From Streptomyces actuosus (GTDB lineage: Bacteria > Actinomycetota > Actinomycetes > Streptomycetales > Streptomycetaceae), in contig NZ_JAFFZS010000010.1 of the NCBI RefSeq assembly GCF_016921115.1, positions 124,001 through 188,000 on the forward strand: a DNA stretch of 64,000 nucleotides, in the 5' to 3' direction. Within the stretch, counting starts at the first letter, position 1. Each line of letters opens with the position of its first letter. Positions 1-64,000 of the stretch are shown one piece after another. A model generated the notes under the pieces. That model saw only the letters and a program-made list of their open reading frames with translations, searched no databases and was not told the origin of the DNA. Made by a program: the position numbers and the translations under genes.

Positions 1-2
1 AG

Positions 3-233
3 GCCGTCGCCCGCGAGACGGGGCTCAGCTGCGACGCCGTCGCCCTCGCACTCGTGCTGCGCCGGCCCTGGGCCGGCGTCGTCCTCTCGGGTGCCGCGAC
101 CGTCGCCCAGCTGGCCTCCAACCTGCACGCCCCGGCCGTCGACCTGGACGAGGACCAGGTGGCCCGACTCGCCGCCCTCGTCGAGGAGCCGGGGGCCTAC
201 TGGGCGCGCCGCGGGCAGCTGCCCTGGCACTGA
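3..233 (+). CDS. aldo/keto reductase, C-terminal part (5' end outside window)
   Basis: An open frame enters from the left edge and stops at TGA 231-233, giving 76 residues. The visible part reads like the C-terminal end of a TIM-barrel aldo/keto reductase: the stretch VVLSGAATVAQLASNL matches the conserved segment that contacts the NADP(H) phosphate in this family, followed by the usual 'L' helices and a short tail. Catalytic residues lie upstream of the window and cannot be checked. Substrate is unknown. No gene is linked to it downstream: about 290 bases separate it from the next start. Confidence 0.7.
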   Translation, partial: AVARETGLSCDAVALALVLRRPWAGVVLSGAATVAQLASNLHAPAVDLDEDQVARLAALVEEPGAYWARRGQLPWH

Positions 234-528
234 GCCCACGCCGGCCCGGCCGCACCGGCGGTGCGGAGGCGCGGGCACACCGACGGAACCGTGGCTCGAT
301 GCGGCCGGCCGCATGACCGCCTGCGCTCGATGCGGCCGGCCGTTCCCGCTCCCGTCCCCGAGGCGCCTGCACGCCGAGCGGGCCCGCCTCCGCGTCCGGG
401 TGACGGGTCCGCCTCCAGACCGGCCGGCGAGGACGCGCCGGACCCCGGTCGGTGTCCCCCTGTCCCCAAGGTGAGACTCACATGCCTTGAGTGAGACAGG
501 GATGTCTCACATGGGGTATGGTTGTGTC
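234..528. other. intergenic region carrying the TetR-gene promoter
   Basis: No convincing gene. The 3' end, 471-522, holds two operator-like inverted repeats and a -10-like hexamer TATGGT (517-522) placed 6 nt before the TetR start, listed separately. The rest is GC-rich spacer in which overlapping open frames have no family resemblance. Confidence 0.5.
471..510. promoter_or_regulatory. twin inverted repeats, probable TetR operator
   Basis: Two related palindromes lie just upstream of the regulator: 471-481 has arms GTGAG/CTCAC around one base, and 491-510 has perfect 8-base arms GTGAGACA and TGTCTCAC around GGGA. The second palindrome overlaps the expected -35/spacer region of a promoter whose -10 would be TATGGT at 517-522. 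TetR-family repressors typically autoregulate through such sites. That this regulator binds here is inference. Confidence 0.6.
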
Positions 529-1089
529 ATGGCTGTCGACCCTGACCACGTACTGCGCAGCGCCGCCACCCTGCTGACCCGCAAGTCCACCGCGACCATG
601 GACGAGGTCGCCAGAGCCGCCGGGATCAGCCGTGCCACGCTGCACCGGCACTTCGCCGGCCGCGACGCGCTCGTGCGGGCGCTGGAGGCGCTCGGCATCG
701 CCGAGTGCGAGGCCGCCCTGGACGCCGCCCGGCTCGACGAAGGCCCGGTCGGCGACGCCGTACGCCGGCTCGTTGCCGAGATCGAGCCGCAGGCGGGCCT
801 GCTCGCCTTCCTCTACACCGAGAACCAGTTGTTCGAGGGGGAGGAGCAGAACGCGGGCTGGGCCCGCATCGACGAGCGCATCGCGGATCTGTTCCGGCGT
901 GGTCAGGAGACCGGGGAGTTCCGGATCGACCTCACCCCCGCGTGGCTGACCGAGGCGCTGTACGGCCTGTTGGCGTCCGCCGCCTGGGCGGTGGCCGAAG
1001 GCCGGGTCGCGCCCCGCGAGTTCACCTACATGATCGTCGAACTGCTGCTGGGCGGCGCGCGCCGCCCCACGGACACCCCCACCGCCTGA
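529..1089 (+). CDS. TetR-family transcriptional regulator
   Basis: A 186-residue repressor of the TetR family. Residues ~8-50 form the N-terminal helix-turn-helix; the segment MDEVARAAGISRATLHRHFAGRDAL is the recognisable HTH with the usual aromatic residue after the recognition helix. The C-terminal ~130 residues are the variable ligand-binding/dimer domain. I chose ATG 529 rather than upstream starts because a -10-like TATGGT ends at 522, which would make the message leaderless. The gene ends 51 bases before an MFS exporter on the same strand, so it most likely represses that pump. The paired palindromes at 471-510 suggest autoregulation as well. The inducer cannot be deduced. Confidence 0.9.
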   Translation: MAVDPDHVLRSAATLLTRKSTATMDEVARAAGISRATLHRHFAGRDALVRALEALGIAECEAALDAARLDEGPVGDAVRRLVAEIEPQAGLLAFLYTENQLFEGEEQNAGWARIDERIADLFRRGQETGEFRIDLTPAWLTEALYGLLASAAWAVAEGRVAPREFTYMIVELLLGGARRPTDTPTA

Positions 1090-1140
1090 ACCACTCCGCG
1101 CCGGTACCCGACCCGCGGACACACCCCGAAGAGAGGAACC

Positions 1141-2688
1141 ATGACCAGCACCCTGCAGCCGGCACGCACGAGCGAGGCGGTGAAGCGCCCGGGCCGCTGG
1201 CTCGCGCTGTCCGTCCTCGTGCTCGCCGTGCTGCTGGTGGCCGTCGACGCGACCGTCCTCGGCCTGGCGACCCCCTACATCAGCGAGGACCTCCAGCCGT
1301 CCGGCACCCAGCTGCTGTGGATCGGCGACGTCTACTCGTTCGTCATCGCGGGCCTGCTCGTCTCCATGGGCAGCCTCGGCGACCGCATCGGCCGCAAGCG
1401 GATCCTGCTCGGCGGCGCCACGGCCTTCGGCGCGATCTCCGTGCTCAACGCCTACGCCACCACGCCCGAGACGATGATCATGGCCCGGGCGCTGCTCGGG
1501 GTCGCCGGCGCGACCCTCATGCCCGCCACCCTGGCCCTGATCCGCAACATCTTCCACGACCCGCGCGAGCGCAGTCTCGCCGTCGGCATCTGGGGCGCCA
1601 CCGCCTCCGCGGGCACGGCCGTCGGCCCCGTCGCCGGCGGCTTCCTGCTGGAGCACTTCTGGTGGGGCTCGGTCTTCCTCATCAACCTGCCGGTGATGGT
1701 GGTGCTGGTCCTCGTCGGCATCAGGACGCTGCCCGAATCGCGGAACCCGAATCCCGGCCCGTGGGACGTGACCAGTGTGCTGCTGTCCCTCGTCGGGATG
1801 ATCGGCCTCGTGTACGCGGTGAAGGAGGCCGCCGCGCACGGCTTCGCCTGGAGCACCCTCGCCGCCGGCCTGCTCGGCGCCGCCGCCCTGTACGGCTTCG
1901 TCCGCCGCCAGCTCACGCTGCCCGCGCCCCTGCTGGACATGCGCCTGTTCCGCAGTCGCGGATTCAGCGGGGCGGTCCTCGCCGACCTGCTCACCGTCTT
2001 CGGTCTGTCGGGCCTGGTCTTCTTCCTCTCCCAGTACCTGCAACTGGTCCAGGGCAGGCGCCCGTTCGAGGCGGGCCTCGCCGAACTGCCCGCGGCGATC
2101 GGCGCGGTGGCGGCCGGTCTCGTCGCCGGTCGTGCGGCCCGCCGCCTGTCGGTGCGCACCGTCGTCTCCGGTGGTCTGGCCGCGATCGGTCTGGCGCTCG
2201 CCGTGCTGACCACGCTGGACCGGTCGACCGGCTACCCGCTGCTCGGCGCCGCCCTGCTGGTCGTGGGCGTCGGCGCGGGGTTCTCCTTCACCGTCACCGC
2301 CGACGTGATCCTCTCCAGCGTGCCCAAGGAGCAGGCGGGCGCTGCCTCCGCGGTCTCGGAGACGGCCTACGAACTCGGCGCCGCCCTCGGCATCGCCGTA
2401 CTCGGCTCCATCGTGACGGGTGCCTACCGCGCCTTCCCGGTGCCCGCCGGTGCCCCGGCCGCGGCCCACGAGTCACTGGGCGGTGCGGTGGAGGCGGCAC
2501 AGGGCCTGTCCCCGCGAACCGCGGAGGCACTGCTGTCCTCGGCCCGGGAGGCCTTCGTCCACGGCCTCACCGTCGCCACGGGAGTCGGCGCGGCCGTCCT
2601 GCTGGCCACGGCTGCGGCAGCCTGGTTCATGCTCCGCGGCCAGTGGTTGGACGGCAGGCCCCAGGACGGCGGGCGTCGGCACGGCTGA
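1141..2688 (+). CDS. MFS drug exporter, DHA2 (14-helix) family
   Basis: A 515-residue polytopic membrane protein of the EmrB/QacA type. After a short cytoplasmic N-terminus the first helix carries VAVDATVLGLATP, the family's motif with a membrane Asp. The loop-2 motif GSLGDRIGRKRIL (residues ~78-90) is the MFS signature, and motif C (GATASAGTAVGPVAGG) of antiporters follows. Start ATG 1141 is preceded by GAGAGGAA. The family exports hydrophobic cations and antibiotics using the proton gradient. Position directly behind a TetR gene fits an inducible efflux pair. The exported compound is unknown. Confidence 0.9.
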   Translation: MTSTLQPARTSEAVKRPGRWLALSVLVLAVLLVAVDATVLGLATPYISEDLQPSGTQLLWIGDVYSFVIAGLLVSMGSLGDRIGRKRILLGGATAFGAISVLNAYATTPETMIMARALLGVAGATLMPATLALIRNIFHDPRERSLAVGIWGATASAGTAVGPVAGGFLLEHFWWGSVFLINLPVMVVLVLVGIRTLPESRNPNPGPWDVTSVLLSLVGMIGLVYAVKEAAAHGFAWSTLAAGLLGAAALYGFVRRQLTLPAPLLDMRLFRSRGFSGAVLADLLTVFGLSGLVFFLSQYLQLVQGRRPFEAGLAELPAAIGAVAAGLVAGRAARRLSVRTVVSGGLAAIGLALAVLTTLDRSTGYPLLGAALLVVGVGAGFSFTVTADVILSSVPKEQAGAASAVSETAYELGAALGIAVLGSIVTGAYRAFPVPAGAPAAAHESLGGAVEAAQGLSPRTAEALLSSAREAFVHGLTVATGVGAAVLLATAAAAWFMLRGQWLDGRPQDGGRRHG

Positions 2689-2894
2689 GCCGCGCCGGGA
2701 CCCGTCGCCCACCGGCAGTCGCCGGCGGCTCTGAGCCGCGGCCGCGCCGGGTCGCCCGGCCCGCGGGGAGCCGCCCCCGGACCCTGTGCCCACCACCGGC
2801 GCCGGGCTCCCGCCCGCTGCGCGTCCCCGCGCCCCGGCTCGCCGAGCCCCGGTTCCCGTACCGGACGTGCGCGAACCGGGGCCCGGACACACCG

Positions 2895-2922
2895 ACGCCC
2901 CACGCCGGGCGGCGTGGGGCGT
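2895..2922. terminator. bidirectional hairpin terminator
   Basis: Perfect 12-base arms ACGCCCCACGCC / GGCGTGGGGCGT with a GGGC loop sit between the convergent MFS and acyltransferase genes. There is no long T tract, as is common in Streptomyces. Confidence 0.65.
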
Positions 2923-2964
2923 GCCCTCGGGACGGGGCGGCGGGGGCGACGGGAGCGGCGGGTC

Positions 2965-3639
2965 CTACGCCGCCTCCTTGGCCTTGCTCGCGTACATGTC
3001 CACGTACTCCTGCCCCGACAGCCGCATCACCTCGGTCATCACCGAGTCCGTCACGGCTCGCAGCACATAGCGGTCCCGGTCCATCCCCTCGTACCGCGAG
3101 AACTCCATCGCCGGGCCGAAACGGACCGTCACCTTGTGCGGCCGGGGCATCCCCGACCCGCCCGGCTGGATCTTGTCAGTGCCGATCATCGCGAACGGCA
3201 CCACCGGTGCGCCGGTCATGAGTGTCAGCCGCGCGATGCCCGTGCGACCCCGGTACAGCCGTCCGTCGGGCGACCGGGTGCCCTCGGGGTAGATGCCGAA
3301 GACCCTGCCCTCCTCCAGCACCCGCCGGCCGGTCATCAGGGCGGCGACACCGCCGCGGCCGCCGTCCCGGTCGACCGGGATCATGCCGACACCGGTGAAG
3401 AACCAGGCCATGAGCCGGCCCTTGAGGCCCCTGCCGGTGACGTACTCGTCCTTGCCGATGAAGACGACCTGCCGGTCGCAGACGAGCGGAAGGATCATCG
3501 AGTCGATGAAGGTGAGGTGATTGCCGGCCAGGATCACCGGACCGTCGCCGGGGATGTGCTCCGCGCCCTCCACCTGTGGCCGGAACATCAGGCGCATGAC
3601 CGGGCCGAGCACTGCCTTGATGATCGCGAAGCGGGACAA
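2965..3639 (-). CDS. PlsC-family 1-acylglycerol-3-phosphate acyltransferase
   Basis: A 224-residue member of the PlsC/LPLAT family, which transfers a fatty acyl chain to a lysophospholipid or related acceptor at the membrane. The catalytic HX4D box is seen as NHLTFID (~residues 43-49) and the acceptor-binding box as YPEGTRS (~119-125), in the standard order. I chose the TTG at 3639-3637 because GGAGG lies five bases upstream and homologues begin with SRFAIIKAVLGP; the longer upstream frame has no family similarity. It converges on the MFS exporter and is divergent from the glycerophosphodiesterase. Both act on glycerolipids, but a link is only suggestive. Confidence 0.85.
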   Translation of the reverse strand: MSRFAIIKAVLGPVMRLMFRPQVEGAEHIPGDGPVILAGNHLTFIDSMILPLVCDRQVVFIGKDEYVTGRGLKGRLMAWFFTGVGMIPVDRDGGRGGVAALMTGRRVLEEGRVFGIYPEGTRSPDGRLYRGRTGIARLTLMTGAPVVPFAMIGTDKIQPGGSGMPRPHKVTVRFGPAMEFSRYEGMDRDRYVLRAVTDSVMTEVMRLSGQEYVDMYASKAKEAA

Positions 3640-4001
3640 CGGGCCCTCCGGTGTCAAGGGTTTGCGGTATGAGTCTGTGCAGGTGAGGACGATACTCGCG
3701 GCCCCCCTGGTGACGCACATCGGGTTCACCGAGTTCTTACGCACTGTTGATGCGGGTTTACCTGCGGTGCCGTGCCGTGGACGGCGCGTTGCACGGCGGA
3801 TCCGGTGTGACGCACATCGCGTGCGAACCGCCGCCCGGCGGCCGCGTCGCACCGTGGAGCCGACGGGCCGTCAGGCCGCGGCGCGCAGGCGTCATCCGCC
3901 GTCATCCGCGCGTTCGAGCCGACGCCTCCCGTTCGTCATGTCCACGCCCCTACGATCGGCGCGCCAGAACACCCAGCCAGCAGGCCGGCAGGAGGACGCG
4001 C
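3640..4001. other. divergent intergenic region
   Basis: About 360 bases between the divergent acyltransferase and phosphodiesterase genes. I see only the two ribosome-binding sites (GGAGG before each start) and no clear promoter pair, repeat or gene. Confidence 0.4.
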
Positions 4002-5186
4002 ATGGCAACGGACGGAACGCGGGTACCGCAGGAGTCGGAGGACCGCGCGGGCGGGACCGCGCGACGGGCACTGCTCGGCGCGGCGGTGCTCGGTGCGGGC
4101 GGCGCCGTCCTCGGGCTGCCCGGCACCGCGAGCGCGGCCCGGGGCGCCGGGCACGGCGGCGGGCTCGGGAGCCTGCCCGTGCCGACGGTCATCGGGCACC
4201 GCGGAGCCAGCGGATACCGGCCCGAGCACACCTTCGGCTCCTACCAGCTGGCCCTCGACCTGGGAGCCGACATCGTCGAGGCCGGCGACCTGGTGCCCAC
4301 CCGCGACGGTCACCTCGTGTGCCGCCACGAGCCGGAGATCGGCGGCACCACGGACGTCGCCTCCCACCCCGAGTTCGCCGACCGCAGGACGACCAAGGTC
4401 GTCGACGGGGTTCCCACCACCGGATGGTTCACCGAGGACTTCAGCCTCGCGGAACTGAAGCGGCTGCGGGCCGTCGAGCGCATCCGGGCCAACCGGCCGC
4501 ACAACACCCTCTACGACGGACGCTGGGAGATCCCCACCTTCGAAGAGGTCCTGCGGTGGCAGGACGAGCAGAGCCGCCGGCGCGGCCGGCCGGTGTGGAT
4601 CTACCCCGAGACCAAGCACCCGAGCTACTTCCGCAAGCTGGGCCTGCCCCTGGAGGAGCGGGTCGCCGCGCTGCTGCGCAGGCACCGCAAGGACCGCCGG
4701 ACCTCGCCGGTCATCGTGCAGTCCTTCGAGCCGAGCAGCATCGAGCGGCTGAACAGGCTCGTCGACAACCCGCTGGTCGTGCTGCTGTCCTCGGCGAACA
4801 GCCGCCCCTGGGACTTCGTCGAGGCGGGTGACCCGCGCACGGTCGCCGACCTGATCACCCCCAGGGGCCTGCGGGAGATCGCCGGCTACGCCCAGGGCAT
4901 CGGCCCCACCCTGGACCTCGTCATCCCCAGGGACGCCGACGGCCGTCTGACCCGGCCCACCACGCTCGTCGCCGACGCGCACAGGGTGGGGCTCGTCCTG
5001 CACCCCTGGACGATGCGCAACGAGAACCCCTTCCTGCCGGCCGACTTCCGCGCGGGCACGGACGCCGACGCCTACGGTGACGCTTTCGGCGCCTTCCGGA
5101 CGTACTTCGCCACCGGCATCGACGGCGTCTTCACCGACAACCCCGACACCGCCGTGCTGGCCCGCGAGGACTGCGTCAAGGGCTGA
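4002..5186 (+). CDS. secreted glycerophosphodiester phosphodiesterase (Tat signal)
   Basis: A 394-residue GDPD-family enzyme that hydrolyses glycerophosphodiesters to glycerol 3-phosphate and an alcohol, scavenging phosphate and glycerol outside the cell. The N-terminus has a twin-arginine-type signal: TARRALLGAAVLGAGG followed by a hydrophobic stretch and an AxA-like cleavage region near residue 45. The catalytic core starts with GHRGASGYRPEHT (His and Arg of the active site), followed by EAGDLVPTRDGHLVCRHEP, which supplies the metal-binding acids and second His. Start ATG 4002 has GGAGG six bases upstream. The length and C-terminal GVFTDNPD motif are usual for GlpQ-type enzymes. Confidence 0.9.
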   Translation: MATDGTRVPQESEDRAGGTARRALLGAAVLGAGGAVLGLPGTASAARGAGHGGGLGSLPVPTVIGHRGASGYRPEHTFGSYQLALDLGADIVEAGDLVPTRDGHLVCRHEPEIGGTTDVASHPEFADRRTTKVVDGVPTTGWFTEDFSLAELKRLRAVERIRANRPHNTLYDGRWEIPTFEEVLRWQDEQSRRRGRPVWIYPETKHPSYFRKLGLPLEERVAALLRRHRKDRRTSPVIVQSFEPSSIERLNRLVDNPLVVLLSSANSRPWDFVEAGDPRTVADLITPRGLREIAGYAQGIGPTLDLVIPRDADGRLTRPTTLVADAHRVGLVLHPWTMRNENPFLPADFRAGTDADAYGDAFGAFRTYFATGIDGVFTDNPDTAVLAREDCVKG

Positions 5187-5254
5187 CCCACCCGATGGAG
5201 TGACCCCAGGCCGCCCGGGCAACCCGCCGCCCGCGCGGCCGCGTCGTGCCGCAC

Positions 5255-5761
5255 ATGAAGCACGACCTCCTCGCCGCCCTCCGCCCCCTCCTCGCCGCAG
5301 AGGCCCGGGCGGAGGCCCACGCCCTCGGCACCGATCCCGGCGACCTGGAACAGGAGGTCTGGCTCCGGCTGCTGGAGCGGCTCGCCTCCGGCGCCCCGCC
5401 GGCCGACCCGCCCGGCTGGCTCCGGCGCGCCGTCCGTTTCGAGGCCCGGCGCACCCGGCGCACGCGCCGCCTGGAACGGCCCTACGGCACCGAGCCCGCC
5501 GACATCGGCGACCGGGACCCGGAAGGCCTCGCCCTCGCCCTCGCCGCCCGCCGCGCCCTGCGCGAGGCCGTCCGCCGGCTGCCCGGCCGCTGCCCCGGTC
5601 TGCTGGAGGCGCTCCTGTCGCCGAGGGACCTCACCTACCGCGAGATCGCCGGGGAGTTGGGTATCTCACAGGGCTCTCTCGGGCCGGAACGTTCCAGATG
5701 CCTGGAATGTCTGCGCCGCCTGCTCGCGCCGGAGGTTGCGGCTCGCGAAGTGCGGGGATAG
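5255..5761 (+). CDS. short sigma-70-like RNA polymerase sigma factor
   Basis: A 168-residue protein with two-domain ECF-like architecture. The N-terminal half (DPGDLEQEVWLRLLERL) resembles sigma region 2.1-2.2. The C-terminal half (LTYREIAGELGISQGSLGPERSRCLECLRRLL) is region 4 with a helix-turn-helix, and its 'GSLGPxRxRCL' pattern is typical of sigma-70 region 4.2. A GTG at 5246 could also be the start; neither candidate has a good ribosome-binding site. No anti-sigma gene is adjacent, which is unusual for an ECF factor, so its control is unclear. Confidence 0.75.
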   Translation: MKHDLLAALRPLLAAEARAEAHALGTDPGDLEQEVWLRLLERLASGAPPADPPGWLRRAVRFEARRTRRTRRLERPYGTEPADIGDRDPEGLALALAARRALREAVRRLPGRCPGLLEALLSPRDLTYREIAGELGISQGSLGPERSRCLECLRRLLAPEVAAREVRG

Positions 5762-5806
5762 GAGTGGGGGACAACCGGTGATCAGGTGAGCGGGAGGCAT
5801 GCGCAC

Positions 5807-6304
5807 ATGGGCATGAGCGTGACCATCTCGGTGGCGACCGAGCAGGACGCGGAGCAGATCTTCAGGCTCCAGTACCTGTGCTTCCAGAGCGAGGCGGCGC
5901 TGTACGGCAACTACCGCATCGACCCGCTCGTCCAGACCCTCGACTCCGTCCGGGCGGAGGTCGCCGCCGACTGCGTCTTCGTGGCCCGGCTCGGCGAAGA
6001 GGTCGTCGGCTCCGTCCGCGGACGCGTGAGCGAGGACGGCGCGGCCGCCATCGGCAACCTCTGCGTCCACCCCCGCCTCCAGGGCCACGGCATCGGCGCG
6101 CGCCTGCTGCGCGCGGCCGAGTCCGCCCTGGCCGAGGAGCGCGGCGCCACGAGGTTCCGCCTCCAGGCCGGCCACCGCAGCGAGGGCAACCTGCGCCTGT
6201 ACCGGCGCGTGGGCTACGAGGCCGTCGGCACGATGGAGGGCTCCGACGGCGTACGGATGATCGTCCTGGAGAAGCCGGCGGGGGCGTACGCCGCTACGGC
6301 GTGA
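5807..6304 (+). CDS. GNAT-family N-acetyltransferase
   Basis: A 165-residue GNAT acetyltransferase. The acetyl-CoA-binding motif A is visible as NLCVHPRLQGHGIGARLLRA (the QGHGIG pyrophosphate loop), followed by the terminal strand region LYRRVGYEAVG. ATG 5807 is preferred because GGGAGG lies nine bases upstream; GTG 5786 and ATG 5813 are alternatives. The acceptor is unknown. The 3' end overlaps the convergent membrane-protein gene by 11 bases. Confidence 0.85.
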   Translation: MGMSVTISVATEQDAEQIFRLQYLCFQSEAALYGNYRIDPLVQTLDSVRAEVAADCVFVARLGEEVVGSVRGRVSEDGAAAIGNLCVHPRLQGHGIGARLLRAAESALAEERGATRFRLQAGHRSEGNLRLYRRVGYEAVGTMEGSDGVRMIVLEKPAGAYAATA

Positions 6305-6710
6305 CCGTGCGGTTCCGGCGCAGCCAGTACAGCGCCGACAGCGGCAGCAGCACGGGGATGAAGACGTAGCCCATGCCGTAGTCCGACCAGACCGTCGCGT
6401 CCGGGAACGCCGACGGCTCCACCAGGGTCCAGGTGCCGACGATGAGCACGCCCGCGAGTTCGGCGGCGCAGCACACCTGCGCCGCCCGCCGGGCCTTCTC
6501 GCCGCCGCGCACCAGTGTGTACGTGATGAACCCGTAGACCAGGCCGGCGACCGCCGACAGCGAGTACGCCAGCGGGGCACGGTCGAACTCGGTGGCGATC
6601 TGGTACACCGAGCGCGAGACCGCGCCGACGACCATCACGCCGTAGAACCAGACCAGCAGCATGCCGGGGCCGCTGATGAGCCGCTTCGGCTTCTCTTCCA
6701 CGGTGGTCAC
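6294..6710 (-). CDS. conserved four-helix membrane protein, unknown function
   Basis: A 138-residue protein with four predicted membrane helices (GMLLVWFYGVMVVGAV, LAYSLSAVAGLVYGFITY, VCCAAELAGVLIVGTW, YVFIPVLLPLSALYWL) and charged ends. The start GTG 6710 lies one base after the stop of the upstream gene, so the two membrane proteins are translationally coupled. I recognise it only as a conserved actinobacterial membrane protein; no function can be assigned. Confidence 0.75.
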   Translation of the reverse strand: MTTVEEKPKRLISGPGMLLVWFYGVMVVGAVSRSVYQIATEFDRAPLAYSLSAVAGLVYGFITYTLVRGGEKARRAAQVCCAAELAGVLIVGTWTLVEPSAFPDATVWSDYGMGYVFIPVLLPLSALYWLRRNRTVTP

Positions 6711-6711
6711 C

Positions 6712-7071
6712 TCAGCCTCCCCAGATGTCGTAGAGCCGCACCTCGAGCACGGCCAGGACGATACCGCCGGCCGCCACCGTCACCGACCCCCACCGGGTGC
6801 GCTCGGCAAGCGACATGAACCCCGCCGCCGGGATGCAGGCGAACGCGCCCAGCAGATACGCCACGAAGATCGTCGTGCCCTGCTCCGGCTCCCCGCCCCG
6901 CGCCAGCAGCACGATCCCGGTCACCAGTTGGACGGTGGCCAGCAGCGTGACCACGGCCATTCCGATGAAGTGCCAGTCCTTCGTCGGCTGGTCGCGGTAG
7001 GCCGCCCAGCCGCACCACGCGGCGAGCAGCAGCGCGGCGACACCGGTCACCAGCGTCAGGGCATCAAGCAT
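6712..7071 (-). CDS. conserved small membrane protein, unknown function
   Basis: A 119-residue protein with about four hydrophobic segments, starting MLDALTLVTGVAALLLAAW. It is the first gene of a two-gene operon with the next membrane protein (spacing one base). It is divergent from the methionine-transporter leader region, about 320 bases away. No recognisable domain. Confidence 0.75.
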   Translation of the reverse strand: MLDALTLVTGVAALLLAAWCGWAAYRDQPTKDWHFIGMAVVTLLATVQLVTGIVLLARGGEPEQGTTIFVAYLLGAFACIPAAGFMSLAERTRWGSVTVAAGGIVLAVLEVRLYDIWGG

Positions 7072-7331
7072 GCAGTGACCCTATTACGGCCCCGGCCGGC
7101 CCCCGTCGCCGCCCCGCGACGGGGGCCGGCCGGGGCCCGGGCCGGCCGTCGCCGGGCGCGCCACGGCAGGCCCGGCCGCCGTGGCTTCGGCCACAGCCGT
7201 CGCCGCCTGTCCCGTCCCGTGACAAGGCCGCCGGCCCGGCTGCCCGCCGGCCCCGCGCCCTTGTCCGCACTGGCCGGCGGGCGGCCACCGGACGGAAGGG
7301 GGAGGCCGGGCGGCTCCGCCCGGCACCTGTC

Positions 7332-7360
7332 CGCGGCCGTCCACGATGTGGACGGTCGCG
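7332..7360. promoter_or_regulatory. long interrupted palindrome upstream of the met leader
   Basis: Arms CCGTCCAC / GTGGACGG flank GAT (7337-7355) and the symmetry continues outward after one G-T mismatch with CGCG/CGCG to 7332-7360. It ends 35 bases before the leader-peptide start, around the -35 region of the leader promoter, in a divergent intergenic region. An operator is the natural reading; which regulator binds is unknown. A transcription terminator is unlikely because both flanking units are transcribed away from it. Confidence 0.5.
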
Positions 7361-7395
7361 GCGGGTCAGCACCGTACGTCTGCTTTACTGCTCGC

Positions 7396-7482
7396 ATGAC
7401 CACGACGAGCTGCCGCATCCCTGCGACCGAGGCGACCATGACGCCCGGTGCTCGTCGCATGTGTCGAATGTGCGCCTTCTAG
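7396..7482 (+). CDS. 28-residue Met/Cys-rich leader peptide
   Basis: A short ORF of 28 codons ending in RRMCRMCAF, with Met-Cys pairs repeated just before the stop. TTTACT at 7384-7389 is a plausible -10 box six bases before the ATG, so the ORF would be translated from a leaderless transcript. It precedes a methionine-type ABC importer by 240 bases. A hairpin (GTGC 7470-7473 with GCAC 7492-7495) includes its last codons, and others follow (CTCGC 7507-7511 with GCGAG 7520-7524). Leaderless polycysteine ORFs acting as cysteine-responsive attenuators are known in mycobacteria. The assignment here is by analogy. Confidence 0.65.
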   Translation: MTTTSCRIPATEATMTPGARRMCRMCAF

Positions 7483-7721
7483 AGGGCCCCTGCACCACCC
7501 CAGAGCCTCGCGCCCCGAAGCGAGCCACCCGGGCACGTCCGTAGGGTCCGACCGTACGTGAGTCCGCCCCCGCCCCCACCGCCTGAACGGCGCGGGGGGA
7601 CACCGCGCACCTGTTCTCCCCCGGTTCCACGCCACCGCGAGAACCGTGCCGCGCTCATGACCGCATGCACTCCCGCACGGGCACACCCACGCCCGTGCAC
7701 CCGACAGTGACGGAAACCCCA
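7483..7721 (+). promoter_or_regulatory. structured leader RNA (putative attenuator) of the metNIQ operon
   Basis: The 239 bases between the leader stop and metN contain several self-complementary segments: 7507-7524 (5-base stem), CACGT/ACGTG around 7535-7562, and a GC-rich pairing of GTCCGCCCCCGC with GCGGGGGGAC just downstream that could act as a terminator or ribosome-occluding stem. I see no SAM-riboswitch core. The competing pairings are read by eye, not folded. Confidence 0.4.
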
Positions 7722-8777
7722 GTGATCACCACATCGGGCCTGACGAAGACCTACCGGGCCCACCGTTCCCACGGCCCCGAGGTCACCGCCCTGGACGGCG
7801 TCGACCTCCATGTCCGGGAAGGCGAGGTGTTCGGCGTCATCGGCCAGTCCGGCGCCGGCAAGTCCTCCCTCATCCGCTGCATCAACCTGCTGGAACGACC
7901 CACCGCCGGCACCGTGACGGTGGACGGCCAGGACCTCACCGCCCTGGTCGGCCGCGGCCGCCGTGCCTCCCGCGCCCTGCGCGAGGCGCGCAGCCGCATC
8001 GGCATGGTGTTCCAGCACTTCAACCTGCTCTCCTCGCGGACCGTGCGGGACAACGTCGAACTTCCCCTGGAGATCCTCGGCATGTCCGGCCGGGACCGCT
8101 CCCGCAAGGCACTGGACCTGCTCGACCTCGTCGGTCTCGCCGACAAGGCCGACGCCCACCCGGCCCAGCTCTCCGGTGGCCAGAAGCAGCGCGTCGGCAT
8201 CGCCCGCGCCCTGGCCGGCGACCCCAAGGTACTGCTGTCCGACGAGGCCACCAGCGCCCTCGACCCGGAGACCACCCGCTCGATCCTCCAACTGCTGCGC
8301 GACCTGAACCGGCAGCTCGGCCTCACCGTGCTGCTCATCACCCACGAGATGGACGTCGTGAAGTCGATCTGCGACAGCGCCGCCCTGATGGAGAGGGGCC
8401 GCGTCGTGGAGTCCGGCACCGTCGGCGAACTGCTGGCCACCCCCGGCTCCGCTCTGGCCTCCGCCCTGTTCCCGGTCGGCGGCGAGGCCACCGGCACCGA
8501 CCGCACCGTCGTCGACGTCACCTTCCGCGGCGAGAGCGCCACCCAGCCGGTCGTCTCCCGCCTGGCACGCACCTACAACATCGACATCTCCATCCTCGGC
8601 GCCGCCGTCGACACCGTCGGCGGCCGCCAGATCGGCCGCATGCGCATCGAACTGCCCGGCCGCTACGAGGACAACGTCGTACCCGTCGGCTTCCTGCGCG
8701 AGCAGGGACTCCAGGTCGACGTCGTCACCGAACAGGACCGGCAGCCCGTCCCGGTGGAGGAAGGTGCACACAAGTGA
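7722..8777 (+). CDS. metN: methionine ABC transporter ATP-binding protein MetN
   Basis: The ATPase of a D/L-methionine importer. Walker A is GQSGAGKSS, the ABC signature LSGGQKQR, Walker B VLLSDEATSALDP and the H-loop LLITHEMD. The C-terminal ~80 residues form a NIL domain, the allosteric methionine-sensing domain that inhibits transport when methionine is high. I chose GTG 7722 (351 residues, VITTSGLTKTY), with GGAAA upstream; ATG 7665 and GTG 7707 are in-frame alternatives. The stop overlaps the permease start by four bases. Expression is probably set by the leader ORF and structured RNA upstream. Confidence 0.9.
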   Translation: MITTSGLTKTYRAHRSHGPEVTALDGVDLHVREGEVFGVIGQSGAGKSSLIRCINLLERPTAGTVTVDGQDLTALVGRGRRASRALREARSRIGMVFQHFNLLSSRTVRDNVELPLEILGMSGRDRSRKALDLLDLVGLADKADAHPAQLSGGQKQRVGIARALAGDPKVLLSDEATSALDPETTRSILQLLRDLNRQLGLTVLLITHEMDVVKSICDSAALMERGRVVESGTVGELLATPGSALASALFPVGGEATGTDRTVVDVTFRGESATQPVVSRLARTYNIDISILGAAVDTVGGRQIGRMRIELPGRYEDNVVPVGFLREQGLQVDVVTEQDRQPVPVEEGAHK

Positions 8778-9508
8778 GCACGACCGACTGGTCCGAGATG
8801 CAGCCGCTGCTGACCCAGGCCTGCCGGGACACGTTCTACATGGTCGGCTGGTCCGCCCTCGTCGCCGTCGCCGGCGGACTGCCGCTCGGCATCCTCCTCG
8901 TGCTCACCGACCGGGGCGGACTCCTGAGCAACACCGTCGCCAACAAGGTCGTCGGCCAGCTCGTGAACGTCGCCCGCTCGATGCCGTTCATCATCCTGAT
9001 GATCGCTCTGATGGGCTTCACCCGGTGGATCACCGGCACGACCATCGGCCGCGACGCCGCCATCGTGCCGCTCGCCATCGGAGCGATCCCGTTCTTCGCA
9101 CGCCTCGTCGAGACGGCCGTCCGCGAAGTGGACGGCGGGCTCGTGGAGGCGGTCCAGGCGATGGGCGGCAACACCTGGACCGTGGTCCGCAAGGTCCTCG
9201 TCCCGGAGTCGCTGCCGTCCCTCGTCTCCAGCACGACCACCACGATCGTCGCCCTCATCGGCTACTCCGCCATGGCCGGCACCGTCGGCGCCGGCGGCCT
9301 CGGCGACATCGCCATCCGCTACGGCTACCAGCGCTTCGAGACCCAACTGATGTGGATCACAGTGGCGATCCTCGCCGTCGTCATCTCCCTCATCCAGTTC
9401 GCCGGCGACTGCACGGCCCGCGCCCTGTACCGGCGCGGCGGCCGATCCTCTCCCGCGCCCGCGCTCAGGTTCCTCAAGGCCGCCACGGCCGGCAGCAGGA
9501 CGGCCTGA
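8774..9508 (+). CDS. metI: methionine ABC transporter permease MetI
   Basis: A 244-residue permease with about five membrane helices. The cytoplasmic EAA loop that docks the ATPase is seen as GLVEAVQAMGGNTWTVVRKVL (residues ~122-142). It starts at GTG 8774 inside the metN stop (GTGA), so the two are translationally coupled. It pairs with MetN and the downstream lipoprotein in one importer. Confidence 0.9.
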   Translation: MSTTDWSEMQPLLTQACRDTFYMVGWSALVAVAGGLPLGILLVLTDRGGLLSNTVANKVVGQLVNVARSMPFIILMIALMGFTRWITGTTIGRDAAIVPLAIGAIPFFARLVETAVREVDGGLVEAVQAMGGNTWTVVRKVLVPESLPSLVSSTTTTIVALIGYSAMAGTVGAGGLGDIAIRYGYQRFETQLMWITVAILAVVISLIQFAGDCTARALYRRGGRSSPAPALRFLKAATAGSRTA

Positions 9509-9572
9509 CGCCCCCACGGACTCCCCGTTCCACCCAAGACGGGGTCGCACCACCCAAGGAAAGGCACTTTTC

Positions 9573-10400
9573 GTGCGTAACACCGCCAAGATCACCACCG
9601 CCGTCCTCGCCGCCGGAGCCCTCGCCCTCGGGCTCACCGCCTGCGCCTCGGACAAGGACTCCGCCTCCGGCGCGACCGGTCCGCTGGTCGTCGCCGCCAG
9701 CCCGGTCCCGCACGCCGAGATCCTGAACTACGTCAAGGACCACCTCGCCGAGAAGGCCGGCCTCGACCTGGAGGTCAAGGAGTTCACCGACTACGTCACG
9801 CCGAACACGGCGACGGAGGACGGCTCGGTGGACGCCAACTACTTCCAGAACCAGCCGTACCTCGACGACTTCAACGAGAAGAAGGGCACCCACATCGTGC
9901 CCGTCGTCACGGTGCACCTGGAGCCCCTCGGCCTGTACTCGCACGAGGTGAAGAAGGCCGACGAGCTGAAGAGCGGTGCGACCGTCGCCGTCCCCAACGA
10001 CACCGTCAACGAGGCCCGCGCCCTGAAGCTGCTCGCCGCCGGCGGACTGATCACCCTCAGGGACGGCGTCGGCAACGACGCGACCCCCGCGGACATCACC
10101 GCCAACCCCAGGAACCTCACGTTCAAGGAACTGGAGGCGGCGCTCACCCCGCGCTCCCTGGACGACGTGGACGCGGCCGTCATCAACGGCAACTACGCCA
10201 TCGAGGCCGACCTGAAGCCCGCCGACGACGCCCTCGTCCTGGAGTCGCCGAAGGACAGCCCCTACGGCAACTTCCTCGCCGTGAAGAAGGGCGACGAGAA
10301 CGACCCGCGGGTCAAGAAGCTCGCCGAACTCCTCACCTCCCCCGAGGTGAAGAAGTTCATCGAGGACACGTACGCCGGCTCCGTCCTCGCCTCCTTCTGA
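9573..10400 (+). CDS. metQ: methionine-binding lipoprotein MetQ
   Basis: A 275-residue substrate-binding lipoprotein of the NlpA/MetQ family. The signal peptide ends in the lipobox LTAC with Cys24, giving lipid anchoring on the outer face of the membrane. The mature part starts with the family pattern VVAASPVPHAEIL and includes GSVDANYFQNQPYLDDFN and VPNDTVNEARALKLL. GTG 9573 has AAGGAAAGG upstream. It follows metI by 64 bases, and a strong hairpin at 10425-10461 ends the operon. Confidence 0.92.
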   Translation: MRNTAKITTAVLAAGALALGLTACASDKDSASGATGPLVVAASPVPHAEILNYVKDHLAEKAGLDLEVKEFTDYVTPNTATEDGSVDANYFQNQPYLDDFNEKKGTHIVPVVTVHLEPLGLYSHEVKKADELKSGATVAVPNDTVNEARALKLLAAGGLITLRDGVGNDATPADITANPRNLTFKELEAALTPRSLDDVDAAVINGNYAIEADLKPADDALVLESPKDSPYGNFLAVKKGDENDPRVKKLAELLTSPEVKKFIEDTYAGSVLASF

Positions 10401-10424
10401 CCCGCCCGACCGCCCGCCCCACCC

Positions 10425-10461
10425 CACGGGGTCCGCTCGGCCCGCCCGAGCGGACCCCGTG
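10425..10461 (+). terminator. terminator of the metNIQ operon
   Basis: Perfect 16-base arms (10425-10440 and 10446-10461, beginning CACGGGGTCC) with a five-base loop, 25 bases after the metQ stop. Confidence 0.8.
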
Positions 10462-10548
10462 ATGCGGTCGAGTGCTTTCATGCTGCATGCTGGGCAGTTC
10501 AGCACGATCCGAAGTGTCCGAAGGCCTTTGAAGTTCACGGAGTGGCGC

Positions 10549-11184
10549 ATGACGAGCACCTTCCCCAACATCTCCATCAGCACGGAGCGGTTGGTGTTGC
10601 GCCCCCTCGACGAGGACGACGTCCCCGCCTTGGCGGCGATGATGAACGACGAGCAGGTCGCGGCCTGGACCGACGTGCCCCAGCCGTTCACCGAGGACGG
10701 CGCCCGCACCTGGATCACCGGGTACGCGCCCGCCGAGCGGGAGGCCGGCCGCGGACTCGGCCTCGCCGTCACCGAGTTCCTCACCCAGCGCCTGGTCGGC
10801 GTCGTCCAACTCGGCCGGACCGACTGGCACGTGCGCTCCACCGAACTGTCGTACATCATCGCGCCGTGGGCCCGTGGCGAGGGCTACGCCTCCGAGGCCG
10901 CCCTCGCCACCGCGCAGTGGCTCCTGCGCGACCAGAGGTTCGAGCGGATCGAGGTGCGCACCGCCGCCGACAACGCCGCCTCCCAGCAGGTCGCCCAGAA
11001 GATCGGCTGCATCAGCGAGGGCGTGCTGCGCAACGCCTGCATAGCGCACGTGCGCGACGACGACGGCACCTGGAGCGACGTCCGCACCGACTTCATCGTG
11101 TGGAGCCTGCTGCCCGAGGACCTGGAGGGTGTCGACGCCGAACTCGCCGACACCGGTTTCACCTCCTACGGAGACTGGAACTGA
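10549..11184 (+). CDS. GNAT-family acetyltransferase (RimJ/RimL-like)
   Basis: A 211-residue GNAT protein of the RimJ/RimL type: the N-terminus ISTERLVLRPLDEDDVPAL is the usual opening, and motif A reads IIAPWARGEGYASEAA (ARGEGYA is the acetyl-CoA loop), followed by RFERIEVRTAADNAASQQVAQKIG. ATG 10549 is preceded by GGAG. Such enzymes acetylate N-termini of ribosomal proteins, antibiotics or metabolites; this one cannot be specified. Confidence 0.85.
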   Translation: MTSTFPNISISTERLVLRPLDEDDVPALAAMMNDEQVAAWTDVPQPFTEDGARTWITGYAPAEREAGRGLGLAVTEFLTQRLVGVVQLGRTDWHVRSTELSYIIAPWARGEGYASEAALATAQWLLRDQRFERIEVRTAADNAASQQVAQKIGCISEGVLRNACIAHVRDDDGTWSDVRTDFIVWSLLPEDLEGVDAELADTGFTSYGDWN

Positions 11185-11312
11185 ACCCGCGGGGCGACAC
11201 CCGTGCCGCGCCACCCGGCCACGCCGGGTAACCTCACGGGGCCCGCCCGCGGTGCGTGCCGCCCCCCGGCACGATCCGCAGACCTGCGCACACCCCCAGG
11301 AGACTGACGACG

Positions 11313-12521
11313 ATGGCCGACCGGGTCACGGTGATCGGCTGGGACGGCTCGCCGCTGACCGCGACGGCCCGTGCCGCCCTGGGCGCCACCACGCTGGTGG
11401 CCGGTGCCCCCCACCACCTGGCGCTGCCCGAGGTGCCCGCCACCGCCGAACGCATCCGCCTGGGCAGCCTCGCCCTGGCCGCCCGCCGCATCGCCGCCCA
11501 CCGCGGCACCGCGGTCGTCCTCGCCGACGGCGACCCCGGCTTCTTCGGCGTCGTACGCACCCTGCGCGCACCCGAGTTCGGGCTGGAGGTCGAGGTCGTC
11601 CCCGGCGTCTCCTCGGTCGCCGCGGCCTTCGCGCGCGCCGGCATGCCCTGGGACGACGCCCAAGTGGTCGTCGCACACCGCCGCACCCTGCGACGCGCCG
11701 TGAACGTATGCCGCGCCCACACCAAGGTCGCGGTGCTCACCGCCCCCGGCGCCGGCCCCGCCGAACTCGGCCTCCTGTTGGAGGGCGTCCACCGCACCTT
11801 CGTCATCTGCGAGGCCCTGGGCACCGAGCGCGAACAGGTCACCGTCGTCACCTCGGACAAGGCCGCCGACCACTCCTGGCGCGACCCCAACGTCGTCATC
11901 GTCGTCGGCCCGGCCGGGGCCGCCGAGGGCGACGCCTGGATCGCCGGCCGGGACCCGTCCGCCGGCCCCCGCGGCTGGGTCCTGCCCGCCCGCGCCTACG
12001 ACGGCCCTCTCGGCGAGGGCGAGACCCCGTCCCTGCGCGCCGCGCAGCTCGCCCGCCTCGGGCCGCGCGTCGGCGATCTGGTGTGGGACATCGGCTGCGG
12101 CTCCGGGGCCTTCGCCACCGAGGCGGCCCGCGCCGGGGCCGGCGTCCTCGCCGTCGACCGGGACCCGGCGGCCTGCGCCCGCACCGACGCCGCCGCCCGC
12201 CGCCACGGCGTCCAGCTCCAGATCGTCCAGGGCACCGCCCCGCACGTCCTGGAGAACCTGCCCGAACCGGACGTCGTCCGCATCGGCGGCGGGGGAGCCC
12301 CCGTGGTCTCGGCGGTCGCCGACCGGCGCCCCCAGCGCATCGTCACGCACGCCGCCACCCGCGACGAGGCCGAGCTCGTCGGCCGCGACCTGACCGAACA
12401 CGGGTACGACGTCGAGTGCTCCCTCCTGCAGTCCGTGGAACTCGACACCCGCCACTGGACGGAGACGGAGCGGAGCGTCGCCTTCCTGCTCAGCGGGGTG
12501 CTCCCGGACCGCGCCCCGTGA
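11313..12521 (+). CDS. cobL: precorrin-6Y C5,15-methyltransferase (decarboxylating), CbiE-CbiT fusion
   Basis: A 402-residue two-domain enzyme of cobalamin biosynthesis. Residues 1-~200 are a CbiE-type tetrapyrrole methylase (VTVIGWDG opening and the LADGDPGFFG loop). Residues ~225-402 are a CbiT-type SAM methyltransferase with motif I VWDIGCGSGAFATE. Together they methylate C5 and C15 of precorrin-6Y and remove the C12 acetate carboxyl. ATG 11313 follows AGGAGA. I see no cobalamin riboswitch in the 130 bases upstream. The next genes (bluB-cobT and cysG-like) are also corrin genes. Confidence 0.9.
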   Translation: MADRVTVIGWDGSPLTATARAALGATTLVAGAPHHLALPEVPATAERIRLGSLALAARRIAAHRGTAVVLADGDPGFFGVVRTLRAPEFGLEVEVVPGVSSVAAAFARAGMPWDDAQVVVAHRRTLRRAVNVCRAHTKVAVLTAPGAGPAELGLLLEGVHRTFVICEALGTEREQVTVVTSDKAADHSWRDPNVVIVVGPAGAAEGDAWIAGRDPSAGPRGWVLPARAYDGPLGEGETPSLRAAQLARLGPRVGDLVWDIGCGSGAFATEAARAGAGVLAVDRDPAACARTDAAARRHGVQLQIVQGTAPHVLENLPEPDVVRIGGGGAPVVSAVADRRPQRIVTHAATRDEAELVGRDLTEHGYDVECSLLQSVELDTRHWTETERSVAFLLSGVLPDRAP

Positions 12522-12867
12522 TCCTCTCGTCGTACTGCGCGCGGTAGGCTGGCCGATCGTCGCACCACATCCGGTCGTCCGTCACTTCGTCGGTCAATGT
12601 CCGGAAAACGCGCTTGTTTTGGGGCGGGTGTGGTACGGCAGAACCCGAGGACGCGCAACGTGGCGCAGTCCACAGCGGGCTGTCGCGGATCACGCTGTCG
12701 CGACGGCGCAACGGCCGCGACAATGCCACTCGATGGCTTTGTCGTCTTTCCCGGGCGGGTCGTTCGTGCCGCCGGGCACGCACGCTCGTTCTTCACTGCG
12801 GGCGGTCGGCGCGCCGTTCCGCGTGAGCCGGGCGTAGAGGCACCAACCGATTTGGCGAGGGGTACGC
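12522..12867 (+). other. intergenic region before bluB-cobT
   Basis: About 345 bases without a gene. It is somewhat less GC-rich around 12590-12625, and TAGGCT at 12545-12550 is a possible -10. A ribosome-binding site (GAGGGG) lies six bases before the bluB-cobT start. No riboswitch-like conserved block was recognised. Confidence 0.4.
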
Positions 12868-15800
12868 ATGACCGACACCGGCCAGGTCCCGGGCGAGGGG
12901 CTGCCGGAGAACGCAGGCACGGTGGAGCAGCCGGGCGCCGCCGCGCCCGACGCGTACCCCACCCACCTCTCCGAGACCACCGCCGAGGACGAAGAGCTGC
13001 TGCTGCCGGGATCCGGCGGAGCCTGGGGCAACGAGGTGGCGCCGCCCGCGCCCGAGCCGGTCGTCGAGACCGTGCACGAGCCCGGCCCCCACGAGCTGTC
13101 CGGCCGCGACAGCGGCTCGGTCGACCTCAGCGGTGTCCGCCTGCCGAACCCGACGCCGCCCACCGCCCCCACGGCGCCGATCCCGCCGATCACCCCCCGC
13201 CGGCCGCTGCACCTCGGCCCGCCGATCCCCGACGCCTCCGCAAGCCCGGTCCGCTCCCTCGCCGACCGCGGCCCCGCCGGCGTCCCCGCACGCCAGCCGG
13301 GACCGCCCGCCGGCCCCGAGTACCTCGACGTCGCGCCGGTGCGCCAGGCGGCGCCCCAGGGCGCCGTGCCCTGGGCCCCGGCCCCGGTCGCCGCGGAAGG
13401 GAACGCCGCCGAAACGGTCGATCCGCAGGCCGCCGTCCCCGCCGCGCACGCCGAGCCGGTCGGCGCGGCCCAGGCCGCCGTCGCCCGCCTCACCACGGAG
13501 GCGGCAGCGGCGGCAGGCCGGCCCGCAGCCCCCGCCGCACCGCCCCGGCCGTCTCCGGCCGACGCGGAGACCGGCGCGCCGGGAACCCCTGTGGCCGGCA
13601 CGCCGGCGGCTCCGGAGGACGCGACTCCGCAGCAGCAGACGGTCGGTGGCCCTGACGGCGCAGGCGCGCGACAGCCGGGCGAGAGCGCACCGGCGGCGCA
13701 CGCCGAGGTTCCCGCGCCGGTCACCGAGGCGACGCATCCGGCCGCCGAGGCCGCCGTTCCGGCCGCCGAGCCGGGCATGCCGCAGTCCCCGCAGGCCGGG
13801 GCGGGCGTGCCTCAGGAGGCCGGCCAGGAGACGCCGCCGGCGGACGGCCCGCTGCCGGACGCCGGGGACGCCCAGGCGGCCCCCGAGGCGCCCGCGACGC
13901 CCGCACCCGGCGCAGACGGGGCCGCCGCCCGGACGGCCGCGGCGGCGGACGACAGTGCCGTGGGTGTTCCGGAGACGGAGCAGCCGACCCGGTCGGCCGA
14001 GGCTCCCGCACCGGCCCCGGAGGCCGTCCCCGAGGCCGCTGTGCCGGTCCAGCCCGTCGTTCCCGAGGCGGAGGCCGTGTCCGGCACCGAGGCGGCGCCT
14101 GCCGCCGAGCCGGCGCCCGCACCCGAGGGTGCCTCCGGGGCCGGCGCCCCCGCTGCCGTCGAGCCGGACGCCGTGCTCGCCCCCGCCGTCGAGCCGGGCA
14201 CGCCCGACGCCGCCGGAGCAGCGGCGCAGGCCGAGCCCGTGGCGGAGGCCGAGCCCCGGTCCGAGGGCGCCGCCGTGCCGGACGCCGTGGCCGTTCCCGA
14301 GGCCGGTCAGGCTCCCGAGGCAGCCCCGGCCACCGCGGCCGAGCCGGGCGACGCTTCCGTGGCGCCCTCCGAGCAGGCCACGGGGCCCGCCCCGGCGCAG
14401 CCCGCCGATCCCGTCGAGCCCGCAGCGTCGGACGAGCCGGTCGCGCCGGAGGACGGGTCCGTCCCCTCGACGACCACGCCGGCCGTGGCCCGGGGGGAGG
14501 TGCCCGCGCCCGAGGCACCGGCCGCCGAAGCGCCCGCGGCCGAGCCGCCCGCGCCCGAAGCGGCGGCAGCCGACGCGGCGCCCGAAGCGGTGGCGCCCGA
14601 CGCCACGGCACCGGTGACCGTCGCCCCGCAGGAGTCCCCGGCCGGGGACCCGCCGCCGCAGGCACCCACGGCCCCCGAGGCGGACCCCGGCGCGGGTGAG
14701 CCCGCGGCGCAGCAGTTCCCGCCGATGCCCGTGCCGGGCCCGGATGCCGCTGCCGAAGCGGCGACGGCCGAGCCGGACCGGCCGACCGCGGTCCCCGTTC
14801 CCGAAGCGCTGCCGGTCCAGGCACCCGACGCCACCCCGGCCCCCGCACCCGACGCCGCCCAGCAGGCACCGGAGTCGGCCTCCGCCGACCGGGTGACCGA
14901 GCAGGCTCCGGCTCAGGCCCCCGTCTCCGCCGCGGTCGAGCCGCCCGCGGGCGTCCCCTCGCCGCAACTCGCGGAATCCGCACAGCCCCAGGACACAGAG
15001 CCCATGCACGACGCACAGCCCGGACCCGACCCGCACCTCCCGCAGGAGATCCCGACGGGGCCCGCGGCGGTGCAGCCCGGCGCCGCGGTGGCCTCCGCCG
15101 ACGACCTGGCGGCGCGGATCGTGGAGGCCGCCCGGTCCGCGCAGTCCGCGGCCGGACAGCCCGCCGGCGGCGCGGTGCCGCCGGAGGGACACGACATGCC
15201 GGCCCGGAGCGGGCCGGAGCAGTCGATCGGTCAGTTCGTGCCGGTCGAGGGCAGCGTGCCGACCGCCCCGCACCTCGCCCCCACCCCGCCGCACCCCCTG
15301 GTCCTCCCGGCGGAGGGCCCGCAGGCGCCCGAGCCCGCCGCCGTCCCCGCGCCCCGCGAGGCCGACGCGGCCGGGCCCGGCCACGAGACGGACCCGGGCA
15401 CCGACGTCGTGCAGCAGGCCGAGGACCTGCCGACCACGGCCGCCGACCAGGAGGACCGCGCCGACCGGGCAGCAGCCGACCGGCCCGCCGCCGCGGACGG
15501 CGCACCGGAATCCACTGGTCCGGCCGCTCCCGGATACGACGAGGCCGAGCGCGAGGCCGTCCTGAAGGTGATGCGCGAGCGCCGCGACATCCGCAACGGC
15601 TTCCGCGACGACCCGATCCCGCACGAGGTGCTCCTCCGCGTCCTGGAGGCAGCCCACCATGCCCCCTCGGTCGGCCACTCCCAGCCGTGGGACTTCGTCG
15701 TCATCCGGTCCGCCGAGACCCGTCGGGCCATGCACGAACTGGCGATGCGCCAGCGCGAGGCGTACGCCAAGTCGCTGCCGAAGGGCCGGGCGAAGCAGTT

Positions 15801-17250
15801 CAAGGAACTGAAGATCGAGGCGATCCTCGACACCCCGGTCAACATCGTCGTCACCGCCGACCCGACCCGCGGCGGCCGGCACACCCTCGGCCGCCACACG
15901 CAGCCGCAGATGGCCCCCTACTCGGCGGCCCTCGCGGTGGAGAACCTGTGGCTCGCCGCGCGGGCCGAAGGCCTGGGTGTCGGCTGGGTGAGCTTCTTCG
16001 ACGAGCGCGAGATGGTCCGCGCCCTCGGTCTGCCCGAGCACCTGGAGGTCATCGCCTACCTGTGCGTCGGGTACGTCGACGAGTTCCCGGACGAGCCCGA
16101 GCTGATGCAGGCGGGATGGTCCAAGCGCCGCCCGCTGTCCTGGGTCGTGCACGAGGAGACGTACGGCCGCCGCGCCCTGCCCGGAGAGGAGCCCCACGAC
16201 CTGCTTGCCGAGACCGTCGCGCAGATCCGCCCGCTGGACGCCAAGGCGCTCGGCGAGGCATGGGAGCGCCAGAAGCGCATGACCAAGCCGGCCGGGGCGC
16301 TCGGCATGCTGGAGATCATCTCCGCCCAGCTGTCCGGGCTGTCCCGCCAGTGCCCGCCGCCGATCCCGGAGCCCGCGGCCGTCGCGATCTTCGCGGGCGA
16401 CCACGGCGTGCACGCCCAGGGCGTCACCCCCTGGCCGCAGGAGGTCACCGCCCAGATGGTGGCCAACTTCCTCGGCGGCGGAGCCGTCTGCAACGCCTTC
16501 GCCGGCCAGGTCGGCGCCGAGGTGTGCGTCGTCGACGTCGGCGTCGCCGCCGACCTTCCCGCCACCCCGGGCCTGCTGCCCCGCAAGATCCGCGGCGGCA
16601 CCTCCGACATGACCACCGGCCCCGCGATGACCCGCGAGGAGGCCAAGAAGGCCGTCGAGGTGGGCATCGAGACCGCCCGCGACCTGGTGGCGGCCGGAAA
16701 CAAGGCGCTGCTCACCGGCGAGATGGGGATCGCGAACACCACCGCGTCCGCGGCGCTGATCTCCGTCTTCACCGGTGCCGACCCGGCGGAGGTCACCGGC
16801 CGCGGCACGGGCATCAACGACGAGACGCTGGCCCGCAAGACCGAGGTCGTCCGCCGGGCCCTGGACCTGCACAAGCCGGACCCGGCCGACCCCCTCGGCA
16901 CCCTGGCCGCGCTCGGCGGCTTCGAGCACGCCGCCATGGTCGGCCTGCTGCTCGGCGGCGCGTCCCTGCGCACCCCCGTCATCCTGGACGGCGTCAGCGC
17001 CGGCGCCGCCGCCCTGGTCGCCCGCGCGATCGCCCCGGAGGTGCTGGCGGCCTGCATCGCCGGCCACCGCAGTGCCGAGCCCGGCCACGTCGCGGCGCTG
17101 AACAAGCTCGGCCTGCGCCCCCTGGTCGACCTCGACCTCCGCCTCGGGGAGGGCACGGGCGCACTGCTGGCCCTCCCGTTGGTACAGAGCACGGCCCGGG
17201 CGATGCACGAGGTGGCGACGTTCGATTCGGCAGGTGTCACCGAGAAGTAG
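12868..17250 (+). CDS. cobT: giant fusion: low-complexity N-terminus + BluB + CobT
   Basis: A 1460-residue protein in three parts. Residues 1-~890 are almost entirely Ala, Pro, Glu, Val and Asp, with no recognisable fold. Residues ~890-1100 are a BluB-type flavin enzyme, beginning VLKVMRERRDIRNGFRDDPI and including HHAPSVGHSQPWDF; BluB cannibalises FMNH2 to make 5,6-dimethylbenzimidazole. Residues ~1105-1460 are CobT, which activates that base with nicotinate mononucleotide to alpha-ribazole phosphate; FAGDHGVHAQGV and the catalytic-Glu loop RLGEGTGA (Glu1428) are present. ATG 12868 has GAGGGG upstream. Making the lower ligand and activating it in one polypeptide would channel it. The role of the N-terminus is unknown. 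Confidence 0.9.
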   Translation: MTDTGQVPGEGLPENAGTVEQPGAAAPDAYPTHLSETTAEDEELLLPGSGGAWGNEVAPPAPEPVVETVHEPGPHELSGRDSGSVDLSGVRLPNPTPPTAPTAPIPPITPRRPLHLGPPIPDASASPVRSLADRGPAGVPARQPGPPAGPEYLDVAPVRQAAPQGAVPWAPAPVAAEGNAAETVDPQAAVPAAHAEPVGAAQAAVARLTTEAAAAAGRPAAPAAPPRPSPADAETGAPGTPVAGTPAAPEDATPQQQTVGGPDGAGARQPGESAPAAHAEVPAPVTEATHPAAEAAVPAAEPGMPQSPQAGAGVPQEAGQETPPADGPLPDAGDAQAAPEAPATPAPGADGAAARTAAAADDSAVGVPETEQPTRSAEAPAPAPEAVPEAAVPVQPVVPEAEAVSGTEAAPAAEPAPAPEGASGAGAPAAVEPDAVLAPAVEPGTPDAAGAAAQAEPVAEAEPRSEGAAVPDAVAVPEAGQAPEAAPATAAEPGDASVAPSEQATGPAPAQPADPVEPAASDEPVAPEDGSVPSTTTPAVARGEVPAPEAPAAEAPAAEPPAPEAAAADAAPEAVAPDATAPVTVAPQESPAGDPPPQAPTAPEADPGAGEPAAQQFPPMPVPGPDAAAEAATAEPDRPTAVPVPEALPVQAPDATPAPAPDAAQQAPESASADRVTEQAPAQAPVSAAVEPPAGVPSPQLAESAQPQDTEPMHDAQPGPDPHLPQEIPTGPAAVQPGAAVASADDLAARIVEAARSAQSAAGQPAGGAVPPEGHDMPARSGPEQSIGQFVPVEGSVPTAPHLAPTPPHPLVLPAEGPQAPEPAAVPAPREADAAGPGHETDPGTDVVQQAEDLPTTAADQEDRADRAAADRPAAADGAPESTGPAAPGYDEAEREAVLKVMRERRDIRNGFRDDPIPHEVLLRVLEAAHHAPSVGHSQPWDFVVIRSAETRRAMHELAMRQREAYAKSLPKGRAKQFKELKIEAILDTPVNIVVTADPTRGGRHTLGRHTQPQMAPYSAALAVENLWLAARAEGLGVGWVSFFDEREMVRALGLPEHLEVIAYLCVGYVDEFPDEPELMQAGWSKRRPLSWVVHEETYGRRALPGEEPHDLLAETVAQIRPLDAKALGEAWERQKRMTKPAGALGMLEIISAQLSGLSRQCPPPIPEPAAVAIFAGDHGVHAQGVTPWPQEVTAQMVANFLGGGAVCNAFAGQVGAEVCVVDVGVAADLPATPGLLPRKIRGGTSDMTTGPAMTREEAKKAVEVGIETARDLVAAGNKALLTGEMGIANTTASAALISVFTGADPAEVTGRGTGINDETLARKTEVVRRALDLHKPDPADPLGTLAALGGFEHAAMVGLLLGGASLRTPVILDGVSAGAAALVARAIAPEVLAACIAGHRSAEPGHVAALNKLGLRPLVDLDLRLGEGTGALLALPLVQSTARAMHEVATFDSAGVTEK

Positions 17251-17285
17251 CGGGCGTCACCGAGAAGCAGAGGCGACAGCGGGGC

Positions 17286-17309
17286 GGTCCGGTGCCCAGC
17301 AGCCGGACC
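17286..17309 (+). terminator. hairpin after bluB-cobT
   Basis: Seven-base arms GGTCCGG / CCGGACC around a ten-base loop, 35 bases past the stop. Moderate strength. Confidence 0.45.
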
Positions 17310-17336
17310 ACCCGTGCCCCCGGCCCCGCTCACCGC

Positions 17337-17342
17337 TAAAAT
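17337..17342 (+). promoter_or_regulatory. -10 box of the cysG-like gene
   Basis: TAAAAT is an AT-rich exception in a very GC-rich stretch 70 bases before the ATG, close to the sigma-70 -10 consensus. No good -35 is visible. Confidence 0.4.
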
Positions 17343-17411
17343 CCGCACGTCAGGGCCGCTCCGGAGCTGCAGCGCGCCCCCACCGCATCGCTGTACGAGG
17401 AGCCGCACCTC

Positions 17412-18644
17412 ATGGCCGAACACCCCGCGTACCCCGTAGGCCTCCGCCTCACCGGCCGCAAAGTGGTCGTCCTCGGCGGCGGCCAGGTCGCCCAGCGCCG
17501 CCTTCCGGCCCTGATCGCGGCCGGTGCGGAGATCCTCCTCGTCTCGCCCGAGGCGACGCCCTCGGTGGAGGCGATGGCGGACACCGGCGAGATCACCTGG
17601 GTGCGGCGCCCGTACGCCGAGGGCGACCTGGCCGACGCCTGGTACGCCCTGATCGCCACCAGCGACACCGAGGCGAACCGCTCCGCCTCCGCAGAGGCGG
17701 AGCGGCACCGGGTCTGGTGCGTGCGCTCCGACGACGCCGACGCCGCCACCGCCTGGACTCCGGCGACGGGTCACAGCGAGGGTGTCACCGTCGCCGTGCT
17801 GACCACGGACGCCAAGGGCCGCGACCCCCGGCACACCGCCGCCGTCCGCGACGCGGTCGTGGAGGGCCTGCGCGACGGCACCCTCGTCGCCCCGCACCAC
17901 CGCACCCGCACTCCCGGCGTGGCGCTCGTCGGCGGCGGACCCGGCGACCCGGACCTGATCACCGTCCGGGGGCGCCGCCTGCTCGCGGAGGCGGACGTCG
18001 TCATCGCCGACCGCCTGGGCCCGCGCGACCTGCTCGCGGAGCTGCCCCCGCACGTCGAGGTGATCGACGCCGCGAAGATCCCCTACGGGCGTTTCATGGC
18101 CCAGGAGGCCATCAACAACGCCCTGATCGAGCACGCCAAGCAGGGCAAGTCCGTCGTCCGGCTCAAGGGCGGCGACCCCTACGTCTTCGGCCGCGGCATG
18201 GAGGAGCTCCAGGCCCTCGCCGAGGCGGGCATCCCCTGCACGGTCGTCCCCGGCATCTCCAGCTCCATCTCCGTCCCCGGTGCGGCGGGCATCCCGGTCA
18301 CGCACCGCGGCGTCGCCCACGAGTTCACCGTCGTCAGCGGCCACGTCGCCCCCGAGGACGAACGCTCCCTCGTCGACTGGCCGTCCCTGGCCAGGCTGAC
18401 CGGTACGCTCGTGATCCTCATGGGCGTCGACAAGATAGGGCGGATCGCCGAGACGCTCGTCGCGCACGGCAAGTCCCCCGACACGCCGGTCGCGCTGGTG
18501 CAGGAGGGCACCACGGCCGCTCAGCGCCGGGTCGACGCGACGCTCGCCACGGTCGAGGAGACCGTGCGTGCCGAGGACGTCAAGCCGCCGGCGGTCATCG
18601 TCGTCGGCGAGGTCGTCGCCGTGGGCCCACGGCCCGCCGCGTGA
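17412..18644 (+). CDS. cysG: siroheme synthase-like fusion: precorrin-2 dehydrogenase + uroporphyrinogen-III methyltransferase
   Basis: A 410-residue bifunctional enzyme at the branch point to siroheme and cobalamin. The N-terminal ~150 residues bind NAD (VVVLGGGQVAQRRLPAL) and should oxidise precorrin-2 to sirohydrochlorin. The C-terminal ~245 residues are a SUMT domain that methylates uroporphyrinogen III at C2 and C7 (VALVGGGPGDPDLITVRG, VRLKGGDPYVFGRGMEE). The family is usually ~460 residues, so the dehydrogenase/linker part is shortened; whether ferrochelatase activity remains cannot be told. ATG 17412 was chosen as the first in-frame start with homologous sequence. Confidence 0.88.
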   Translation: MAEHPAYPVGLRLTGRKVVVLGGGQVAQRRLPALIAAGAEILLVSPEATPSVEAMADTGEITWVRRPYAEGDLADAWYALIATSDTEANRSASAEAERHRVWCVRSDDADAATAWTPATGHSEGVTVAVLTTDAKGRDPRHTAAVRDAVVEGLRDGTLVAPHHRTRTPGVALVGGGPGDPDLITVRGRRLLAEADVVIADRLGPRDLLAELPPHVEVIDAAKIPYGRFMAQEAINNALIEHAKQGKSVVRLKGGDPYVFGRGMEELQALAEAGIPCTVVPGISSSISVPGAAGIPVTHRGVAHEFTVVSGHVAPEDERSLVDWPSLARLTGTLVILMGVDKIGRIAETLVAHGKSPDTPVALVQEGTTAAQRRVDATLATVEETVRAEDVKPPAVIVVGEVVAVGPRPAA

Positions 18645-18708
18645 CCGACGACGGCCGGAGAAACCGTGCCGCGCCGCCGGCACCGCACCAGACGAGGCAG
18701 TGACACCC

Positions 18709-19527
18709 GTGGCCGAGCTCATCACCGTCGACGACGCGGACGACCCGCGCCTGCACGACTACACCGGTCTGACCGACGTCGAACTGCGCCGCAGGCGCGA
18801 GCCGGCCGAGGGCCTGTTCATCGCCGAGGGCGAGAAGGTCATCCGGCGGGCCATGGACGCCGGCTACGCCATGCGCTCGATGCTGCTGTCGGCCAAGTGG
18901 ATCGACACCATGCGCGACGTCATCGACGAGCTCCCGGCACCGGTGTACACGGTCGCCCCGGACCTCGCCGAGCGGGTCACCGGCTACCACGTGCATCGCG
19001 GCGCGCTCGCCTCCATGCAGCGCCGCCCCCTCCCGGCCGCCGGCGACCTGCTGAAGTCCGCCCGCCGGGTGGCGATCATGGAATCGGTCAACGACCACAC
19101 CAACATCGGTGCGATCTTCCGTTCGGCCGCAGCGCTCGGCATGGACGCCGTACTGCTCTCCCCGGACTGCGCCGACCCGCTCTACCGCCGCAGCGTCAAG
19201 GTGTCCATGGGCGCGGTCTTCTCCGTCCCCTACGCACGCCTCGACGGCTGGCCCGGGGGCCTGGAGCCGGTCCGCGCGGCCGGGTTCACGCTGCTCGCCC
19301 TCACCCCCGACGAGCGGGCCGCGACCCTCGACGAGGTGGCCCCCCACCGCATGGAGCGGGTCGCCCTGATGCTGGGCGCCGAGGGTGGCGGGCTGTCCCG
19401 GCGGGCCCTGGCCGCGGCGGACGACCGGGTCCGCATCCCGATGGCCCACGGCGTCGACTCGCTCAATGTGGGCGCAGCGGCAGCGGTCGCCTTCTATGCG
19501 GTGGCGACGGGGCGCCCCACGGCCTGA
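18709..19527 (+). CDS. SpoU-family (TrmH-like) rRNA/tRNA 2'-O-methyltransferase
   Basis: A 272-residue SPOUT methyltransferase. The three signature motifs are present in order: MESVNDHTNIGAIFRSAAALG, ALMLGAEGGGLS and IPMAHGVDSLNVGAAAAVAF, which build the knotted SAM site. The N-terminal ~100 residues resemble the L30e-like RNA-binding domain of TsnR/TrmH enzymes. GTG 18709 has GAGG 11 bases upstream; GTG 18700 is the alternative. It lies 65 bases after the cysG-like gene on the same strand but is functionally unrelated. The target nucleotide is unknown. Confidence 0.87.
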   Translation: MAELITVDDADDPRLHDYTGLTDVELRRRREPAEGLFIAEGEKVIRRAMDAGYAMRSMLLSAKWIDTMRDVIDELPAPVYTVAPDLAERVTGYHVHRGALASMQRRPLPAAGDLLKSARRVAIMESVNDHTNIGAIFRSAAALGMDAVLLSPDCADPLYRRSVKVSMGAVFSVPYARLDGWPGGLEPVRAAGFTLLALTPDERAATLDEVAPHRMERVALMLGAEGGGLSRRALAAADDRVRIPMAHGVDSLNVGAAAAVAFYAVATGRPTA

Positions 19528-19685
19528 CCCGGCCTCCGAGGCCCCGGATTCTCTGTCCCCCGGCCCTCGGGAGGCGACGTCGCGGGGTTCCGCCGCCCGG
19601 CGCCGGGGACGCACCCCGAGGGGTCCCGCGGTGAGGTTCGGGGGTGTGTCTCAAGGGGTTCCGCGGTCAGGTCCGAGGACAAGCC

Positions 19686-21131
19686 TCAGAGGTTGCTTCC
19701 GGCCCCGGGCCTCGGCCCCGGCCCGGCCTCCTGTCGACGGCCGCCGTCGATCGGGGGCGTGCGGTCGGGGCCGACCTGCTCCTGCCGCCCCGAACCGGGG
19801 GCGACGCCGTCGCCCCCGCCCAGACCGCGCGCGGGTCCCTGGCAACCCTGCACCACGGCGATGCCGAGCGCGACCAGCAGGGTCACCACGACGAACACGA
19901 AAAGCCGCTGGCGCAGCAGCCGCGGATTGGCGGGCCGCAGACCGGTCCCCGTGCCGCGTGGCGCCGGGCGTCCGGCGCCGCTGCGCGGCGCGGGTCGGCT
20001 CCCCGAACGCCGTCCGCCGCGGGACGGGACGGGTGCGGACGGTGCACCGGGCCGGGACGTCGGGCCGCCGCCCCGCATCGCTCCGGACCCGCCGCGAGTG
20101 CCGCCACCGCCGGTGCCGCCACCGCCGCGTGACGGAACCCCGCCGGCCCGTGAACCGGTGGTGCCCCGGGGCGGGGTTCCGGCGCCGCCCGGCTGGGTAC
20201 GGCGCAGGGTGCGTTCGGGGTAACTGCCGTCGGCCAGTCGCCCGGTGGTCCGCTCCGCCTCCGCCGTCCGCGGCGACGGCGGGCGCACGTCCGCCGCGCC
20301 GTGATGGGCCTCGCGGGTCGCGATCTCCTTCAGCCGCAAGGACAGTTCGAGGGTGCTGGGGCGTTCGTCGGGGTCCTTCGCCAGGCACGTCCGGACCAGT
20401 GGGGCGAGCGCGTCCGGTACGCCGTGCAAATGGGGCTCCTCGTGCACCACGCGATACAGCATTACCTCGGAACTGCCGTGCCCGAAGGGCGAGTCGGCCG
20501 TGGAGGCGTACGCGAGCGTGGCACCGAGGGAGAAGACGTCCGTGGCCGGGGTGACGGCGGCTCCGCGTACCTGCTCGGGAGCGAGGAAGCCGGGGGAGCC
20601 CACGGCGGTTCCCACGTGGGTGAGCGTGGAGGCGCCGGTCGCCCAGGCGATGCCGAAGTCGATGATCCGCGGCCCCTTCGGGGACAGCAGGATGTTGGAC
20701 GGCTTCAGGTCCCGGTGCACGACGCCGGCCTCGTGCACCGCCACGAGCCCCTCGGACAGCGCCGCCCCGATGGCGGCGACGTCGGCGGCCCCCAAGGGGC
20801 CCTCCGCGGCGACCTTGTCGTGCAGGGACGGGCCGGGCACGTACTGCGTGGCGAACCAGGGCCGTTCGGCGTCCAGATCGGCGGCGACGAGGCGCGCCGT
20901 GCAGCCGCCGCGGATCCGCCGCGCGGCGGACACCTCCCGCGCGAACCGCGACCGGAACTCCTGGTCCTCCGCGAGGTCGGGCCGGATCACCTTCAGGGCG
21001 ACCCGCTGCCCCTTCTTGTCGGAGCCCAGGTAGACGACACCCATGCCGCCCGCGCCGAGCCGCCGGTGAAGCCTGAACGAGCCGACGACGCGCGGGTCCT
21101 CGCGCCTCAGGCGCATCATCGCCATGTTCAT
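19686..21131 (-). CDS. membrane-anchored eukaryotic-type Ser/Thr protein kinase
   Basis: A 481-residue kinase. The catalytic domain spans ~residues 17-285: glycine loop RLGAGGMGVVYLG, ATP-binding Lys47 (VALKVI), catalytic HRDLKPSN (Asp142), DFG (IDFGIAWA) and GSPGFLAPEQ. A long Gly/Arg/Pro-rich linker (~300-410) follows, then one membrane helix (LFVFVVVTLLVALGIAVV) and a short external tail with no PASTA repeats. The external part is therefore too small to be a typical cell-wall sensor. I chose ATG 21131; ATG 21125 is equally possible. It converges with the SpoU gene. Confidence 0.9.
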   Translation of the reverse strand: MNMAMMRLRREDPRVVGSFRLHRRLGAGGMGVVYLGSDKKGQRVALKVIRPDLAEDQEFRSRFAREVSAARRIRGGCTARLVAADLDAERPWFATQYVPGPSLHDKVAAEGPLGAADVAAIGAALSEGLVAVHEAGVVHRDLKPSNILLSPKGPRIIDFGIAWATGASTLTHVGTAVGSPGFLAPEQVRGAAVTPATDVFSLGATLAYASTADSPFGHGSSEVMLYRVVHEEPHLHGVPDALAPLVRTCLAKDPDERPSTLELSLRLKEIATREAHHGAADVRPPSPRTAEAERTTGRLADGSYPERTLRRTQPGGAGTPPRGTTGSRAGGVPSRGGGGTGGGGTRGGSGAMRGGGPTSRPGAPSAPVPSRGGRRSGSRPAPRSGAGRPAPRGTGTGLRPANPRLLRQRLFVFVVVTLLVALGIAVVQGCQGPARGLGGGDGVAPGSGRQEQVGPDRTPPIDGGRRQEAGPGPRPGAGSNL

Positions 21132-21786
21132 CCCCGCTGCCCGGTCCGTGTGACGTGCCACAGCTTACGAGTCCCCGGCCGCTCGCGCGCAGAGGCCGCG
21201 CCCTCTCGTCCGGATCGGTTCCCGTTGCGGGGCAGGAGACTTGAAGAGGGGTCAGCAGCTCTGCGAACTGGTGTACCCGGCTCCGCCCCGCCTCCCAACC
21301 ACCGTTCTTCGTGCCGGGGTTGGACCGCTGCGCGGCGACCGCGCGGCGTGTGGCCCGGCTGCCGGGAACGCGACGCGGACCCGGGAGGCGAGGCCCGGCG
21401 GGACGGTGCCGGCGGCGACGTCGCGGGGGCACCGGACCGGGGTGCGCGTGAGCGAGATCACTCGAAGCGATGAGCCGTTCGTGCCGTCCCCGGCACGCTC
21501 CGCGCGCCGGACCCGGGGGAGCGGTGCGCAGGGTCCGGCGGTCGGGGGACGGATCGCGCGCCCCGTCCGGGATGACCCCGAGGCCCGGCCCTCCGTCTCC
21601 ACCCAGGGGAGTACTCCGCCGGTGTCGGCTCATCCTCCGGGAGGCCCGGCAATCGGTACGAGGGCATGACGCCCGGCCCCCGCCGCGGACCTAGATTTGA
21701 GGTCGAGCGGCGGGTGGAGAGCTCGTCCCCCGAGGTCCGACGCCCGCCGCTCCCGACGACAACCGACAACGGTCAGGAGAGGGACC
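21132..21786. other. long intergenic region
   Basis: About 650 bases between the divergent kinase and small membrane protein. Overlapping open frames look like spacer, with Arg/Pro/Gly-rich translations and no family resemblance. TAGATT at 21692-21697 is a plausible -10 box for the small membrane protein, and GGAGAGG precedes its ATG. Confidence 0.4.
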
Positions 21787-21984
21787 ATGGCCCACACGGC
21801 ACCGCGGAGCACGTTCCGCCGGCCGGGACGCGCGGCGTTCCGTCCCCGTCGTACGGGCCGTCGCCACCCCTTGGTGGCGACCGCGATGGTCCTCCCCCTG
21901 GCGGCCCTGCTCGCATACGCCTTCGGCGGTTGGGAGGCAGTGGTCACACAGGCGTCGTCCGTGGGTGTGGTGCTGGGGCGCTGA
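21787..21984 (+). CDS. small single-helix membrane protein
   Basis: A 65-residue ORF starting at ATG 21787 after AGGAGAGGGA. The first ~30 residues are strongly basic (many Arg), then HPLVATAMVLPLAALLAYAFGGW forms one membrane helix, giving an N-in topology by the positive-inside rule. It is followed by a strong terminator hairpin, so it is a free-standing transcription unit. Function unknown. Confidence 0.65.
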   Translation: MAHTAPRSTFRRPGRAAFRPRRTGRRHPLVATAMVLPLAALLAYAFGGWEAVVTQASSVGVVLGR

Positions 21985-22065
21985 GCGGTGACCCCAGGCC
22001 CGGAAGAGCGGTCCGGGCGGGGACATCCACCCATGAAACCCCGTGGGGACGGGGGTGCGGCGGAC

Positions 22066-22115
22066 GGCACAGATGCCGGCGCAGCTGGGGAGCTGCGCCG
22101 GCATTGCTCTGTGCC
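22066..22115 (+). terminator. strong terminator after the small membrane protein
   Basis: Perfect 14-base inner arms (22073-22086 and 22091-22104, beginning ATGCCGGCGC) with a GGGG loop, extended outward by GGCACAGA/TCTGTGCC across a four-base bulge. Confidence 0.75.
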
Positions 22116-22373
22116 CACCTGTGCCGTGCCGCGTGCCCGCGGTGCCTGCCCCCCCCGCGGCGCGCAGGGGGTGCGCCTCGGCGTCCGCGTGGCTGCGGCC
22201 CGCCGTCCCTCGTTCGAGCCTCCGGCCTCACCCCGCCCCGGCCACGCCGTACGCCCTGGCCCCGGCGCCCTTGATCCGCACCGGCCCCGCTCGCCGTGTC
22301 CCCGCCGCACCGCCGTCCGCCCCGCACCCCGTACCCTCGCCCCGACGCCACCGCCGCGCCCCGCAGAGGACAC

Positions 22374-23309
22374 ATGCCCCCAGAGCTCCTTCCCGCCCTT
22401 GCCGCACGGGCCGGCAGCGCGGCCCACTCGGACGGTGCGTCGTGCATCGCCTGCGGACCGGCCGTCACCCTCGCCGACCGCCCGGACGCCACGGTCGTCC
22501 GGCACTCCGGCGTCGTCGCCAAGGCGCACGCCCCCGGCACCGACCGCGCCGAACTCGCCGCCCGCCTGGCCACGGCCGCCCGCCTGCCGGATGTCCTGCT
22601 GCCCCCCTTCGCCACGGACCCCGCCGACGTCCACGGCCGCCTCGTGACCTGTTGGCCCTACGGCACCCCCGTGGACCCCGACGACCCGGACGCGGCCCCC
22701 TGGGAAGCCGCCGCCGCCCTGCTCGCCCGGCTGCACCGCACGTCCCCCGCGCCCGGCCTGCCCCTCATGCGCGGCCCGGCCAAGGCGGCCCGGGCGGTCG
22801 CCCGCCTCCGGGCCGCCGTCGGCCGGACCGGCGCGCACCGCGCCGCGACCCGCACCGTCCTCGACGCCTGGTCCGCCCTTCCGGCCTGGGCCCGGGCCGA
22901 GACGCCCGCCCCCGGGCCCGCGTCCGTGTGCCACGGCGATCTCCACCTCGGCCAGCTGGTCCGCCACCCTGCTCCGGACGGCCCCTGGTTGCTGATCGAC
23001 GTCGACGACCTCGGTCTCGGCGCCCCTGCCTGGGACCTGGCCCGTCCGGCGGCCTGGTACGCCTGTGGCCTGCTGCCGTCCGACGAGTGGAGCCGCTTCC
23101 TGTCGGCCTACCGCGCCGCAGGCGGACCGGCTGTCCCCGAGGACGGCGATCCCTGGCCCGCCCTCGACGTCCCGGCGCGCGCCCTCACCGTGCAGGGCGC
23201 GGCCCAGGCACTCGCCAAGGCCGCCGCGGCGGGCCGCCTGCCGGACGAGGCGGAGCAGGACCTGGTGGACGCCTGCGCCCGCATGGCATCGGCCCCCCTC
23301 GGCAGTTGA
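22374..23309 (+). CDS. aminoglycoside phosphotransferase-like (APH) kinase
   Basis: A 311-residue protein of the APH/choline-kinase superfamily. The catalytic loop is seen as SVCHGDLHLGQLV (HGDLHxxQ, with the catalytic Asp) and the metal-binding segment as LLIDVDDLGLGAPAWDLARPAAW. The N-lobe is short but has the expected VVAKAHAPG strand with the ATP-contacting Lys. Start ATG 22374 follows AGAGGA. Such proteins phosphorylate small hydroxylated molecules or proteins; there is no evidence that it confers antibiotic resistance. Confidence 0.8.
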   Translation: MPPELLPALAARAGSAAHSDGASCIACGPAVTLADRPDATVVRHSGVVAKAHAPGTDRAELAARLATAARLPDVLLPPFATDPADVHGRLVTCWPYGTPVDPDDPDAAPWEAAAALLARLHRTSPAPGLPLMRGPAKAARAVARLRAAVGRTGAHRAATRTVLDAWSALPAWARAETPAPGPASVCHGDLHLGQLVRHPAPDGPWLLIDVDDLGLGAPAWDLARPAAWYACGLLPSDEWSRFLSAYRAAGGPAVPEDGDPWPALDVPARALTVQGAAQALAKAAAAGRLPDEAEQDLVDACARMASAPLGS

Positions 23310-23404
23310 CCCCGAACTTCCCCGACGTAGGGTGCAACCGACCGGGGCCGGACGGAAGTCTGTCCCGGCGACAGCGAAGCCGCAGCGAGGAGTTGAGCCC
23401 AACC

Positions 23405-23689
23405 ATGCAGTGTCCGAAGTGCCACGCGCCGATGCACACCTTCACCCGCACCGGGGTGCAGATCGAGCAGTGCAGCAACTGCCGCGGGATCTTCCTGGAC
23501 TACGGCGAACTGGAGGCACTGACCCGCCTGGAGTCGCAGTACGCGCAGCCGGCCCCGCCCCCGCCCGCCGCGCCGCAGGCGTACCCGCCCGCCCCCGCGT
23601 GGGGCGCTCCGCACCACGGGGGCCACCACGGCGGTCACTACGGGCACCGCCGTCACAAGGGCTTCGGTCACATGTTGTTCTCCAGCTGA
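23405..23689 (+). CDS. TFIIB-type zinc-ribbon protein
   Basis: A 94-residue protein with an N-terminal zinc ribbon: CPKC (3-6) and CSNC (23-26) supply four Cys ligands, followed by RGIFLDYGELE, the standard pattern of the zf-TFIIB family. The C-terminus is Pro/Ala-rich, then His/Gly-rich (HHGGHHGGHYGHRRH), which may bind metal. Starts at ATG 23405 with GAGGAG about a dozen bases upstream. Function unknown. Confidence 0.8.
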   Translation: MQCPKCHAPMHTFTRTGVQIEQCSNCRGIFLDYGELEALTRLESQYAQPAPPPPAAPQAYPPAPAWGAPHHGGHHGGHYGHRRHKGFGHMLFSS

Positions 23690-23699
23690 CCGCACACGA

Positions 23700-23734
23700 C
23701 GAAGCCCCGGCCGTTCGAGACGGCCGGGGCTTCG
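23700..23734. terminator. bidirectional terminator before the tRNA cluster
   Basis: Perfect 13-base arms (CGAAGCCCCGGCC / GGCCGGGGCTTCG) with further pairing in the loop. It closes both the zinc-ribbon gene and the minus-strand tRNA operon. Confidence 0.8.
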
Positions 23735-23739
23735 GGCGG

Positions 23740-23811
23740 TGGACGATACTGGGATTGAACCAGTGACCTCTTCCGTGTCAGGGAAGCGCTCTCCCGCTGA
23801 GCTAATCGTCC
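23740..23811 (-). tRNA. tRNA-Val (GAC)
   Basis: Minus strand cloverleaf of 72 bases: acceptor GGACGAT/ATCGTCC, anticodon stem CTTCC/GGAAG around the loop CTGACAC (anticodon GAC), T arm with GGTTCAATCCC. CCA is not encoded. Confidence 0.97.
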
Positions 23812-23838
23812 TCACTGTGACGGCACGGTCACAGAGCG

Positions 23839-23910
23839 TGCGCGATACTGGGATTGAACCAGTGACCTCTTCCGTGTCAGGGAAGCGCTCTCCCGCTGAG
23901 CTAATCGCGC
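23839..23910 (-). tRNA. tRNA-Val (GAC)
   Basis: Second copy, identical to its neighbours except for the acceptor stem, which is GCGCGAT/ATCGCGC by compensatory changes. Anticodon loop CTGACAC. Confidence 0.97.
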
Positions 23911-23929
23911 GGGGGATCCGAAGATCCAG

Positions 23930-24001
23930 TGGACGATACTGGGATTGAACCAGTGACCTCTTCCGTGTCAGGGAAGCGCTCTCCCGCTGAGCTAATCGTC
24001 C
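23930..24001 (-). tRNA. tRNA-Val (GAC)
   Basis: Third copy, sequence-identical to the one at 23740-23811. All three lie on the minus strand with short spacers, consistent with one processed transcript. Confidence 0.97.
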
Positions 24002-24005
24002 TTGG

Positions 24006-24076
24006 AGGTGGAGACGGGATTTGAACCCGTGTAGACGGCTTTGCAGGCCGTTGCCTCGCCTCTCGGCCACTCCACC
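24006..24076 (-). tRNA. tRNA-Cys (GCA)
   Basis: 71-base cloverleaf: acceptor GGTGGAG/CTCCACC, anticodon stem ending ACGGC/GCCGT around CTGCAAA (anticodon GCA), T arm GGTTCAAATCC. Only four bases separate it from the third tRNA-Val. Confidence 0.97.
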
Positions 24077-24082
24077 AGGAGC

Positions 24083-24106
24083 GTAGGGGATCGGGAAGAC
24101 CCCTAC
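24083..24106. repeat. inverted repeat between tRNA-Cys and tRNA-Gly
   Basis: Arms GTAGGGG / CCCCTAC around ten bases. It could be a processing signal or a weak terminator separating tRNA-Gly from the rest of the cluster. Confidence 0.4.
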
Positions 24107-24114
24107 TTCCTTCG

Positions 24115-24187
24115 AGCGGACGACGAGGCTCGAACTCGCGACCTCAACCTTGGCAAGGTTGCGCTCTACCAACTGAGCTACGTCCGC
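24115..24187 (-). tRNA. tRNA-Gly (GCC)
   Basis: 73-base cloverleaf: acceptor GCGGACG with its partner CGTCCGC, anticodon stem CAACC/GGTTG around TTGCCAA (anticodon GCC), T arm GAGTTCGAGCC. First gene of the minus-strand tRNA cluster. Confidence 0.97.
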
Positions 24188-24363
24188 CTGTCGTTTCGGT
24201 CCGCTTCCGCGTCCCGGCGACGTGATGAACTCTAGCGGATTCCTGGGCCAGCACAAAAACGCGTTTGTGCAGCGTGCTGCGGTGCGTCCCCTCGGGCACC
24301 TGCTCAGGCCCCCGAGGGGACGGCCGGCGGCCTGCCCCCGGGCCCCGCCCTAGACTCGACAGC

Positions 24364-25419
24364 GTGCTCGACCTGCCTCCTCTCGCCCGCTTCGGCGACC
24401 GTCTCGCCACCGGCCTCCTCGACGTCACCAGCGACCCCGCGGCCCTGGACTCCACCGGCTTCTGGGCGGTCGCCGCGGACTTCGAGGGGCGCCTGACCTG
24501 CGCCCGCTTCCGGGACGTGCGTCCGGAGCCGGTGCCCGCCCCGGTGCCGGGCCGGTGGCAGGGGCCGGCCGAGGACGGGTGGACCTCCTCCCTGGACCGC
24601 GCCGCGTACACCGCGGGCGTGCGCCGCATCCGCGAGCACATCGCGGCCGGCGACGTCTACCAGGCCAACCTCTGCCGGGTGCTGTCCGCGCCCGTCGCAC
24701 GCGGCGCGGACGTGGACGCCCTGACCGCGCTGCTGGCCCGGGGCAATCCGGCACCCTACGCAGGAACGATCCGGCTGCCCGGGCACGGCGTGGAGATCGC
24801 CACCGCGTCCCCCGAGCTGTTCCTCCGCCGCGACGGGCGGATCGTGGAGTCCGGGCCGATCAAGGGCACCGGGCGCACCGAGGCGGACCTGCTGACCAAG
24901 GACTACGCCGAGAACGTGATGATCGTGGACCTGGTCCGCAACGACCTCTCGCGTGTCTGCGCCACCGGCAGCGTCACCGTGCCCGACCTGTGCGCCGTGG
25001 AGAAGCACCCGGGGCTCGTCCACCTGGTCTCCACGGTCCACGGCGAGCTGCGGGACGGCGCCGGCTGGCCGGATCTGCTGGACGCCGCCTTCCCGCCGGG
25101 CTCGGTCACCGGCGCGCCCAAGTCGAGCGCCCTGCGGATCATCGACGCCCTGGAACCGGCACCGCGGGGCCCGTACTGCGGCGGCATCGGATGGGTGGAC
25201 GCCGACCGGCGGACCGGCCAGCTGGCCGTCGGCATCCGCACCTTCTGGATCGACCGGGCCGCGGGCCTGCTGCGCTTCGGCACCGGGGCGGGCATCACCT
25301 GGGGCTCGGACCCCGAGGGGGAGTGGCAGGAGACCGAGCTGAAGGCCGCGCGGCTGCTCGCGGTAGCGTCGGGGGCATACGAGGTGAGTGTCGTGAGTGG
25401 AGAGGGACCGGACACGTGA
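24364..25419 (+). CDS. pabB: aminodeoxychorismate synthase component I
   Basis: A 351-residue chorismate-binding enzyme that converts chorismate plus ammonia to 4-amino-4-deoxychorismate for folate synthesis. Lys167 in PIKGTGR is the residue that separates PabB from anthranilate synthase (PIAGT). Other core motifs are YQANLCRVLSAP, MIVDLVRNDLSRV and SVTGAPKSSALRII. The family is often ~450 residues; here the N-terminal part is short. GTG 24364 sits eight bases after a TAGACT -10 box (24351-24356), so the message is probably leaderless. The stop overlaps pabC by four bases (GTGA). No glutamine amidotransferase (PabA) gene is adjacent. Confidence 0.9.
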   Translation: MLDLPPLARFGDRLATGLLDVTSDPAALDSTGFWAVAADFEGRLTCARFRDVRPEPVPAPVPGRWQGPAEDGWTSSLDRAAYTAGVRRIREHIAAGDVYQANLCRVLSAPVARGADVDALTALLARGNPAPYAGTIRLPGHGVEIATASPELFLRRDGRIVESGPIKGTGRTEADLLTKDYAENVMIVDLVRNDLSRVCATGSVTVPDLCAVEKHPGLVHLVSTVHGELRDGAGWPDLLDAAFPPGSVTGAPKSSALRIIDALEPAPRGPYCGGIGWVDADRRTGQLAVGIRTFWIDRAAGLLRFGTGAGITWGSDPEGEWQETELKAARLLAVASGAYEVSVVSGEGPDT

Positions 25420-26237
25420 AGATCTGGCTCGACGGCGGCCTGCAGGACATCGAGTCCGCCCGCGTCTCCGTCCTCGACCACGGGCTGACCGTGGGCGACG
25501 GCATCTTCGAGACCGTCAAGGCGGTGGACGGCGTCCCGTTCGCGCTGACGCGGCATCTCGACCGGCTGACCCGTTCCGCGCGCGGCCTCGGTCTGCCCGC
25601 CCCCGACCTCGACGAGGTCCGCCGCGCCTGCACCGCCGTCCTGCGGGCCGACCCGATGCCGCTCGGCCGGCTGCGCATCACCTACACCGGCGGCCACGGA
25701 CCCCTCGGTTCCGACCGCGGGGAGCACGGACCCACCCTCGTCGTCGCCGTCGGCGAGACGACCCGCCGCCCCGACTCCACCGCCGTGATCACGGTGCCCT
25801 GGACCCGCAACGAGCGCGGCGCGCTCACCGGCCTGAAGACGACGTCGTACGCCGAGAACGTCGTCGCCCTGGCCCGTGCCCACGAACACGGCGCCTCCGA
25901 GGCGCTCTTCGCCAACACGGTCGGACAGCTCTGCGAGGGCACCGGCTCCAACGTCTTCGTCGTCCTCGACGGCGAGATCCACACCCCGCCGCTCGCCTCC
26001 GGCTGCCTCGCGGGTATCACCCGCAGGCTGGTCGTGGAGTGGACCGGTGCCCGGGAGACCGACCTCCCGATGGACGTCCTGGACCGGGCCGAGGAGGTCT
26101 TCCTGACCTCGACCCTGCGCGACGTGCAGGCCGTCCACCGCGTCGACGGCCGCGAACGGCCGGGTGCTCCCGGCCCGGTGACCGCCAAGGCCATGCGGAT
26201 CTTCGACGAGCGCTCCGGGGCCGACCTGGACCCGTGA
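25416..26237 (+). CDS. pabC: 4-amino-4-deoxychorismate lyase (class IV aminotransferase fold)
   Basis: A 273-residue PLP enzyme that splits aminodeoxychorismate to p-aminobenzoate and pyruvate. The PLP-binding Lys141 is in GLKTTSYAENV, and the class IV pattern SEALFANTVGQLCEGTGSNVF follows. It starts at GTG 25416 within the pabB stop, so translation is coupled and the pair makes p-aminobenzoate. A D-amino-acid or branched-chain aminotransferase is the alternative by fold, but context strongly favours PabC. Confidence 0.9.
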   Translation: MKIWLDGGLQDIESARVSVLDHGLTVGDGIFETVKAVDGVPFALTRHLDRLTRSARGLGLPAPDLDEVRRACTAVLRADPMPLGRLRITYTGGHGPLGSDRGEHGPTLVVAVGETTRRPDSTAVITVPWTRNERGALTGLKTTSYAENVVALARAHEHGASEALFANTVGQLCEGTGSNVFVVLDGEIHTPPLASGCLAGITRRLVVEWTGARETDLPMDVLDRAEEVFLTSTLRDVQAVHRVDGRERPGAPGPVTAKAMRIFDERSGADLDP

Positions 26238-26289
26238 GTCCGGCGCAACCGGATGACGGGGACCCGGCCGGACGGGTAGAACACCGGTG

Positions 26290-27114
26290 ATGACCACGAC
26301 CCTGCGGCCGGCAGAGCCGCTTCAGCGCGCCGCCGACGGAACGCGTTCACGGCACTACCAGGTGTGCGTGAACAGCCGTCCGGTCGGCGCGATACACCTC
26401 GGCACGTCCGCTGCCTTCGGCGATGCCACGGCCCGCATCGTCGACCTGAGGATCGACGAGCCGGACCGCCGCCGGGGCCGGGGCACCGTCGCCGCGCTCG
26501 CCGCGGAGGAGGTGGCGCGGGGCTGGGGCTGCCGGGAGATCGAGACGAGCGTCCCGGCCGGGGCCACGGCGGCGCTGCGACTGTTCGAGACGCTCGGGTA
26601 CGCGCCGCGCAACCGCGGGATGGAGAAGCGGCTCGGCGGCACCGCGACCGAGCTGCCCGCCGGAAGCCGGGCGCGCCCGATGACGCCGACCGAGTTCGAG
26701 CCCTGGCACACCCGCTCCCGCGAGGAGTACGCCCGCATGTGGGTCGAGCGCGGCGTGCCCGAGGACACGGCGTACGCCAGGGCGCGCCGGGACCACGAGA
26801 CACTGCTGCCGCAGGGCCGGACCACCGAGGGCATGCTCTTCAGCGTCCTGGAGCACGAGGGCACCCGGGTGGGCACCCTCTGGCTGGCCCTGCGCGACGA
26901 CGACGCGTACGTCTTCGACGTCGAGGCCGACGCGGCGCACCGGGGGAGGGGGCACGGCCGGACGCTCATGCTGCTCGCGGAACGCCAGGCGATCGCCGCC
27001 GGCCTGCGCGTCCTCGGCCTCAACGTGCACGCAGGGAACACCCCGGCCGAGCGGCTCTACGCGTCGTTGGGCTACGAGACGACCCGGTGCACCCTGTACA
27101 AACCGCTGCTGTGA
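26290..27114 (+). CDS. tandem-GNAT acetyltransferase
   Basis: A 274-residue protein with two GNAT-like halves. The N-terminal half carries LRIDEPDRRRGRGTVAALA, and the C-terminal half carries VEADAAHRGRGHGRTLMLLA followed by LNVHAGNTPAERLYASLGYE, a complete motif A/B. Duplicated GNAT domains often keep only one active. ATG 26290 (or GTG 26287) starts 52 bases after pabC on the same strand. Substrate unknown. Confidence 0.83.
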   Translation: MTTTLRPAEPLQRAADGTRSRHYQVCVNSRPVGAIHLGTSAAFGDATARIVDLRIDEPDRRRGRGTVAALAAEEVARGWGCREIETSVPAGATAALRLFETLGYAPRNRGMEKRLGGTATELPAGSRARPMTPTEFEPWHTRSREEYARMWVERGVPEDTAYARARRDHETLLPQGRTTEGMLFSVLEHEGTRVGTLWLALRDDDAYVFDVEADAAHRGRGHGRTLMLLAERQAIAAGLRVLGLNVHAGNTPAERLYASLGYETTRCTLYKPLL

Positions 27115-27134
27115 CCGGCAGCGCGGGCGCCTGA

Positions 27135-27674
27135 TCAGGCTTGTTGCCCGGCCAGCAGCCGGTCCGCGATCTCCGTGATCCGCTCGCGCAGCCCCTCCTG
27201 GCTCGTGCCGCCGTCGAGCCGTTGCCCGTCGATGACGTACGTCGGGGTGCCGGTGACGCCGATCGCCTTGCCCTCCGCCTGGTCGGCGTCGACGATCAGG
27301 ATGTGCCGGCCGTCGATCAGGGCGGTGTCGAACTCCTCGGCGTCCATGCCGAGTTCGCCGGCCACCTCCACCAGGAAGGACTCCCCCCGCTTGTCCAGTT
27401 CCTCGACCCGGCCGAGCACCGCCTCCGTGTACGCCCAGCCCTGACCCTGCTCCGCCGCCTCCTCCGCGGCTTGGGCCGCGGCGAAGGAGTGCTTGTGCTT
27501 CTCCAGCGGGAAGTGCCGCAGCCGCAGCTCCATCCGGTCGCCGTAGCGGGCCCGCAGCGCACGCAGGTCGTCGAGGGCGGCACGGCAGTCCGGGCACTGC
27601 AGTGCGCACCAGACGTCGAGGACGACGGGCCCGGACGGCGCGGCGGAGGAGGAGAGGGGGGAGGACTCGTTCAT
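27135..27674 (-). CDS. DsbA-family thiol oxidoreductase, cytoplasmic
   Basis: A 179-residue thioredoxin-fold protein of the DsbA/FrnE type. The active site is CPDC (Cys27, Cys30) with an additional Cys23, and the cis-Pro loop is GTPTYVIDG near residue 143. An inserted helical domain lies between them. There is no signal peptide or membrane segment, so it should act in the cytoplasm, as FrnE-type proteins do. ATG 27674 was chosen; the upstream extension lacks homology. It converges on the acetyltransferase gene (20-base gap). Confidence 0.85.
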   Translation of the reverse strand: MNESSPLSSSAAPSGPVVLDVWCALQCPDCRAALDDLRALRARYGDRMELRLRHFPLEKHKHSFAAAQAAEEAAEQGQGWAYTEAVLGRVEELDKRGESFLVEVAGELGMDAEEFDTALIDGRHILIVDADQAEGKAIGVTGTPTYVIDGQRLDGGTSQEGLRERITEIADRLLAGQQA

Positions 27675-27930
27675 GCGCCCAGTCTTCCAGCCGTGGCGGA
27701 CAGCACCCAATTCCGGTCGGCCGCGGCCCCGGCCCCGGCCGTCCCGCCCGCGGCGCGGGGGCGGCTCCCGCCCCGCCGAGCGCCGACTCCCGGGCCCTCG
27801 GGCGGCACTGGTCGAGGAGGCGACCCGGAGATGTCCCTGATGTCCGCCCGGAACATGGCCCGAAGGGCCGGGAACGGTGCAGGATGGAGGGGGAAGCGCC
27901 CCGCTCGACCGAGCCCGCCTGGAGGACCGG

Positions 27931-28380
27931 ATGATTGCCGAGACCGTCTGTTCCGCCGTGTCCGCGGCCGGCCTGGGCATCGCGGCGGTCACCGCGTACC
28001 GCAAGCGGTTCCTCGCCGCCGCCCGCATCGCCGCCTACTCCCTGATCCCGATCGGCCTGGTGATGACCGGCGTCGTCGAGTGGGCCGCCGACACCGCCTT
28101 CAGCACGACCGCCTGGGCCGGCGTCGTCGTCCTCGGTGGGTCCTGGGCCCTGTTCGCCACCACCCGGGCCGTCGAGCGCCGCCGCGGCGGCACCCCCGCC
28201 GAGCGCAAGGAGGCCCGCAAGGCGCAGCGCGACGCCGTGGCCCCGGCCGCGTCCGCGCCCTCCCTCGGCCCCGGCGATCGTGCGTCCGACCGCCCCGCGG
28301 TCACAGGACGCAAGGACTCCAAGGGCTCCCCGGACGACTTCTCCGACATCGAGGCCATTCTCAAGAAGCACGGCATCTGA
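27931..28380 (+). CDS. membrane protein with charged C-terminal tail, unknown function
   Basis: A 149-residue protein. Three hydrophobic segments (VCSAVSAAGLGIAAVTAY, IAAYSLIPIGLVMTGVV, TAWAGVVVLGGSWALFA) are followed by a ~70-residue Lys/Arg/Asp-rich cytoplasmic tail that ends SDIEAILKKHGI. GGAGG lies five bases before ATG 27931. The pattern is conserved in actinobacterial membrane proteins of unknown role; the conserved acidic/helical C-terminus may bind a partner. Confidence 0.75.
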   Translation: MIAETVCSAVSAAGLGIAAVTAYRKRFLAAARIAAYSLIPIGLVMTGVVEWAADTAFSTTAWAGVVVLGGSWALFATTRAVERRRGGTPAERKEARKAQRDAVAPAASAPSLGPGDRASDRPAVTGRKDSKGSPDDFSDIEAILKKHGI

Positions 28381-28567
28381 GGGGCGGTGCCGCGGCCGGA
28401 CGACACAGAAGGATCGCGCCGTACCGAAAGGGGTCAGGGTCGGTGCGGGGCCTGATCGCGCCGTGATCGCGTCATGAATCGGACATCACGGAATCCGGCG
28501 AACTCCCGCTCTTTCCGGGCGTGTTGATCGCGGACGGTGGCGGGATTGCGCCATCATCGCCCGCGAG

Positions 28568-28720
28568 ATGCTGGACACGACACAGAGCGACGCCGCGCCA
28601 CCTCAGGACGAGCCGCGCGGATGCCTCTTCGCCCTTTCCCAGCCACCGCTGATGATCTTCCTTGCGGTGATCGGGTGTCTGCTGCTCATGGGTGCGCTGC
28701 ACGACCTGCTGCTTCTGTGA
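28568..28720 (+). CDS. 50-residue single-helix membrane peptide near ssgB
   Basis: A 50-codon ORF (ATG 28568, TGA 28718-28720). A polar, acidic N-terminus (~20 residues, MLDTTQSDAAPPQDEPRG) leads into PPLMIFLAVIGCLLLMGAL, one clear membrane helix, and ends DLLLL. It is too short for ordinary ORF calling, but third-position G/C is high. I recall a small membrane protein at this place beside ssgB in S. coelicolor. Function unknown. Confidence 0.6.
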   Translation: MLDTTQSDAAPPQDEPRGCLFALSQPPLMIFLAVIGCLLLMGALHDLLLL

Positions 28721-28821
28721 GCCGTACCCGCGGTCCCCGGCGCCACCCGCCGGGTACCGCGATCCACCTGCCGGCGGGCCTTCGTGGACCCCGTACTCTT
28801 CCGCACCGCGGCCCGGACACC

Positions 28822-29382
28822 TCAGCCCGCGGCCTCCTTGCGACGCGCTCGGTAGGCCGCCACGTGCAGCCGGTTGCCGCAGGTGCGGCTGTCGCAGTAC
28901 CGGCGCGAGCGGTTGCGCGAGAGATCCACGAAGGCCCGCCGGCAGTCGGGGGCCTCACAGCGGCGGAGCCGCTCCTGCTCACCGGCCACGACGAAGAACG
29001 CCAGCGCCATCCCGCAGTCGGCCGCCAGATGGTCGGCGACCGAGGCACCGGGCGCGAAGTAGTGCACGTGCCAGTCGTAGCCGTCGTGGTCCGTCAGCCG
29101 CGGCGTGGTGCCCGCGGCGGCGATCAGCTCGTTGATGAGGCCGGCCGCGGTTCGTGCGTCCGGCGCCGCGAAGATGCCCGCGAACCGTCCGCGGACCCTG
29201 CGGACGGCCGACAGGTCGAACTCCGACAGCGAACCGACGTCGCTGACCTGGTGGTTCTGTACGAAATCCGTGAGGGCGGCGACGTCCGGCAGCCCGTCGG
29301 CCGCCGACTCGTCCTCCGGTGCGGTGTTCACCAGATCCACCACGGCTTCCAGCGCACACCGGGTGTCGTGGGTGATCAGCAC
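28822..29382 (-). CDS. CGNR zinc-finger regulator
   Basis: A 186-residue protein of the ABATE/CGNR family. The N-terminal ~130 residues form the putative ligand-sensing ABATE domain. The C-terminus has the zinc finger CEAPDCRRAFVDLSRN...CDSRTCGNR, ending in the CGNR tetrad that names the family and is thought to bind DNA. GTG 29382 has GGGAG six bases upstream. It lies 300 bases downstream of ssgB on the same strand, beyond a strong terminator, so it is transcribed separately. A morphogenetic role is possible but only from position. Confidence 0.85.
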   Translation of the reverse strand: MLITHDTRCALEAVVDLVNTAPEDESAADGLPDVAALTDFVQNHQVSDVGSLSEFDLSAVRRVRGRFAGIFAAPDARTAAGLINELIAAAGTTPRLTDHDGYDWHVHYFAPGASVADHLAADCGMALAFFVVAGEQERLRRCEAPDCRRAFVDLSRNRSRRYCDSRTCGNRLHVAAYRARRKEAAG

Positions 29383-29681
29383 GATTCGCTCCCTGGCCTG
29401 GGGGGTCGGGCGGGCGCCCGCCGATGCTGGCCGATGGTAGTGGCTCGCGGCCGAGGAGCACCGGGCGAGTCCCCGCCCAGATGCCCGTAGAACGCCGCGG
29501 ACGCCGCAGGCGTTCCCGCGGCGGGCCTCCGGCAGCCTTCTGCCCGCCGGTCGCGGAGACGGGACGGCGCCGCCCCGCGGAGATCCCGCGGGGCGGCGCC
29601 GGCGCTCACCGTATGTGATGGTCCAAGCCCGTGCCGTCTCCCCGAGTGGACGGCGCCGGGCGGCTCGGTGGGTCTCGGTCC
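29383..29681. other. intergenic region between ssgB and CGNR gene
   Basis: About 300 bases with no gene. It holds the ssgB terminator (29565-29601) and presumably the CGNR promoter, which I cannot pinpoint. Confidence 0.4.
29565..29601 (-). terminator. ssgB terminator
   Basis: Perfect 16-base arms beginning CGGCGCCGCCCC with an AGATC loop, 80 bases past the ssgB stop on the minus strand. Confidence 0.75.
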
Positions 29682-30095
29682 CTAGCTCTCCGCCAGGATG
29701 TGGGAGAGCTCCTGGTCGAGATCGAAGTGGCGGTGCTCCGTACCGGGCGGCACCGCCGCGTCGGTCCGCTTCAGGAAGGCTTCCAGAGCCCGCGCCGGGG
29801 CCTCGAGCAGTGCCTCGCCCTCCGGAGAGCTCAGGGCGATGCAGACGACGCCCTGGCCGTGGCTGCGCGACGGCCAGACACGGACGTCGCCCGTGCCGGT
29901 GGGACGGTGAAGCCCCTCGGCGAGGAGGTCGCGGGCGAACACCCACTCGACGGTCTCCTCGGCTCCGGTGTGGAAGGTGGCGTGCACGGCGTAGGGGTCG
30001 GCCGTGTCGTACCGCAGGCCTGCGGGGACAGGCAGGGAGGACTCGCTCGACACAACGAGGCGCAGGTGCAGCTCGCAGCTGACCGTGGTGTTCAT
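29682..30095 (-). CDS. ssgB: sporulation division protein SsgB
   Basis: A 137-residue SsgA-like protein; the start MNTTVSCELHLRLVVSSESS and the end DLDQELSHILAES are as I recall SsgB. In Streptomyces aerial hyphae SsgB is placed at future septum sites by SsgA and recruits FtsZ, starting sporulation division. SALPs have no known fold outside actinobacteria and act in the cytoplasm near the membrane. ATG 30095 was chosen by homology. In S. coelicolor ssgB depends on stress sigma factor SigH; a GTTT at ~14 bases from a GGTGGC-like box is present upstream on the minus strand but is a weak match. Confidence 0.95.
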   Translation of the reverse strand: MNTTVSCELHLRLVVSSESSLPVPAGLRYDTADPYAVHATFHTGAEETVEWVFARDLLAEGLHRPTGTGDVRVWPSRSHGQGVVCIALSSPEGEALLEAPARALEAFLKRTDAAVPPGTEHRHFDLDQELSHILAES

Positions 30096-30286
30096 AAGCG
30101 CCAGGGCCTTTCGCTCAGTGTGCGCTCGGGGATTCGCACGTCGGCGAAATCGACATGCCACCTACGGTGCCGTTGTAAACCCCTCTGAGGGTTTTGCCTG
30201 TCTTTACGTAACTCTTCCGGCCGAGAACCCGTTCGCCCACTACGGCCATTCCGGTGACTTGATTCTCTCCGGTAGGGTTTCGGCGT

Positions 30287-30754
30287 ATGAATACGGGGAG
30301 TGACGAGCCGGGCGAGATGGCCGTGGCGACAGACGGGGCGAAGGTGGGCGAGGACGAGACCGGCAGGACGGCCGGCGAGCAGGGGCTCGGTTCGCGGGCG
30401 CCCGAGTTCGTCAAGGCGCGGCGGGCGCTGCACGTCAGCTGGCAGGTCGGGGTCTTCGTCGTCGGCCTGGCGGTCGTCGTGGCCGGCATCATCATGCTGC
30501 CGCTGCCCGGCCCCGGCTGGGTCGTGATCTTCGGCGGCATGGCGATCTGGGCGACGGAGTTCGTCTGGGCCCAGCTGGTGCTCCGCTGGACCAAACGCAA
30601 GGTCACCGAGGCCGCCCAGCGCGCCCTGGACCCCGAGGTGCGACGCCGCAACATCATCCTCACGGTGACCGGCCTGGTGATCGTGGCCGCCGTCGTCGGT
30701 GTCTACCTGTGGAAGTTCGGTCTCGTGATGCCCTGGAAGATCGAGGATCAGTGA
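30287..30754 (+). CDS. TIGR02611-type membrane protein beside ssgB
   Basis: A 155-residue protein. A hydrophilic N-terminus (~45 residues) precedes helices WQVGVFVVGLAVVVAGIIMLPLPGPGWVVIFGGMAIWATEF (a re-entrant or paired helix with the PLPGPGW motif) and a last helix NIILTVTGLVIVAAVVGVYL. This matches the actinobacterial TIGR02611/PGPGW family of unknown role. TAGGGT (30273-30278) eight bases before ATG 30287 suggests a leaderless message. Divergent from ssgB. Confidence 0.8.
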   Translation: MNTGSDEPGEMAVATDGAKVGEDETGRTAGEQGLGSRAPEFVKARRALHVSWQVGVFVVGLAVVVAGIIMLPLPGPGWVVIFGGMAIWATEFVWAQLVLRWTKRKVTEAAQRALDPEVRRRNIILTVTGLVIVAAVVGVYLWKFGLVMPWKIEDQ

Positions 30755-30897
30755 CCGGCGAGCCGGCCGACCGGCGCCCGGCCCGGCCGTGACCTCGGAC
30801 GACGGCCGCGGGGCGGGCGGCGCCCGCACCTGCGCCCCCACCCGCCGGAGATGGTCACGGCCACCCCCTGACATGGGGTAATGTTCTTCCTGCGCCC

Positions 30898-30969
30898 GGG
30901 CGATTAGCTCAGTGGGAGAGCGCTTCGTTCACACCGAAGAGGTCACTGGTTCGAACCCAGTATCGCCCA
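30898..30969 (+). tRNA. tRNA-Val (CAC), first copy
   Basis: 72-base cloverleaf: acceptor GGGCGAT/ATCGCCC, anticodon stem CTTCG/CGAAG around TTCACAC (anticodon CAC), T arm GGTTCGAACCC. CCA is not encoded (CCC follows). A second identical copy is at 38334. Confidence 0.97.
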
Positions 30970-30975
30970 CCCGGA

Positions 30976-31015
30976 GACACCGGCCCACCTGCCGACTGGC
31001 AGGTGGGCCGGTGTC
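30976..31015 (+). terminator. terminator of tRNA-Val(CAC) copy 1
   Basis: Perfect 18-base arms starting GACACCGGCC around GACT, six bases past the tRNA. Confidence 0.8.
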
Positions 31016-32183
31016 GTCGTACACGTACAGTGCCGCCGCGCCGCGGTCCCGCGGTACTCCTGCTCCCCCTCCCCGGTCGGACGGCCCCGCCCGCCTCCGT
31101 CGCCCCCCAGCGCCCCTGACCGGCCCCCATCCGGTGCGCGCCGCCGGGATCCTCGGTCCGTGTGCCGCCTCGCCCGCCCCGGCCCCGTGTGCGGCCCCCG
31201 CGGCGCCCGACAGGAAGATCCCCCGCATCGTCGACGCACGGCCGGCCCCGGCGGCTGCACCGGCGGGCGCTTGCCCGCAAGCGGATCGCGGACGGCGGAG
31301 ATGCTGCACGGATGCCCGGCCGCAGGTGGGGGCGCAGGTGGGGGTGCACGAGCGGCCGGACGGACGCGTGATCTTCCACGCGGCCGAGGCCCCACTGGTC
31401 GCACCGGCTCCGCCTCGGCGCCGGGCCGGGAGGCGATGCCGGTGTTTGTCGTCGGGCGAGTCGGTGACGATCCATTACTCGAGTGGGTGTCAGGGGCGGC
31501 AGAAGGGGATCAACCGGTTCATCCGGATCGTCGAGAACCAGTTCCGGAAGATCGGCGTGAAGGGCGACTTCCAGGACTCCTTGCATTCCAGGAGAAGTTC
31601 CGGATGCGGCTCCGGGCGGAAATTCGCCGGACATATTCCGGAACACCGTCCCCTTTCCCTGCGAGTGGTGGGTGAGAAGTCCTACTCGTCGTCAACTCCC
31701 CTACCGGCCTCAGGAATCCAGGCACCCCACCTTCATGGGGCCGCCACGCCGTCGACCGGCGGGGCGGCCGACACGGCCGCTGGACGGTGCGGACGCCTCG
31801 ACGTTCGGGGCCCGCTCTGTGTCGATGGCCCCGGCGCCGGGATGTCGTCGCGGCCGCCGATGCCAGGGCCGGCGGTGCCGCCTTCCGGATCCGAGCCCGC
31901 AACACGGACTCCACCGTCGCCGTCCACCAGGCGTATCCTCGGAGGTCGGCTTGCCCACCGCACGCGAGGCGCGGTTTCCGGCGCTGTGGCGGCGGGACCG
32001 GATGGCCTGGGTCGTCGAGCCGCGTACAGACCGCATCGGTGGTTCCCGAATCGTCTGAACCGAAGGGCGAGGGTTCCGGGTTGCGATTGCGATTGCAGCC
32101 TTGGCCAAGGGGACGGCGGACCGTTCGGGGGGCTACAGGTACTATCCGCGAGCGGTTTTGGCCTGTTCGGGCAAGGTTGAACC
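31016..32183. other. 1.2-kb stretch without an intact gene, possibly decayed
   Basis: Codon bias of intact Streptomyces genes is lost here, and every long frame changes character along its length. Short pieces look protein-like but in different frames: HERPDGRVIFHAAEAP near 31340-31390, PVFVVGRVGDDPLLEWV near 31435-31490, and KGINRFIRIVENQFRKIG near 31503-31560. This fits remnants of frameshifted genes rather than a working ORF. TACTAT at about 32141-32146 may be the -10 of the next gene. No inverted repeats of an insertion sequence were found. Confidence 0.4.
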
Positions 32184-33815
32184 ATGTGGGTGGGGGATCT
32201 TTCGATGACGTTTCGGCTGCGCGCTGTCCGCGCGCTCACGCTGCTGGTCGGCTTCCATCTGATCGGCGTGGTTCTGCTGTCGGCCATGGCGGTGCTCGAC
32301 TGGCTGCTGATGACACGGCTGTTCACCGTGCGGGGGGCCTGGTTGGAAGGCATGGTCCTGACCGTCACCGTCCTGCTGGCAGCGGCGATTCTGCGGGGCA
32401 TGCTGGTCTTTCTACGGGCTGGGCGCCTGGGCTCGGTCCCACACGCGCTGGCGGTCATGCCTCAGGACCAGCCCGAACTCTGGGAACAGATACGAGCCGC
32501 CGCAGAAGTGACGGGGCAGCGAACGCCGGATGAGCTGTACCTGGTCGCAGAGGTCAACGCAGGCGTTGCAGAACAGAACCGTCTTCTGGGGTTGCTGCCC
32601 GGACGACGCCGTATGCTCCTGGGTCTGCCCCTGCTCGCCGGGCTGACCGTCCAGCAACTGCGAGCCGTACTCGCCCACGAGTTCGGGCATTACAGCAACC
32701 TCGACACTCGGCTCGGCGGTGTCACCATGCGCGGTCGGGCGGCAGTTCTGCACACGGTGAGGGTCTTCCGGGAAGGCAGCACTCGGTCGCACGATGTGAT
32801 CGGTGGCCTGTACGTCGCCTACGCCCGGGTGTTTCTGGGCACCTCGCAGTCCGCAGCCCGCCACCAGGAGCTCGCCGCGGACCGGATGGCCGCCCGGCAC
32901 GCGGGCCGTGACGCCACGGCCTCTGCACTGCGCGTCCTTCCGCTGATTGCCGCCGCATACACCTACTACCTGGAGACGTATGCCGCGATGGGCAGGTCGC
33001 TGGGAGCGCTACCGCCTGTGGGTGAGGTGCACGGCGGCTTCCGCCGGTTGCTCGCAGCGCGAGCCGGGGAGCGGCTCACTGTCCTCTCTGCCGGGCAGCG
33101 TCCGCCGCGGCCACACCGGTACGACTCGCACCCGCCGATCGCCGAACGGATCTCCCTGATCGAGACGCTGCCACCCGATGGCCGGGCCGATGGACCGGTC
33201 GATGACCCGGTCGCGTTGACCTTGCTGCACGACCCGGGCCGGGTGTTCGCTGCGTCGGAGGCCCTTGCCTTGCCGCCGGAGGCGGCGCGAACGCGGCGCA
33301 TGAGCTGGGACGACCTCGTCATGGCCCGCGCGGTTGCTGACGCCGAGGGCTGGTCCCGGCCGCTGCGGCTCGCCGTGGCCAGGGCGCTTCGCTCATCGGC
33401 GCAAAGGGCAGGCAGTACGGTGACCGTGCCCCGAGATGCCACGTCCGAGGAGGTGGCCGGGCTCCAATTGCCGGGCTTGGAGGACATACTCGACGCGTTC
33501 GACCGCGGCCTGCTGTGGATGGCGGTCGCCGACCGCATGCCCAAGCCGGATCAGGCGGCGCGACTGATCGGACCGTCCGCCCGCAACTTCATTCGGCCGA
33601 GGATCTTCGAAGGGCTCGCGGGCATGGTCCACCTGCGCCTCGCCGAGTCCGGACACGCGAAGCCGGACCCCGCCTGGTCGGGACAGCCTGGACTTGTTCT
33701 CCCCGAGTCGTGGGAGAAGGGCATGGACGATGCCATCGACGCGGCCGTCGCCGACACTCCCGACACCGCGCCGCTGCGCGCCCTGCTCGCCGCCCCCCAC
33801 TGCGTGTCCGATTAG
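32184..33815 (+). CDS. membrane-bound M48-family zinc metallopeptidase
   Basis: A 543-residue protein with two N-terminal membrane helices (~18-45 and 55-75), then an M48 (HtpX/Ste24-like) domain: zinc motif HEFGH at 165-169 and the third ligand Glu229 in HQELAADRMAA. The remaining ~300 residues are soluble, with YDSHPPIAERI, a segment typical of M48 C-termini. Family members cleave misfolded or membrane proteins. ATG 32184 was taken; ATG 32205 (MTFRLRAV), with GGGGGAT upstream, is an equally good start. Codon use is less GC3-extreme than its neighbours, suggesting more recent arrival. Confidence 0.8.
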   Translation: MWVGDLSMTFRLRAVRALTLLVGFHLIGVVLLSAMAVLDWLLMTRLFTVRGAWLEGMVLTVTVLLAAAILRGMLVFLRAGRLGSVPHALAVMPQDQPELWEQIRAAAEVTGQRTPDELYLVAEVNAGVAEQNRLLGLLPGRRRMLLGLPLLAGLTVQQLRAVLAHEFGHYSNLDTRLGGVTMRGRAAVLHTVRVFREGSTRSHDVIGGLYVAYARVFLGTSQSAARHQELAADRMAARHAGRDATASALRVLPLIAAAYTYYLETYAAMGRSLGALPPVGEVHGGFRRLLAARAGERLTVLSAGQRPPRPHRYDSHPPIAERISLIETLPPDGRADGPVDDPVALTLLHDPGRVFAASEALALPPEAARTRRMSWDDLVMARAVADAEGWSRPLRLAVARALRSSAQRAGSTVTVPRDATSEEVAGLQLPGLEDILDAFDRGLLWMAVADRMPKPDQAARLIGPSARNFIRPRIFEGLAGMVHLRLAESGHAKPDPAWSGQPGLVLPESWEKGMDDAIDAAVADTPDTAPLRALLAAPHCVSD

Positions 33816-34145
33816 CCGCCGCTCGCCCGTGGTCGGTCGTGGCGATCTCGACTCCGCCGCCCGGTTGCTGCCCCGAGAACGCCCTTGTCCCGCTGAAGCC
33901 GAACTCCTCGCCCGCCCAAGCGGGCGACGCGCCGGCCCACACGACAGCCGGCTCCGATCCACGGGGCGCATGACGGCACCGGCCTGCCGGGACAGGGGCC
34001 GAGCCGAGCGACCTCTTCGAGACGAACAGACCGCCTTACCCACCACCGGACTGGCCAACCGCATCGGATGTCTGTCTCCGGCCCGGCCGGTGCCCGACCG
34101 CGCACGGCAATCCGCCGCCCGATGCCGGAAGAGGGCTTCCCGGGC
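33816..34145. other. intergenic region between convergent genes
   Basis: About 330 bases with no gene I can support. No clear terminator hairpin was seen. Confidence 0.35.
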
Positions 34146-34964
34146 TCAGGACGCCGACCGTCCGCCGCCGGGCTGGAGCCCCGCCAGCATCTGTTCCAGC
34201 GCAGCCTGGTCCGGCCCCACCCACGGCGAGGCCCCGGCCGCCGAACCCAGCCTGTCGATCAACGTCCCCGTGATCCCGACGGCCGGCGGTAGATGAGCGG
34301 AGAGGACGACCTCCGGCTCCCTCTCCCGTATCGGCCGGAAGCTGCCGAGGAACTTCTCGGTGTCCACGTTCTGCGCCCAGGGGCTGTCCACCGAGGCCCA
34401 CAGCAGTTGGGCGGCGCGCAGATCCTCCTCGCCGACGGCACCGACGTCATCGGCCTGTGCCAGCTCGGCATCGGCCATCGGCCCACCGAAGCAGTCGGAG
34501 CTGAAGCAGGCCCCCGTACGGTCGTCGAAGAAGCCGACTGTGCTCGGGCTGTCGTACAGGGGTGGCCTGAACGCCGTGAGGGTACGGTCGCCGACATCCA
34601 CGGACTGTCCCGGGTTGATCAGATGGAGGCGATCGAGGGGCAGCGGCCGCTCACAGGACATGAGCCCCACGGACAGGAACGTGGTCACCACACGAGCCTC
34701 GGGAGCCGCGTCCAGCAGATCGAAGATTCCACCGGTGTGATCCCGGTCCGGGTGGGTGAGCCAGATCCATCGCACATCAGCGGGATCCAGCACGGAACCG
34801 ACCACCTCCAGGAAGTTCCGGTCGGGGAGCCCGAGCCCGGTGTCGACGACAACGGGCTCGGAGGCGAACAACACAAAGGCGTTGACCGGAAGGTGACCGA
34901 GTCCCGGCACCTCGAGGCTGTCATTCAGGACGCTGATGTCCGAGCGGACCTTGTGAATCGGCAT
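34146..34964 (-). CDS. metallo-beta-lactamase-fold hydrolase
   Basis: A 272-residue MBL-fold protein. The signature THPDRDHTGG (~residues 78-87) replaces the usual HxHxDH with a DxDH-like variant in which the first His is seen as THPDRDH, and VVVDTGLG and SSDCFGG supply the other fold elements. This variant spacing resembles flavodiiron/ODP-type MBL proteins that bind iron, so it may be an oxygen- or NO-related enzyme rather than a lactamase. ATG 34964 has GGAGAG upstream. It lies in the pocket between the two tRNA-Val genes, and its base composition is like the M48 gene. Confidence 0.75.
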   Translation of the reverse strand: MPIHKVRSDISVLNDSLEVPGLGHLPVNAFVLFASEPVVVDTGLGLPDRNFLEVVGSVLDPADVRWIWLTHPDRDHTGGIFDLLDAAPEARVVTTFLSVGLMSCERPLPLDRLHLINPGQSVDVGDRTLTAFRPPLYDSPSTVGFFDDRTGACFSSDCFGGPMADAELAQADDVGAVGEEDLRAAQLLWASVDSPWAQNVDTEKFLGSFRPIREREPEVVLSAHLPPAVGITGTLIDRLGSAAGASPWVGPDQAALEQMLAGLQPGGGRSAS

Positions 34965-35336
34965 GTCACTCTCCACGCCCCCTTGGATGGTGATCGCGCC
35001 GTGCCTGCACATTCCATCGTCGCCGCTTCTCCTGGAGGCCGCATCCGCTACGGCACCGGGCCAGACGCGGCGGAGGCGCTGCCGACCGTGATCCACCGCA
35101 GCACCTCTTCTCTCGCCCCCGCGAGACGGCGGCGCGCCGTCGACCAGCGCCGCCGCACCGACACCCACGACAGCGATCGCGGCGGCGAGTTCCGCACCGG
35201 CCGCGGCACGGCTCGGCGTGCGGGCGTGTGAGGCCGCACGGCACCCGCCCCGGCCGACCGATGTCGGATTCGCCCGATGGAACACCGCGTGCGGCTGCAC
35301 CACGGTCCGCCGAGGGGGAGGACTTCCAGTGCTGTA
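34965..35336. other. intergenic region upstream of the MBL gene
   Basis: About 370 bases. Open frames run through but none has homology or a ribosome-binding site that I can support. The MBL promoter must be here. Confidence 0.35.
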
Positions 35337-37736
35337 CTAGTCCATCCTTCCCAGCACCTCCCGCACCCGCCGCATGTCCCGCAGGCGCCGCTCGTACGTC
35401 GCCCCGACCGCGAGCAGCAGCAGTCCGGCGAGGGCCGGAGGCACCCAGCGGGGGAGGGCGCCGACGATCTGCACCAGATACGGGGCGAGTTCGTGCAGCG
35501 CGTCCAGGACGAGCACCGTGCCTCCCAGGGCGAGCGGCGCCCGGAGCCGGTGCCGGGCACCCAGCAGCGTGACCGCCAGCGCCGCCGCGCCCAGCAGCAG
35601 CGGACGCAGCCAGTGCGGGTCCGCCCACGCGGCGGCCAGGCTCGGCAGGAACGCCACGGCGAGACCGGGGCCGTACGCCGTCCACGACGAGGTCCGCGGG
35701 TCGCGGCGCCGGCGCAGGACCCCGACGGCGAGTGCCGGGACCGCCGCCGGCAACGTGTAGGCCTCCGGTGTCGTCACGTCCCAGGCCGCCAGGCGCACCC
35801 AGGCGGCCAGCACGAACAGTGCGGCGGCGGCATGGCCGAGGGGGCGGCGGTCGGTGCGGACCGCCGTGGCGGAGACGATGACCGCGCAGAGCGTCAGCAC
35901 CAGGGACAGCATCGACGCGTCCCGCGCGCTGAGCCCGACCGCCAGGAGTGCGGCCCCGGCACCGGCCGCCTCGACGGGGACCCGGGTCCGCGCCTGCGCG
36001 GTCGGCGCCGCGAACAGTGCCGCGACGGCCGGCACCACCAGCACCAGCAGCGCGGTGTACTGCGGTTCCCAGCCCGCAGCGGCACCCGTCGCACACGCCA
36101 GACCGGTGCCGCAGGCGAGGGCGGCCGGCGCGGTGACCGGAGACAGGTGCGGTCTCCGGGCCGCCGCCGCGAGGACCACGGTGACGGTGGCCAGCACGGC
36201 CAGGGTCGCGGGCCGCGACGCCAGGGAGGTGAGGACGAGCGGCACGGACGTGACCACCGCCGGTACGACGGCCGCCACCGCCGCACCGCCCTGCGGCTCC
36301 GCGGGCGACGGCCGCATCGACGCCGCAGCCGCCAGCAGCCCCGCCGTCAGGGCACCGAGCACCGCCAAGTCCGCGGCGTAGGGAACATCCAGGACCGGGG
36401 GAAGGACCAGTACCGACGCCCAGCCCAGGACCAGCGCACCGGCGACGGCCCGGGACCGCGTGGCGGTGCCGGGCCGCCGCCGATCCGCGAACAGCAGCAC
36501 GGCGGCGACGGCCGCCGTCACCAGCGGAACCGTCTGCGCGTACGGGGGCCAGACCAACCCGGCCGTCACGGCCTCCCGCGCACCGTCCGGCGCGCCGGAC
36601 CAGATCCGCGGCACCCACCCGGCCGGGCCCAGCAGGGCGACCCCCACGAGGGGCACCGCACTCAGCACGGCGAGGCCCTGCACCGCTCCGGAGGCGACGG
36701 CCGCGCCGCGCCGCGCCGGCTGCGGCAGCCGGCCCTGGCGCACCGCCGCCGACAGGGCGATGCCGCAGGCGAGGTACGCCGGGACCGTCCACACGGCGGG
36801 CAGTGCCGACCGTGCCGTGCCGCCGACCGCGGCGACCGCGAGCAGACCGGCCGTGGCCGCGAGGCCGGCCACGTGCTCCTCGGACACCGTCCACCGGGCC
36901 GCCGCGACGGCGATCCCGGCGGCCAGAAGGAGGAGCGCCGCCGCACGGGCGGCGGCGCCCGGACCGGGGGCCGTCCAGGACAGCCAGGCCGCCGTCAGGG
37001 CACCCCATGCCCCCAGGCCGCACGCCCCCAGCGCGGCCGTCACCCGCACGGCGGGTGCGGACGCCCGCAGCGCCGCGGCCGTGTCGGCGCCGGCCGTCAC
37101 CAGCACCGCCGTTGCGACGCCGTACGTCCCCGCGTCCGCCGCCACCGCCCACAGCAGGAGCGGCAACTGCGCGGCCGCCAGCGCGGCGGGCAGCGGGAGC
37201 CGCAGCCCGCCGGCCGGCGGCAGCAGACCGTACGCCGCCCAGCCGGCCGCCAGCACGGCCGCCGCGACCGCCGCGTAGGCGGTGCCGTCGGTCTGCGCGA
37301 AGGAGACCCGGTGCAGGGCGTACGCGTCGAGCACCGTCAGTGCCAGCCCCAGCCCCGCCACCGACTCGGCCGTCGACCCCAGCCCCCGCGACCGCAACGG
37401 CACCGGCGCGGCCAGCACCGCGGTCGTGACCCCGCCGAGCACGAGGGACCGCCCGGCGATGCCCAGACTGCCCCAGCCGACCACGGTGAACGCGATCGCC
37501 GCGACCGTCAACAGGACACCGCCCAGCAGGAGCAGCACGTTCTGCACGCGCGGCGCGGCGGCCTCGGGGCCCGGCGGGGCGGGCGCCGGCGGAGGGCCGG
37601 GCGCCGGCGGGACCGCCCGCAGCACTCCGAGCAGCCAGGCCCGGCGTGCCAGCAAATGAGCCCGGCGGGCGTCGAGTTGCAGGAGCTCGGCGTCGATCAG
37701 CCGCAGCTCCTCGGGCGGCGGCGGAAAGTAGGTCAT
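35337..37736 (-). CDS. 799-residue polytopic membrane protein, unknown function
   Basis: A large Ala/Leu/Val-rich integral membrane protein with an N-terminal coiled-coil-like start (MTYFPPPPEELRLIDAELLQLDARRAHLLARR), a Pro-rich linker to ~60, and then roughly 20 or more hydrophobic segments to residue ~780, ending in the charged tail ERRLRDMRRVREVLGRMD. The arrangement resembles large actinobacterial membrane proteins (SCO-type, DUF2157-like) of unknown function. ATG 37736 is divergent from the SRPBCC gene. High third-position G/C shows it is native. Confidence 0.75.
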   Translation of the reverse strand: MTYFPPPPEELRLIDAELLQLDARRAHLLARRAWLLGVLRAVPPAPGPPPAPAPPGPEAAAPRVQNVLLLLGGVLLTVAAIAFTVVGWGSLGIAGRSLVLGGVTTAVLAAPVPLRSRGLGSTAESVAGLGLALTVLDAYALHRVSFAQTDGTAYAAVAAAVLAAGWAAYGLLPPAGGLRLPLPAALAAAQLPLLLWAVAADAGTYGVATAVLVTAGADTAAALRASAPAVRVTAALGACGLGAWGALTAAWLSWTAPGPGAAARAAALLLLAAGIAVAAARWTVSEEHVAGLAATAGLLAVAAVGGTARSALPAVWTVPAYLACGIALSAAVRQGRLPQPARRGAAVASGAVQGLAVLSAVPLVGVALLGPAGWVPRIWSGAPDGAREAVTAGLVWPPYAQTVPLVTAAVAAVLLFADRRRPGTATRSRAVAGALVLGWASVLVLPPVLDVPYAADLAVLGALTAGLLAAAASMRPSPAEPQGGAAVAAVVPAVVTSVPLVLTSLASRPATLAVLATVTVVLAAAARRPHLSPVTAPAALACGTGLACATGAAAGWEPQYTALLVLVVPAVAALFAAPTAQARTRVPVEAAGAGAALLAVGLSARDASMLSLVLTLCAVIVSATAVRTDRRPLGHAAAALFVLAAWVRLAAWDVTTPEAYTLPAAVPALAVGVLRRRRDPRTSSWTAYGPGLAVAFLPSLAAAWADPHWLRPLLLGAAALAVTLLGARHRLRAPLALGGTVLVLDALHELAPYLVQIVGALPRWVPPALAGLLLLAVGATYERRLRDMRRVREVLGRMD

Positions 37737-37770
37737 GCCAGGGAAGTGTGGTCCGCATCACGCCGTGCGG

Positions 37771-37801
37771 CATGAGTGCGGGTACTCAGAACGTACTCAT
37801 G
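37771..37801. promoter_or_regulatory. operator-like repeats between divergent genes
   Basis: CATGAGT (37771-37777) and its mirror ACTCATG (37795-37801) enclose two direct copies of GTACTCA (37782-37788 and 37793-37799), 11 bases apart, one helical turn. They lie between the divergent 799-residue membrane protein and SRPBCC genes. Regulator unknown. Confidence 0.5.
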
Positions 37802-37847
37802 TCCACAGGTCCGCGGCGACGGACGGGGGCGTGGGCAGACTCTCCCC

Positions 37848-38294
37848 ATGGACTGGACCCACTACCGCTTCCGCAGCCTCTGGTCCCTCCCGGCCCCGCC
37901 CGACGCGGTCTACGCCGTCCTGGAGCGGGCCGAGGACTACCCCCTCTGGTGGCGCCAGGTGCGCACGGTGACCCCGCTCGACGACATCACCGGCATGATC
38001 ACCGTCCGCTCGCTGCTGCCCTACACCGTGACGTTCACCGCGCGACTGGTGCGCCGCGATCCGGTGGCCGGAGTGCTGGAGATCGCGATGTCCGGCGACC
38101 TCGACGGCTGGGCGCGCTGGACGGTCGCCACAGGCCTCGGCGGTACGCTCGCCCGCTACGAGCAGGAGGTCGACGTGCACAAGCCACTGCTCAGGCGGCT
38201 GGCCGTGCCGGGGCGGCCGTTCTTCCGCCTCAACCACCGGCTGATGATGCGCTCGGGGCGGCGCGGTCTGCTGGCCCTGCTGCGAGCGGTTTGA
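37848..38294 (+). CDS. SRPBCC (START-like) superfamily protein
   Basis: A 148-residue protein opening HYRFRSLWSLPAPPDAVYAVLERAEDYPLWWRQV, the usual first strand/helix of SRPBCC 'polyketide cyclase/dehydrase' proteins that hold a hydrophobic ligand in a helix-grip cavity. CAGACT six to seven bases before ATG 37848 suggests a leaderless message. The ligand is unknown. Confidence 0.8.
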   Translation: MDWTHYRFRSLWSLPAPPDAVYAVLERAEDYPLWWRQVRTVTPLDDITGMITVRSLLPYTVTFTARLVRRDPVAGVLEIAMSGDLDGWARWTVATGLGGTLARYEQEVDVHKPLLRRLAVPGRPFFRLNHRLMMRSGRRGLLALLRAV

Positions 38295-38333
38295 ACGAAG
38301 GCCGCGGGGACCTGTATTGTTCGGTGCGTTCCC

Positions 38334-38405
38334 GGGCGATTAGCTCAGTGGGAGAGCGCTTCGTTCACACCGAAGAGGTCACTGGTTCGAACCCAGTATC
38401 GCCCA
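38334..38405 (+). tRNA. tRNA-Val (CAC), second copy
   Basis: Sequence-identical to 30898-30969 through all 72 bases, but this copy is followed by CCA (38406-38408), so the 3' CCA is encoded. Confidence 0.97.
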
Positions 38406-38415
38406 CCACCGGGAG

Positions 38416-38445
38416 AACCGGTCCGCGGCGGCGGACCGGTTTTTT
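38416..38445 (+). terminator. rho-independent terminator after tRNA-Val(CAC) copy 2
   Basis: 11-base arms AACCGGTCCGC / GCGGACCGGTT with a GGCG loop, followed by a run of T, the most classical terminator in the window. Confidence 0.85.
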
Positions 38446-38503
38446 CATGCCGCCCTCCGCACGTCGCCCCTCATGGCACGGCGTTCCTCAGGGCACGCCG
38501 CCC

Positions 38504-39229
38504 TCATGCCGCCGCGGGGAGATCCGGACGCAGCGGCCAGGCCGGGTCCACCGCCTCCTCCACGCCGCTGCGCGCGAACCACGCCTGCAGCCCCCGCGCC
38601 TGCGCCGCGTGCCAGGTCGCCTGAAGGGTGTGCAACTGGGCGGGGGAGAGCCGCTCCAGCCGGGAGGCGAAGCGGCGACCCACGGCCCGTACCACCTCCA
38701 GCGCGGCCTGCGCGTCCGCCGCGGCGTCGTGCGCCTCGTCGAGCGTGACGCCGTAGTGCGCGCACAGGTCGGTCAGGGTGCGGCGGCCCTTGCGGTAGCG
38801 GTCCAGGTGCTTGTCCATCACCCGGGGGTCCAGCACCAGCAGCGGCACCGACTCGAACCAGCGGCCCAGCGACGACGCGCGGTGCCGGCGCAACTCACGG
38901 TCGAGCAGGGTCAGGTCGAACGGCGCGTTCATCACCACCAGCGGGCGGCGCGCCACGGCCTGTTCGGCCAGCTGCTCGGCTATCTCGTACATCACCGGCG
39001 CCGGCCAGCGGCCGTTGCGCTGCAGGTGATCCTCCGTCAGCCCGTGCACCGCCGTCGCCGCCTCGGGCACCGGCACCCCCGGATTCACCAGCCAGCGGCT
39101 CACCCGCGGCCGGTAGCCCGGACCGTCCTGGACGACGAGGGCGGCCGACACGATCCGGTCGGTCTCGACGTCCACACCCGTGGTCTCCGTGTCGAAAGCG
39201 GCCAGAGGCCCCTCGAACCAGCACGTCAT
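38504..39229 (-). CDS. DnaQ-family 3'-5' exonuclease
   Basis: A 241-residue DEDDh-type exonuclease. Exo I is FDTETTGVDVETDRIV (catalytic Asp, Glu), Exo II is around VMNAPFDLTLLDREL and Exo III is DEAHDAAADAQAAL (final His-Asp). This is the epsilon-subunit/RNase T fold; enzymes of this kind proofread or trim nucleic acids. ATG 39229 is divergent from the DUF4365 unit. Its partner polymerase, if any, is not adjacent. Confidence 0.85.
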   Translation of the reverse strand: MTCWFEGPLAAFDTETTGVDVETDRIVSAALVVQDGPGYRPRVSRWLVNPGVPVPEAATAVHGLTEDHLQRNGRWPAPVMYEIAEQLAEQAVARRPLVVMNAPFDLTLLDRELRRHRASSLGRWFESVPLLVLDPRVMDKHLDRYRKGRRTLTDLCAHYGVTLDEAHDAAADAQAALEVVRAVGRRFASRLERLSPAQLHTLQATWHAAQARGLQAWFARSGVEEAVDPAWPLRPDLPAAA

Positions 39230-39398
39230 CTTCGTACAACCCCTCGTTCACCTTCGGCAGTCGACGTACCGTCCCCTGCCCCGTTCGGTGATACCCGGGC
39301 TGTTTGCGCCGTACGCCGGAAGGACACAACAGGAGTACGGGTCTTTGCAGTTCAGCGGCCCGAAGTTGGGAAAGTCCTGGCGTGGAAGGCTGTTGGAC

Positions 39399-39965
39399 AT
39401 GGCGATAGCGCAGCCCGAGCGGGGCGGGCTGCTGCCCGACCGCACGGGCCCCCATCGCGGCACGCTCGCCACCACCGCCTGCATGGAGACACTGCAGGTC
39501 GGCTATCTGCACGCCGTCGCGGCGGCCGCGGGCTGCTCGCTGTCCCAGCCGTTCCCCGACAACGGCATCGACTGGCACGTCAGCCACAGCGCCCCCGGCC
39601 ACACCGTCGACGACGAGGTCACCATCAAGGTGCAGCTGAAGGCCACCTACCAGGTCGCGCCCAACCCTCCGGGCCGGTCCTTCTCCTTCACCCTCGACAA
39701 CGACCATCTGCGCAAGCTCGCCCGCACGCCGGTCTCCGTGCACAAGATCCTCGTGGTCATGCTGGTGCCCCGGTCCCAGGACGACTGGCTGCGCGCCAGC
39801 CACGACCGCCTCGACCTGCGGCACTGCTGCTACTGGGTCAACCTCGCCGGGCAGCCGGTCACCGGCCGGTACCGCACCACCGTGCGGATCCCGACCTCAC
39901 GCATCTTCGACGACCGCGCGCTGTGCGAGATCATGACGCGGGTCGGGACGGGAGGCAGGCCATGA
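39399..39965 (+). CDS. DUF4365-type protein with nuclease-like signature
   Basis: A 188-residue protein of the DUF4365 family. The segment FPDNGIDWHVSHS and, ~30 residues on, VTIKVQLKATYQV give D...QxK, a variant of the PD-(D/E)xK restriction-nuclease signature (Asp and Lys spaced as usual, Gln for Glu). ATG 39399 follows GGAAGG. The stop overlaps the next gene's start (ATGA), so the two are translated together. Function is unknown; a nuclease or DNA-binding role is inferred. Confidence 0.65.
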   Translation: MAIAQPERGGLLPDRTGPHRGTLATTACMETLQVGYLHAVAAAAGCSLSQPFPDNGIDWHVSHSAPGHTVDDEVTIKVQLKATYQVAPNPPGRSFSFTLDNDHLRKLARTPVSVHKILVVMLVPRSQDDWLRASHDRLDLRHCCYWVNLAGQPVTGRYRTTVRIPTSRIFDDRALCEIMTRVGTGGRP

Positions 39966-41206
39966 CCCACCGCCCCCTCCACGAGCCCCCGCAGCCGGCC
40001 GGGCGGGCCGGCGGGCACCCCGCCGACAGCGCCCCGGCCACCGGACGGCGACCGCTCCCGGAGCCCGGCGACGTGGACCCGGCCGTCCTCGGTGCCCTGC
40101 TGCTGCGGCACGGCTGGCGGCGGCGCGGCGGTGCCCCGGGACGCTACGGCCGGTGGACCCCGCCCGGCCCCGACACCGGCACCAGCCTGCTGGTGCCCGA
40201 GAGCAGCGCCTTCCCCGACAGCGAGGACCTGCTCGCCGAGGCCCTCGACGCCCTCGCCCGCAGCTCCGCGCCCGGTGCCCGCGAGGTGCTGCTCTCGCTC
40301 GCGGTGCCCAGCGACGAGATCCGCTGGTGGCGGGACGTACCCGGCGGGCAGGCGGGCGTCACGGCGTGGACCGTGGAGGAGCAGTTGCGGACCGCCGCCC
40401 GCCGGATGCTCCTCGCGGGCGCCCTCGCCACCCGCGCCCGCGCCGGCTACCACGGCGCCCGGCACCGCAGGGCCGCCGCCGCGCTGCTGGAGACCGTGCT
40501 GGTGGGCGCCGCGGACGGCGGCGCCCACCTGGCCGCATTCCTGCCCGTCGGCACGGCCCGCCCGCTCGCCGTCCGCCTCCACCAGGCCCTGTACGCCGCC
40601 CGCGAGGCCGTGGACTACCGGCGGGCCACCGGTGGCATGGACGCCTTCGACGCCGCCGTCGAGGCCGGGGTCAGCCGAGAGCTCACCGAGGCCCTGATCG
40701 CCCTGGTGCGCGGCACCGAGGGCGCCCGGGTCGGCGTCGCCTGGGCGCCGGCCGCCGGTGTCCCCGAGGACGGTGCGGCGAGCACCGAGCCCGTCGAGTT
40801 CTCGCCCGGTGACCTGCCCGTGCTGCGCGAGGCCGGCGCCCGCTACCTGTGTGCCGAGCCGTCCGTGCCGGTGCGGATCACCGGCACCGTGGTGCGGATG
40901 CGCCGCTCCCAGCCGCGCGGCGAGGGCTCGGTGCGGCTGCACGTCCTCGCGGGGGCCGACGTCCCGCACGTCCGGCTGACCCTCGGTGAGGAGGACTACC
41001 GTGTCGCCGGCCATGCCCACCTGGTCGGACTGCCGGTGCGGGTGCACGGGCGGCTGGAGAGCCGGGGCGGCTTCCGCCGCCTCAGCGGGGCCGGCGATGT
41101 CGTCCCCGTGCAGGTCGAGGAAGCGGAGCGGGACCGGCTGCTGAAGGAGCTCCAGGAGAACCTGGACTTCTTCGAGGAGGCCTGCGGAGGGGACGGCGCG
41201 GCCTGA
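39962..41206 (+). CDS. unknown partner of the DUF4365 protein
   Basis: A 414-residue protein, ATG 39962, translationally coupled to the DUF4365 gene. The N-terminal ~40 residues are Pro-rich. Residues ~50-290 are alpha-rich, and the C-terminal ~110 (VRITGTVVRMRRSQPRGEGSVRLHVL...LVGLPVRVHGRLESRGGFRRLSGAG) look like a beta-barrel, possibly OB-fold-like. I do not recognise the family. The fixed coupling suggests a complex with the upstream protein. Confidence 0.6.
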   Translation: MTHRPLHEPPQPAGRAGGHPADSAPATGRRPLPEPGDVDPAVLGALLLRHGWRRRGGAPGRYGRWTPPGPDTGTSLLVPESSAFPDSEDLLAEALDALARSSAPGAREVLLSLAVPSDEIRWWRDVPGGQAGVTAWTVEEQLRTAARRMLLAGALATRARAGYHGARHRRAAAALLETVLVGAADGGAHLAAFLPVGTARPLAVRLHQALYAAREAVDYRRATGGMDAFDAAVEAGVSRELTEALIALVRGTEGARVGVAWAPAAGVPEDGAASTEPVEFSPGDLPVLREAGARYLCAEPSVPVRITGTVVRMRRSQPRGEGSVRLHVLAGADVPHVRLTLGEEDYRVAGHAHLVGLPVRVHGRLESRGGFRRLSGAGDVVPVQVEEAERDRLLKELQENLDFFEEACGGDGAA

Positions 41207-41209
41207 CCG

Positions 41210-41227
41210 CCGCTACTCGTTTAGCGG
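41210..41227 (+). terminator. weak hairpin before thrS
   Basis: CCGCTA / TAGCGG arms around CTCGTT directly after the previous stop. Followed by GGGCGG. Confidence 0.4.
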
Positions 41228-41245
41228 AGGGCGGCCCCGGGTCGG

Positions 41246-41251
41246 TACGAT
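41246..41251 (+). promoter_or_regulatory. -10 box of thrS
   Basis: TACGAT, 61 bases before the thrS GTG. The leader between has no T-box that I can recognise. Confidence 0.4.
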
Positions 41252-41311
41252 CGCTTTTCATGCGTGCGCTCCGGTATGGCGCCGCACTTCGCCTTCAGTC
41301 AGGAGAGACCG

Positions 41312-43288
41312 GTGTCAGACGTCCGTGTGATCATCCAACGCGATTCCGAGCGGGAAGAGCGCGTGGTGACGACGGGCACTACGGCCGCCGACGTCTTCGC
41401 CGGCGCACGCTCGGTCGTCGCCGCACGTGTGGGCGGTGAGCTGAAGGACCTCACGTACCAGCTGTCCGACGGCGACGAGGTCGAGGCCGTCGAGATCTCC
41501 TCCGAGGACGGCCTGAACATCCTGCGGCACTCCACCGCGCACGTGCTGGCCCAGGCCGTGCAGGAGATCTTCCCCGAGGCCAAGCTGGGCATCGGCCCGC
41601 CGGTCAAGGACGGCTTCTACTACGACTTCGACGTCGAGAAGCCGTTCACGCCCGAGGACCTCAAGGCCGTCGAGAAGAAGATGCAGGAGATCCAGAAGCG
41701 CGGCCAGCGCTTCGCGCGCCGCGTCGTCACCGACGAGCAGGCCCGCGCGGAGCTCGCGGACGAGCCGTACAAGCTGGAGCTGATCGGCCTCAAGGGCGCC
41801 GCGTCCTCCGACGACGGCGCGGACGTCGAGGTCGGCTCCGGCGAGCTGACGATCTACGACAACCTGGACGCCAAGACGGGCGAGCTGTGCTGGAAGGACC
41901 TCTGCCGCGGTCCCCACCTGCCCACCACCCGGCTGATCCCGGCGTTCAAGCTGATGCGCAACGCCGCCGCCTACTGGCGCGGCAGCGAGAAGAACCCGAT
42001 GCTCCAGCGCATCTACGGCACGGCCTGGCCGTCCAAGGACGAGCTGAAGCAGTACCTGGACTTCCTCGCCGAGGCCGAGAAGCGCGACCACCGCAAGCTC
42101 GGCAGCGAGCTCGACCTCTTCTCCGTCCCGGAGCAGATCGGCTCCGGCCTCGCCGTCTTCCATCCCAAGGGCGGCATCGTCCGCCGGGTCATGGAGGACT
42201 ACTCGCGGCGCCGCCACGAGGAGGAGGGCTACGAGTTCGTCTACACCCCGCACGCGACGAAGGGGAAGCTCTTCGAGACCTCGGGCCACCTGGACTGGTA
42301 CGCCGACGGCATGTACCCGCCCATGCAGCTCGACGAGGGCGTGGACTACTACCTCAAGCCCATGAACTGCCCGATGCACAACCTGATCTTCGACGCGCGC
42401 GGTCGCTCCTACCGTGAACTGCCGCTGCGCCTGTTCGAGTTCGGGACCGTGTACCGGTACGAGAAGTCGGGCGTCGTGCACGGCCTGACCCGCGCCCGCG
42501 GTTTCACCCAGGACGACGCGCACATCTACTGCACCCGCGAGCAGATGTCGGAGGAGCTCGACAAGACGCTCACCTTCGTCCTGGGCCTGCTGCGGGACTA
42601 CGGTCTGACCGACTTCTACCTGGAGCTGTCCACCAAGGACCCGGAGAAGTTCGTCGGCTCCGACGAGGCCTGGGAGGAGGCCACCGAGACCCTCCGCCAG
42701 GTCGCCGAGAAGCAGGGGCTCCCGCTGGTGCCCGACCCGGGCGGCGCCGCCTTCTACGGCCCGAAGATCTCCGTCCAGGCCAAGGACGCCATCGGCCGCA
42801 CCTGGCAGATGTCGACCATCCAGCTCGACTTCAACCTGCCGGAGCGCTTCGACCTGGAGTACACGGCCGCGGACGGCTCCAAGCAGCGCCCGGTCATGAT
42901 CCACCGCGCGCTCTTCGGGTCCATCGAGCGGTTCTTCGCAGTGCTCCTGGAGCACTACGCGGGCGCCTTCCCGGCCTGGCTCGCCCCGGTACAGGCGATC
43001 GGCATCCCGATCGGCGACGCGCACGTGGAGTACCTGCAGCAGTTCGCCGCGGAGGCCAGGCGCAAGGGGCTGCGGGTCGAGGTGGACTCCTCGTCCGACC
43101 GCATGCAGAAGAAGATCAGGACCGCGCAGAAGCAGAAGGTCCCCTTCATGATCATCGTCGGTGACGACGACATGAACGCGGGCACGGTCTCGTTCCGCTA
43201 CCGCGACGGCTCGCAGGAGAACGGCATCCCCCGCGACGAGGCGCTGGCGAAGCTCGTCGACGTGGTGGAGCGCCGCGTCCAGGTGTAG
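41312..43288 (+). CDS. thrS: threonyl-tRNA synthetase
   Basis: A 658-residue class II synthetase with full domain order: N-terminal TGS domain (1-~62), second N-terminal editing domain with [11 protein letters not shown] (~75-85) and the SAD domain (~170-230), catalytic core from ~265, and the anticodon-binding domain (~550-658). Motif 2 is [13 protein letters not shown] with [16 protein letters not shown], motif 3 [13 protein letters not shown], and zinc ligands include MNCPMH. GTG 41312 has AGGAGAG upstream. In other Streptomyces thrS heads a run HIT-pgsA-acyltransferase-pimA; here a decayed IS30 copy and two unrelated genes interrupt it. Confidence 0.96.
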
Positions 43289-43363
43289 TGACGTACCGCC
43301 CGACCCGTCGGGGCGCCGGCCCCCGCGTGTGCGGGAAAGGCCCTCGGGAGGAGGCGGATTCCA

Positions 43364-44351
43364 GGGGTCGTCGCAACACGCGGTGAGTTGATCAAGCCGC
43401 GAGCAGTGTGGACAGACGCTCGGCTGGGGTTTCCCAGCCGAGCGTTTTGCGCGGGCGGCTGTTGAGTTCGGCGGCGACGGCGTCCAGGTCGGCCGTTGGT
43501 GTTTGCTTCGTGTCGCACGGTCGCCTTCCCAGTGGCCGGGGACAGCGCGGTCGGCCGCTTCGGCGGGTCGTTCGCTGATCATCACCATGGGGTGCGAGAA
43601 GCGCGGCTGACGCTTGGCGGCGTGGCGGTGCGGACGGCGCATGGCCCGTCCGGTGCGCAGAGCGCGGGTCGGTTCACGACGGAGTTCACCGCTGCCCTGG
43701 ACGTAGAGAGCCTGGTAGACGGTCTCGTGGGTCACGTGCATCTCCGGCCGGTCGGCAAAGCGTCTGCGCGGAGCGTGGCAGATCTGCTCCGGGCTCCGGT
43801 GCAGGGCCAGGTGGTCCTGGATGAGGTCCCGCAGCTCAGGGTTCCGGCCGATCTTGCCGGGCTTGGGCCGGGGCCGGGGCCGGCGGGCCAGGGCACGGGC
43901 CTGGGCAGCGTGCGGCCGGTACTGGCCGTTCACGGGGTGCCGGTTGCGGCGTATCTCCCGGCTGACCGTTGAGGGGCTGCGGCCCAGCTCGGCCGCGACG
44001 GCCCGGATGGTGGCCTTCTCACGCAGCCGGTCGGCGATGTGAACGCGGTCCGCCTCACCCAGGTAGCGCGAGGGCGCGGGCGGGCCCGTCCCAACGGGCG
44101 GCGGCACCACCGCGTTGATCGGTGGTGCCGCCTTGTTCCTGCCCGAGGCGCCGCGTCCGTTCCGCCATCGCTTGCCCGTGCGGACGTCGATGCCGATGAC
44201 TGCGGCAGCCTCGGAGTAACCCATTCCTTGATCCACAAGCCGGAAGTATGCCTCCCGCTCCTGGACCAGCTTCCTGGGTCCCTGCGGCCTCCGGTTCTCC
44301 CGGATCTTGAAGTCCATCGCCACCCCTGAACTGGGGTGTTGCAACGACCAC
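43364..44351 (-). mobile_element. decayed IS30-family insertion sequence
   Basis: About 988 bases bounded by imperfect terminal inverted repeats: left GGGTCGTCGCAACAC and right (reverse complement) GTGGTCGTTGCAACAC share the GTCGTYGCAACAC core. Flanking CA (possibly CAG) on both sides fits the short target duplication of IS30 elements. The transposase inside is broken. Full-length relatives are longer, so internal sequence has been lost. It sits between thrS and the HIT gene. Confidence 0.75.
43392..44317 (-). pseudogene. IS30-family transposase, internally deleted
   Basis: The frame starts at ATG 44317 (MDFKIRENRRPQGPRKL) with an intact N-terminus: the HTH segment IRAVAAELGRSPSTVSREIRRNR and the RPHAAQARALARRPRPRPKP basic stretch. 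It continues to PGHWEGDR, where the DDE catalytic domain should begin, but then most of that domain is missing. A remnant ANTNG and, in another frame, the C-terminal DLDAVAAELNSRPRKTLGW follow to TGA 43394-43392. The catalytic Asp/Asp/Glu are mostly gone, so it cannot transpose. Confidence 0.8.
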
Positions 44352-44415
44352 CAGAACCTAAGGGATCCCGGGGGCCTTTCCCGTCGCCCCGCATCGACGC
44401 CATATGCTGCACGTC

Positions 44416-44964
44416 ATGACGAATGAGCCGGAACAGCAGTGGGGAGTGGGAACGCCGGACGCGTTCCAGCGCTTGTGGACGCCGCACCGGATGGCCTACA
44501 TCCAGGGCGAGGGCAAGCCGACCGGACCGGGCGCCGACGAGGGCTGCCCCTTCTGCTCGATCCCGGCCAAGTCCGACGAGGACGGGTTGATCGTCCGGCG
44601 CGGTGAGCACGTGTACGCGGTGCTCAACCTCTACCCCTACAACGGCGGCCACCTCATGTCGGTGCCCTACCGCCACGTCGCCGACTACACCGACCTCACG
44701 CACGAGGAGACCGCCGAGCTGGCCGACATGACCAAGCAGGCCATGACCGCCCTGCGCGCGGCCTCCGGCGCCCACGGCTTCAACATCGGCATGAACCAGG
44801 GCAGCGTGGCGGGCGCCGGAATCGCCGCCCACCTGCATCAGCACGTCGTACCCCGCTGGGGCGGGGACACCAACTTCCTGCCGGTGATCGGTCACACGAG
44901 GGTGCTGCCGCAACTGCTGGCGGACACCCGCAAGATGCTCGCCGAGGCGTGGCCGGGGGCCTGA
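44416..44964 (+). CDS. HIT-family hydrolase (AP4A phosphorylase-like)
   Basis: A 182-residue HIT protein. The catalytic histidine triad is HLHQHVVPRW (His139, His141, His143), and the N-terminus has CPFCSIP, a Cys pair common in actinobacterial HIT proteins. Such enzymes cleave dinucleoside polyphosphates; actinobacterial members near pgsA act as AP4A phosphorylases. TATGCT (44403-44408) seven bases before ATG 44416 suggests a leaderless start; ATG 44404 is in frame too. The IS30 remnant ends 64 bases upstream, close to where the -35 would be. Confidence 0.87.
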   Translation: MTNEPEQQWGVGTPDAFQRLWTPHRMAYIQGEGKPTGPGADEGCPFCSIPAKSDEDGLIVRRGEHVYAVLNLYPYNGGHLMSVPYRHVADYTDLTHEETAELADMTKQAMTALRAASGAHGFNIGMNQGSVAGAGIAAHLHQHVVPRWGGDTNFLPVIGHTRVLPQLLADTRKMLAEAWPGA

Positions 44965-45118
44965 TCCCGCAGCCGGGCCCGGTCCGGACCGTGCGGCGCC
45001 GGGGGAGCGATCACGGGCCCGACGGGGCCGACCTGGGCCCGTCCCACGGGGGAGGGCCGCCCGGACCCGGCCCGGCGGGCCGGCCGCCGGTGCCCGACCC
45101 CTGCGGACCGGCGGCGGC

Positions 45119-46780
45119 CTACGCGTCGTACACGTCGGCCTTGCGCGGCGACGGGTCCTGCACGGCCGTGCTGAGGGCCGACGACCGCGCCCCGAACTTC
45201 TCCGTGTCGACGCCGTTCTCCTTCAGCACCTTGATCGCCGCGGCGTGGACGACCCGCAGCACCGGCGTGGCCGCCCGCAGCGCGTCGTCCGCCATGAACC
45301 GGTGGCGCCAGGGCTGATCGGCCCAGGAGTGCCGCAGGCCGAAGGGCTCCGGCAGCGCGATGGTGCCGCCCAGCCAGTTCAGCAGCGGCGGATACCAGGT
45401 CAGCGGTGCCCTTACGGCGAGCCGCACCACCTCGTCGGTGGTGACCAGCGGCAGCTTCACCGTGCGGGTCTCCCAGGGCTTGAACGACTTGGTCACCTCC
45501 TTGCTGGGCGCCTCGGGCTTGCTGGTGAACAGGGAGTTCACCGGCCCCAGGGCATGACCGGTGACCTCGATGCGCAGCGTCTCGTGAAGCACCGTCACGG
45601 TGATCAGCATGGTGATGATCAGCTGGCCGTCCCACAGCGTCCACTGCACGCCGAGGTAGTGCCGGTCGCCCGCCCCGAACTGCTGCTTGTTGCAGATCTC
45701 CTGAACGGCGTGCGGCTTGACCTGGTAGGCCTCGACGTCCGTGCCCTCCGGCCGGGAGACCGCCGCCGCGTTCTCCCCGATCGGCGAGACGATCCAGTGC
45801 CGTATGGACGGGGTGGGGAATCCGCCGGTGTTCAGCGGCCCGCGCTCCAGCATGCGCAGCTGGTCGTGGATGGCGCGGACGACGTCCCAGCTGCGGAAGG
45901 GATGGATCTCCCGCGCGGCGTCGGCCGGCACCAGGTCCTCGGCGAGCTGCCAGACCCCCCAGCGGGTGCCCATGCCGAGGATGCCCTTCGGGCCGGCGTA
46001 GAAGACGGAGTTCGACTGCTGCTCGGCACTGAGCCTGGCCAGGGACTGGCGCAGTTCCTCGGCCGCCGTCTCGCGCGGGCCGGTCGGCACCGCCTCGGGC
46101 ACCTTCGCGCCGACGCTGCTGCCCGACAGCAGGCTGTCCCAGCGCTCCCGGAGGTCCCGGGCGGTGTGCTCGCAGATCCTCCGCGCCCAGTACCAGCCGA
46201 CGACCGGCATGACCACGCACGCGCGTGCGTACCACGCCCAGAATCCGGCGAAGGGCATCTTGACGAAGAAGACCGCGGCGAGGACGGCGACGCCGGCCAG
46301 CAGGGTGGTGCCGACGGCCGAGGCCCGCCGGTCCTCCCGCTTGGCGACGGCGCTGCGGATCTGGAAGACCAGCAGCCAGACCAGGAGCCCGGGCAGGAAG
46401 AGCAGCCCGCACACCACCATGATCGCGCTGAGCCGGTTGTCACGGTCCCGCCTGATGTTGTTGGCGGCCAGGCAGTGCTCGACGACCGCCTGCGGCTCGG
46501 TGCCGAAGGACTGGATGAGCGGCTTGCGGCCACCGCCCAGCATGCGGTCCACCACCGCGCGGGAGAACGCCTCGCCGAGGTTGGGCCGGAAGACCGTGGC
46601 CCACGAGCGGCCCGTCTTCACCGTCGTCTGGTGCCACTCGTTGTCGGCCTTCTTGATCTCCTCCATCGGGCTGTCCCGGTAGGCCGCCGAGGCCAGTGCG
46701 AAGGTCGCCGTCTGGCCCTCGTCGCCGGTGCGTGGCACCTGTGGTCCGAAGACGTCCGCGTAACCGCTCTCCACGGTCAC
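45119..46780 (-). CDS. membrane protein of unknown function
   Basis: A 553-residue protein. After ~125 soluble residues come three to four hydrophobic segments (LSAIMVVCGLLFLPGLLVWLLVF, TTLLAGVAVLAAVFFV, ACVVMPVVGWYW), then ~340 mostly soluble residues including another hydrophobic patch LIITMLITVTVLH. GTG 46780 was chosen as the likeliest start; GTG 46843 is in frame. I do not recognise a domain. It lies on the minus strand between the HIT and pgsA genes, together with the EF-G-like gene. Confidence 0.6.
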   Translation of the reverse strand: MTVESGYADVFGPQVPRTGDEGQTATFALASAAYRDSPMEEIKKADNEWHQTTVKTGRSWATVFRPNLGEAFSRAVVDRMLGGGRKPLIQSFGTEPQAVVEHCLAANNIRRDRDNRLSAIMVVCGLLFLPGLLVWLLVFQIRSAVAKREDRRASAVGTTLLAGVAVLAAVFFVKMPFAGFWAWYARACVVMPVVGWYWARRICEHTARDLRERWDSLLSGSSVGAKVPEAVPTGPRETAAEELRQSLARLSAEQQSNSVFYAGPKGILGMGTRWGVWQLAEDLVPADAAREIHPFRSWDVVRAIHDQLRMLERGPLNTGGFPTPSIRHWIVSPIGENAAAVSRPEGTDVEAYQVKPHAVQEICNKQQFGAGDRHYLGVQWTLWDGQLIITMLITVTVLHETLRIEVTGHALGPVNSLFTSKPEAPSKEVTKSFKPWETRTVKLPLVTTDEVVRLAVRAPLTWYPPLLNWLGGTIALPEPFGLRHSWADQPWRHRFMADDALRAATPVLRVVHAAAIKVLKENGVDTEKFGARSSALSTAVQDPSPRKADVYDA

Positions 46781-46928
46781 ATCCCACCCCCGATCGCCGC
46801 ACGGTCGCTTCTGCGGCCTTCCCGACTTCCGTCCTGCGCACACCTGTTGATCAGGTCATCAGCGTATCCGGACAGGGCGGCGGCCGGTCGGCGGACGGCC
46901 GAAGACGTCCGCCGACGCGGAAACGAAC

Positions 46929-46960
46929 GCCCCGAGCGCGCCACTTGGGCGCGCCGGGCG
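46929..46960 (-). terminator. terminator after the EF-G-like gene
   Basis: GCGCGCC / GGCGCGC inner arms around ACTTG, with outer CGCCC/GGGCG pairing, just beyond the stop on the minus strand. Confidence 0.6.
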
Positions 46961-46964
46961 TCGA

Positions 46965-49163
46965 CTAAGAGGCCTCACGCTCCTGTTCACGCACCCGCTC
47001 GGCGATCTGCGGAGGCATAGGCTCGTGCCGCGCGTACCGGCGGCTGAAGCGCGCCGTACCGTGCGACAGCGACCGCAGATCGACCGCGTAGCGCCCGATC
47101 TCGATCTCCGGCACCTCGGCGCGCACCAGGGTGCGCCCCCCGGCCGTCTGCTCGGTGCCCAGCACCCGGCCGCGACGCCCGGACAGGTCGCTCATCACGG
47201 CACCCACGTACGCGTCGCCGACGAGCACGCTCACCTCGGCGACCGGCTCCAGCAGATGGATCCGCGCGTCGCCGGAGGCCTCCCGCAGCGCGAGCGCTCC
47301 GGCGGTCTGGAAGGCGGCGTCGGAGGAGTCCACGGAGTGCGCCTTGCCGTCCAGCAGCGTGATGCGGACGTCGATGAGCGGATACCCGGCGGCCACCCCC
47401 TTGGCGGCCTGCGCCCGCACCCCCTTCTCGACCGACGGGATGAACTGCCGGGGCACCGCCCCGCCGACCACCTTGTCGACGAACTCGATGCCGGAGCCGC
47501 CGGGCAGCGGCTCCACCTCGATCTCGCAGATCGCGTACTGGCCGTGCCCGCCGGACTGCTTCACGTGCCGCCCGCGGCCCGCCGACCTCGTCGCGAACGT
47601 CTCCCGGAGGGACACCCGGTGCGGGACGACGTCGACCTGGACGCCGTATCGGGTGCGCAGCCGCTCCAGCGCTACGTCCGCGTGCGCCTCGCCCAGGCAC
47701 CACAGCACCACCTGGTGGGTGTCCTGGTTCTGTTCCAGCCGCATGGTCGGGTCCTCGGCGACCAGCCGGGCCAGCCCCTGGGAGAGTTTGTCCTCGTCGG
47801 GCTTGCTGTGCGCCTGGATGGCGAGCGGCAGCAACGGGTCGGGCATCTGCCACGGCTCCATCAGCAGCGGGTCGCTCCTGGCCGACAGCGTGTCGCCGGT
47901 CTCGGCGCGGCCGAGCTTCGCCACGCACACCAGATCGCCGGCGACCGCGTGCGTCACCGGCCGCTGCTGCTTGCCGAACGGTGTGGACAGCGCGCCGACG
48001 CGCTCGTCGACGTCGTGGTCCTCGTGCCCCCGGTCGGTCATGCCGTGCCCGGAGACATGGACGGTGTCGTCGGGGCGCAGAGTGCCCGAGAAGACGCGGA
48101 CCAGGGACAGCCGGCCCACGTACGGGTCGGACGAGGTCCGCACGACCTCCGCGACCAGCGGCCCGCCCGGGTCGCACGGCTCCAGCTCGCGCGGTTTGCC
48201 GTCGATCGTGGTCACGTCGGGGGTGGGGTGCTCGAACGGGGTCGGGAAACCGCCGGTGACCAGTTCCAGGAGCTCCACCGTGCCCAGGCCCTGGCGGGCG
48301 CCGTCGGTCGCGGGGGCGGCGGCCAGGACGGGGAAGAAGGAGCCGCGTGCGACGGCCCGCTCCAGGTCGTCCACGAGCGTCTCGATGTCGACCTGCTCGC
48401 CGCCGAGGTAGCGGTCCATGAGGGTCTCGTCCTCGCTCTCCGCGATGATCCCCTCGATGAGCCGGTTGCGGGCCTCGTCGATCAGCGGCAGCTGCTCCCC
48501 GCCCGGCTCGGACTCCTTGCGCTCCCCGGTCGAGTAGTCGAACAGCTTCTGCGACAGCAGGCCGATCAGGCCGGTCACCGGAGCGTGCCCGTCCGGGCCC
48601 TGCGGGCCGTGCAGCGGCAGATGGAGCGGCAGCACGGCGTCGGGGTCGTCGCCCCCGAAGGCCTCCGCGCAGATCCGCGTCATCTCCTCGAAGTCCGCCC
48701 GGGCGGACTCCAGGTGTGTCACGACGATCGCCCGGGGCATGCCGACGGCCGCGCACTCGTCCCACACCATGCGGGTGGACCCGTCCACGCCGTCGGAGGC
48801 CGAGACGACGAAAAGGGCCGCGTCCGCCGCGCGCAGACCGGCCCGCAGTTCCCCGACGAAGTCGGCGTATCCGGGGGTGTCCAATAGGTTGATCTTGATG
48901 TCGTTCCACTCGACGGGGACCAGGGACAGCTGCACGGAACGCTGCTGCCGGTGCTCGATCTCGTCGTAGTCGGAGACGGTGCCGCCGTCCTCCACGCGGC
49001 CCGCCCGGTTCACCGCGCCCGCGGTCAGTGCGAGCGCCTCCACCAGAGTCGTCTTGCCCGATCCGGAGTGGCCGACCAGCACCACATTCCGTACGGACTG
49101 CGGATGGTCGGCCGCCACTGCCCTGCCGGCGGCCCCGGGGTGGGAGTGTGCCTTGTCGCCCAT
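46965..49163 (-). CDS. divergent elongation factor G-like translational GTPase (EF-G2 type)
   Basis: A 732-residue protein with EF-G domain order. G1 is GHSGSGKT (31-38) and G3 is LLDTPGYADF (DTPG 95-98), but the G4 position reads THLE (149-152) instead of NKxD, so guanine specificity may be altered. Domains II to V follow, with GGAVPRQFIPSVEKGVRAQ typical of domain IV and PEIEIGRYAVDLRSLSHGTARFSRRY of domain V. ATG 49163 has GGGAGG upstream. This is the actinobacterial EF-G-like paralogue whose role is not settled; translocation, recycling or a ribosome-rescue role have been suggested for relatives. Confidence 0.85.
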   Translation of the reverse strand: MGDKAHSHPGAAGRAVAADHPQSVRNVVLVGHSGSGKTTLVEALALTAGAVNRAGRVEDGGTVSDYDEIEHRQQRSVQLSLVPVEWNDIKINLLDTPGYADFVGELRAGLRAADAALFVVSASDGVDGSTRMVWDECAAVGMPRAIVVTHLESARADFEEMTRICAEAFGGDDPDAVLPLHLPLHGPQGPDGHAPVTGLIGLLSQKLFDYSTGERKESEPGGEQLPLIDEARNRLIEGIIAESEDETLMDRYLGGEQVDIETLVDDLERAVARGSFFPVLAAAPATDGARQGLGTVELLELVTGGFPTPFEHPTPDVTTIDGKPRELEPCDPGGPLVAEVVRTSSDPYVGRLSLVRVFSGTLRPDDTVHVSGHGMTDRGHEDHDVDERVGALSTPFGKQQRPVTHAVAGDLVCVAKLGRAETGDTLSARSDPLLMEPWQMPDPLLPLAIQAHSKPDEDKLSQGLARLVAEDPTMRLEQNQDTHQVVLWCLGEAHADVALERLRTRYGVQVDVVPHRVSLRETFATRSAGRGRHVKQSGGHGQYAICEIEVEPLPGGSGIEFVDKVVGGAVPRQFIPSVEKGVRAQAAKGVAAGYPLIDVRITLLDGKAHSVDSSDAAFQTAGALALREASGDARIHLLEPVAEVSVLVGDAYVGAVMSDLSGRRGRVLGTEQTAGGRTLVRAEVPEIEIGRYAVDLRSLSHGTARFSRRYARHEPMPPQIAERVREQEREAS

Positions 49164-49464
49164 GATCCTGCCTCCCGTGCACGGTGAGGTCACTGTGGGC
49201 GCGGACGTGCGGAACCCTCCACGGGAGGGGGCAGCCCCGTCCGGGCGGCTCCGGCGACGCCCGCGTTCTTCGAGCTTTCCACTCCCGTCATGGTGCGTCC
49301 ATACGACGGACGCGATCGCGCCGCCCCGGGGCGCCCGCGGGCCGTGCGCCGGATCCGGCCCACGGGAGCGGGTGCCCGCCCCTCGTCCGCACGCCCGCGT
49401 GGCTACGATGGGCCAGCCGGTGGCCAGCAGGGGCCGCTCGGCCACACCGACCCTCGGGAAGGCC
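49164..49464. other. divergent intergenic region before pgsA
   Basis: Holds TACGAT at 49404-49409, a good -10 candidate for the pgsA operon, and the ribosome-binding site of the EF-G-like gene. Nothing else identified. Confidence 0.45.
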
Positions 49465-50142
49465 ATGCTGAACAAGTACGCGCGTGCATTCTTCACGCGT
49501 GTTCTCACACCGTTCGCCGCGTTTCTCATCCGGCGGGGCGTCAGCCCCGACACGGTGACGCTCATCGGCACCGCGGGCGTGGTCGCGGGCGCGCTGGTCT
49601 TCTACCCCCGGGGCGAGTTCTTCTGGGGCACGGTCGTGATCACACTCTTCGTCTTCTCCGACCTGGTCGACGGCAACATGGCCCGCCAGCTGGGCCGCTC
49701 CAGCCGCTGGGGCGCCTTCCTGGACTCCACCCTCGACCGGGTCGCCGACAGTGCGATCTTCGGCGGCTTCGCGCTGTGGTACGCGGGCAGCGGGAACGAC
49801 AACGTGCTGTGCGCGGTGTCGATCTTCTGCCTGGCCAGCGGCCAGGTGGTGTCGTACACCAAGGCCCGCGGCGAGTCGATCGGGCTGCCGGTGGCCGTCA
49901 ACGGCCTCGTGGAACGCGCCGAGCGCCTGGTGATCTCCCTGGTCGCCGCCGGGTTCGCGGGGCTGCACACGTTCGGGGTGCCGGGCATCCAGTACCTGCT
50001 GCCCGTCGCCCTGTGGATCGTCGCCGTCGGCAGCCTGGTCACGCTGATCCAGCGGGTGGTCACCGTCCGCCGGGAGTCCGCCGAGGCGGAGGCCGCAGCG
50101 CCGGCCCAGCCGGAGGACCGGGGCAGGGAGACGGCGACGTGA
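49465..50142 (+). CDS. pgsA: phosphatidylinositol phosphate synthase (CDP-alcohol phosphotransferase)
   Basis: A 225-residue membrane enzyme that joins CDP-diacylglycerol and inositol phosphate. The full CDP-alcohol phosphotransferase signature DxxDGxxARx8GxxxDxxxD is present: Asp66, Asp69, Gly70, Ala73, Arg74, Gly83, Asp87, Asp91. Six membrane helices are visible. It starts the coupled operon with the acyltransferase and pimA (GTGA overlap at its stop). In actinobacteria the product is mannosylated to PIMs. Confidence 0.93.
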   Translation: MLNKYARAFFTRVLTPFAAFLIRRGVSPDTVTLIGTAGVVAGALVFYPRGEFFWGTVVITLFVFSDLVDGNMARQLGRSSRWGAFLDSTLDRVADSAIFGGFALWYAGSGNDNVLCAVSIFCLASGQVVSYTKARGESIGLPVAVNGLVERAERLVISLVAAGFAGLHTFGVPGIQYLLPVALWIVAVGSLVTLIQRVVTVRRESAEAEAAAPAQPEDRGRETAT

Positions 50143-51050
50143 GCGCCCGGGACCGGCTGACCGACACGCTGTACGGACTCGGCTGGGGCACCGTCAAGAA
50201 GCTCCCCGAGCCGGTCGCCGTACGACTGGGCCGCACCATCGCGGACCTGGCCTGGAAGCGGCGCGGCAAGGGCGTGCAGCGGCTGGAGCACAACTACGCG
50301 CGCGTGGTGCCCGGCGCGAGCCCCGAGCGACTCGCCGAGTTGTCCCGCGCGGGGATGCGCTCGTACCTGCGCTACTGGATGGAGTCCTTCCGCCTCCCGG
50401 CCTGGAGCGCCGAGCGGATCAGGAACGGCTTCGACCCGAAGGACGTGCACCACCTCACCGACGGGCTGACCGCCGGGAACGGGGTTGTCCTGGCCCTGCC
50501 GCACCTGGCCAACTGGGACCTCGCCGGGGCCTGGGTCACCACCGCCCTGGAGACCCCCTTCACCACGGTCGCCGAGCGGCTCAAGCCCGAGACCCTCTAC
50601 GACCGCTTCGTCGCCTACCGCGAGGGCCTCGGCATGGAGGTCCTGCCGCACAGCGGCGGCACCGCCTTCGGGACGCTGGCCCGCCGGCTGCGCGACGGGG
50701 GGCTGGTCTGCCTGGTCTCCGACCGCGACCTGTCCGCCTCCGGCGTCGAGGTCGAGTTCTTCGGGGAGACCGCCCGCATGCCCGCCGGACCCGCCCTGCT
50801 CGCCCAGCAGACCGGGGCGCTGCTGCTGCCGGTCACGCTCTGGTACGACGACTCCCCGGTCCTGCAGGGCCGGGTCCACCCCCCGATCGAGGTGCCCGTG
50901 TCAGGCACCCGGGCCCAGAAGACGTCTGTCATGACACAGGCGCTGGCCGACGCCTTCGCCACGGGGATCGCCGACCATCCGGAGGACTGGCACATGCTCC
51001 AGCGGCTGTGGCTGAAGGACCTCGATCCGGCGAAGGGGCCCCTCGCGTGA
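50139..51050 (+). CDS. phosphatidylinositol mannoside acyltransferase
   Basis: A 303-residue LPLAT-family enzyme (Htr B-like) with the catalytic HX4D box HLANWD in LALPHLANWDLAGAW and the acceptor region SDRDLSASGVEVEFFGE. In mycobacteria the homologous gene between pgsA and pimA adds a fatty acid to the mannose of PIM. Both ends overlap neighbours by four bases (GTGA), so the three genes are coordinately translated. Confidence 0.9.
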   Translation: MSARDRLTDTLYGLGWGTVKKLPEPVAVRLGRTIADLAWKRRGKGVQRLEHNYARVVPGASPERLAELSRAGMRSYLRYWMESFRLPAWSAERIRNGFDPKDVHHLTDGLTAGNGVVLALPHLANWDLAGAWVTTALETPFTTVAERLKPETLYDRFVAYREGLGMEVLPHSGGTAFGTLARRLRDGGLVCLVSDRDLSASGVEVEFFGETARMPAGPALLAQQTGALLLPVTLWYDDSPVLQGRVHPPIEVPVSGTRAQKTSVMTQALADAFATGIADHPEDWHMLQRLWLKDLDPAKGPLA

Positions 51051-52222
51051 GGATCGGCATCGTCTGCCCCTACTCCTGGGACGTGCCGGGCGGCGTCCAG
51101 TTCCACATCCGCGACCTCGCGGAGTACTTCATCCGGCTGGGTCACGAGGTGTCCGTCCTCGCCCCCGCCGACGACGACACGCCCCTGCCGCCGTACGTCG
51201 TCTCGGCAGGCCGCGCCGTTCCGGTGCCGTACAACGGCTCGGTGGCCCGACTGAACTTCGGCTTCCTCAGCGCCGCCCGGGTCCGCCGCTGGCTGCACGA
51301 CGGCGCGTTCGACGTCGTCCACATCCACGAGCCGACCTCGCCGTCGCTGGGCCTGCTGACCTGCTGGGCCGCGCAGGGGCCGATGGTCGCCACCTTCCAC
51401 ACCTCCAACCCGCGTTCCAAGGCGATGATCGCCGCCTACGCCATCCTCCAGGCCGCCCTGGAGAAGATCAGCGCCCGGATCGCGGTGAGCGAGTACGCCC
51501 GCCGGACCCTGGTCGAGCACCTCGGCGGGGACGCCGTCGTCATTCCCAACGGCGTCGACGTCGACTTCTTCGCCAAGGCCGAGCCACGGCCCGAGTGGCA
51601 GGGCGGCACCATCGGCTTCATCGGCCGCATCGACGAGCCGCGCAAGGGCCTGCCGGTGCTCATGCGGGCCCTTCCGAAGATCCTCGCCGCCCGCCCCCGG
51701 ACCCGGCTGCTGGTCGCCGGGCGCGGCGACGAGAAGGAGGCCGTCGCGAGCCTGCCGGAGGAACTGCGTTCGCACGTGGAGTTCCTCGGGATGATCAGCG
51801 ACGAGGACAAGGCGCGCTTCCTGCGCAGCCTGGACCTGTACGTCGCGCCCAACACCGGTGGCGAGAGCTTCGGCATCATCCTCGTCGAGGCCATGTCGGC
51901 GGGTGCCCCCGTCCTCGCGTCCGACCTCGACGCCTTCGCCCAGGTCCTGGACGGGGGAGCGGCCGGCGAACTGTTCGCCAACGAGGACTCCGACGCCCTC
52001 GCCGAGGCGGCCGTACGCCTGCTGGAGGACCCGGCGCGCCGAGCCGAACTGCGCGAGCACGGCAGCACGCACGTCCGGCGCTTCGACTGGTCCACCGTCG
52101 GCGCGGACATCCTCTCCGTCTACGAGACGGTGACGGCGGGTTCGGCGGCCGTCGCCGCCGACGACCGGGCCCAGGGCGGTGGCAGCGGGCTGCGGGCCCG
52201 GCTGCGGCTGGCGCGCGACTGA
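51047..52222 (+). CDS. pimA: phosphatidylinositol alpha-mannosyltransferase PimA
   Basis: A 391-residue GT4 glycosyltransferase that adds the first mannose from GDP-mannose to phosphatidylinositol at the inner membrane face. The N-terminus RIGIVCPYSWDVPGGVQFHIRDLAEYF has the Gly-Gly loop and membrane-binding helix; HIHEPTSPS and the C-terminal GESFGIILVEAMSAGAPVLASDL (the EX7E segment) complete the active site. GTG 51047 overlaps the upstream stop. Confidence 0.93.
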   Translation: MRIGIVCPYSWDVPGGVQFHIRDLAEYFIRLGHEVSVLAPADDDTPLPPYVVSAGRAVPVPYNGSVARLNFGFLSAARVRRWLHDGAFDVVHIHEPTSPSLGLLTCWAAQGPMVATFHTSNPRSKAMIAAYAILQAALEKISARIAVSEYARRTLVEHLGGDAVVIPNGVDVDFFAKAEPRPEWQGGTIGFIGRIDEPRKGLPVLMRALPKILAARPRTRLLVAGRGDEKEAVASLPEELRSHVEFLGMISDEDKARFLRSLDLYVAPNTGGESFGIILVEAMSAGAPVLASDLDAFAQVLDGGAAGELFANEDSDALAEAAVRLLEDPARRAELREHGSTHVRRFDWSTVGADILSVYETVTAGSAAVAADDRAQGGGSGLRARLRLARD

Positions 52223-52641
52223 CCGGGCCGGTCGGGGCCGTCGGCGCGGTGGGCGGCCCCCGGCACTCGCCAGCCGGCTCCGGGACCGGCTCCCGGCCGG
52301 GCCCGGGAACCACTCCGGGATCGGCTTGCGGGCGGCTCGGGCTTCGGCCGGGGGCGCGCCGGCACGCGAGGTCCGCGTTGCGTTCGGCCGGGGGTCGGCC
52401 GATGGCGGGAACCCGGCCGACGCCGGGTCGGACCCGATCCGCGGCGGCGCCCCGGTTGCCGTCCGTCCGGCACCCGGCCGGCGCGCGACCTGAGGCGGGC
52501 GGGTCCGGTCGGGGCGGACCTCACCCCGGTACGGCCGGGCGAGGGCGCCGGGGCGCGCCGCGGTGCGGCGGGGACGGCCCGTCGCCGTGGGGCCTCCCGG
52601 AGCGCCGTCCGGATGCCCGACGGGGCGTAATCTTGCGGCCC
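52223..52641. other. intergenic region after pimA
   Basis: About 420 very GC-rich bases with no gene. TAATCT at 52628-52633 is a likely -10 box for the next gene. No clear terminator was found. Confidence 0.4.
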
Positions 52642-53184
52642 GTGACCGCAACCCTGATCTGGATCCTCGTCGCCCTCGTCGCCGTCGGCCTCTATCTGAG
52701 CTGGACGGCGGGTCGCCTGGACCGGCTGCACGCGCGGATCGACGCCGCCCGCGCCGCGCTCGACGCCCAGCTGCTGCGCCGCGCCTCCGTGGCCCAGGAA
52801 CTGGCCACCTCCGGCGTTCTGGACCCGGCGGCCTCGATCGTGCTGTACGAGGCCGCGCACGCCGCACGGCAGGCGGAGGAGGAGCAGCGCGAGGTCGCCG
52901 AGAGCGAGCTCAGCCAGGCCCTGCGCGCGGTGTTCGCCGAGCGCGAGCAGGTGGAGGCCGTGCGCGAGGCGCCCGGGGGCGAGGAGGCGGCCCGTGAGCT
53001 GACCGAGGCGGTTCGCCGTGTCCCGATGGCCCGCCGCTTCCACAACGACGCGGTCGGCGCGGCCCGCCGCCTGCGCCAGCACCGCAAGGTCCGCTGGTTC
53101 CGCCTGGCGGGGCACGCCCCGTTCCCGATGGCCTTCGAGATGGACGACGAGCCTCCGCCCGCCCTGGCCGACCGGTCCGCCTGA
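52642..53184 (+). CDS. membrane-anchored coiled-coil protein (LemA-like topology)
   Basis: A 180-residue protein with one N-terminal membrane helix (TLIWILVALVAVGLYLSW) followed by a long Ala/Arg/Glu-rich helical region, and LRQHRKVRWFRLAGHAPFPMAFEMDDEPPP at the end. The layout is like LemA-family proteins, but the family motif is not clear. GTG 52642 lies eight bases after TAATCT, probably leaderless. It precedes pdxS by 135 bases. Function unknown. Confidence 0.7.
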   Translation: MTATLIWILVALVAVGLYLSWTAGRLDRLHARIDAARAALDAQLLRRASVAQELATSGVLDPAASIVLYEAAHAARQAEEEQREVAESELSQALRAVFAEREQVEAVREAPGGEEAARELTEAVRRVPMARRFHNDAVGAARRLRQHRKVRWFRLAGHAPFPMAFEMDDEPPPALADRSA

Positions 53185-53319
53185 CCGTTCGACCCGCGGG
53201 GGAGCGGGGCGGACGGGCCAAAAGGATCCACCGGCTCGCCATTGGCCCTTGCTGTGGCCTGGCCCCTTCGCGTTTCCTCGACGGTGCACAAACTCTCTTC
53301 CCTTCAGTGAGGTCAACCC

Positions 53320-54225
53320 GTGTCGATCACCGAGAACCACGCTCCCGAGACCGGCACCGCGCGCGTGAAGCGCGGCATGGCGGAGCAGCTCAAGGGCGGC
53401 GTGATCATGGACGTCGTCACGCCCGAGCAGGCGAAGATCGCCGAGGACGCGGGCGCCGTCGCCGTCATGGCCCTGGAGCGGGTCCCGGCCGACATCCGCA
53501 AGGACGGCGGCGTGGCCCGGATGTCCGACCCGGACATGATCGAGGGCATCATCGACGCCGTGTCGATCCCCGTCATGGCCAAGTCCCGCATCGGCCACTT
53601 CGTCGAGGCCCAGGTCCTGCAGTCGCTCGGCGTCGACTACATCGACGAGTCCGAGGTCCTCACCCCGGCCGACGAGGTCAACCACTCCGACAAGTGGGCC
53701 TTCACGACCCCGTTCGTCTGCGGTGCCACCAACCTCGGTGAGGCCCTGCGCCGCATCGCCGAAGGTGCCGCGATGATCCGGTCCAAGGGCGAGGCCGGTA
53801 CCGGCAACGTCGTCGAGGCCGTCCGCCACCTGCGCCAGATCAAGAACGAGATCGCCAAGCTGCGCGGCTTCGACAACCACGAGCTGTACGCCGCCGCCAA
53901 GGAGCTGCGCGCCCCGTACGAGCTGGTCAAGGAAGTCGCCGAGCTCGGCAAGCTGCCGGTCGTGCTGTTCTCCGCGGGCGGCGTGGCCACCCCGGCCGAC
54001 GCGGCCCTGATGCGCCAGCTCGGCGCCGAGGGCGTCTTCGTGGGCTCCGGCATCTTCAAGTCCGGCGACCCGGCCAAGCGCGCCGCCGCCATCGTGAAGG
54101 CCACCACCTTCTACGACGACCCGAAGATCATCGCGGACGCGTCCCGCAACCTCGGCGAGGCCATGGTCGGCATCAACTGCGACACCCTCCCCGAGACCGA
54201 GCGCTACGCCAACCGCGGCTGGTGA
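53320..54225 (+). CDS. pdxS: pyridoxal 5'-phosphate synthase subunit PdxS
   Basis: A 301-residue barrel that builds PLP from ribose 5-phosphate, glyceraldehyde 3-phosphate and ammonia. The catalytic Lys88 is in [14 protein letters not shown] (Lys81 in Bacillus numbering), and the second Lys and the substrate loop [14 protein letters not shown] follow. Start GTG 53320 has GAGG upstream. It is followed directly by pdxT, the glutaminase subunit, whose gene overlaps or nearly abuts. Confidence 0.95.
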
Positions 54226-54242
54226 GCGACCCTCACGCACTC

Positions 54243-54848
54243 ATGAACACTCCAGTCATCGGCGTCCTGGCCCTCCAGGGCGACGTACGGGAGCACCTCG
54301 TGGCCCTGGCCGCGGCCGACGCCGTGGCCAGGGCGGTGCGGCGCCCCGAAGAGCTCGCCGAGGTCGACGGCCTCGTCCTCCCCGGCGGCGAGTCCACCAC
54401 CATCTCCAAGCTGGCCGTCCTGTTCGGGCTGATGGAACCCCTTCGCGCGCGCGTCCGGGACGGCATGCCCATCTACGGCACCTGCGCAGGCATGATCATG
54501 CTCGCCGACAAGATCCTCGACCCGCGTTCGGGCCAGGAGACCATCGGCGGCATCGACATGATCGTGCGCCGCAACGCCTTCGGCCGGCAGAACGAGTCCT
54601 TCGAGGCCGCCGTCGACGTGCGGGGCGTTCCGGGCGATCCTGTGGAGGGGGTCTTCATCCGCGCGCCGTGGGTGGAGTCCGTCGGCGCCGGGGCCGAGGT
54701 GCTCGCCGAGCACGACGGCCACATCGTCGCCGTCCGCCAGGGCAACGCGCTGGCCACGTCGTTCCATCCGGAACTGACCGGCGACCACCGCGTGCACTCC
54801 CTGTTCGTCGACATGGTGCGCGCCGATCGGACGGCGGAGTCCTTGTAG
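54243..54848 (+). CDS. pdxT: glutaminase subunit of PLP synthase, PdxT
   Basis: A 201-residue class I glutamine amidotransferase that supplies ammonia to PdxS. The nucleophile is Cys81 in [11 protein letters not shown]; the His/Glu pair is in [12 protein letters not shown] 54243 ([19 protein letters not shown]) was chosen because homologues start so; GTG 54222, overlapping the pdxS stop as GTGA, is the other option and would couple translation. Confidence 0.94.
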
Positions 54849-54897
54849 GATCTCTGGAGTTCGTTGCAGAGATGGGTTACGCGAAGGAGACAGGCAG

Positions 54898-55650
54898 ATG
54901 TCCGGCCACTCTAAATGGGCCACGACGAAGCACAAGAAGGCCGTCATCGATGCCAAGCGCGGCAAGCTCTTCGCGAAGCTGATCAAGAACATCGAGGTCG
55001 CGGCGCGCATGGGCGGTGTCGACCTCGAGGGCAACCCGACGCTGTACGACGCCGTCCAGAAGGCCAAGAAGCAGTCGGTCCCGAACAAGAACATCGACTC
55101 CGCGATCAAGCGGGGCGGCGGTCTCGAGGCCGGCGGTGCCGACTACGAGACGATCATGTACGAGGGCTACGGCCCCAACGGTGTCGCGGTGCTCATCGAG
55201 TGCCTCACCGACAACCGCAACCGCGCCGCTTCCGAGGTCCGCGTCGCCATGACCCGCAACGGCGGCTCCATGGCCGACCCGGGCTCGGTGTCGTACCTGT
55301 TCAACCGCAAGGGCGTCGTCATCGTCCCCAAGGGTGGGCTGGCCGAGGACGACGTGCTCGGCGCGGTCCTGGACGCGGGCGCCGAGGAGGTCAACGACCT
55401 CGGCGAGACCTTCGAGGTCCTCAGTGAGGCCACCGACCTGGTCGCGGTCCGCACCGCGCTCCAGGAGGCCGGCATCGACTACGACTCCGCCGAGGCCGAC
55501 TTCGTCCCGACCATGCAGGTCGAGCTGGACGAGGAGGGCGCCAAGAAGATCTTCAAGCTGATCGACGCGCTCGAGGACAGCGACGACGTGCAGAACGTCT
55601 TCGCCAACTTCGACGTCAGCGACGAGATCATGGAGAAGGTCGACGCCTGA
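54898..55650 (+). CDS. YebC/PmpR-type transcriptional regulator
   Basis: A 250-residue YebC family protein starting [28 protein letters not shown], the universal opening, then three domains. Family members bind DNA or ribosomes (TACO1-like) and some control ruvC; in this window ruvCAB follow after a spacer. GGAGACAGGCAG precedes the ATG, and TAGGAT at 54846-54851 is a possible -10 box. Confidence 0.93.
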
Positions 55651-55680
55651 CCGCCGCGCGGCGGGCCTCGCCTCCGCGCG

Positions 55681-55785
55681 CCGGCGGGGACATCCCGTCG
55701 GCGCCGACTCCAACGGGCCGGCGGGACATCCACCCGGCGCAGCTTCAACGGGCCGACGGGACATCCCGTCGGCCCGTCGCGTTGG
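55681..55785. repeat. three tandem ~35-bp hairpin repeats between yebC and ruvC
   Basis: Units at 55681-55716, 55717-55751 and 55752-55785 share the pattern (G/C)CCGRCGGGRACATCC followed by a matching arm and CAACGG. Each can fold into a hairpin with an ACAT apex; the third has perfect 13-base arms and is listed as a terminator. Confidence 0.6.
55748..55777 (+). terminator. terminator after yebC
   Basis: 13-base arms ACGGGCCGACGGG / CCCGTCGGCCCGT with an ACAT loop. Confidence 0.65.
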
Positions 55786-55872
55786 CCGGGGCCGGCTGTC
55801 TGGCGTGGGTGCGGGGCGTTGTCGGTGGCACCCGATAGCCTGCACGAACAGGCAGTCGAAGGGAGGGGCGCG

Positions 55873-56412
55873 GTGCGCGTACTGGGGGTGGACCCCGGGC
55901 TGACCCGGTGCGGGATCGGCGTCGTCGAGGGGACCGCGGGGCGCCCGCTCACCATGGTCGGCGTCGGAGTCGTCCGCACCCCCGCGGACGCCGACCTCGG
56001 CCACCGCCTCCTCGCCGTCGAGCAGGGCATCGAGCAGTGGCTGGACGAGCACCGGCCCGAGCACATGGCGGTGGAGCGCGTCTTCAGCCAGCACAACGTC
56101 CGCACCGTGATGGGCACCGCCCAGGCCAGCGCCGTCGCGATGCTCTGCGCCGCCCGCCGCGGCATCCCCGTCGCCCTGCACACCCCCAGCGAGGTCAAGG
56201 CCGCAGTGACCGGCAGTGGACGTGCCGACAAGGCGCAGGTCGGCGCCATGGTCACCCGGCTCCTCCGGCTCGACGCGCCCCCGAAGCCGGCCGACGCCGC
56301 CGACGCGCTCGCCCTCGCCATCTGCCACATCTGGCGCGCCCCCGCCCAGAACCGACTCCAGCAGGCGGTCGCCCAGCACACCGCCCACGCAACGAAAGGC
56401 CGGACGGCATGA
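55873..56412 (+). CDS. ruvC: Holliday-junction resolvase RuvC
   Basis: A 179-residue RNase H-fold endonuclease that cuts Holliday junctions moved by RuvAB. Catalytic acids Asp7 ([12 protein letters not shown]), Glu68 (MAVERVF), Asp141 and Asp144 (DAADALA) are present. GTG 55873 follows GGGAGGGG. The stop overlaps ruvA by four bases (ATGA). Confidence 0.94.
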
Positions 56413-57014
56413 TCGCCTTCGTCAGCGGCACGGTCGCCGCGCTCGCCCCCGACGCCGCGGTCGTCGAGGTCGGCGGTGTCGGCATGGCCGTCCAGTGCAC
56501 CCCGGACACGCTGTCCACGCTCCGGATCGGCCGGCCCGCCAAGCTGCACACCTCGCTCGTCGTCCGCGAGGACTCCCTCACGTTGTACGGCTTCGCCGAC
56601 GACGACGCCCGGCAGGTCTTCGAACTGCTGCAGACCGCGAGTGGTGTCGGACCGCGCCTGGCGCAGGCCATGCTCGCCGTGCACACGCCGGACGCGCTGC
56701 GCCGGGCCGTCGCCACCGGCGACGAGAAGGCGCTCACCGCCGTCCCCGGCATCGGCAAGAAGGGTGCCCAGAAGCTGCTGCTGGAATTCAGGGACCGCCT
56801 CGGCGAGCCGGTCGGCGGCCCCGCCGTCGGCGCCCCGGTCACCCAGGGCTGGCGCGACCAGCTGCACGCCGCCCTGATCGGTCTCGGCTACGCCACCCGC
56901 GAGGCGGACGAAGCCGTCGCCGCCGTGACGCCGCAGGCCGAGGCGGCCGGAGCCGCGCCTCAGGTCGGATCCCTGCTCAAGGCGGCCCTGCAGACCCTGA
57001 ACCGTGCCCGCTGA
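56409..57014 (+). CDS. ruvA: Holliday-junction helicase subunit RuvA
   Basis: A 201-residue junction-recognition protein with the N-terminal OB domain ([12 protein letters not shown]), tandem helix-hairpin-helix motifs ([16 protein letters not shown] and [19 protein letters not shown]) and a C-terminal domain III that contacts RuvB. ATG 56409 overlaps the ruvC stop. Confidence 0.94.
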
Positions 57015-57041
57015 CCTGCGCCACCCGCAAGGAGAACCTCA

Positions 57042-58136
57042 GTGAACTGGGACGACACGAACGACCCCGCCGCCTCCGCAGGGCAAGCCGGCCCCGCCGC
57101 GGACCGGCTGGTGGACTCGGTCGCCGACCGGGAGGACCAGGCCGTCGAGGCCGCTCTGCGGCCCAAGGACCTGGGCGAGTTCATCGGCCAGGAGAAGGTT
57201 CGCGAGCAGCTCGACCTCGTGCTGCGCGCCGCCCGCGCCCGCGGCGCCACCGCCGACCACGTGCTCCTCTCCGGCGCTCCCGGCCTCGGCAAGACCACCC
57301 TCTCCATGATCATCGCGGCCGAGATGGGCGCCCCGATCCGCATCACCTCCGGCCCCGCCATCCAGCACGCCGGCGACCTCGCGGCGATCCTGTCCTCCCT
57401 CCAGGAGGGCGAGGTCCTCTTCCTCGACGAGATCCACCGCATGTCGCGGCCCGCCGAGGAGATGCTCTACATGGCCATGGAGGACTTCCGCGTCGACGTC
57501 ATCGTCGGCAAAGGTCCCGGAGCCACCGCCATCCCGCTGGAGCTGCCCCCGTTCACTCTGGTCGGCGCCACGACCAGGGCCGGCCTGCTGCCGCCCCCGC
57601 TGCGCGATCGCTTCGGCTTCACCGCGCACATGGAGTTCTACGGTCCCGCCGAGCTGGAGCGCGTCGTCCACCGCTCGGCGCACCTCCTCGACGTCGGGAT
57701 CGAGCCGGACGGGGCCGCCGAGATCGCCGGACGCTCCCGCGGCACGCCCCGCATCGCCAACCGACTGCTGCGCCGCGTGCGCGACTACGCTCAGGTCAAG
57801 GCCGACGGCGTGGTCACCCGCGAGATCGCCGCGGCGGCCCTGGCGGTCTACGAGGTGGACGCCCGCGGTCTGGACCGCCTCGACCGGGCCGTGCTGGAGG
57901 CGCTGCTGAAACTGTTCGGTGGCGGTCCGGTGGGTCTGTCCACGCTCGCGGTCGCCGTGGGGGAGGAGCGTGAGACCGTGGAGGAGGTCGCCGAGCCCTT
58001 CCTCGTCCGGGAGGGCCTGCTGGCCCGCACTCCCCGCGGTCGCGTCGCCACTCCCGCGGCGTGGACCCATCTCGGCCTCACCCCGCCCCGTTCGGCCGCC
58101 ACGGGAAACGGACAACAGGACCTGTTCGGGGCGTGA
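57042..58136 (+). CDS. ruvB: Holliday-junction helicase motor RuvB
   Basis: A 364-residue AAA+ ATPase that drives branch migration with RuvA. Walker A is [13 protein letters not shown], Walker [10 protein letters not shown], sensor 1 [11 protein letters not shown] and arginine finger region RDRFGFTA, ending in the winged-helix domain with [20 protein letters not shown] 57042 has AAGGAG upstream, 27 bases after ruvA. Confidence 0.95.
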
Positions 58137-58194
58137 CGGCTTCGTGACCTGGATGTCATTGGCCGCGGCAGGAACCCAGGTGCCATGCTGAGCG

Positions 58195-58224
58195 TTGTTC
58201 CTTGCGCGCGGACTCGCTTAGACT
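58195..58224 (+). promoter_or_regulatory. promoter of the yajC-secDF unit
   Basis: TTGTTC (58195-58200) and TAGACT (58219-58224) with 18-base spacing, about 90 bases before yajC. Good sigma-70-type match for Streptomyces. Confidence 0.55.
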
Positions 58225-58311
58225 CCGCCGATGCCGCCCCTAGCCGGCGGTCCACATACCCCCATCCATCAGGCCGCTGCTCGCCGCGGTCGTGCGAAGG
58301 AATTCCGTCCC

Positions 58312-58812
58312 GTGAATAACATCGGCATGCTCCTCCCGTTCATCGTGCTCATCGGGGCCATGTTCCTCATGACCCGCTCGGCCAAGCGCAAGCAGCAGCA
58401 GGCCCAGCAGATGCGCAATGAGTTGCAGCCCGGAAGCGGTATCCGCACCATCGGGGGCATGTACGCGACGGTCAAGGAGGTCAACGACGACACGGTCCTC
58501 GTCGACGCCGGCCCCGGCGTGGAGCTCCTCTTCGCCAAGAACGCGATCGGTGCCGTCCTCTCGGACGACGAGTACAACCGCATCGTCCACGGCGTCGAGC
58601 ACGACCTGAAGTCCGACTCCGACGTCGTCCCGGACGACGCCTCTTCCCTCACCGGGGCCGACGAGCCCGCCGACGCTGCCGCCGCCTCCGACGCCCCGGC
58701 CGTCGACCTCGGCAAGGAGGACGAGGCCGAGGAGCCGTCCGACGACACCGAGGCCAAGGCCACGGCGGACGCCGAGCCGAAGAAGACCGACGGCGGCGCC
58801 GAAGCGAAGTAG
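58312..58812 (+). CDS. yajC: preprotein translocase accessory subunit YajC
   Basis: A 166-residue protein with one membrane helix (GMLLPFIVLIGAMFLMTRSAKRK) and the QMRNELQPGSGIRTIGGMYATV segment of YajC. The C-terminal ~75 residues are an acidic Asp/Glu/Ala/Lys-rich tail, much longer than in E. coli YajC (110 residues). GTG 58312 follows AAGGAA. It precedes secD and secF, its partners in the SecDF-YajC complex. Confidence 0.93.
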   Translation: MNNIGMLLPFIVLIGAMFLMTRSAKRKQQQAQQMRNELQPGSGIRTIGGMYATVKEVNDDTVLVDAGPGVELLFAKNAIGAVLSDDEYNRIVHGVEHDLKSDSDVVPDDASSLTGADEPADAAAASDAPAVDLGKEDEAEEPSDDTEAKATADAEPKKTDGGAEAK

Positions 58813-58943
58813 TCATGTCACGCGGTGCGCGGGCCGGTCCCGCGCACCGCGTGACGTGCGCTTCTCGCAGGGGGTCCCCAAAAACATCATGGCCGCCGCC
58901 GCGCCCGTCCGGCGCGAGGCGGCCCGAGAGGGAGTACGAGAAG

Positions 58944-60752
58944 GTGGCAGCACCTAAAAAGGGCCGGAGCGCGAGCGCCCACAGCAAGCCCTGGCGCTCG
59001 CTGGCCCTGATCCTGATCGCCATCGCGGCGCTCACCGGAGGCATGTTCGCCACCGGTGACACCACCCCGCGACTCGGCATCGACCTTGCCGGCGGCACGA
59101 GCATCACGCTCAAAGCGGTGAACGAGCCGGGCAAGCCGAACGCGATCAACAAGGCGAACATGAACACCGCCGTCGGCATCATCGAGCGCCGTGTCAACGG
59201 CCTCGGCGTCTCGGAAGCGGAGGTACAGACCCAGGGGAACGAGAACATCGTCGTCAACATCCCCCGGGGCACCAACGAGAAGCAGGCCCGTGACCAGGTC
59301 GGAACCACGGCCAAGCTCTTCTTCCGGCCTGTGATCAGCGGCCAGCCGGCTCCCGCGCAGACGTCCGCCAGCCCGTCGTCCTCCCCGTCGACCTCCAGCG
59401 GGACCGACTCCGGCAAGTCGGCCGCGCCGAGCGTCTCGACCACGTCGAGCGCCTCGCCGTCGAGCGGCTCCGCCAGCCCGAGCCCCTCGGAGACGAAGCA
59501 GGGCCGCCCGCTGTCCGGCGGCCTGCTGGCAGCGGACGACAAGGCGTCGTCCTCCCCGTCGCCCTCCACCGGCGGTTCCTCTTCGCCGAGCCCGTCCACC
59601 ACCGCCCCGGCGCCGAGCGGCACGGACGCCTCGGCCGGCCTGGAGGCGCAGCTGGCGGCTCTGGACTGCTCCACCCCCGAGGCTCGCGCCGCCGCGAGCG
59701 AGAAGGCCAGGGCGGCCAAGGAGACCGACAGCATCGTCGCCTGCGACCCCCGGGCCCAGCAGAAGTACGCGCTCGGCCCCGTCGCGGTGAAGGGCGAGCG
59801 GATCAAGTCGGCCGACGCGGTGTTCGACACCCAGGCGGCTCAGGGCTGGATCGTCCAGATGGACTTCGACGGCACCGGAGCGAAGCAGTTCGCCTCCGTC
59901 ACCGGCGAGCTGGCCGCCAAGGCGCCGCCGCAGAACCAGTTCGCCATCGTCCTCGACGGTGAGATCGCGTCCGCTCCTTCCCTGAGCGGGGCGATCACCG
60001 GCGGCAGCGCCCAGATCACCGGTGGGTTCACCGAGCAGACCGCTCGCGACCTGGCCAACATGCTGTCGTACGGCGCGCTCCCGCTCTCCTTCCAGGAGCA
60101 GAGCGTGACCACGGTCACCGCCGCGCTCGGCGGTGAGCAGCTGCACGCCGGTCTGATCGCAGGCGCCATCGGTCTCGCGCTGGTGATCATCTACCTGGTG
60201 ACCTACTACCGCGGTCTGTCCTTCATCGCGATCTTCTCGCTGCTGGTGTCCGCGATCCTCACCTACGTGATCATGTCGCTGCTCGGCCCGGCGATCGGGT
60301 TCGCCCTGAACCTGCCGGCGGTGTGCGGTGCCATCGTCGCGATCGGTATCACAGCGGACTCGTTCATCGTCTACTTCGAACGCATCCGCGACGAGATCCG
60401 CGAGGGCCGTACGCTGCGCCCCGCCGTCGAGCGGGCCTGGCCGCGGGCCAGGCGCACCATCCTGGTCTCCGACTTCGTGTCGTTCCTCGCCGCCGCGGTG
60501 CTGTTCATCGTCACCGTCGGCAAGGTCCAGGGCTTCGCGTTCACGCTGGGTCTGACCACTGTCCTCGACGTCGTGGTGGTCTTCTTCTTCACCAAGCCGC
60601 TCATGACCATCCTCGCCCGCCGGAAGTTCTTCGCGGACGGCCACAAGTGGTCCGGCCTCGACCCGAAGAGCCTGGGTGCCAAGCCGCCGCTGCGCCGCAC
60701 CCGCCGTCCCGCCGGTCCCGTCGCCGGCCCTGCCGAGACGAAGGAGGCGTGA
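58944..60752 (+). CDS. secD: protein-export membrane protein SecD, with Ser/Pro-rich insertion
   Basis: A 602-residue RND-superfamily protein that uses the proton gradient to pull preproteins out of the Sec channel. Helix 1 is LALILIAIAALTGGMF, and the P1 head starts RLGIDLAGGTSI. Residues ~134-240 are a Ser/Pro/Thr/Ala-rich insertion that also holds two Cys (LDCSTP and VACDPR), a segment absent from E. coli. Five further helices run from ~405, with the usual GIAADSFIVYFERIRDE-type motif as GITADSFIVYFERIRDE. GTG 58944 was chosen; upstream frame lacks homology. Confidence 0.93.
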   Translation: MAAPKKGRSASAHSKPWRSLALILIAIAALTGGMFATGDTTPRLGIDLAGGTSITLKAVNEPGKPNAINKANMNTAVGIIERRVNGLGVSEAEVQTQGNENIVVNIPRGTNEKQARDQVGTTAKLFFRPVISGQPAPAQTSASPSSSPSTSSGTDSGKSAAPSVSTTSSASPSSGSASPSPSETKQGRPLSGGLLAADDKASSSPSPSTGGSSSPSPSTTAPAPSGTDASAGLEAQLAALDCSTPEARAAASEKARAAKETDSIVACDPRAQQKYALGPVAVKGERIKSADAVFDTQAAQGWIVQMDFDGTGAKQFASVTGELAAKAPPQNQFAIVLDGEIASAPSLSGAITGGSAQITGGFTEQTARDLANMLSYGALPLSFQEQSVTTVTAALGGEQLHAGLIAGAIGLALVIIYLVTYYRGLSFIAIFSLLVSAILTYVIMSLLGPAIGFALNLPAVCGAIVAIGITADSFIVYFERIRDEIREGRTLRPAVERAWPRARRTILVSDFVSFLAAAVLFIVTVGKVQGFAFTLGLTTVLDVVVVFFFTKPLMTILARRKFFADGHKWSGLDPKSLGAKPPLRRTRRPAGPVAGPAETKEA

Positions 60753-60754
60753 GC

Positions 60755-61858
60755 ATGTCGAAACTCGGCAGCATCGGCGCTCGACTGCACCGCGGTGAGA
60801 TCAGCTACGACTTCATCGGTCACCGCAAGATCTGGTACGGCGTGTCCATCCTGATCACCATCACGGCCATCCTCGGCCTGGCGGTGCGCGGACTGAACAT
60901 GGGCATCGACTTCGAGGGCGGCGCCGTCTTCGTCACCCCGAAGACCAGCGCCTCCGTCGCCCAGGCGGAGGGGTACGCGCGGGACGCGGCCGGCCACGAG
61001 GTGGTCGTGCAGAAGCTCGGCACGGGCGGTCTGCGCATCCAGATCGCCGGCATGGACACGGCCCAGTCCGACGAGGTCAAGCGTGAACTCGCCCAGGACC
61101 TCAAGCTCGACCCGGAGAAGATCAACGCCGACCTCGTCGGTCCCAGCTGGGGCGAGCAGATCGCCAAGAAGGCCTGGCAGGGCCTGGCGATCTTCATGAT
61201 CCTCGTCGTGATCTATCTGGCGATCGCCTTCGAATGGCGCATGGCCGTGGCGGCACTCGTCGCCCTGATCCACGACATCACCATCACCGCCGGCATCTAC
61301 GCCCTCGTCGGATTCGAGGTCACGCCCGGTACGGTGATCGGCCTGCTCACCATCCTCGGTTACTCGCTGTACGACACGGTCGTCGTCTTCGACTCCCTCA
61401 AGGAGCAGACGAAGGACATCACCAAGCAGACCAGATTCACCTACAGCGAGATCGCCAACCGCTCGATCAACGGCACCCTGGTCCGCTCCATCAACACCAC
61501 GGTCGTCGCGCTCCTGCCGGTCGCCGGTCTGCTGTTCATCGGCGGCGGTTTCCTCGGCGCCGGCACGCTCAACGACATCTCGCTGTCGCTGTTCGTCGGC
61601 CTCGCGGCCGGTGCCTACTCCTCGATCTTCATCGCCACGCCGCTCGTCGCCGACCTCAAGGAGCGCGAGCCGCAGCTGAAGGCCCTCAGGAAGCGGGTCC
61701 TCGCCAAGCGCGCCCAGGCCGCCGCGGCGGAGGAGACGGCCGGGGCTCGTGGCGGCGCCGGTGAGCCCGAGGGCGCCACCCCGGCGGTCGTCGGGCCGCG
61801 CAACCAGCCCACCTCCCGCGGCCGGGGCCGGGGCCGTCCCTCGGGGAAGCGCCCGTGA
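60755..61858 (+). CDS. secF: protein-export membrane protein SecF
   Basis: A 367-residue partner of SecD with six helices: the N-terminal helix WYGVSILITITAILGLAV, head GIDFEGGAVF, and LLTILGYSLYDTVVVFDSLKE, the conserved helix with the proton-relay Asp. The C-terminal tail is Arg/Gly-rich. It begins two bases after secD, with GGAGG upstream, and its stop overlaps apt (GTGA). Confidence 0.94.
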   Translation: MSKLGSIGARLHRGEISYDFIGHRKIWYGVSILITITAILGLAVRGLNMGIDFEGGAVFVTPKTSASVAQAEGYARDAAGHEVVVQKLGTGGLRIQIAGMDTAQSDEVKRELAQDLKLDPEKINADLVGPSWGEQIAKKAWQGLAIFMILVVIYLAIAFEWRMAVAALVALIHDITITAGIYALVGFEVTPGTVIGLLTILGYSLYDTVVVFDSLKEQTKDITKQTRFTYSEIANRSINGTLVRSINTTVVALLPVAGLLFIGGGFLGAGTLNDISLSLFVGLAAGAYSSIFIATPLVADLKEREPQLKALRKRVLAKRAQAAAAEETAGARGGAGEPEGATPAVVGPRNQPTSRGRGRGRPSGKRP

Positions 61859-62394
61859 CCGACATCGAGGAGCTCCTGCTCAGCCGCATCCGCGACGTGG
61901 CCGACTACCCGGAGCCGGGCGTGATGTTCAAGGACATCACCCCGCTGCTGGCCGACCCGGCGGCGTTCACCGCGCTCACCGACGCGTTCGCGGAGATCGC
62001 CGAGCGCACCGCCGCCACCAAGGTCGTCGGGCTGGAGGCGCGTGGATTCATCCTGGGCGCCCCGGTCGCCGTCCGCGCCGGACTCGGCTTCGTACCGGTC
62101 CGCAAGGCGGGCAAACTGCCGGGAGCCACCCTCAGCCAGGCCTACGACCTGGAGTACGGCTCGGCGGAGATCGAGGTCCACGCCGAGGACCTGTGCTCCG
62201 GCGACCGCGTGCTCGTGGTCGACGACGTCCTGGCCACCGGCGGCACGGCGGAGGCATCGATCCGGCTCGTCCACCGCGCGGGTGCCGAGGTCGCCGGCGT
62301 CGCCGTGCTGATGGAGCTGAGTTTCCTCGCCGGCCGCGGCCGGCTGGAGTCGGCTCTGCGCGGCGCGCCGCTGGAGTCACTGCTGACGGTCTGA
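61855..62394 (+). CDS. apt: adenine phosphoribosyltransferase
   Basis: A 179-residue enzyme that salvages adenine to AMP with PRPP. The PRPP loop is VLVVDDVLATGGTA, and FKDITPLLADPAAF and LEARGFILGAPVA are family motifs. GTG 61855 overlaps the secF stop, so it is coupled to it. In Streptomyces it lies beside relA. Confidence 0.94.
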   Translation: MTDIEELLLSRIRDVADYPEPGVMFKDITPLLADPAAFTALTDAFAEIAERTAATKVVGLEARGFILGAPVAVRAGLGFVPVRKAGKLPGATLSQAYDLEYGSAEIEVHAEDLCSGDRVLVVDDVLATGGTAEASIRLVHRAGAEVAGVAVLMELSFLAGRGRLESALRGAPLESLLTV

Positions 62395-62409
62395 GAGACG
62401 TGCGACGCC

Positions 62410-62448
62410 CCTGGGGCGGGCCCGGAGGAATCCGGCGCCCGCCCCAGG
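62410..62448 (+). terminator. terminator after apt
   Basis: 12-base arms CCTGGGGCGGGC / GCCCGCCCCAGG with an inner CCGG/CCGG pairing; TTTCT follows three bases on. Confidence 0.75.
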
Positions 62449-62508
62449 CGTTTCTCCGGTAGACGTCCCTCACATCGGCCTGAAGGCGATGCCGGAGCCC
62501 AGGATCGC

Positions 62509-62514
62509 TACGAT
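62509..62514 (+). promoter_or_regulatory. -10 box of relA
   Basis: TACGAT, 52 bases before the TTG start. No strong -35. Confidence 0.4.
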
Positions 62515-62565
62515 GGGGACTCCGGAGCCTGACCGGGGGACCCGGATCGCGCACGAGGAGTCCTC

Positions 62566-64000
<1,435 letters not shown>

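Follow-up and report, generated by a model that had tools for sequence, protein, structure and literature searches.

Examination of the DNA upstream of the metNIQ operon, which encodes a methionine importer, suggests that its short leader ORF, metL, is likely to be an attenuator, one that would sense charged Cys-tRNA, and probably Met-tRNA with it, through the speed of the ribosome that translates it from a leaderless start. The window examined here is the whole 64,000-nucleotide stretch of Streptomyces actuosus DNA. Comparison of related loci brings out a conserved ORF with a kept reading frame, an enrichment of Cys and Met codons at its end, a conserved RNA fold, a C-rich region behind its stop codon and an upstream site like that of the regulator NdgR. 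These comparisons turn metL from an entry in one species into a defined, family-wide element with testable parts, and point to sensing of sulfur amino acids by ribosome speed in Streptomyces, in a sulfur leader of another kind than the Cys leaders already described.

Location, start and spread of the leader ORF

The original prediction had placed a leader ORF of 28 codons with an apparently leaderless start before the methionine importer. Its coordinates and peptide proved exact (Table 1), and the leaderless start is borne out by a TTTACT element spaced 6 or 7 nt from the leader ATG in 125 of 127 relatives and by the account given for S. lividans (PMC8079986). The downstream MetN protein contains the ABC_tran and NIL domains, scores 365 bits against the NCBIfam MetN equivalog, below its cut-off of 499.7, and is followed by MetI and MetQ. 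The ACGGA read as its Shine-Dalgarno sequence is seen before metN in most of 30 loci, with other forms in some divergent relatives. The GTGA closest upstream was rejected as the metN start, since it shares the frame of metN in only 70 of the 127 relatives, lies out of frame in 46 and is absent from 11. Two further elements of the window may be mentioned here. A 22-nt inverted repeat without mismatches, its arms 6 nt apart (7088-7137), a possible terminator or insulator, lies between the start of a minus-strand ORF (6712-7071) and the metL promoter. A tRNA-Cys gene (gca; 24003-24076) occurs in a tRNA cluster (Val, Val, Val, Cys, Gly) of the same window as the Cys-codon leader.

Table 1. Positions of the leader, its RNA elements and the metNIQ genes in the window
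Feature	Position	Strand	Remark
Palindrome GTCCACGATGTGGAC, similar to the motif of NdgR (IclR-type regulator)	7339-7353		14 of 15 positions fit the printed expression, compared by eye
-10-like TTTACT of the leaderless promoter	7384-7389	+	ends 6 nt 5' of the ATG
Leader ORF (metL), 28 codons, peptide MTTTSCRIPATEATMTPGARRMCRMCAF	7396-7482	+	ATG at 7396, TAG at 7480-7482; frame kept at ten lengths
P1, 5' arm, GACGAGC	7404-7410	+	pairs with 7450-7456
P2 hairpin CGCA-UCCC-UGCG in the leader ORF	7414-7425	+	89.9% of cells paired
P3 hairpin CCG-A-GGCG ... CGCC-CGG in the leader ORF	7427-7448	+	74 sequences
P1, 3' arm, GCUCGUC	7450-7456	+	double change at pair 7409-7451
Putative regulatory tail codons R-M-C-R-M-C-A-F	7456-7479	+	near-invariant CGA-ATG at 7465-7470
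UGUCGA, candidate partner of CCGACA 7701-7706	7462-7467	+	predicted pairing
Predicted hairpin around the leader stop codon	7470-7495	+	altered or lost in several divergent relatives
5' untranslated region, rich in C and poor in G, where Rho may load	7483-7721	+	(C-G)/(C+G) 0.25
Hairpin C, CUCGC-GCCCCGAA-GCGAG, conserved	7507-7524	+	five pairs, two of them with double changes; 89.6% of cells paired
Hairpin D region	7537-7562	+	covaries in relatives; imperfect in the window
Hairpin F, GCACGGG...CCCGUGC, just 5' of the metN ribosome site	7675-7698	+	on the tree, pair 7675-7698 has four paired co-changes and two breaks
Weak Shine-Dalgarno ACGGA of metN	7710-7714	+	read from the sequence
metN, methionine ABC transporter ATPase with NIL domain	7722-8777	+	start GTG at 7722
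metI, permease	8774-9508	+	
metQ, substrate-binding lipoprotein	9573-10400	+	

A search for short ORFs of the Met-Cys type upstream of metN elsewhere in Streptomyces, the check that the original prediction had named, recovered the leader in all 90 sampled loci; these comprise 30 plus 60 upstream regions from the better-scoring part of the matches listed among 295 genomes of the genus (metN relatives are present in 295 of 295), a sample that leans to close metN. The leader also precedes metN in 37 more divergent loci, some of the same genus and some of other genera, giving the set of 127 used for later counts. These were taken from 40 leader matches (39 lower-scoring ones of the family search, one of the class search) after dropping three in which a script found no metN start; among the dropped loci L142 and L168 look like true leaders, and L177, outside the family, looks false.

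Fairer estimates of spread than 90 of 90 come from a profile search of the family and a covariance-model search of the order, the queries of both being built from sequences within the group. A profile of 16 leaders matches 93 of 200 family genomes at E <= 0.01, the weakest of them doubtful. The covariance model, built from 74 sequences to which some of the searched genomes contributed, matches 269 of 293 genomes of the order, all within the same family; three of the 269 belong to other genera (one of these weakly, E = 8.5e-5), at least seven genomes of the genus have no match in this search, and some genomes show a second or third match. At the class level the profile matches 71 of 394 genomes at E <= 0.05, with a best value outside the genus of E = 0.0017, and in the phylum the covariance model matches 18 of 296, nine strongly, all of the same genus, and nine weakly. 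A search of phage records gave no match. Judging from these matches, the leader is a widespread element of its family, and its conservation together with its kept reading frame rules out a chance ORF.

Coding frame and the cysteine- and methionine-rich tail

The distance from the leader ATG to the hexamer CGAATG takes ten values between 66 and 99 nt, all of them multiples of three, in the 126 of 126 leaders that have the hexamer; tail motifs were used in choosing the ORF of the 37 divergent leaders, so that the frame is not wholly independent there and is cleanest for the 90 loci. The spacing between CGAATG and the GGCC that follows, 19 nt in 32 and 20 nt in 87 of 126 leaders, is not bound to the frame. 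This pattern of length variation indicates that the leader is a coding ORF, one that is probably translated.

Downstream of a Pro-Gly pair, Cys accounts for 374 and Met for 249 of 1368 codons (27% and 18%), compared with 0.77% and 1.66% of codons in 44 crude gene calls of the window, and every one of the 127 leaders has at least one Cys and at least one Met codon there. CGAATG is present in 126 of the 127 leaders, and Arg-Met near the end in all of them. Tail Cys codons of the 90 Streptomyces leaders are TGT in 179 cases and TGC in 103, a usage that differs from that of the window genes (TGT 9, TGC 112). The original prediction took Met-Cys to be the repeated unit. The clustering of Cys and Met codons at the end of the ORF stands, whereas the R-M-C-R-M-C of the window turned out to be a minority form, with Arg where most leaders have their first Cys; the commonest tail contains C-M-C-R-M-C (ARCMCRMCAF in 35 of 90). 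Adjacent Cys pairs are found in none of the 27 tail types of the 90 leaders. On this comparison the tail is better read as Cys-rich with one invariant Arg-Met. Two divergent leaders, at L170 (121-237, plus strand; tail RCMPLRAWPSQTARRMCAR) and L172 (598-711, minus strand; tail RCMPVRAWPSPTGRMCAR), have longer tails that keep CGAATG and have lost the middle Cys codon, illustrating the tolerance of the leader tail.

A three-way-junction RNA inside the leader ORF

The first ~61 nt of the leader are predicted by RNAalifold, from 90 sequences, to fold as a three-way junction of the stems P1, P2 and P3, and single-sequence folds give the same overall shape (z = -3.47 for the window and -2.1 to -4.9 for four relatives). 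In an alignment of 74 sequences the leader stems and hairpin C of the downstream region form 94.8% standard pairs against 92.4% in shuffled alignments and contain 39 double-changed cells against 13, values that none of 500 shuffles reaches. Slid versions of the structure are at most 41.5% paired, a comparison in which the tested structure has the advantage of being derived from the consensus of the same sequences. Further pair types in the 74 sequences are not above those of the shuffles (13 against 12.7; 280 of 500). The clearest variation is in P1, which reads GACGAGC/GCUCG in most leaders and GACGAAC/GUUCG in many divergent ones. The G-C to A-U double change at pair 7409-7451, found in 24 of the 74 sequences, may be a single event; it alters two residues of the peptide, S5N with A19V. 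In P3 six of seven pairs are invariant and one has double changes across the 74 sequences, with two paired co-changes and no breaks on the tree, and the innermost pair of P2 is unpaired in 28 of 74.

Codons 5, 7, 10-13 and 17 are identical, down to the nucleotide, in 90 of 90 leaders, and the variable codons 6, 8, 9, 14 and 15 lie mainly in the loops and the junction; the 3' arm of P1 was left out of this listing, in which codons 19 and 20 are counted as loop. We conclude from the alignment that the conservation of the N-terminus is explained by RNA structure, which the original prediction had not noticed in this part, more than by peptide function. Conservation of a leader ORF may accordingly be set largely by the RNA that it encodes, a caution that a conserved leader peptide need not imply a functional one. 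A more elaborate reading would give the 87-nt stretch two roles at once, as a leader ORF that senses Cys/Met and as a three-way-junction RNA with stems that prevail over the peptide sequence, with translation and folding mutually exclusive and two signals combined, namely ribosome speed and the access of a ligand, a protein or Rho by way of the junction, all behind an NdgR-type promoter for sulfur and branched-chain metabolism. As a whole this composite appears quite unlikely to us.

The region between the leader stop codon and metN

The 327 nt from the leader to metN are predicted to fold with -136 kcal/mol (z = -2.96), an energy that none of 100 shuffles reached. This agrees with the structured RNA announced in the original prediction, whose hairpin over the last leader codons is likewise recovered in the predicted fold (Table 1). 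The part from the stop codon to metN varies from 146 to 339 nt among the 127 relatives and is consistently rich in C and poor in G: the (C-G)/(C+G) skew has a mean of 0.23 and exceeds 0.1 in 127 of 127, the leader itself being near neutral (0.03). The value of the window lies in the top 0.5% of its 240-nt pieces, both strands considered. As a control, 27 stretches upstream of called window genes have a mean skew of 0.02 and a maximum of 0.17, their transcription as leaders not being established and one of them being that of metN itself with a misplaced start. By composition this C-rich stretch suits Rho loading, which the conserved hairpins within it could hinder.

Pairs of hairpins C and D have three co-changes each on the tree, with four to fifteen breaks. 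The tree scan returned 482 column pairs with at least one paired co-change, uncorrected for multiple testing, and of the three pairs with four events, two show nine or ten breaks and seem due to chance. A scan from 6900 to 8000 of the window turned up no site resembling an intrinsic terminator, with its G+C hairpin and a U run behind it, and an intrinsic terminator of the trp type was rejected for the window. A pairing of the leader CGAGGC with GCCUCG of hairpin C was considered and set aside, because several divergent relatives that retain CGAGGC in the leader have other letters in place of the hairpin C arm. Letters similar to UCGACAGUGACGGA before metN (7701-7714 of the window, and in relatives) are better conserved than their surroundings, and pairing with the leader is unsupported as the reason for this.

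An NdgR-like palindrome upstream of the leader

The palindrome before metL resembles the 15-bp NdgR motif obtained by ChIP-seq in S. coelicolor (PMC4340878). Its core, GTCC-N7-GGAC, occurs within 95 nt upstream of 111 of the 127 leaders; when the letters were shuffled, 20 rounds gave a mean of 0.3 of 127. In 91 of these 111 the first G lies 57-58 nt before the leader ATG, and most of the 16 leaders that lack the full palindrome carry related half-sites. By this resemblance it is a candidate NdgR site, at which NdgR may bind. Membership of the NdgR regulon finds imperfect agreement: the window site fits the motif at 14 of 15 positions, and the regulon table for S. coelicolor (34 genes, one growth condition) contains leuB, metF and cysI, while the absence of metN from it counts against membership (PMC4340878). 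Allowing at most one mismatch, a search of the leader's own genome yielded 18 palindromes against 16 with a reversed control, which is no enrichment; the site of the window, two letters off GTCC-N7-GGAC, is not among the 18. Among eight of the 18 contexts inspected, one palindrome stands before a leuB-like gene (named by eye) and one before a sulfite/nitrite-reductase-like gene that has a leader of the NF042934 type.

In S. coelicolor, metNIQ is induced by oxidative stress through HbpS-SenS-SenR, and a SenR site, CCGTGCCGCGTTCCG, has been predicted before SCO1559 (PMC4991794). Letters similar to CCGTGCCGCGTTCCG are found at ~7641-7655 of the window, inside the transcribed metL-metN leader; the predicted site may reflect conservation of the RNA and not an operator.

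Proposed mechanism and alternative explanations

In light of these features we propose the following scheme. Transcription from an NdgR-type promoter would begin with the A of the leader ATG, and a ribosome would load on the 5'-terminal AUG. If Cys or Met runs short, the ribosome would stall at codons 21-26, adjoining the stop codon, and would prevent the downstream RNA from silencing metNIQ, so that the importer is made. With an ample supply it would finish and leave, the leader would refold as the three-way junction, and the C-rich stretch 3' of the stop codon, then bare, would allow the operon to be turned down. The stalling, the identity of the sensed amino acid, the part of Rho and the binding of NdgR are steps that we infer rather than draw from the comparison. 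Cys is placed first because it is the more frequent in the tail and because Met limitation would starve translation initiation too. Given attenuation, Rho-dependent early termination in the C-rich stretch has close to an even chance of being the output step, and masking of the metN ribosome site is a possible, less probable one; we lean to termination of the Rho type. Against the mechanism, the pairing between the tail and the ribosome site lacks covariation or association, which leaves no supported switch between leader and operon. Furthermore, mutation of candidate regulatory codons upstream of S. coelicolor ilvB had no effect (PMC1262725), a warning for inferring attenuation from codons.

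The masking route can be set out as a full explanation in its own right: UGUCGA in the tail would pair with UCGACA 5' of the metN Shine-Dalgarno sequence and hide the ribosome site, and a stalled ribosome would free it. RNAalifold predicts this helix on the 90 sequences, its pairing is predicted above 0.5 in 63 of the 127 relatives, and UCGACA (CCGACA in the window) is confined to this place, being present no more than 30 nt from metN in 110 of 127 relatives but in 0 of 720 other 35-nt pieces of the untranslated regions. Yet its two halves are not associated (87 leaders with both, 13 with that of the leader only, 23 with that of the ribosome site only, 4 with neither; Fisher p = 0.76), and several related divergent leaders carry CCGACCACGA-like letters in place of a masking half. 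In simulations, the opening energy of the metN start region falls by 0.89 kcal/mol on average when a ribosome masks the stall site (the change being below -1 in 52 of 127 relatives and above +1 in 10), compared with -0.07 for an early mask and -0.01 for one behind the stop codon, the wider start region used here having been chosen after the result with a narrow one had been seen. The narrower region, tried first, gave averages of -0.60 and -0.52 for two stall positions, and values below -1 also arise with the early mask, in 43 of 127, although it exceeds +1 in 25. These simulated effects appear small, and we regard masking as a rather doubtful account of the leader. In nascent-peptide arrest, for which the arrest of the ribosome by TnaC with Trp is the model, the C-terminus (RMCA or RMRA) would bind SAM, Met or Cys in the exit tunnel and arrest the ribosome. 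The presence of Arg-Met near the end of 127 of 127 leaders, encoded by CGA-ATG in 126, would fit, but other tail positions tolerate insertions and substitutions, the residues after Arg-Met vary, and most of the N-terminal conservation is accounted for by RNA structure; such arrest seems improbable.

A sensor might instead be sought in the three-way junction itself, as a ligand-binding RNA to which the ORF is secondary. Compensatory changes do conserve the fold, and the stems override the peptide (S5N with A19V), but the loops and the junction are variable (codons 6, 8, 9, 14 and 15), unlike those of usual aptamers, and the reading frame is kept. No riboswitch of Rfam 15, including the SAM types, Streptomyces-metH and Streptomyces-metK, matches the leader: the window yields tRNAs only at the gathering thresholds, and the single weak match on the leader is to a microRNA family. 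A known riboswitch was rejected on these grounds, and the junction as the sensor seems very improbable. Finally, regulation could lie in the promoter alone, through NdgR or another regulator, with the leader merely providing a leaderless 5' end. The occurrence of GTCC-N7-GGAC in 111 of 127 relatives, for the most part at a single position, and the HbpS-SenS-SenR-dependent response of metNIQ to oxidative stress in S. coelicolor (PMC4991794) speak for this, but it leaves the Cys/Met tail, the kept frame and the RNA fold unexplained, and we hold it to be hardly probable. Attenuation by ribosome speed remains our preferred reading of metL.

Comparison with known leaders

The main idea of the leader is already known for one species. 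In S. lividans TK24, metL (SLIV_29928), located before metNIQ and encoding the peptide MSTTSDRTPATEATTTPGARCMCRRMCAF, has been called an attenuator, with a leaderless transcription start, hairpins, no typical Rho-independent terminator and 'termination unclear' (PMC8079986). It agrees with the window leader in kind of locus, operon and leaderless start, and its peptide is identical to those of loci L016, L020 and L027. That report (PMC8079986) concerns one genome and stresses Met and Thr, and its passages on metL do not mention a three-way junction, an NdgR-like site, the spread of the leader or a C-rich stretch. No study of the mechanism of metL turned up in the literature searched. New in relation to print are its family-wide spread, the kept frame, the three-way junction, the NdgR-like site and the C-rich region. 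Of what characterizes leader-peptide attenuators in general, metL has the short upstream ORF (frame kept in 126 of 126) and the codon cluster (Cys 27%, Met 18%); as to alternative structures, RNA folds are conserved and the halves UGUCGA and UCGACA are without association.

Leaderless ORFs with Cys codons act as attenuators in M. smegmatis, and mycobacterial Cys leaders work through ribosome speed (PMC9031893). Like metL, the poly-Cys leaders of mycobacteria are short, have Cys codons near the stop and lie upstream of sulfur genes. Their Cys codons are contiguous (PMC9031893), whereas in metL they are interspersed with Met and Arg. Furthermore, metL precedes a methionine importer, unlike the poly-Cys leaders, and two metL leaders searched against NCBIfam, including NF042934 and NF042936, the families listed for the mycobacterial leaders, matched 0 families at E <= 1. 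Stalled ribosomes on mycobacterial poly-Cys leaders reportedly unmask a ribosome site, a finding ascribed to Canestrari in 2020. The tnaC leader ORF of E. coli, like that of metL, stands before a stretch at which Rho loading has been proposed; high Trp induces tnaC by way of its nascent peptide, whereas metL would respond to scarcity. The tna operon has been named as a model for the cys leaders, and Rho was proposed earlier for those of mycobacteria (PMC1262725).

The same genome contains another short leader, marked by RRHVDL (L034, ~1550-1712; G000:C271), before a sulfite/nitrite-reductase-like gene and with GTCC-N7-GGAC upstream. It resembles metL in being short, in standing before a likely sulfur gene and in the similar palindrome nearby, but it matches NF042934 above the cut-off and its peptide is unrelated. 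By these features it is a second likely sulfur leader, which may share its operator with metL.
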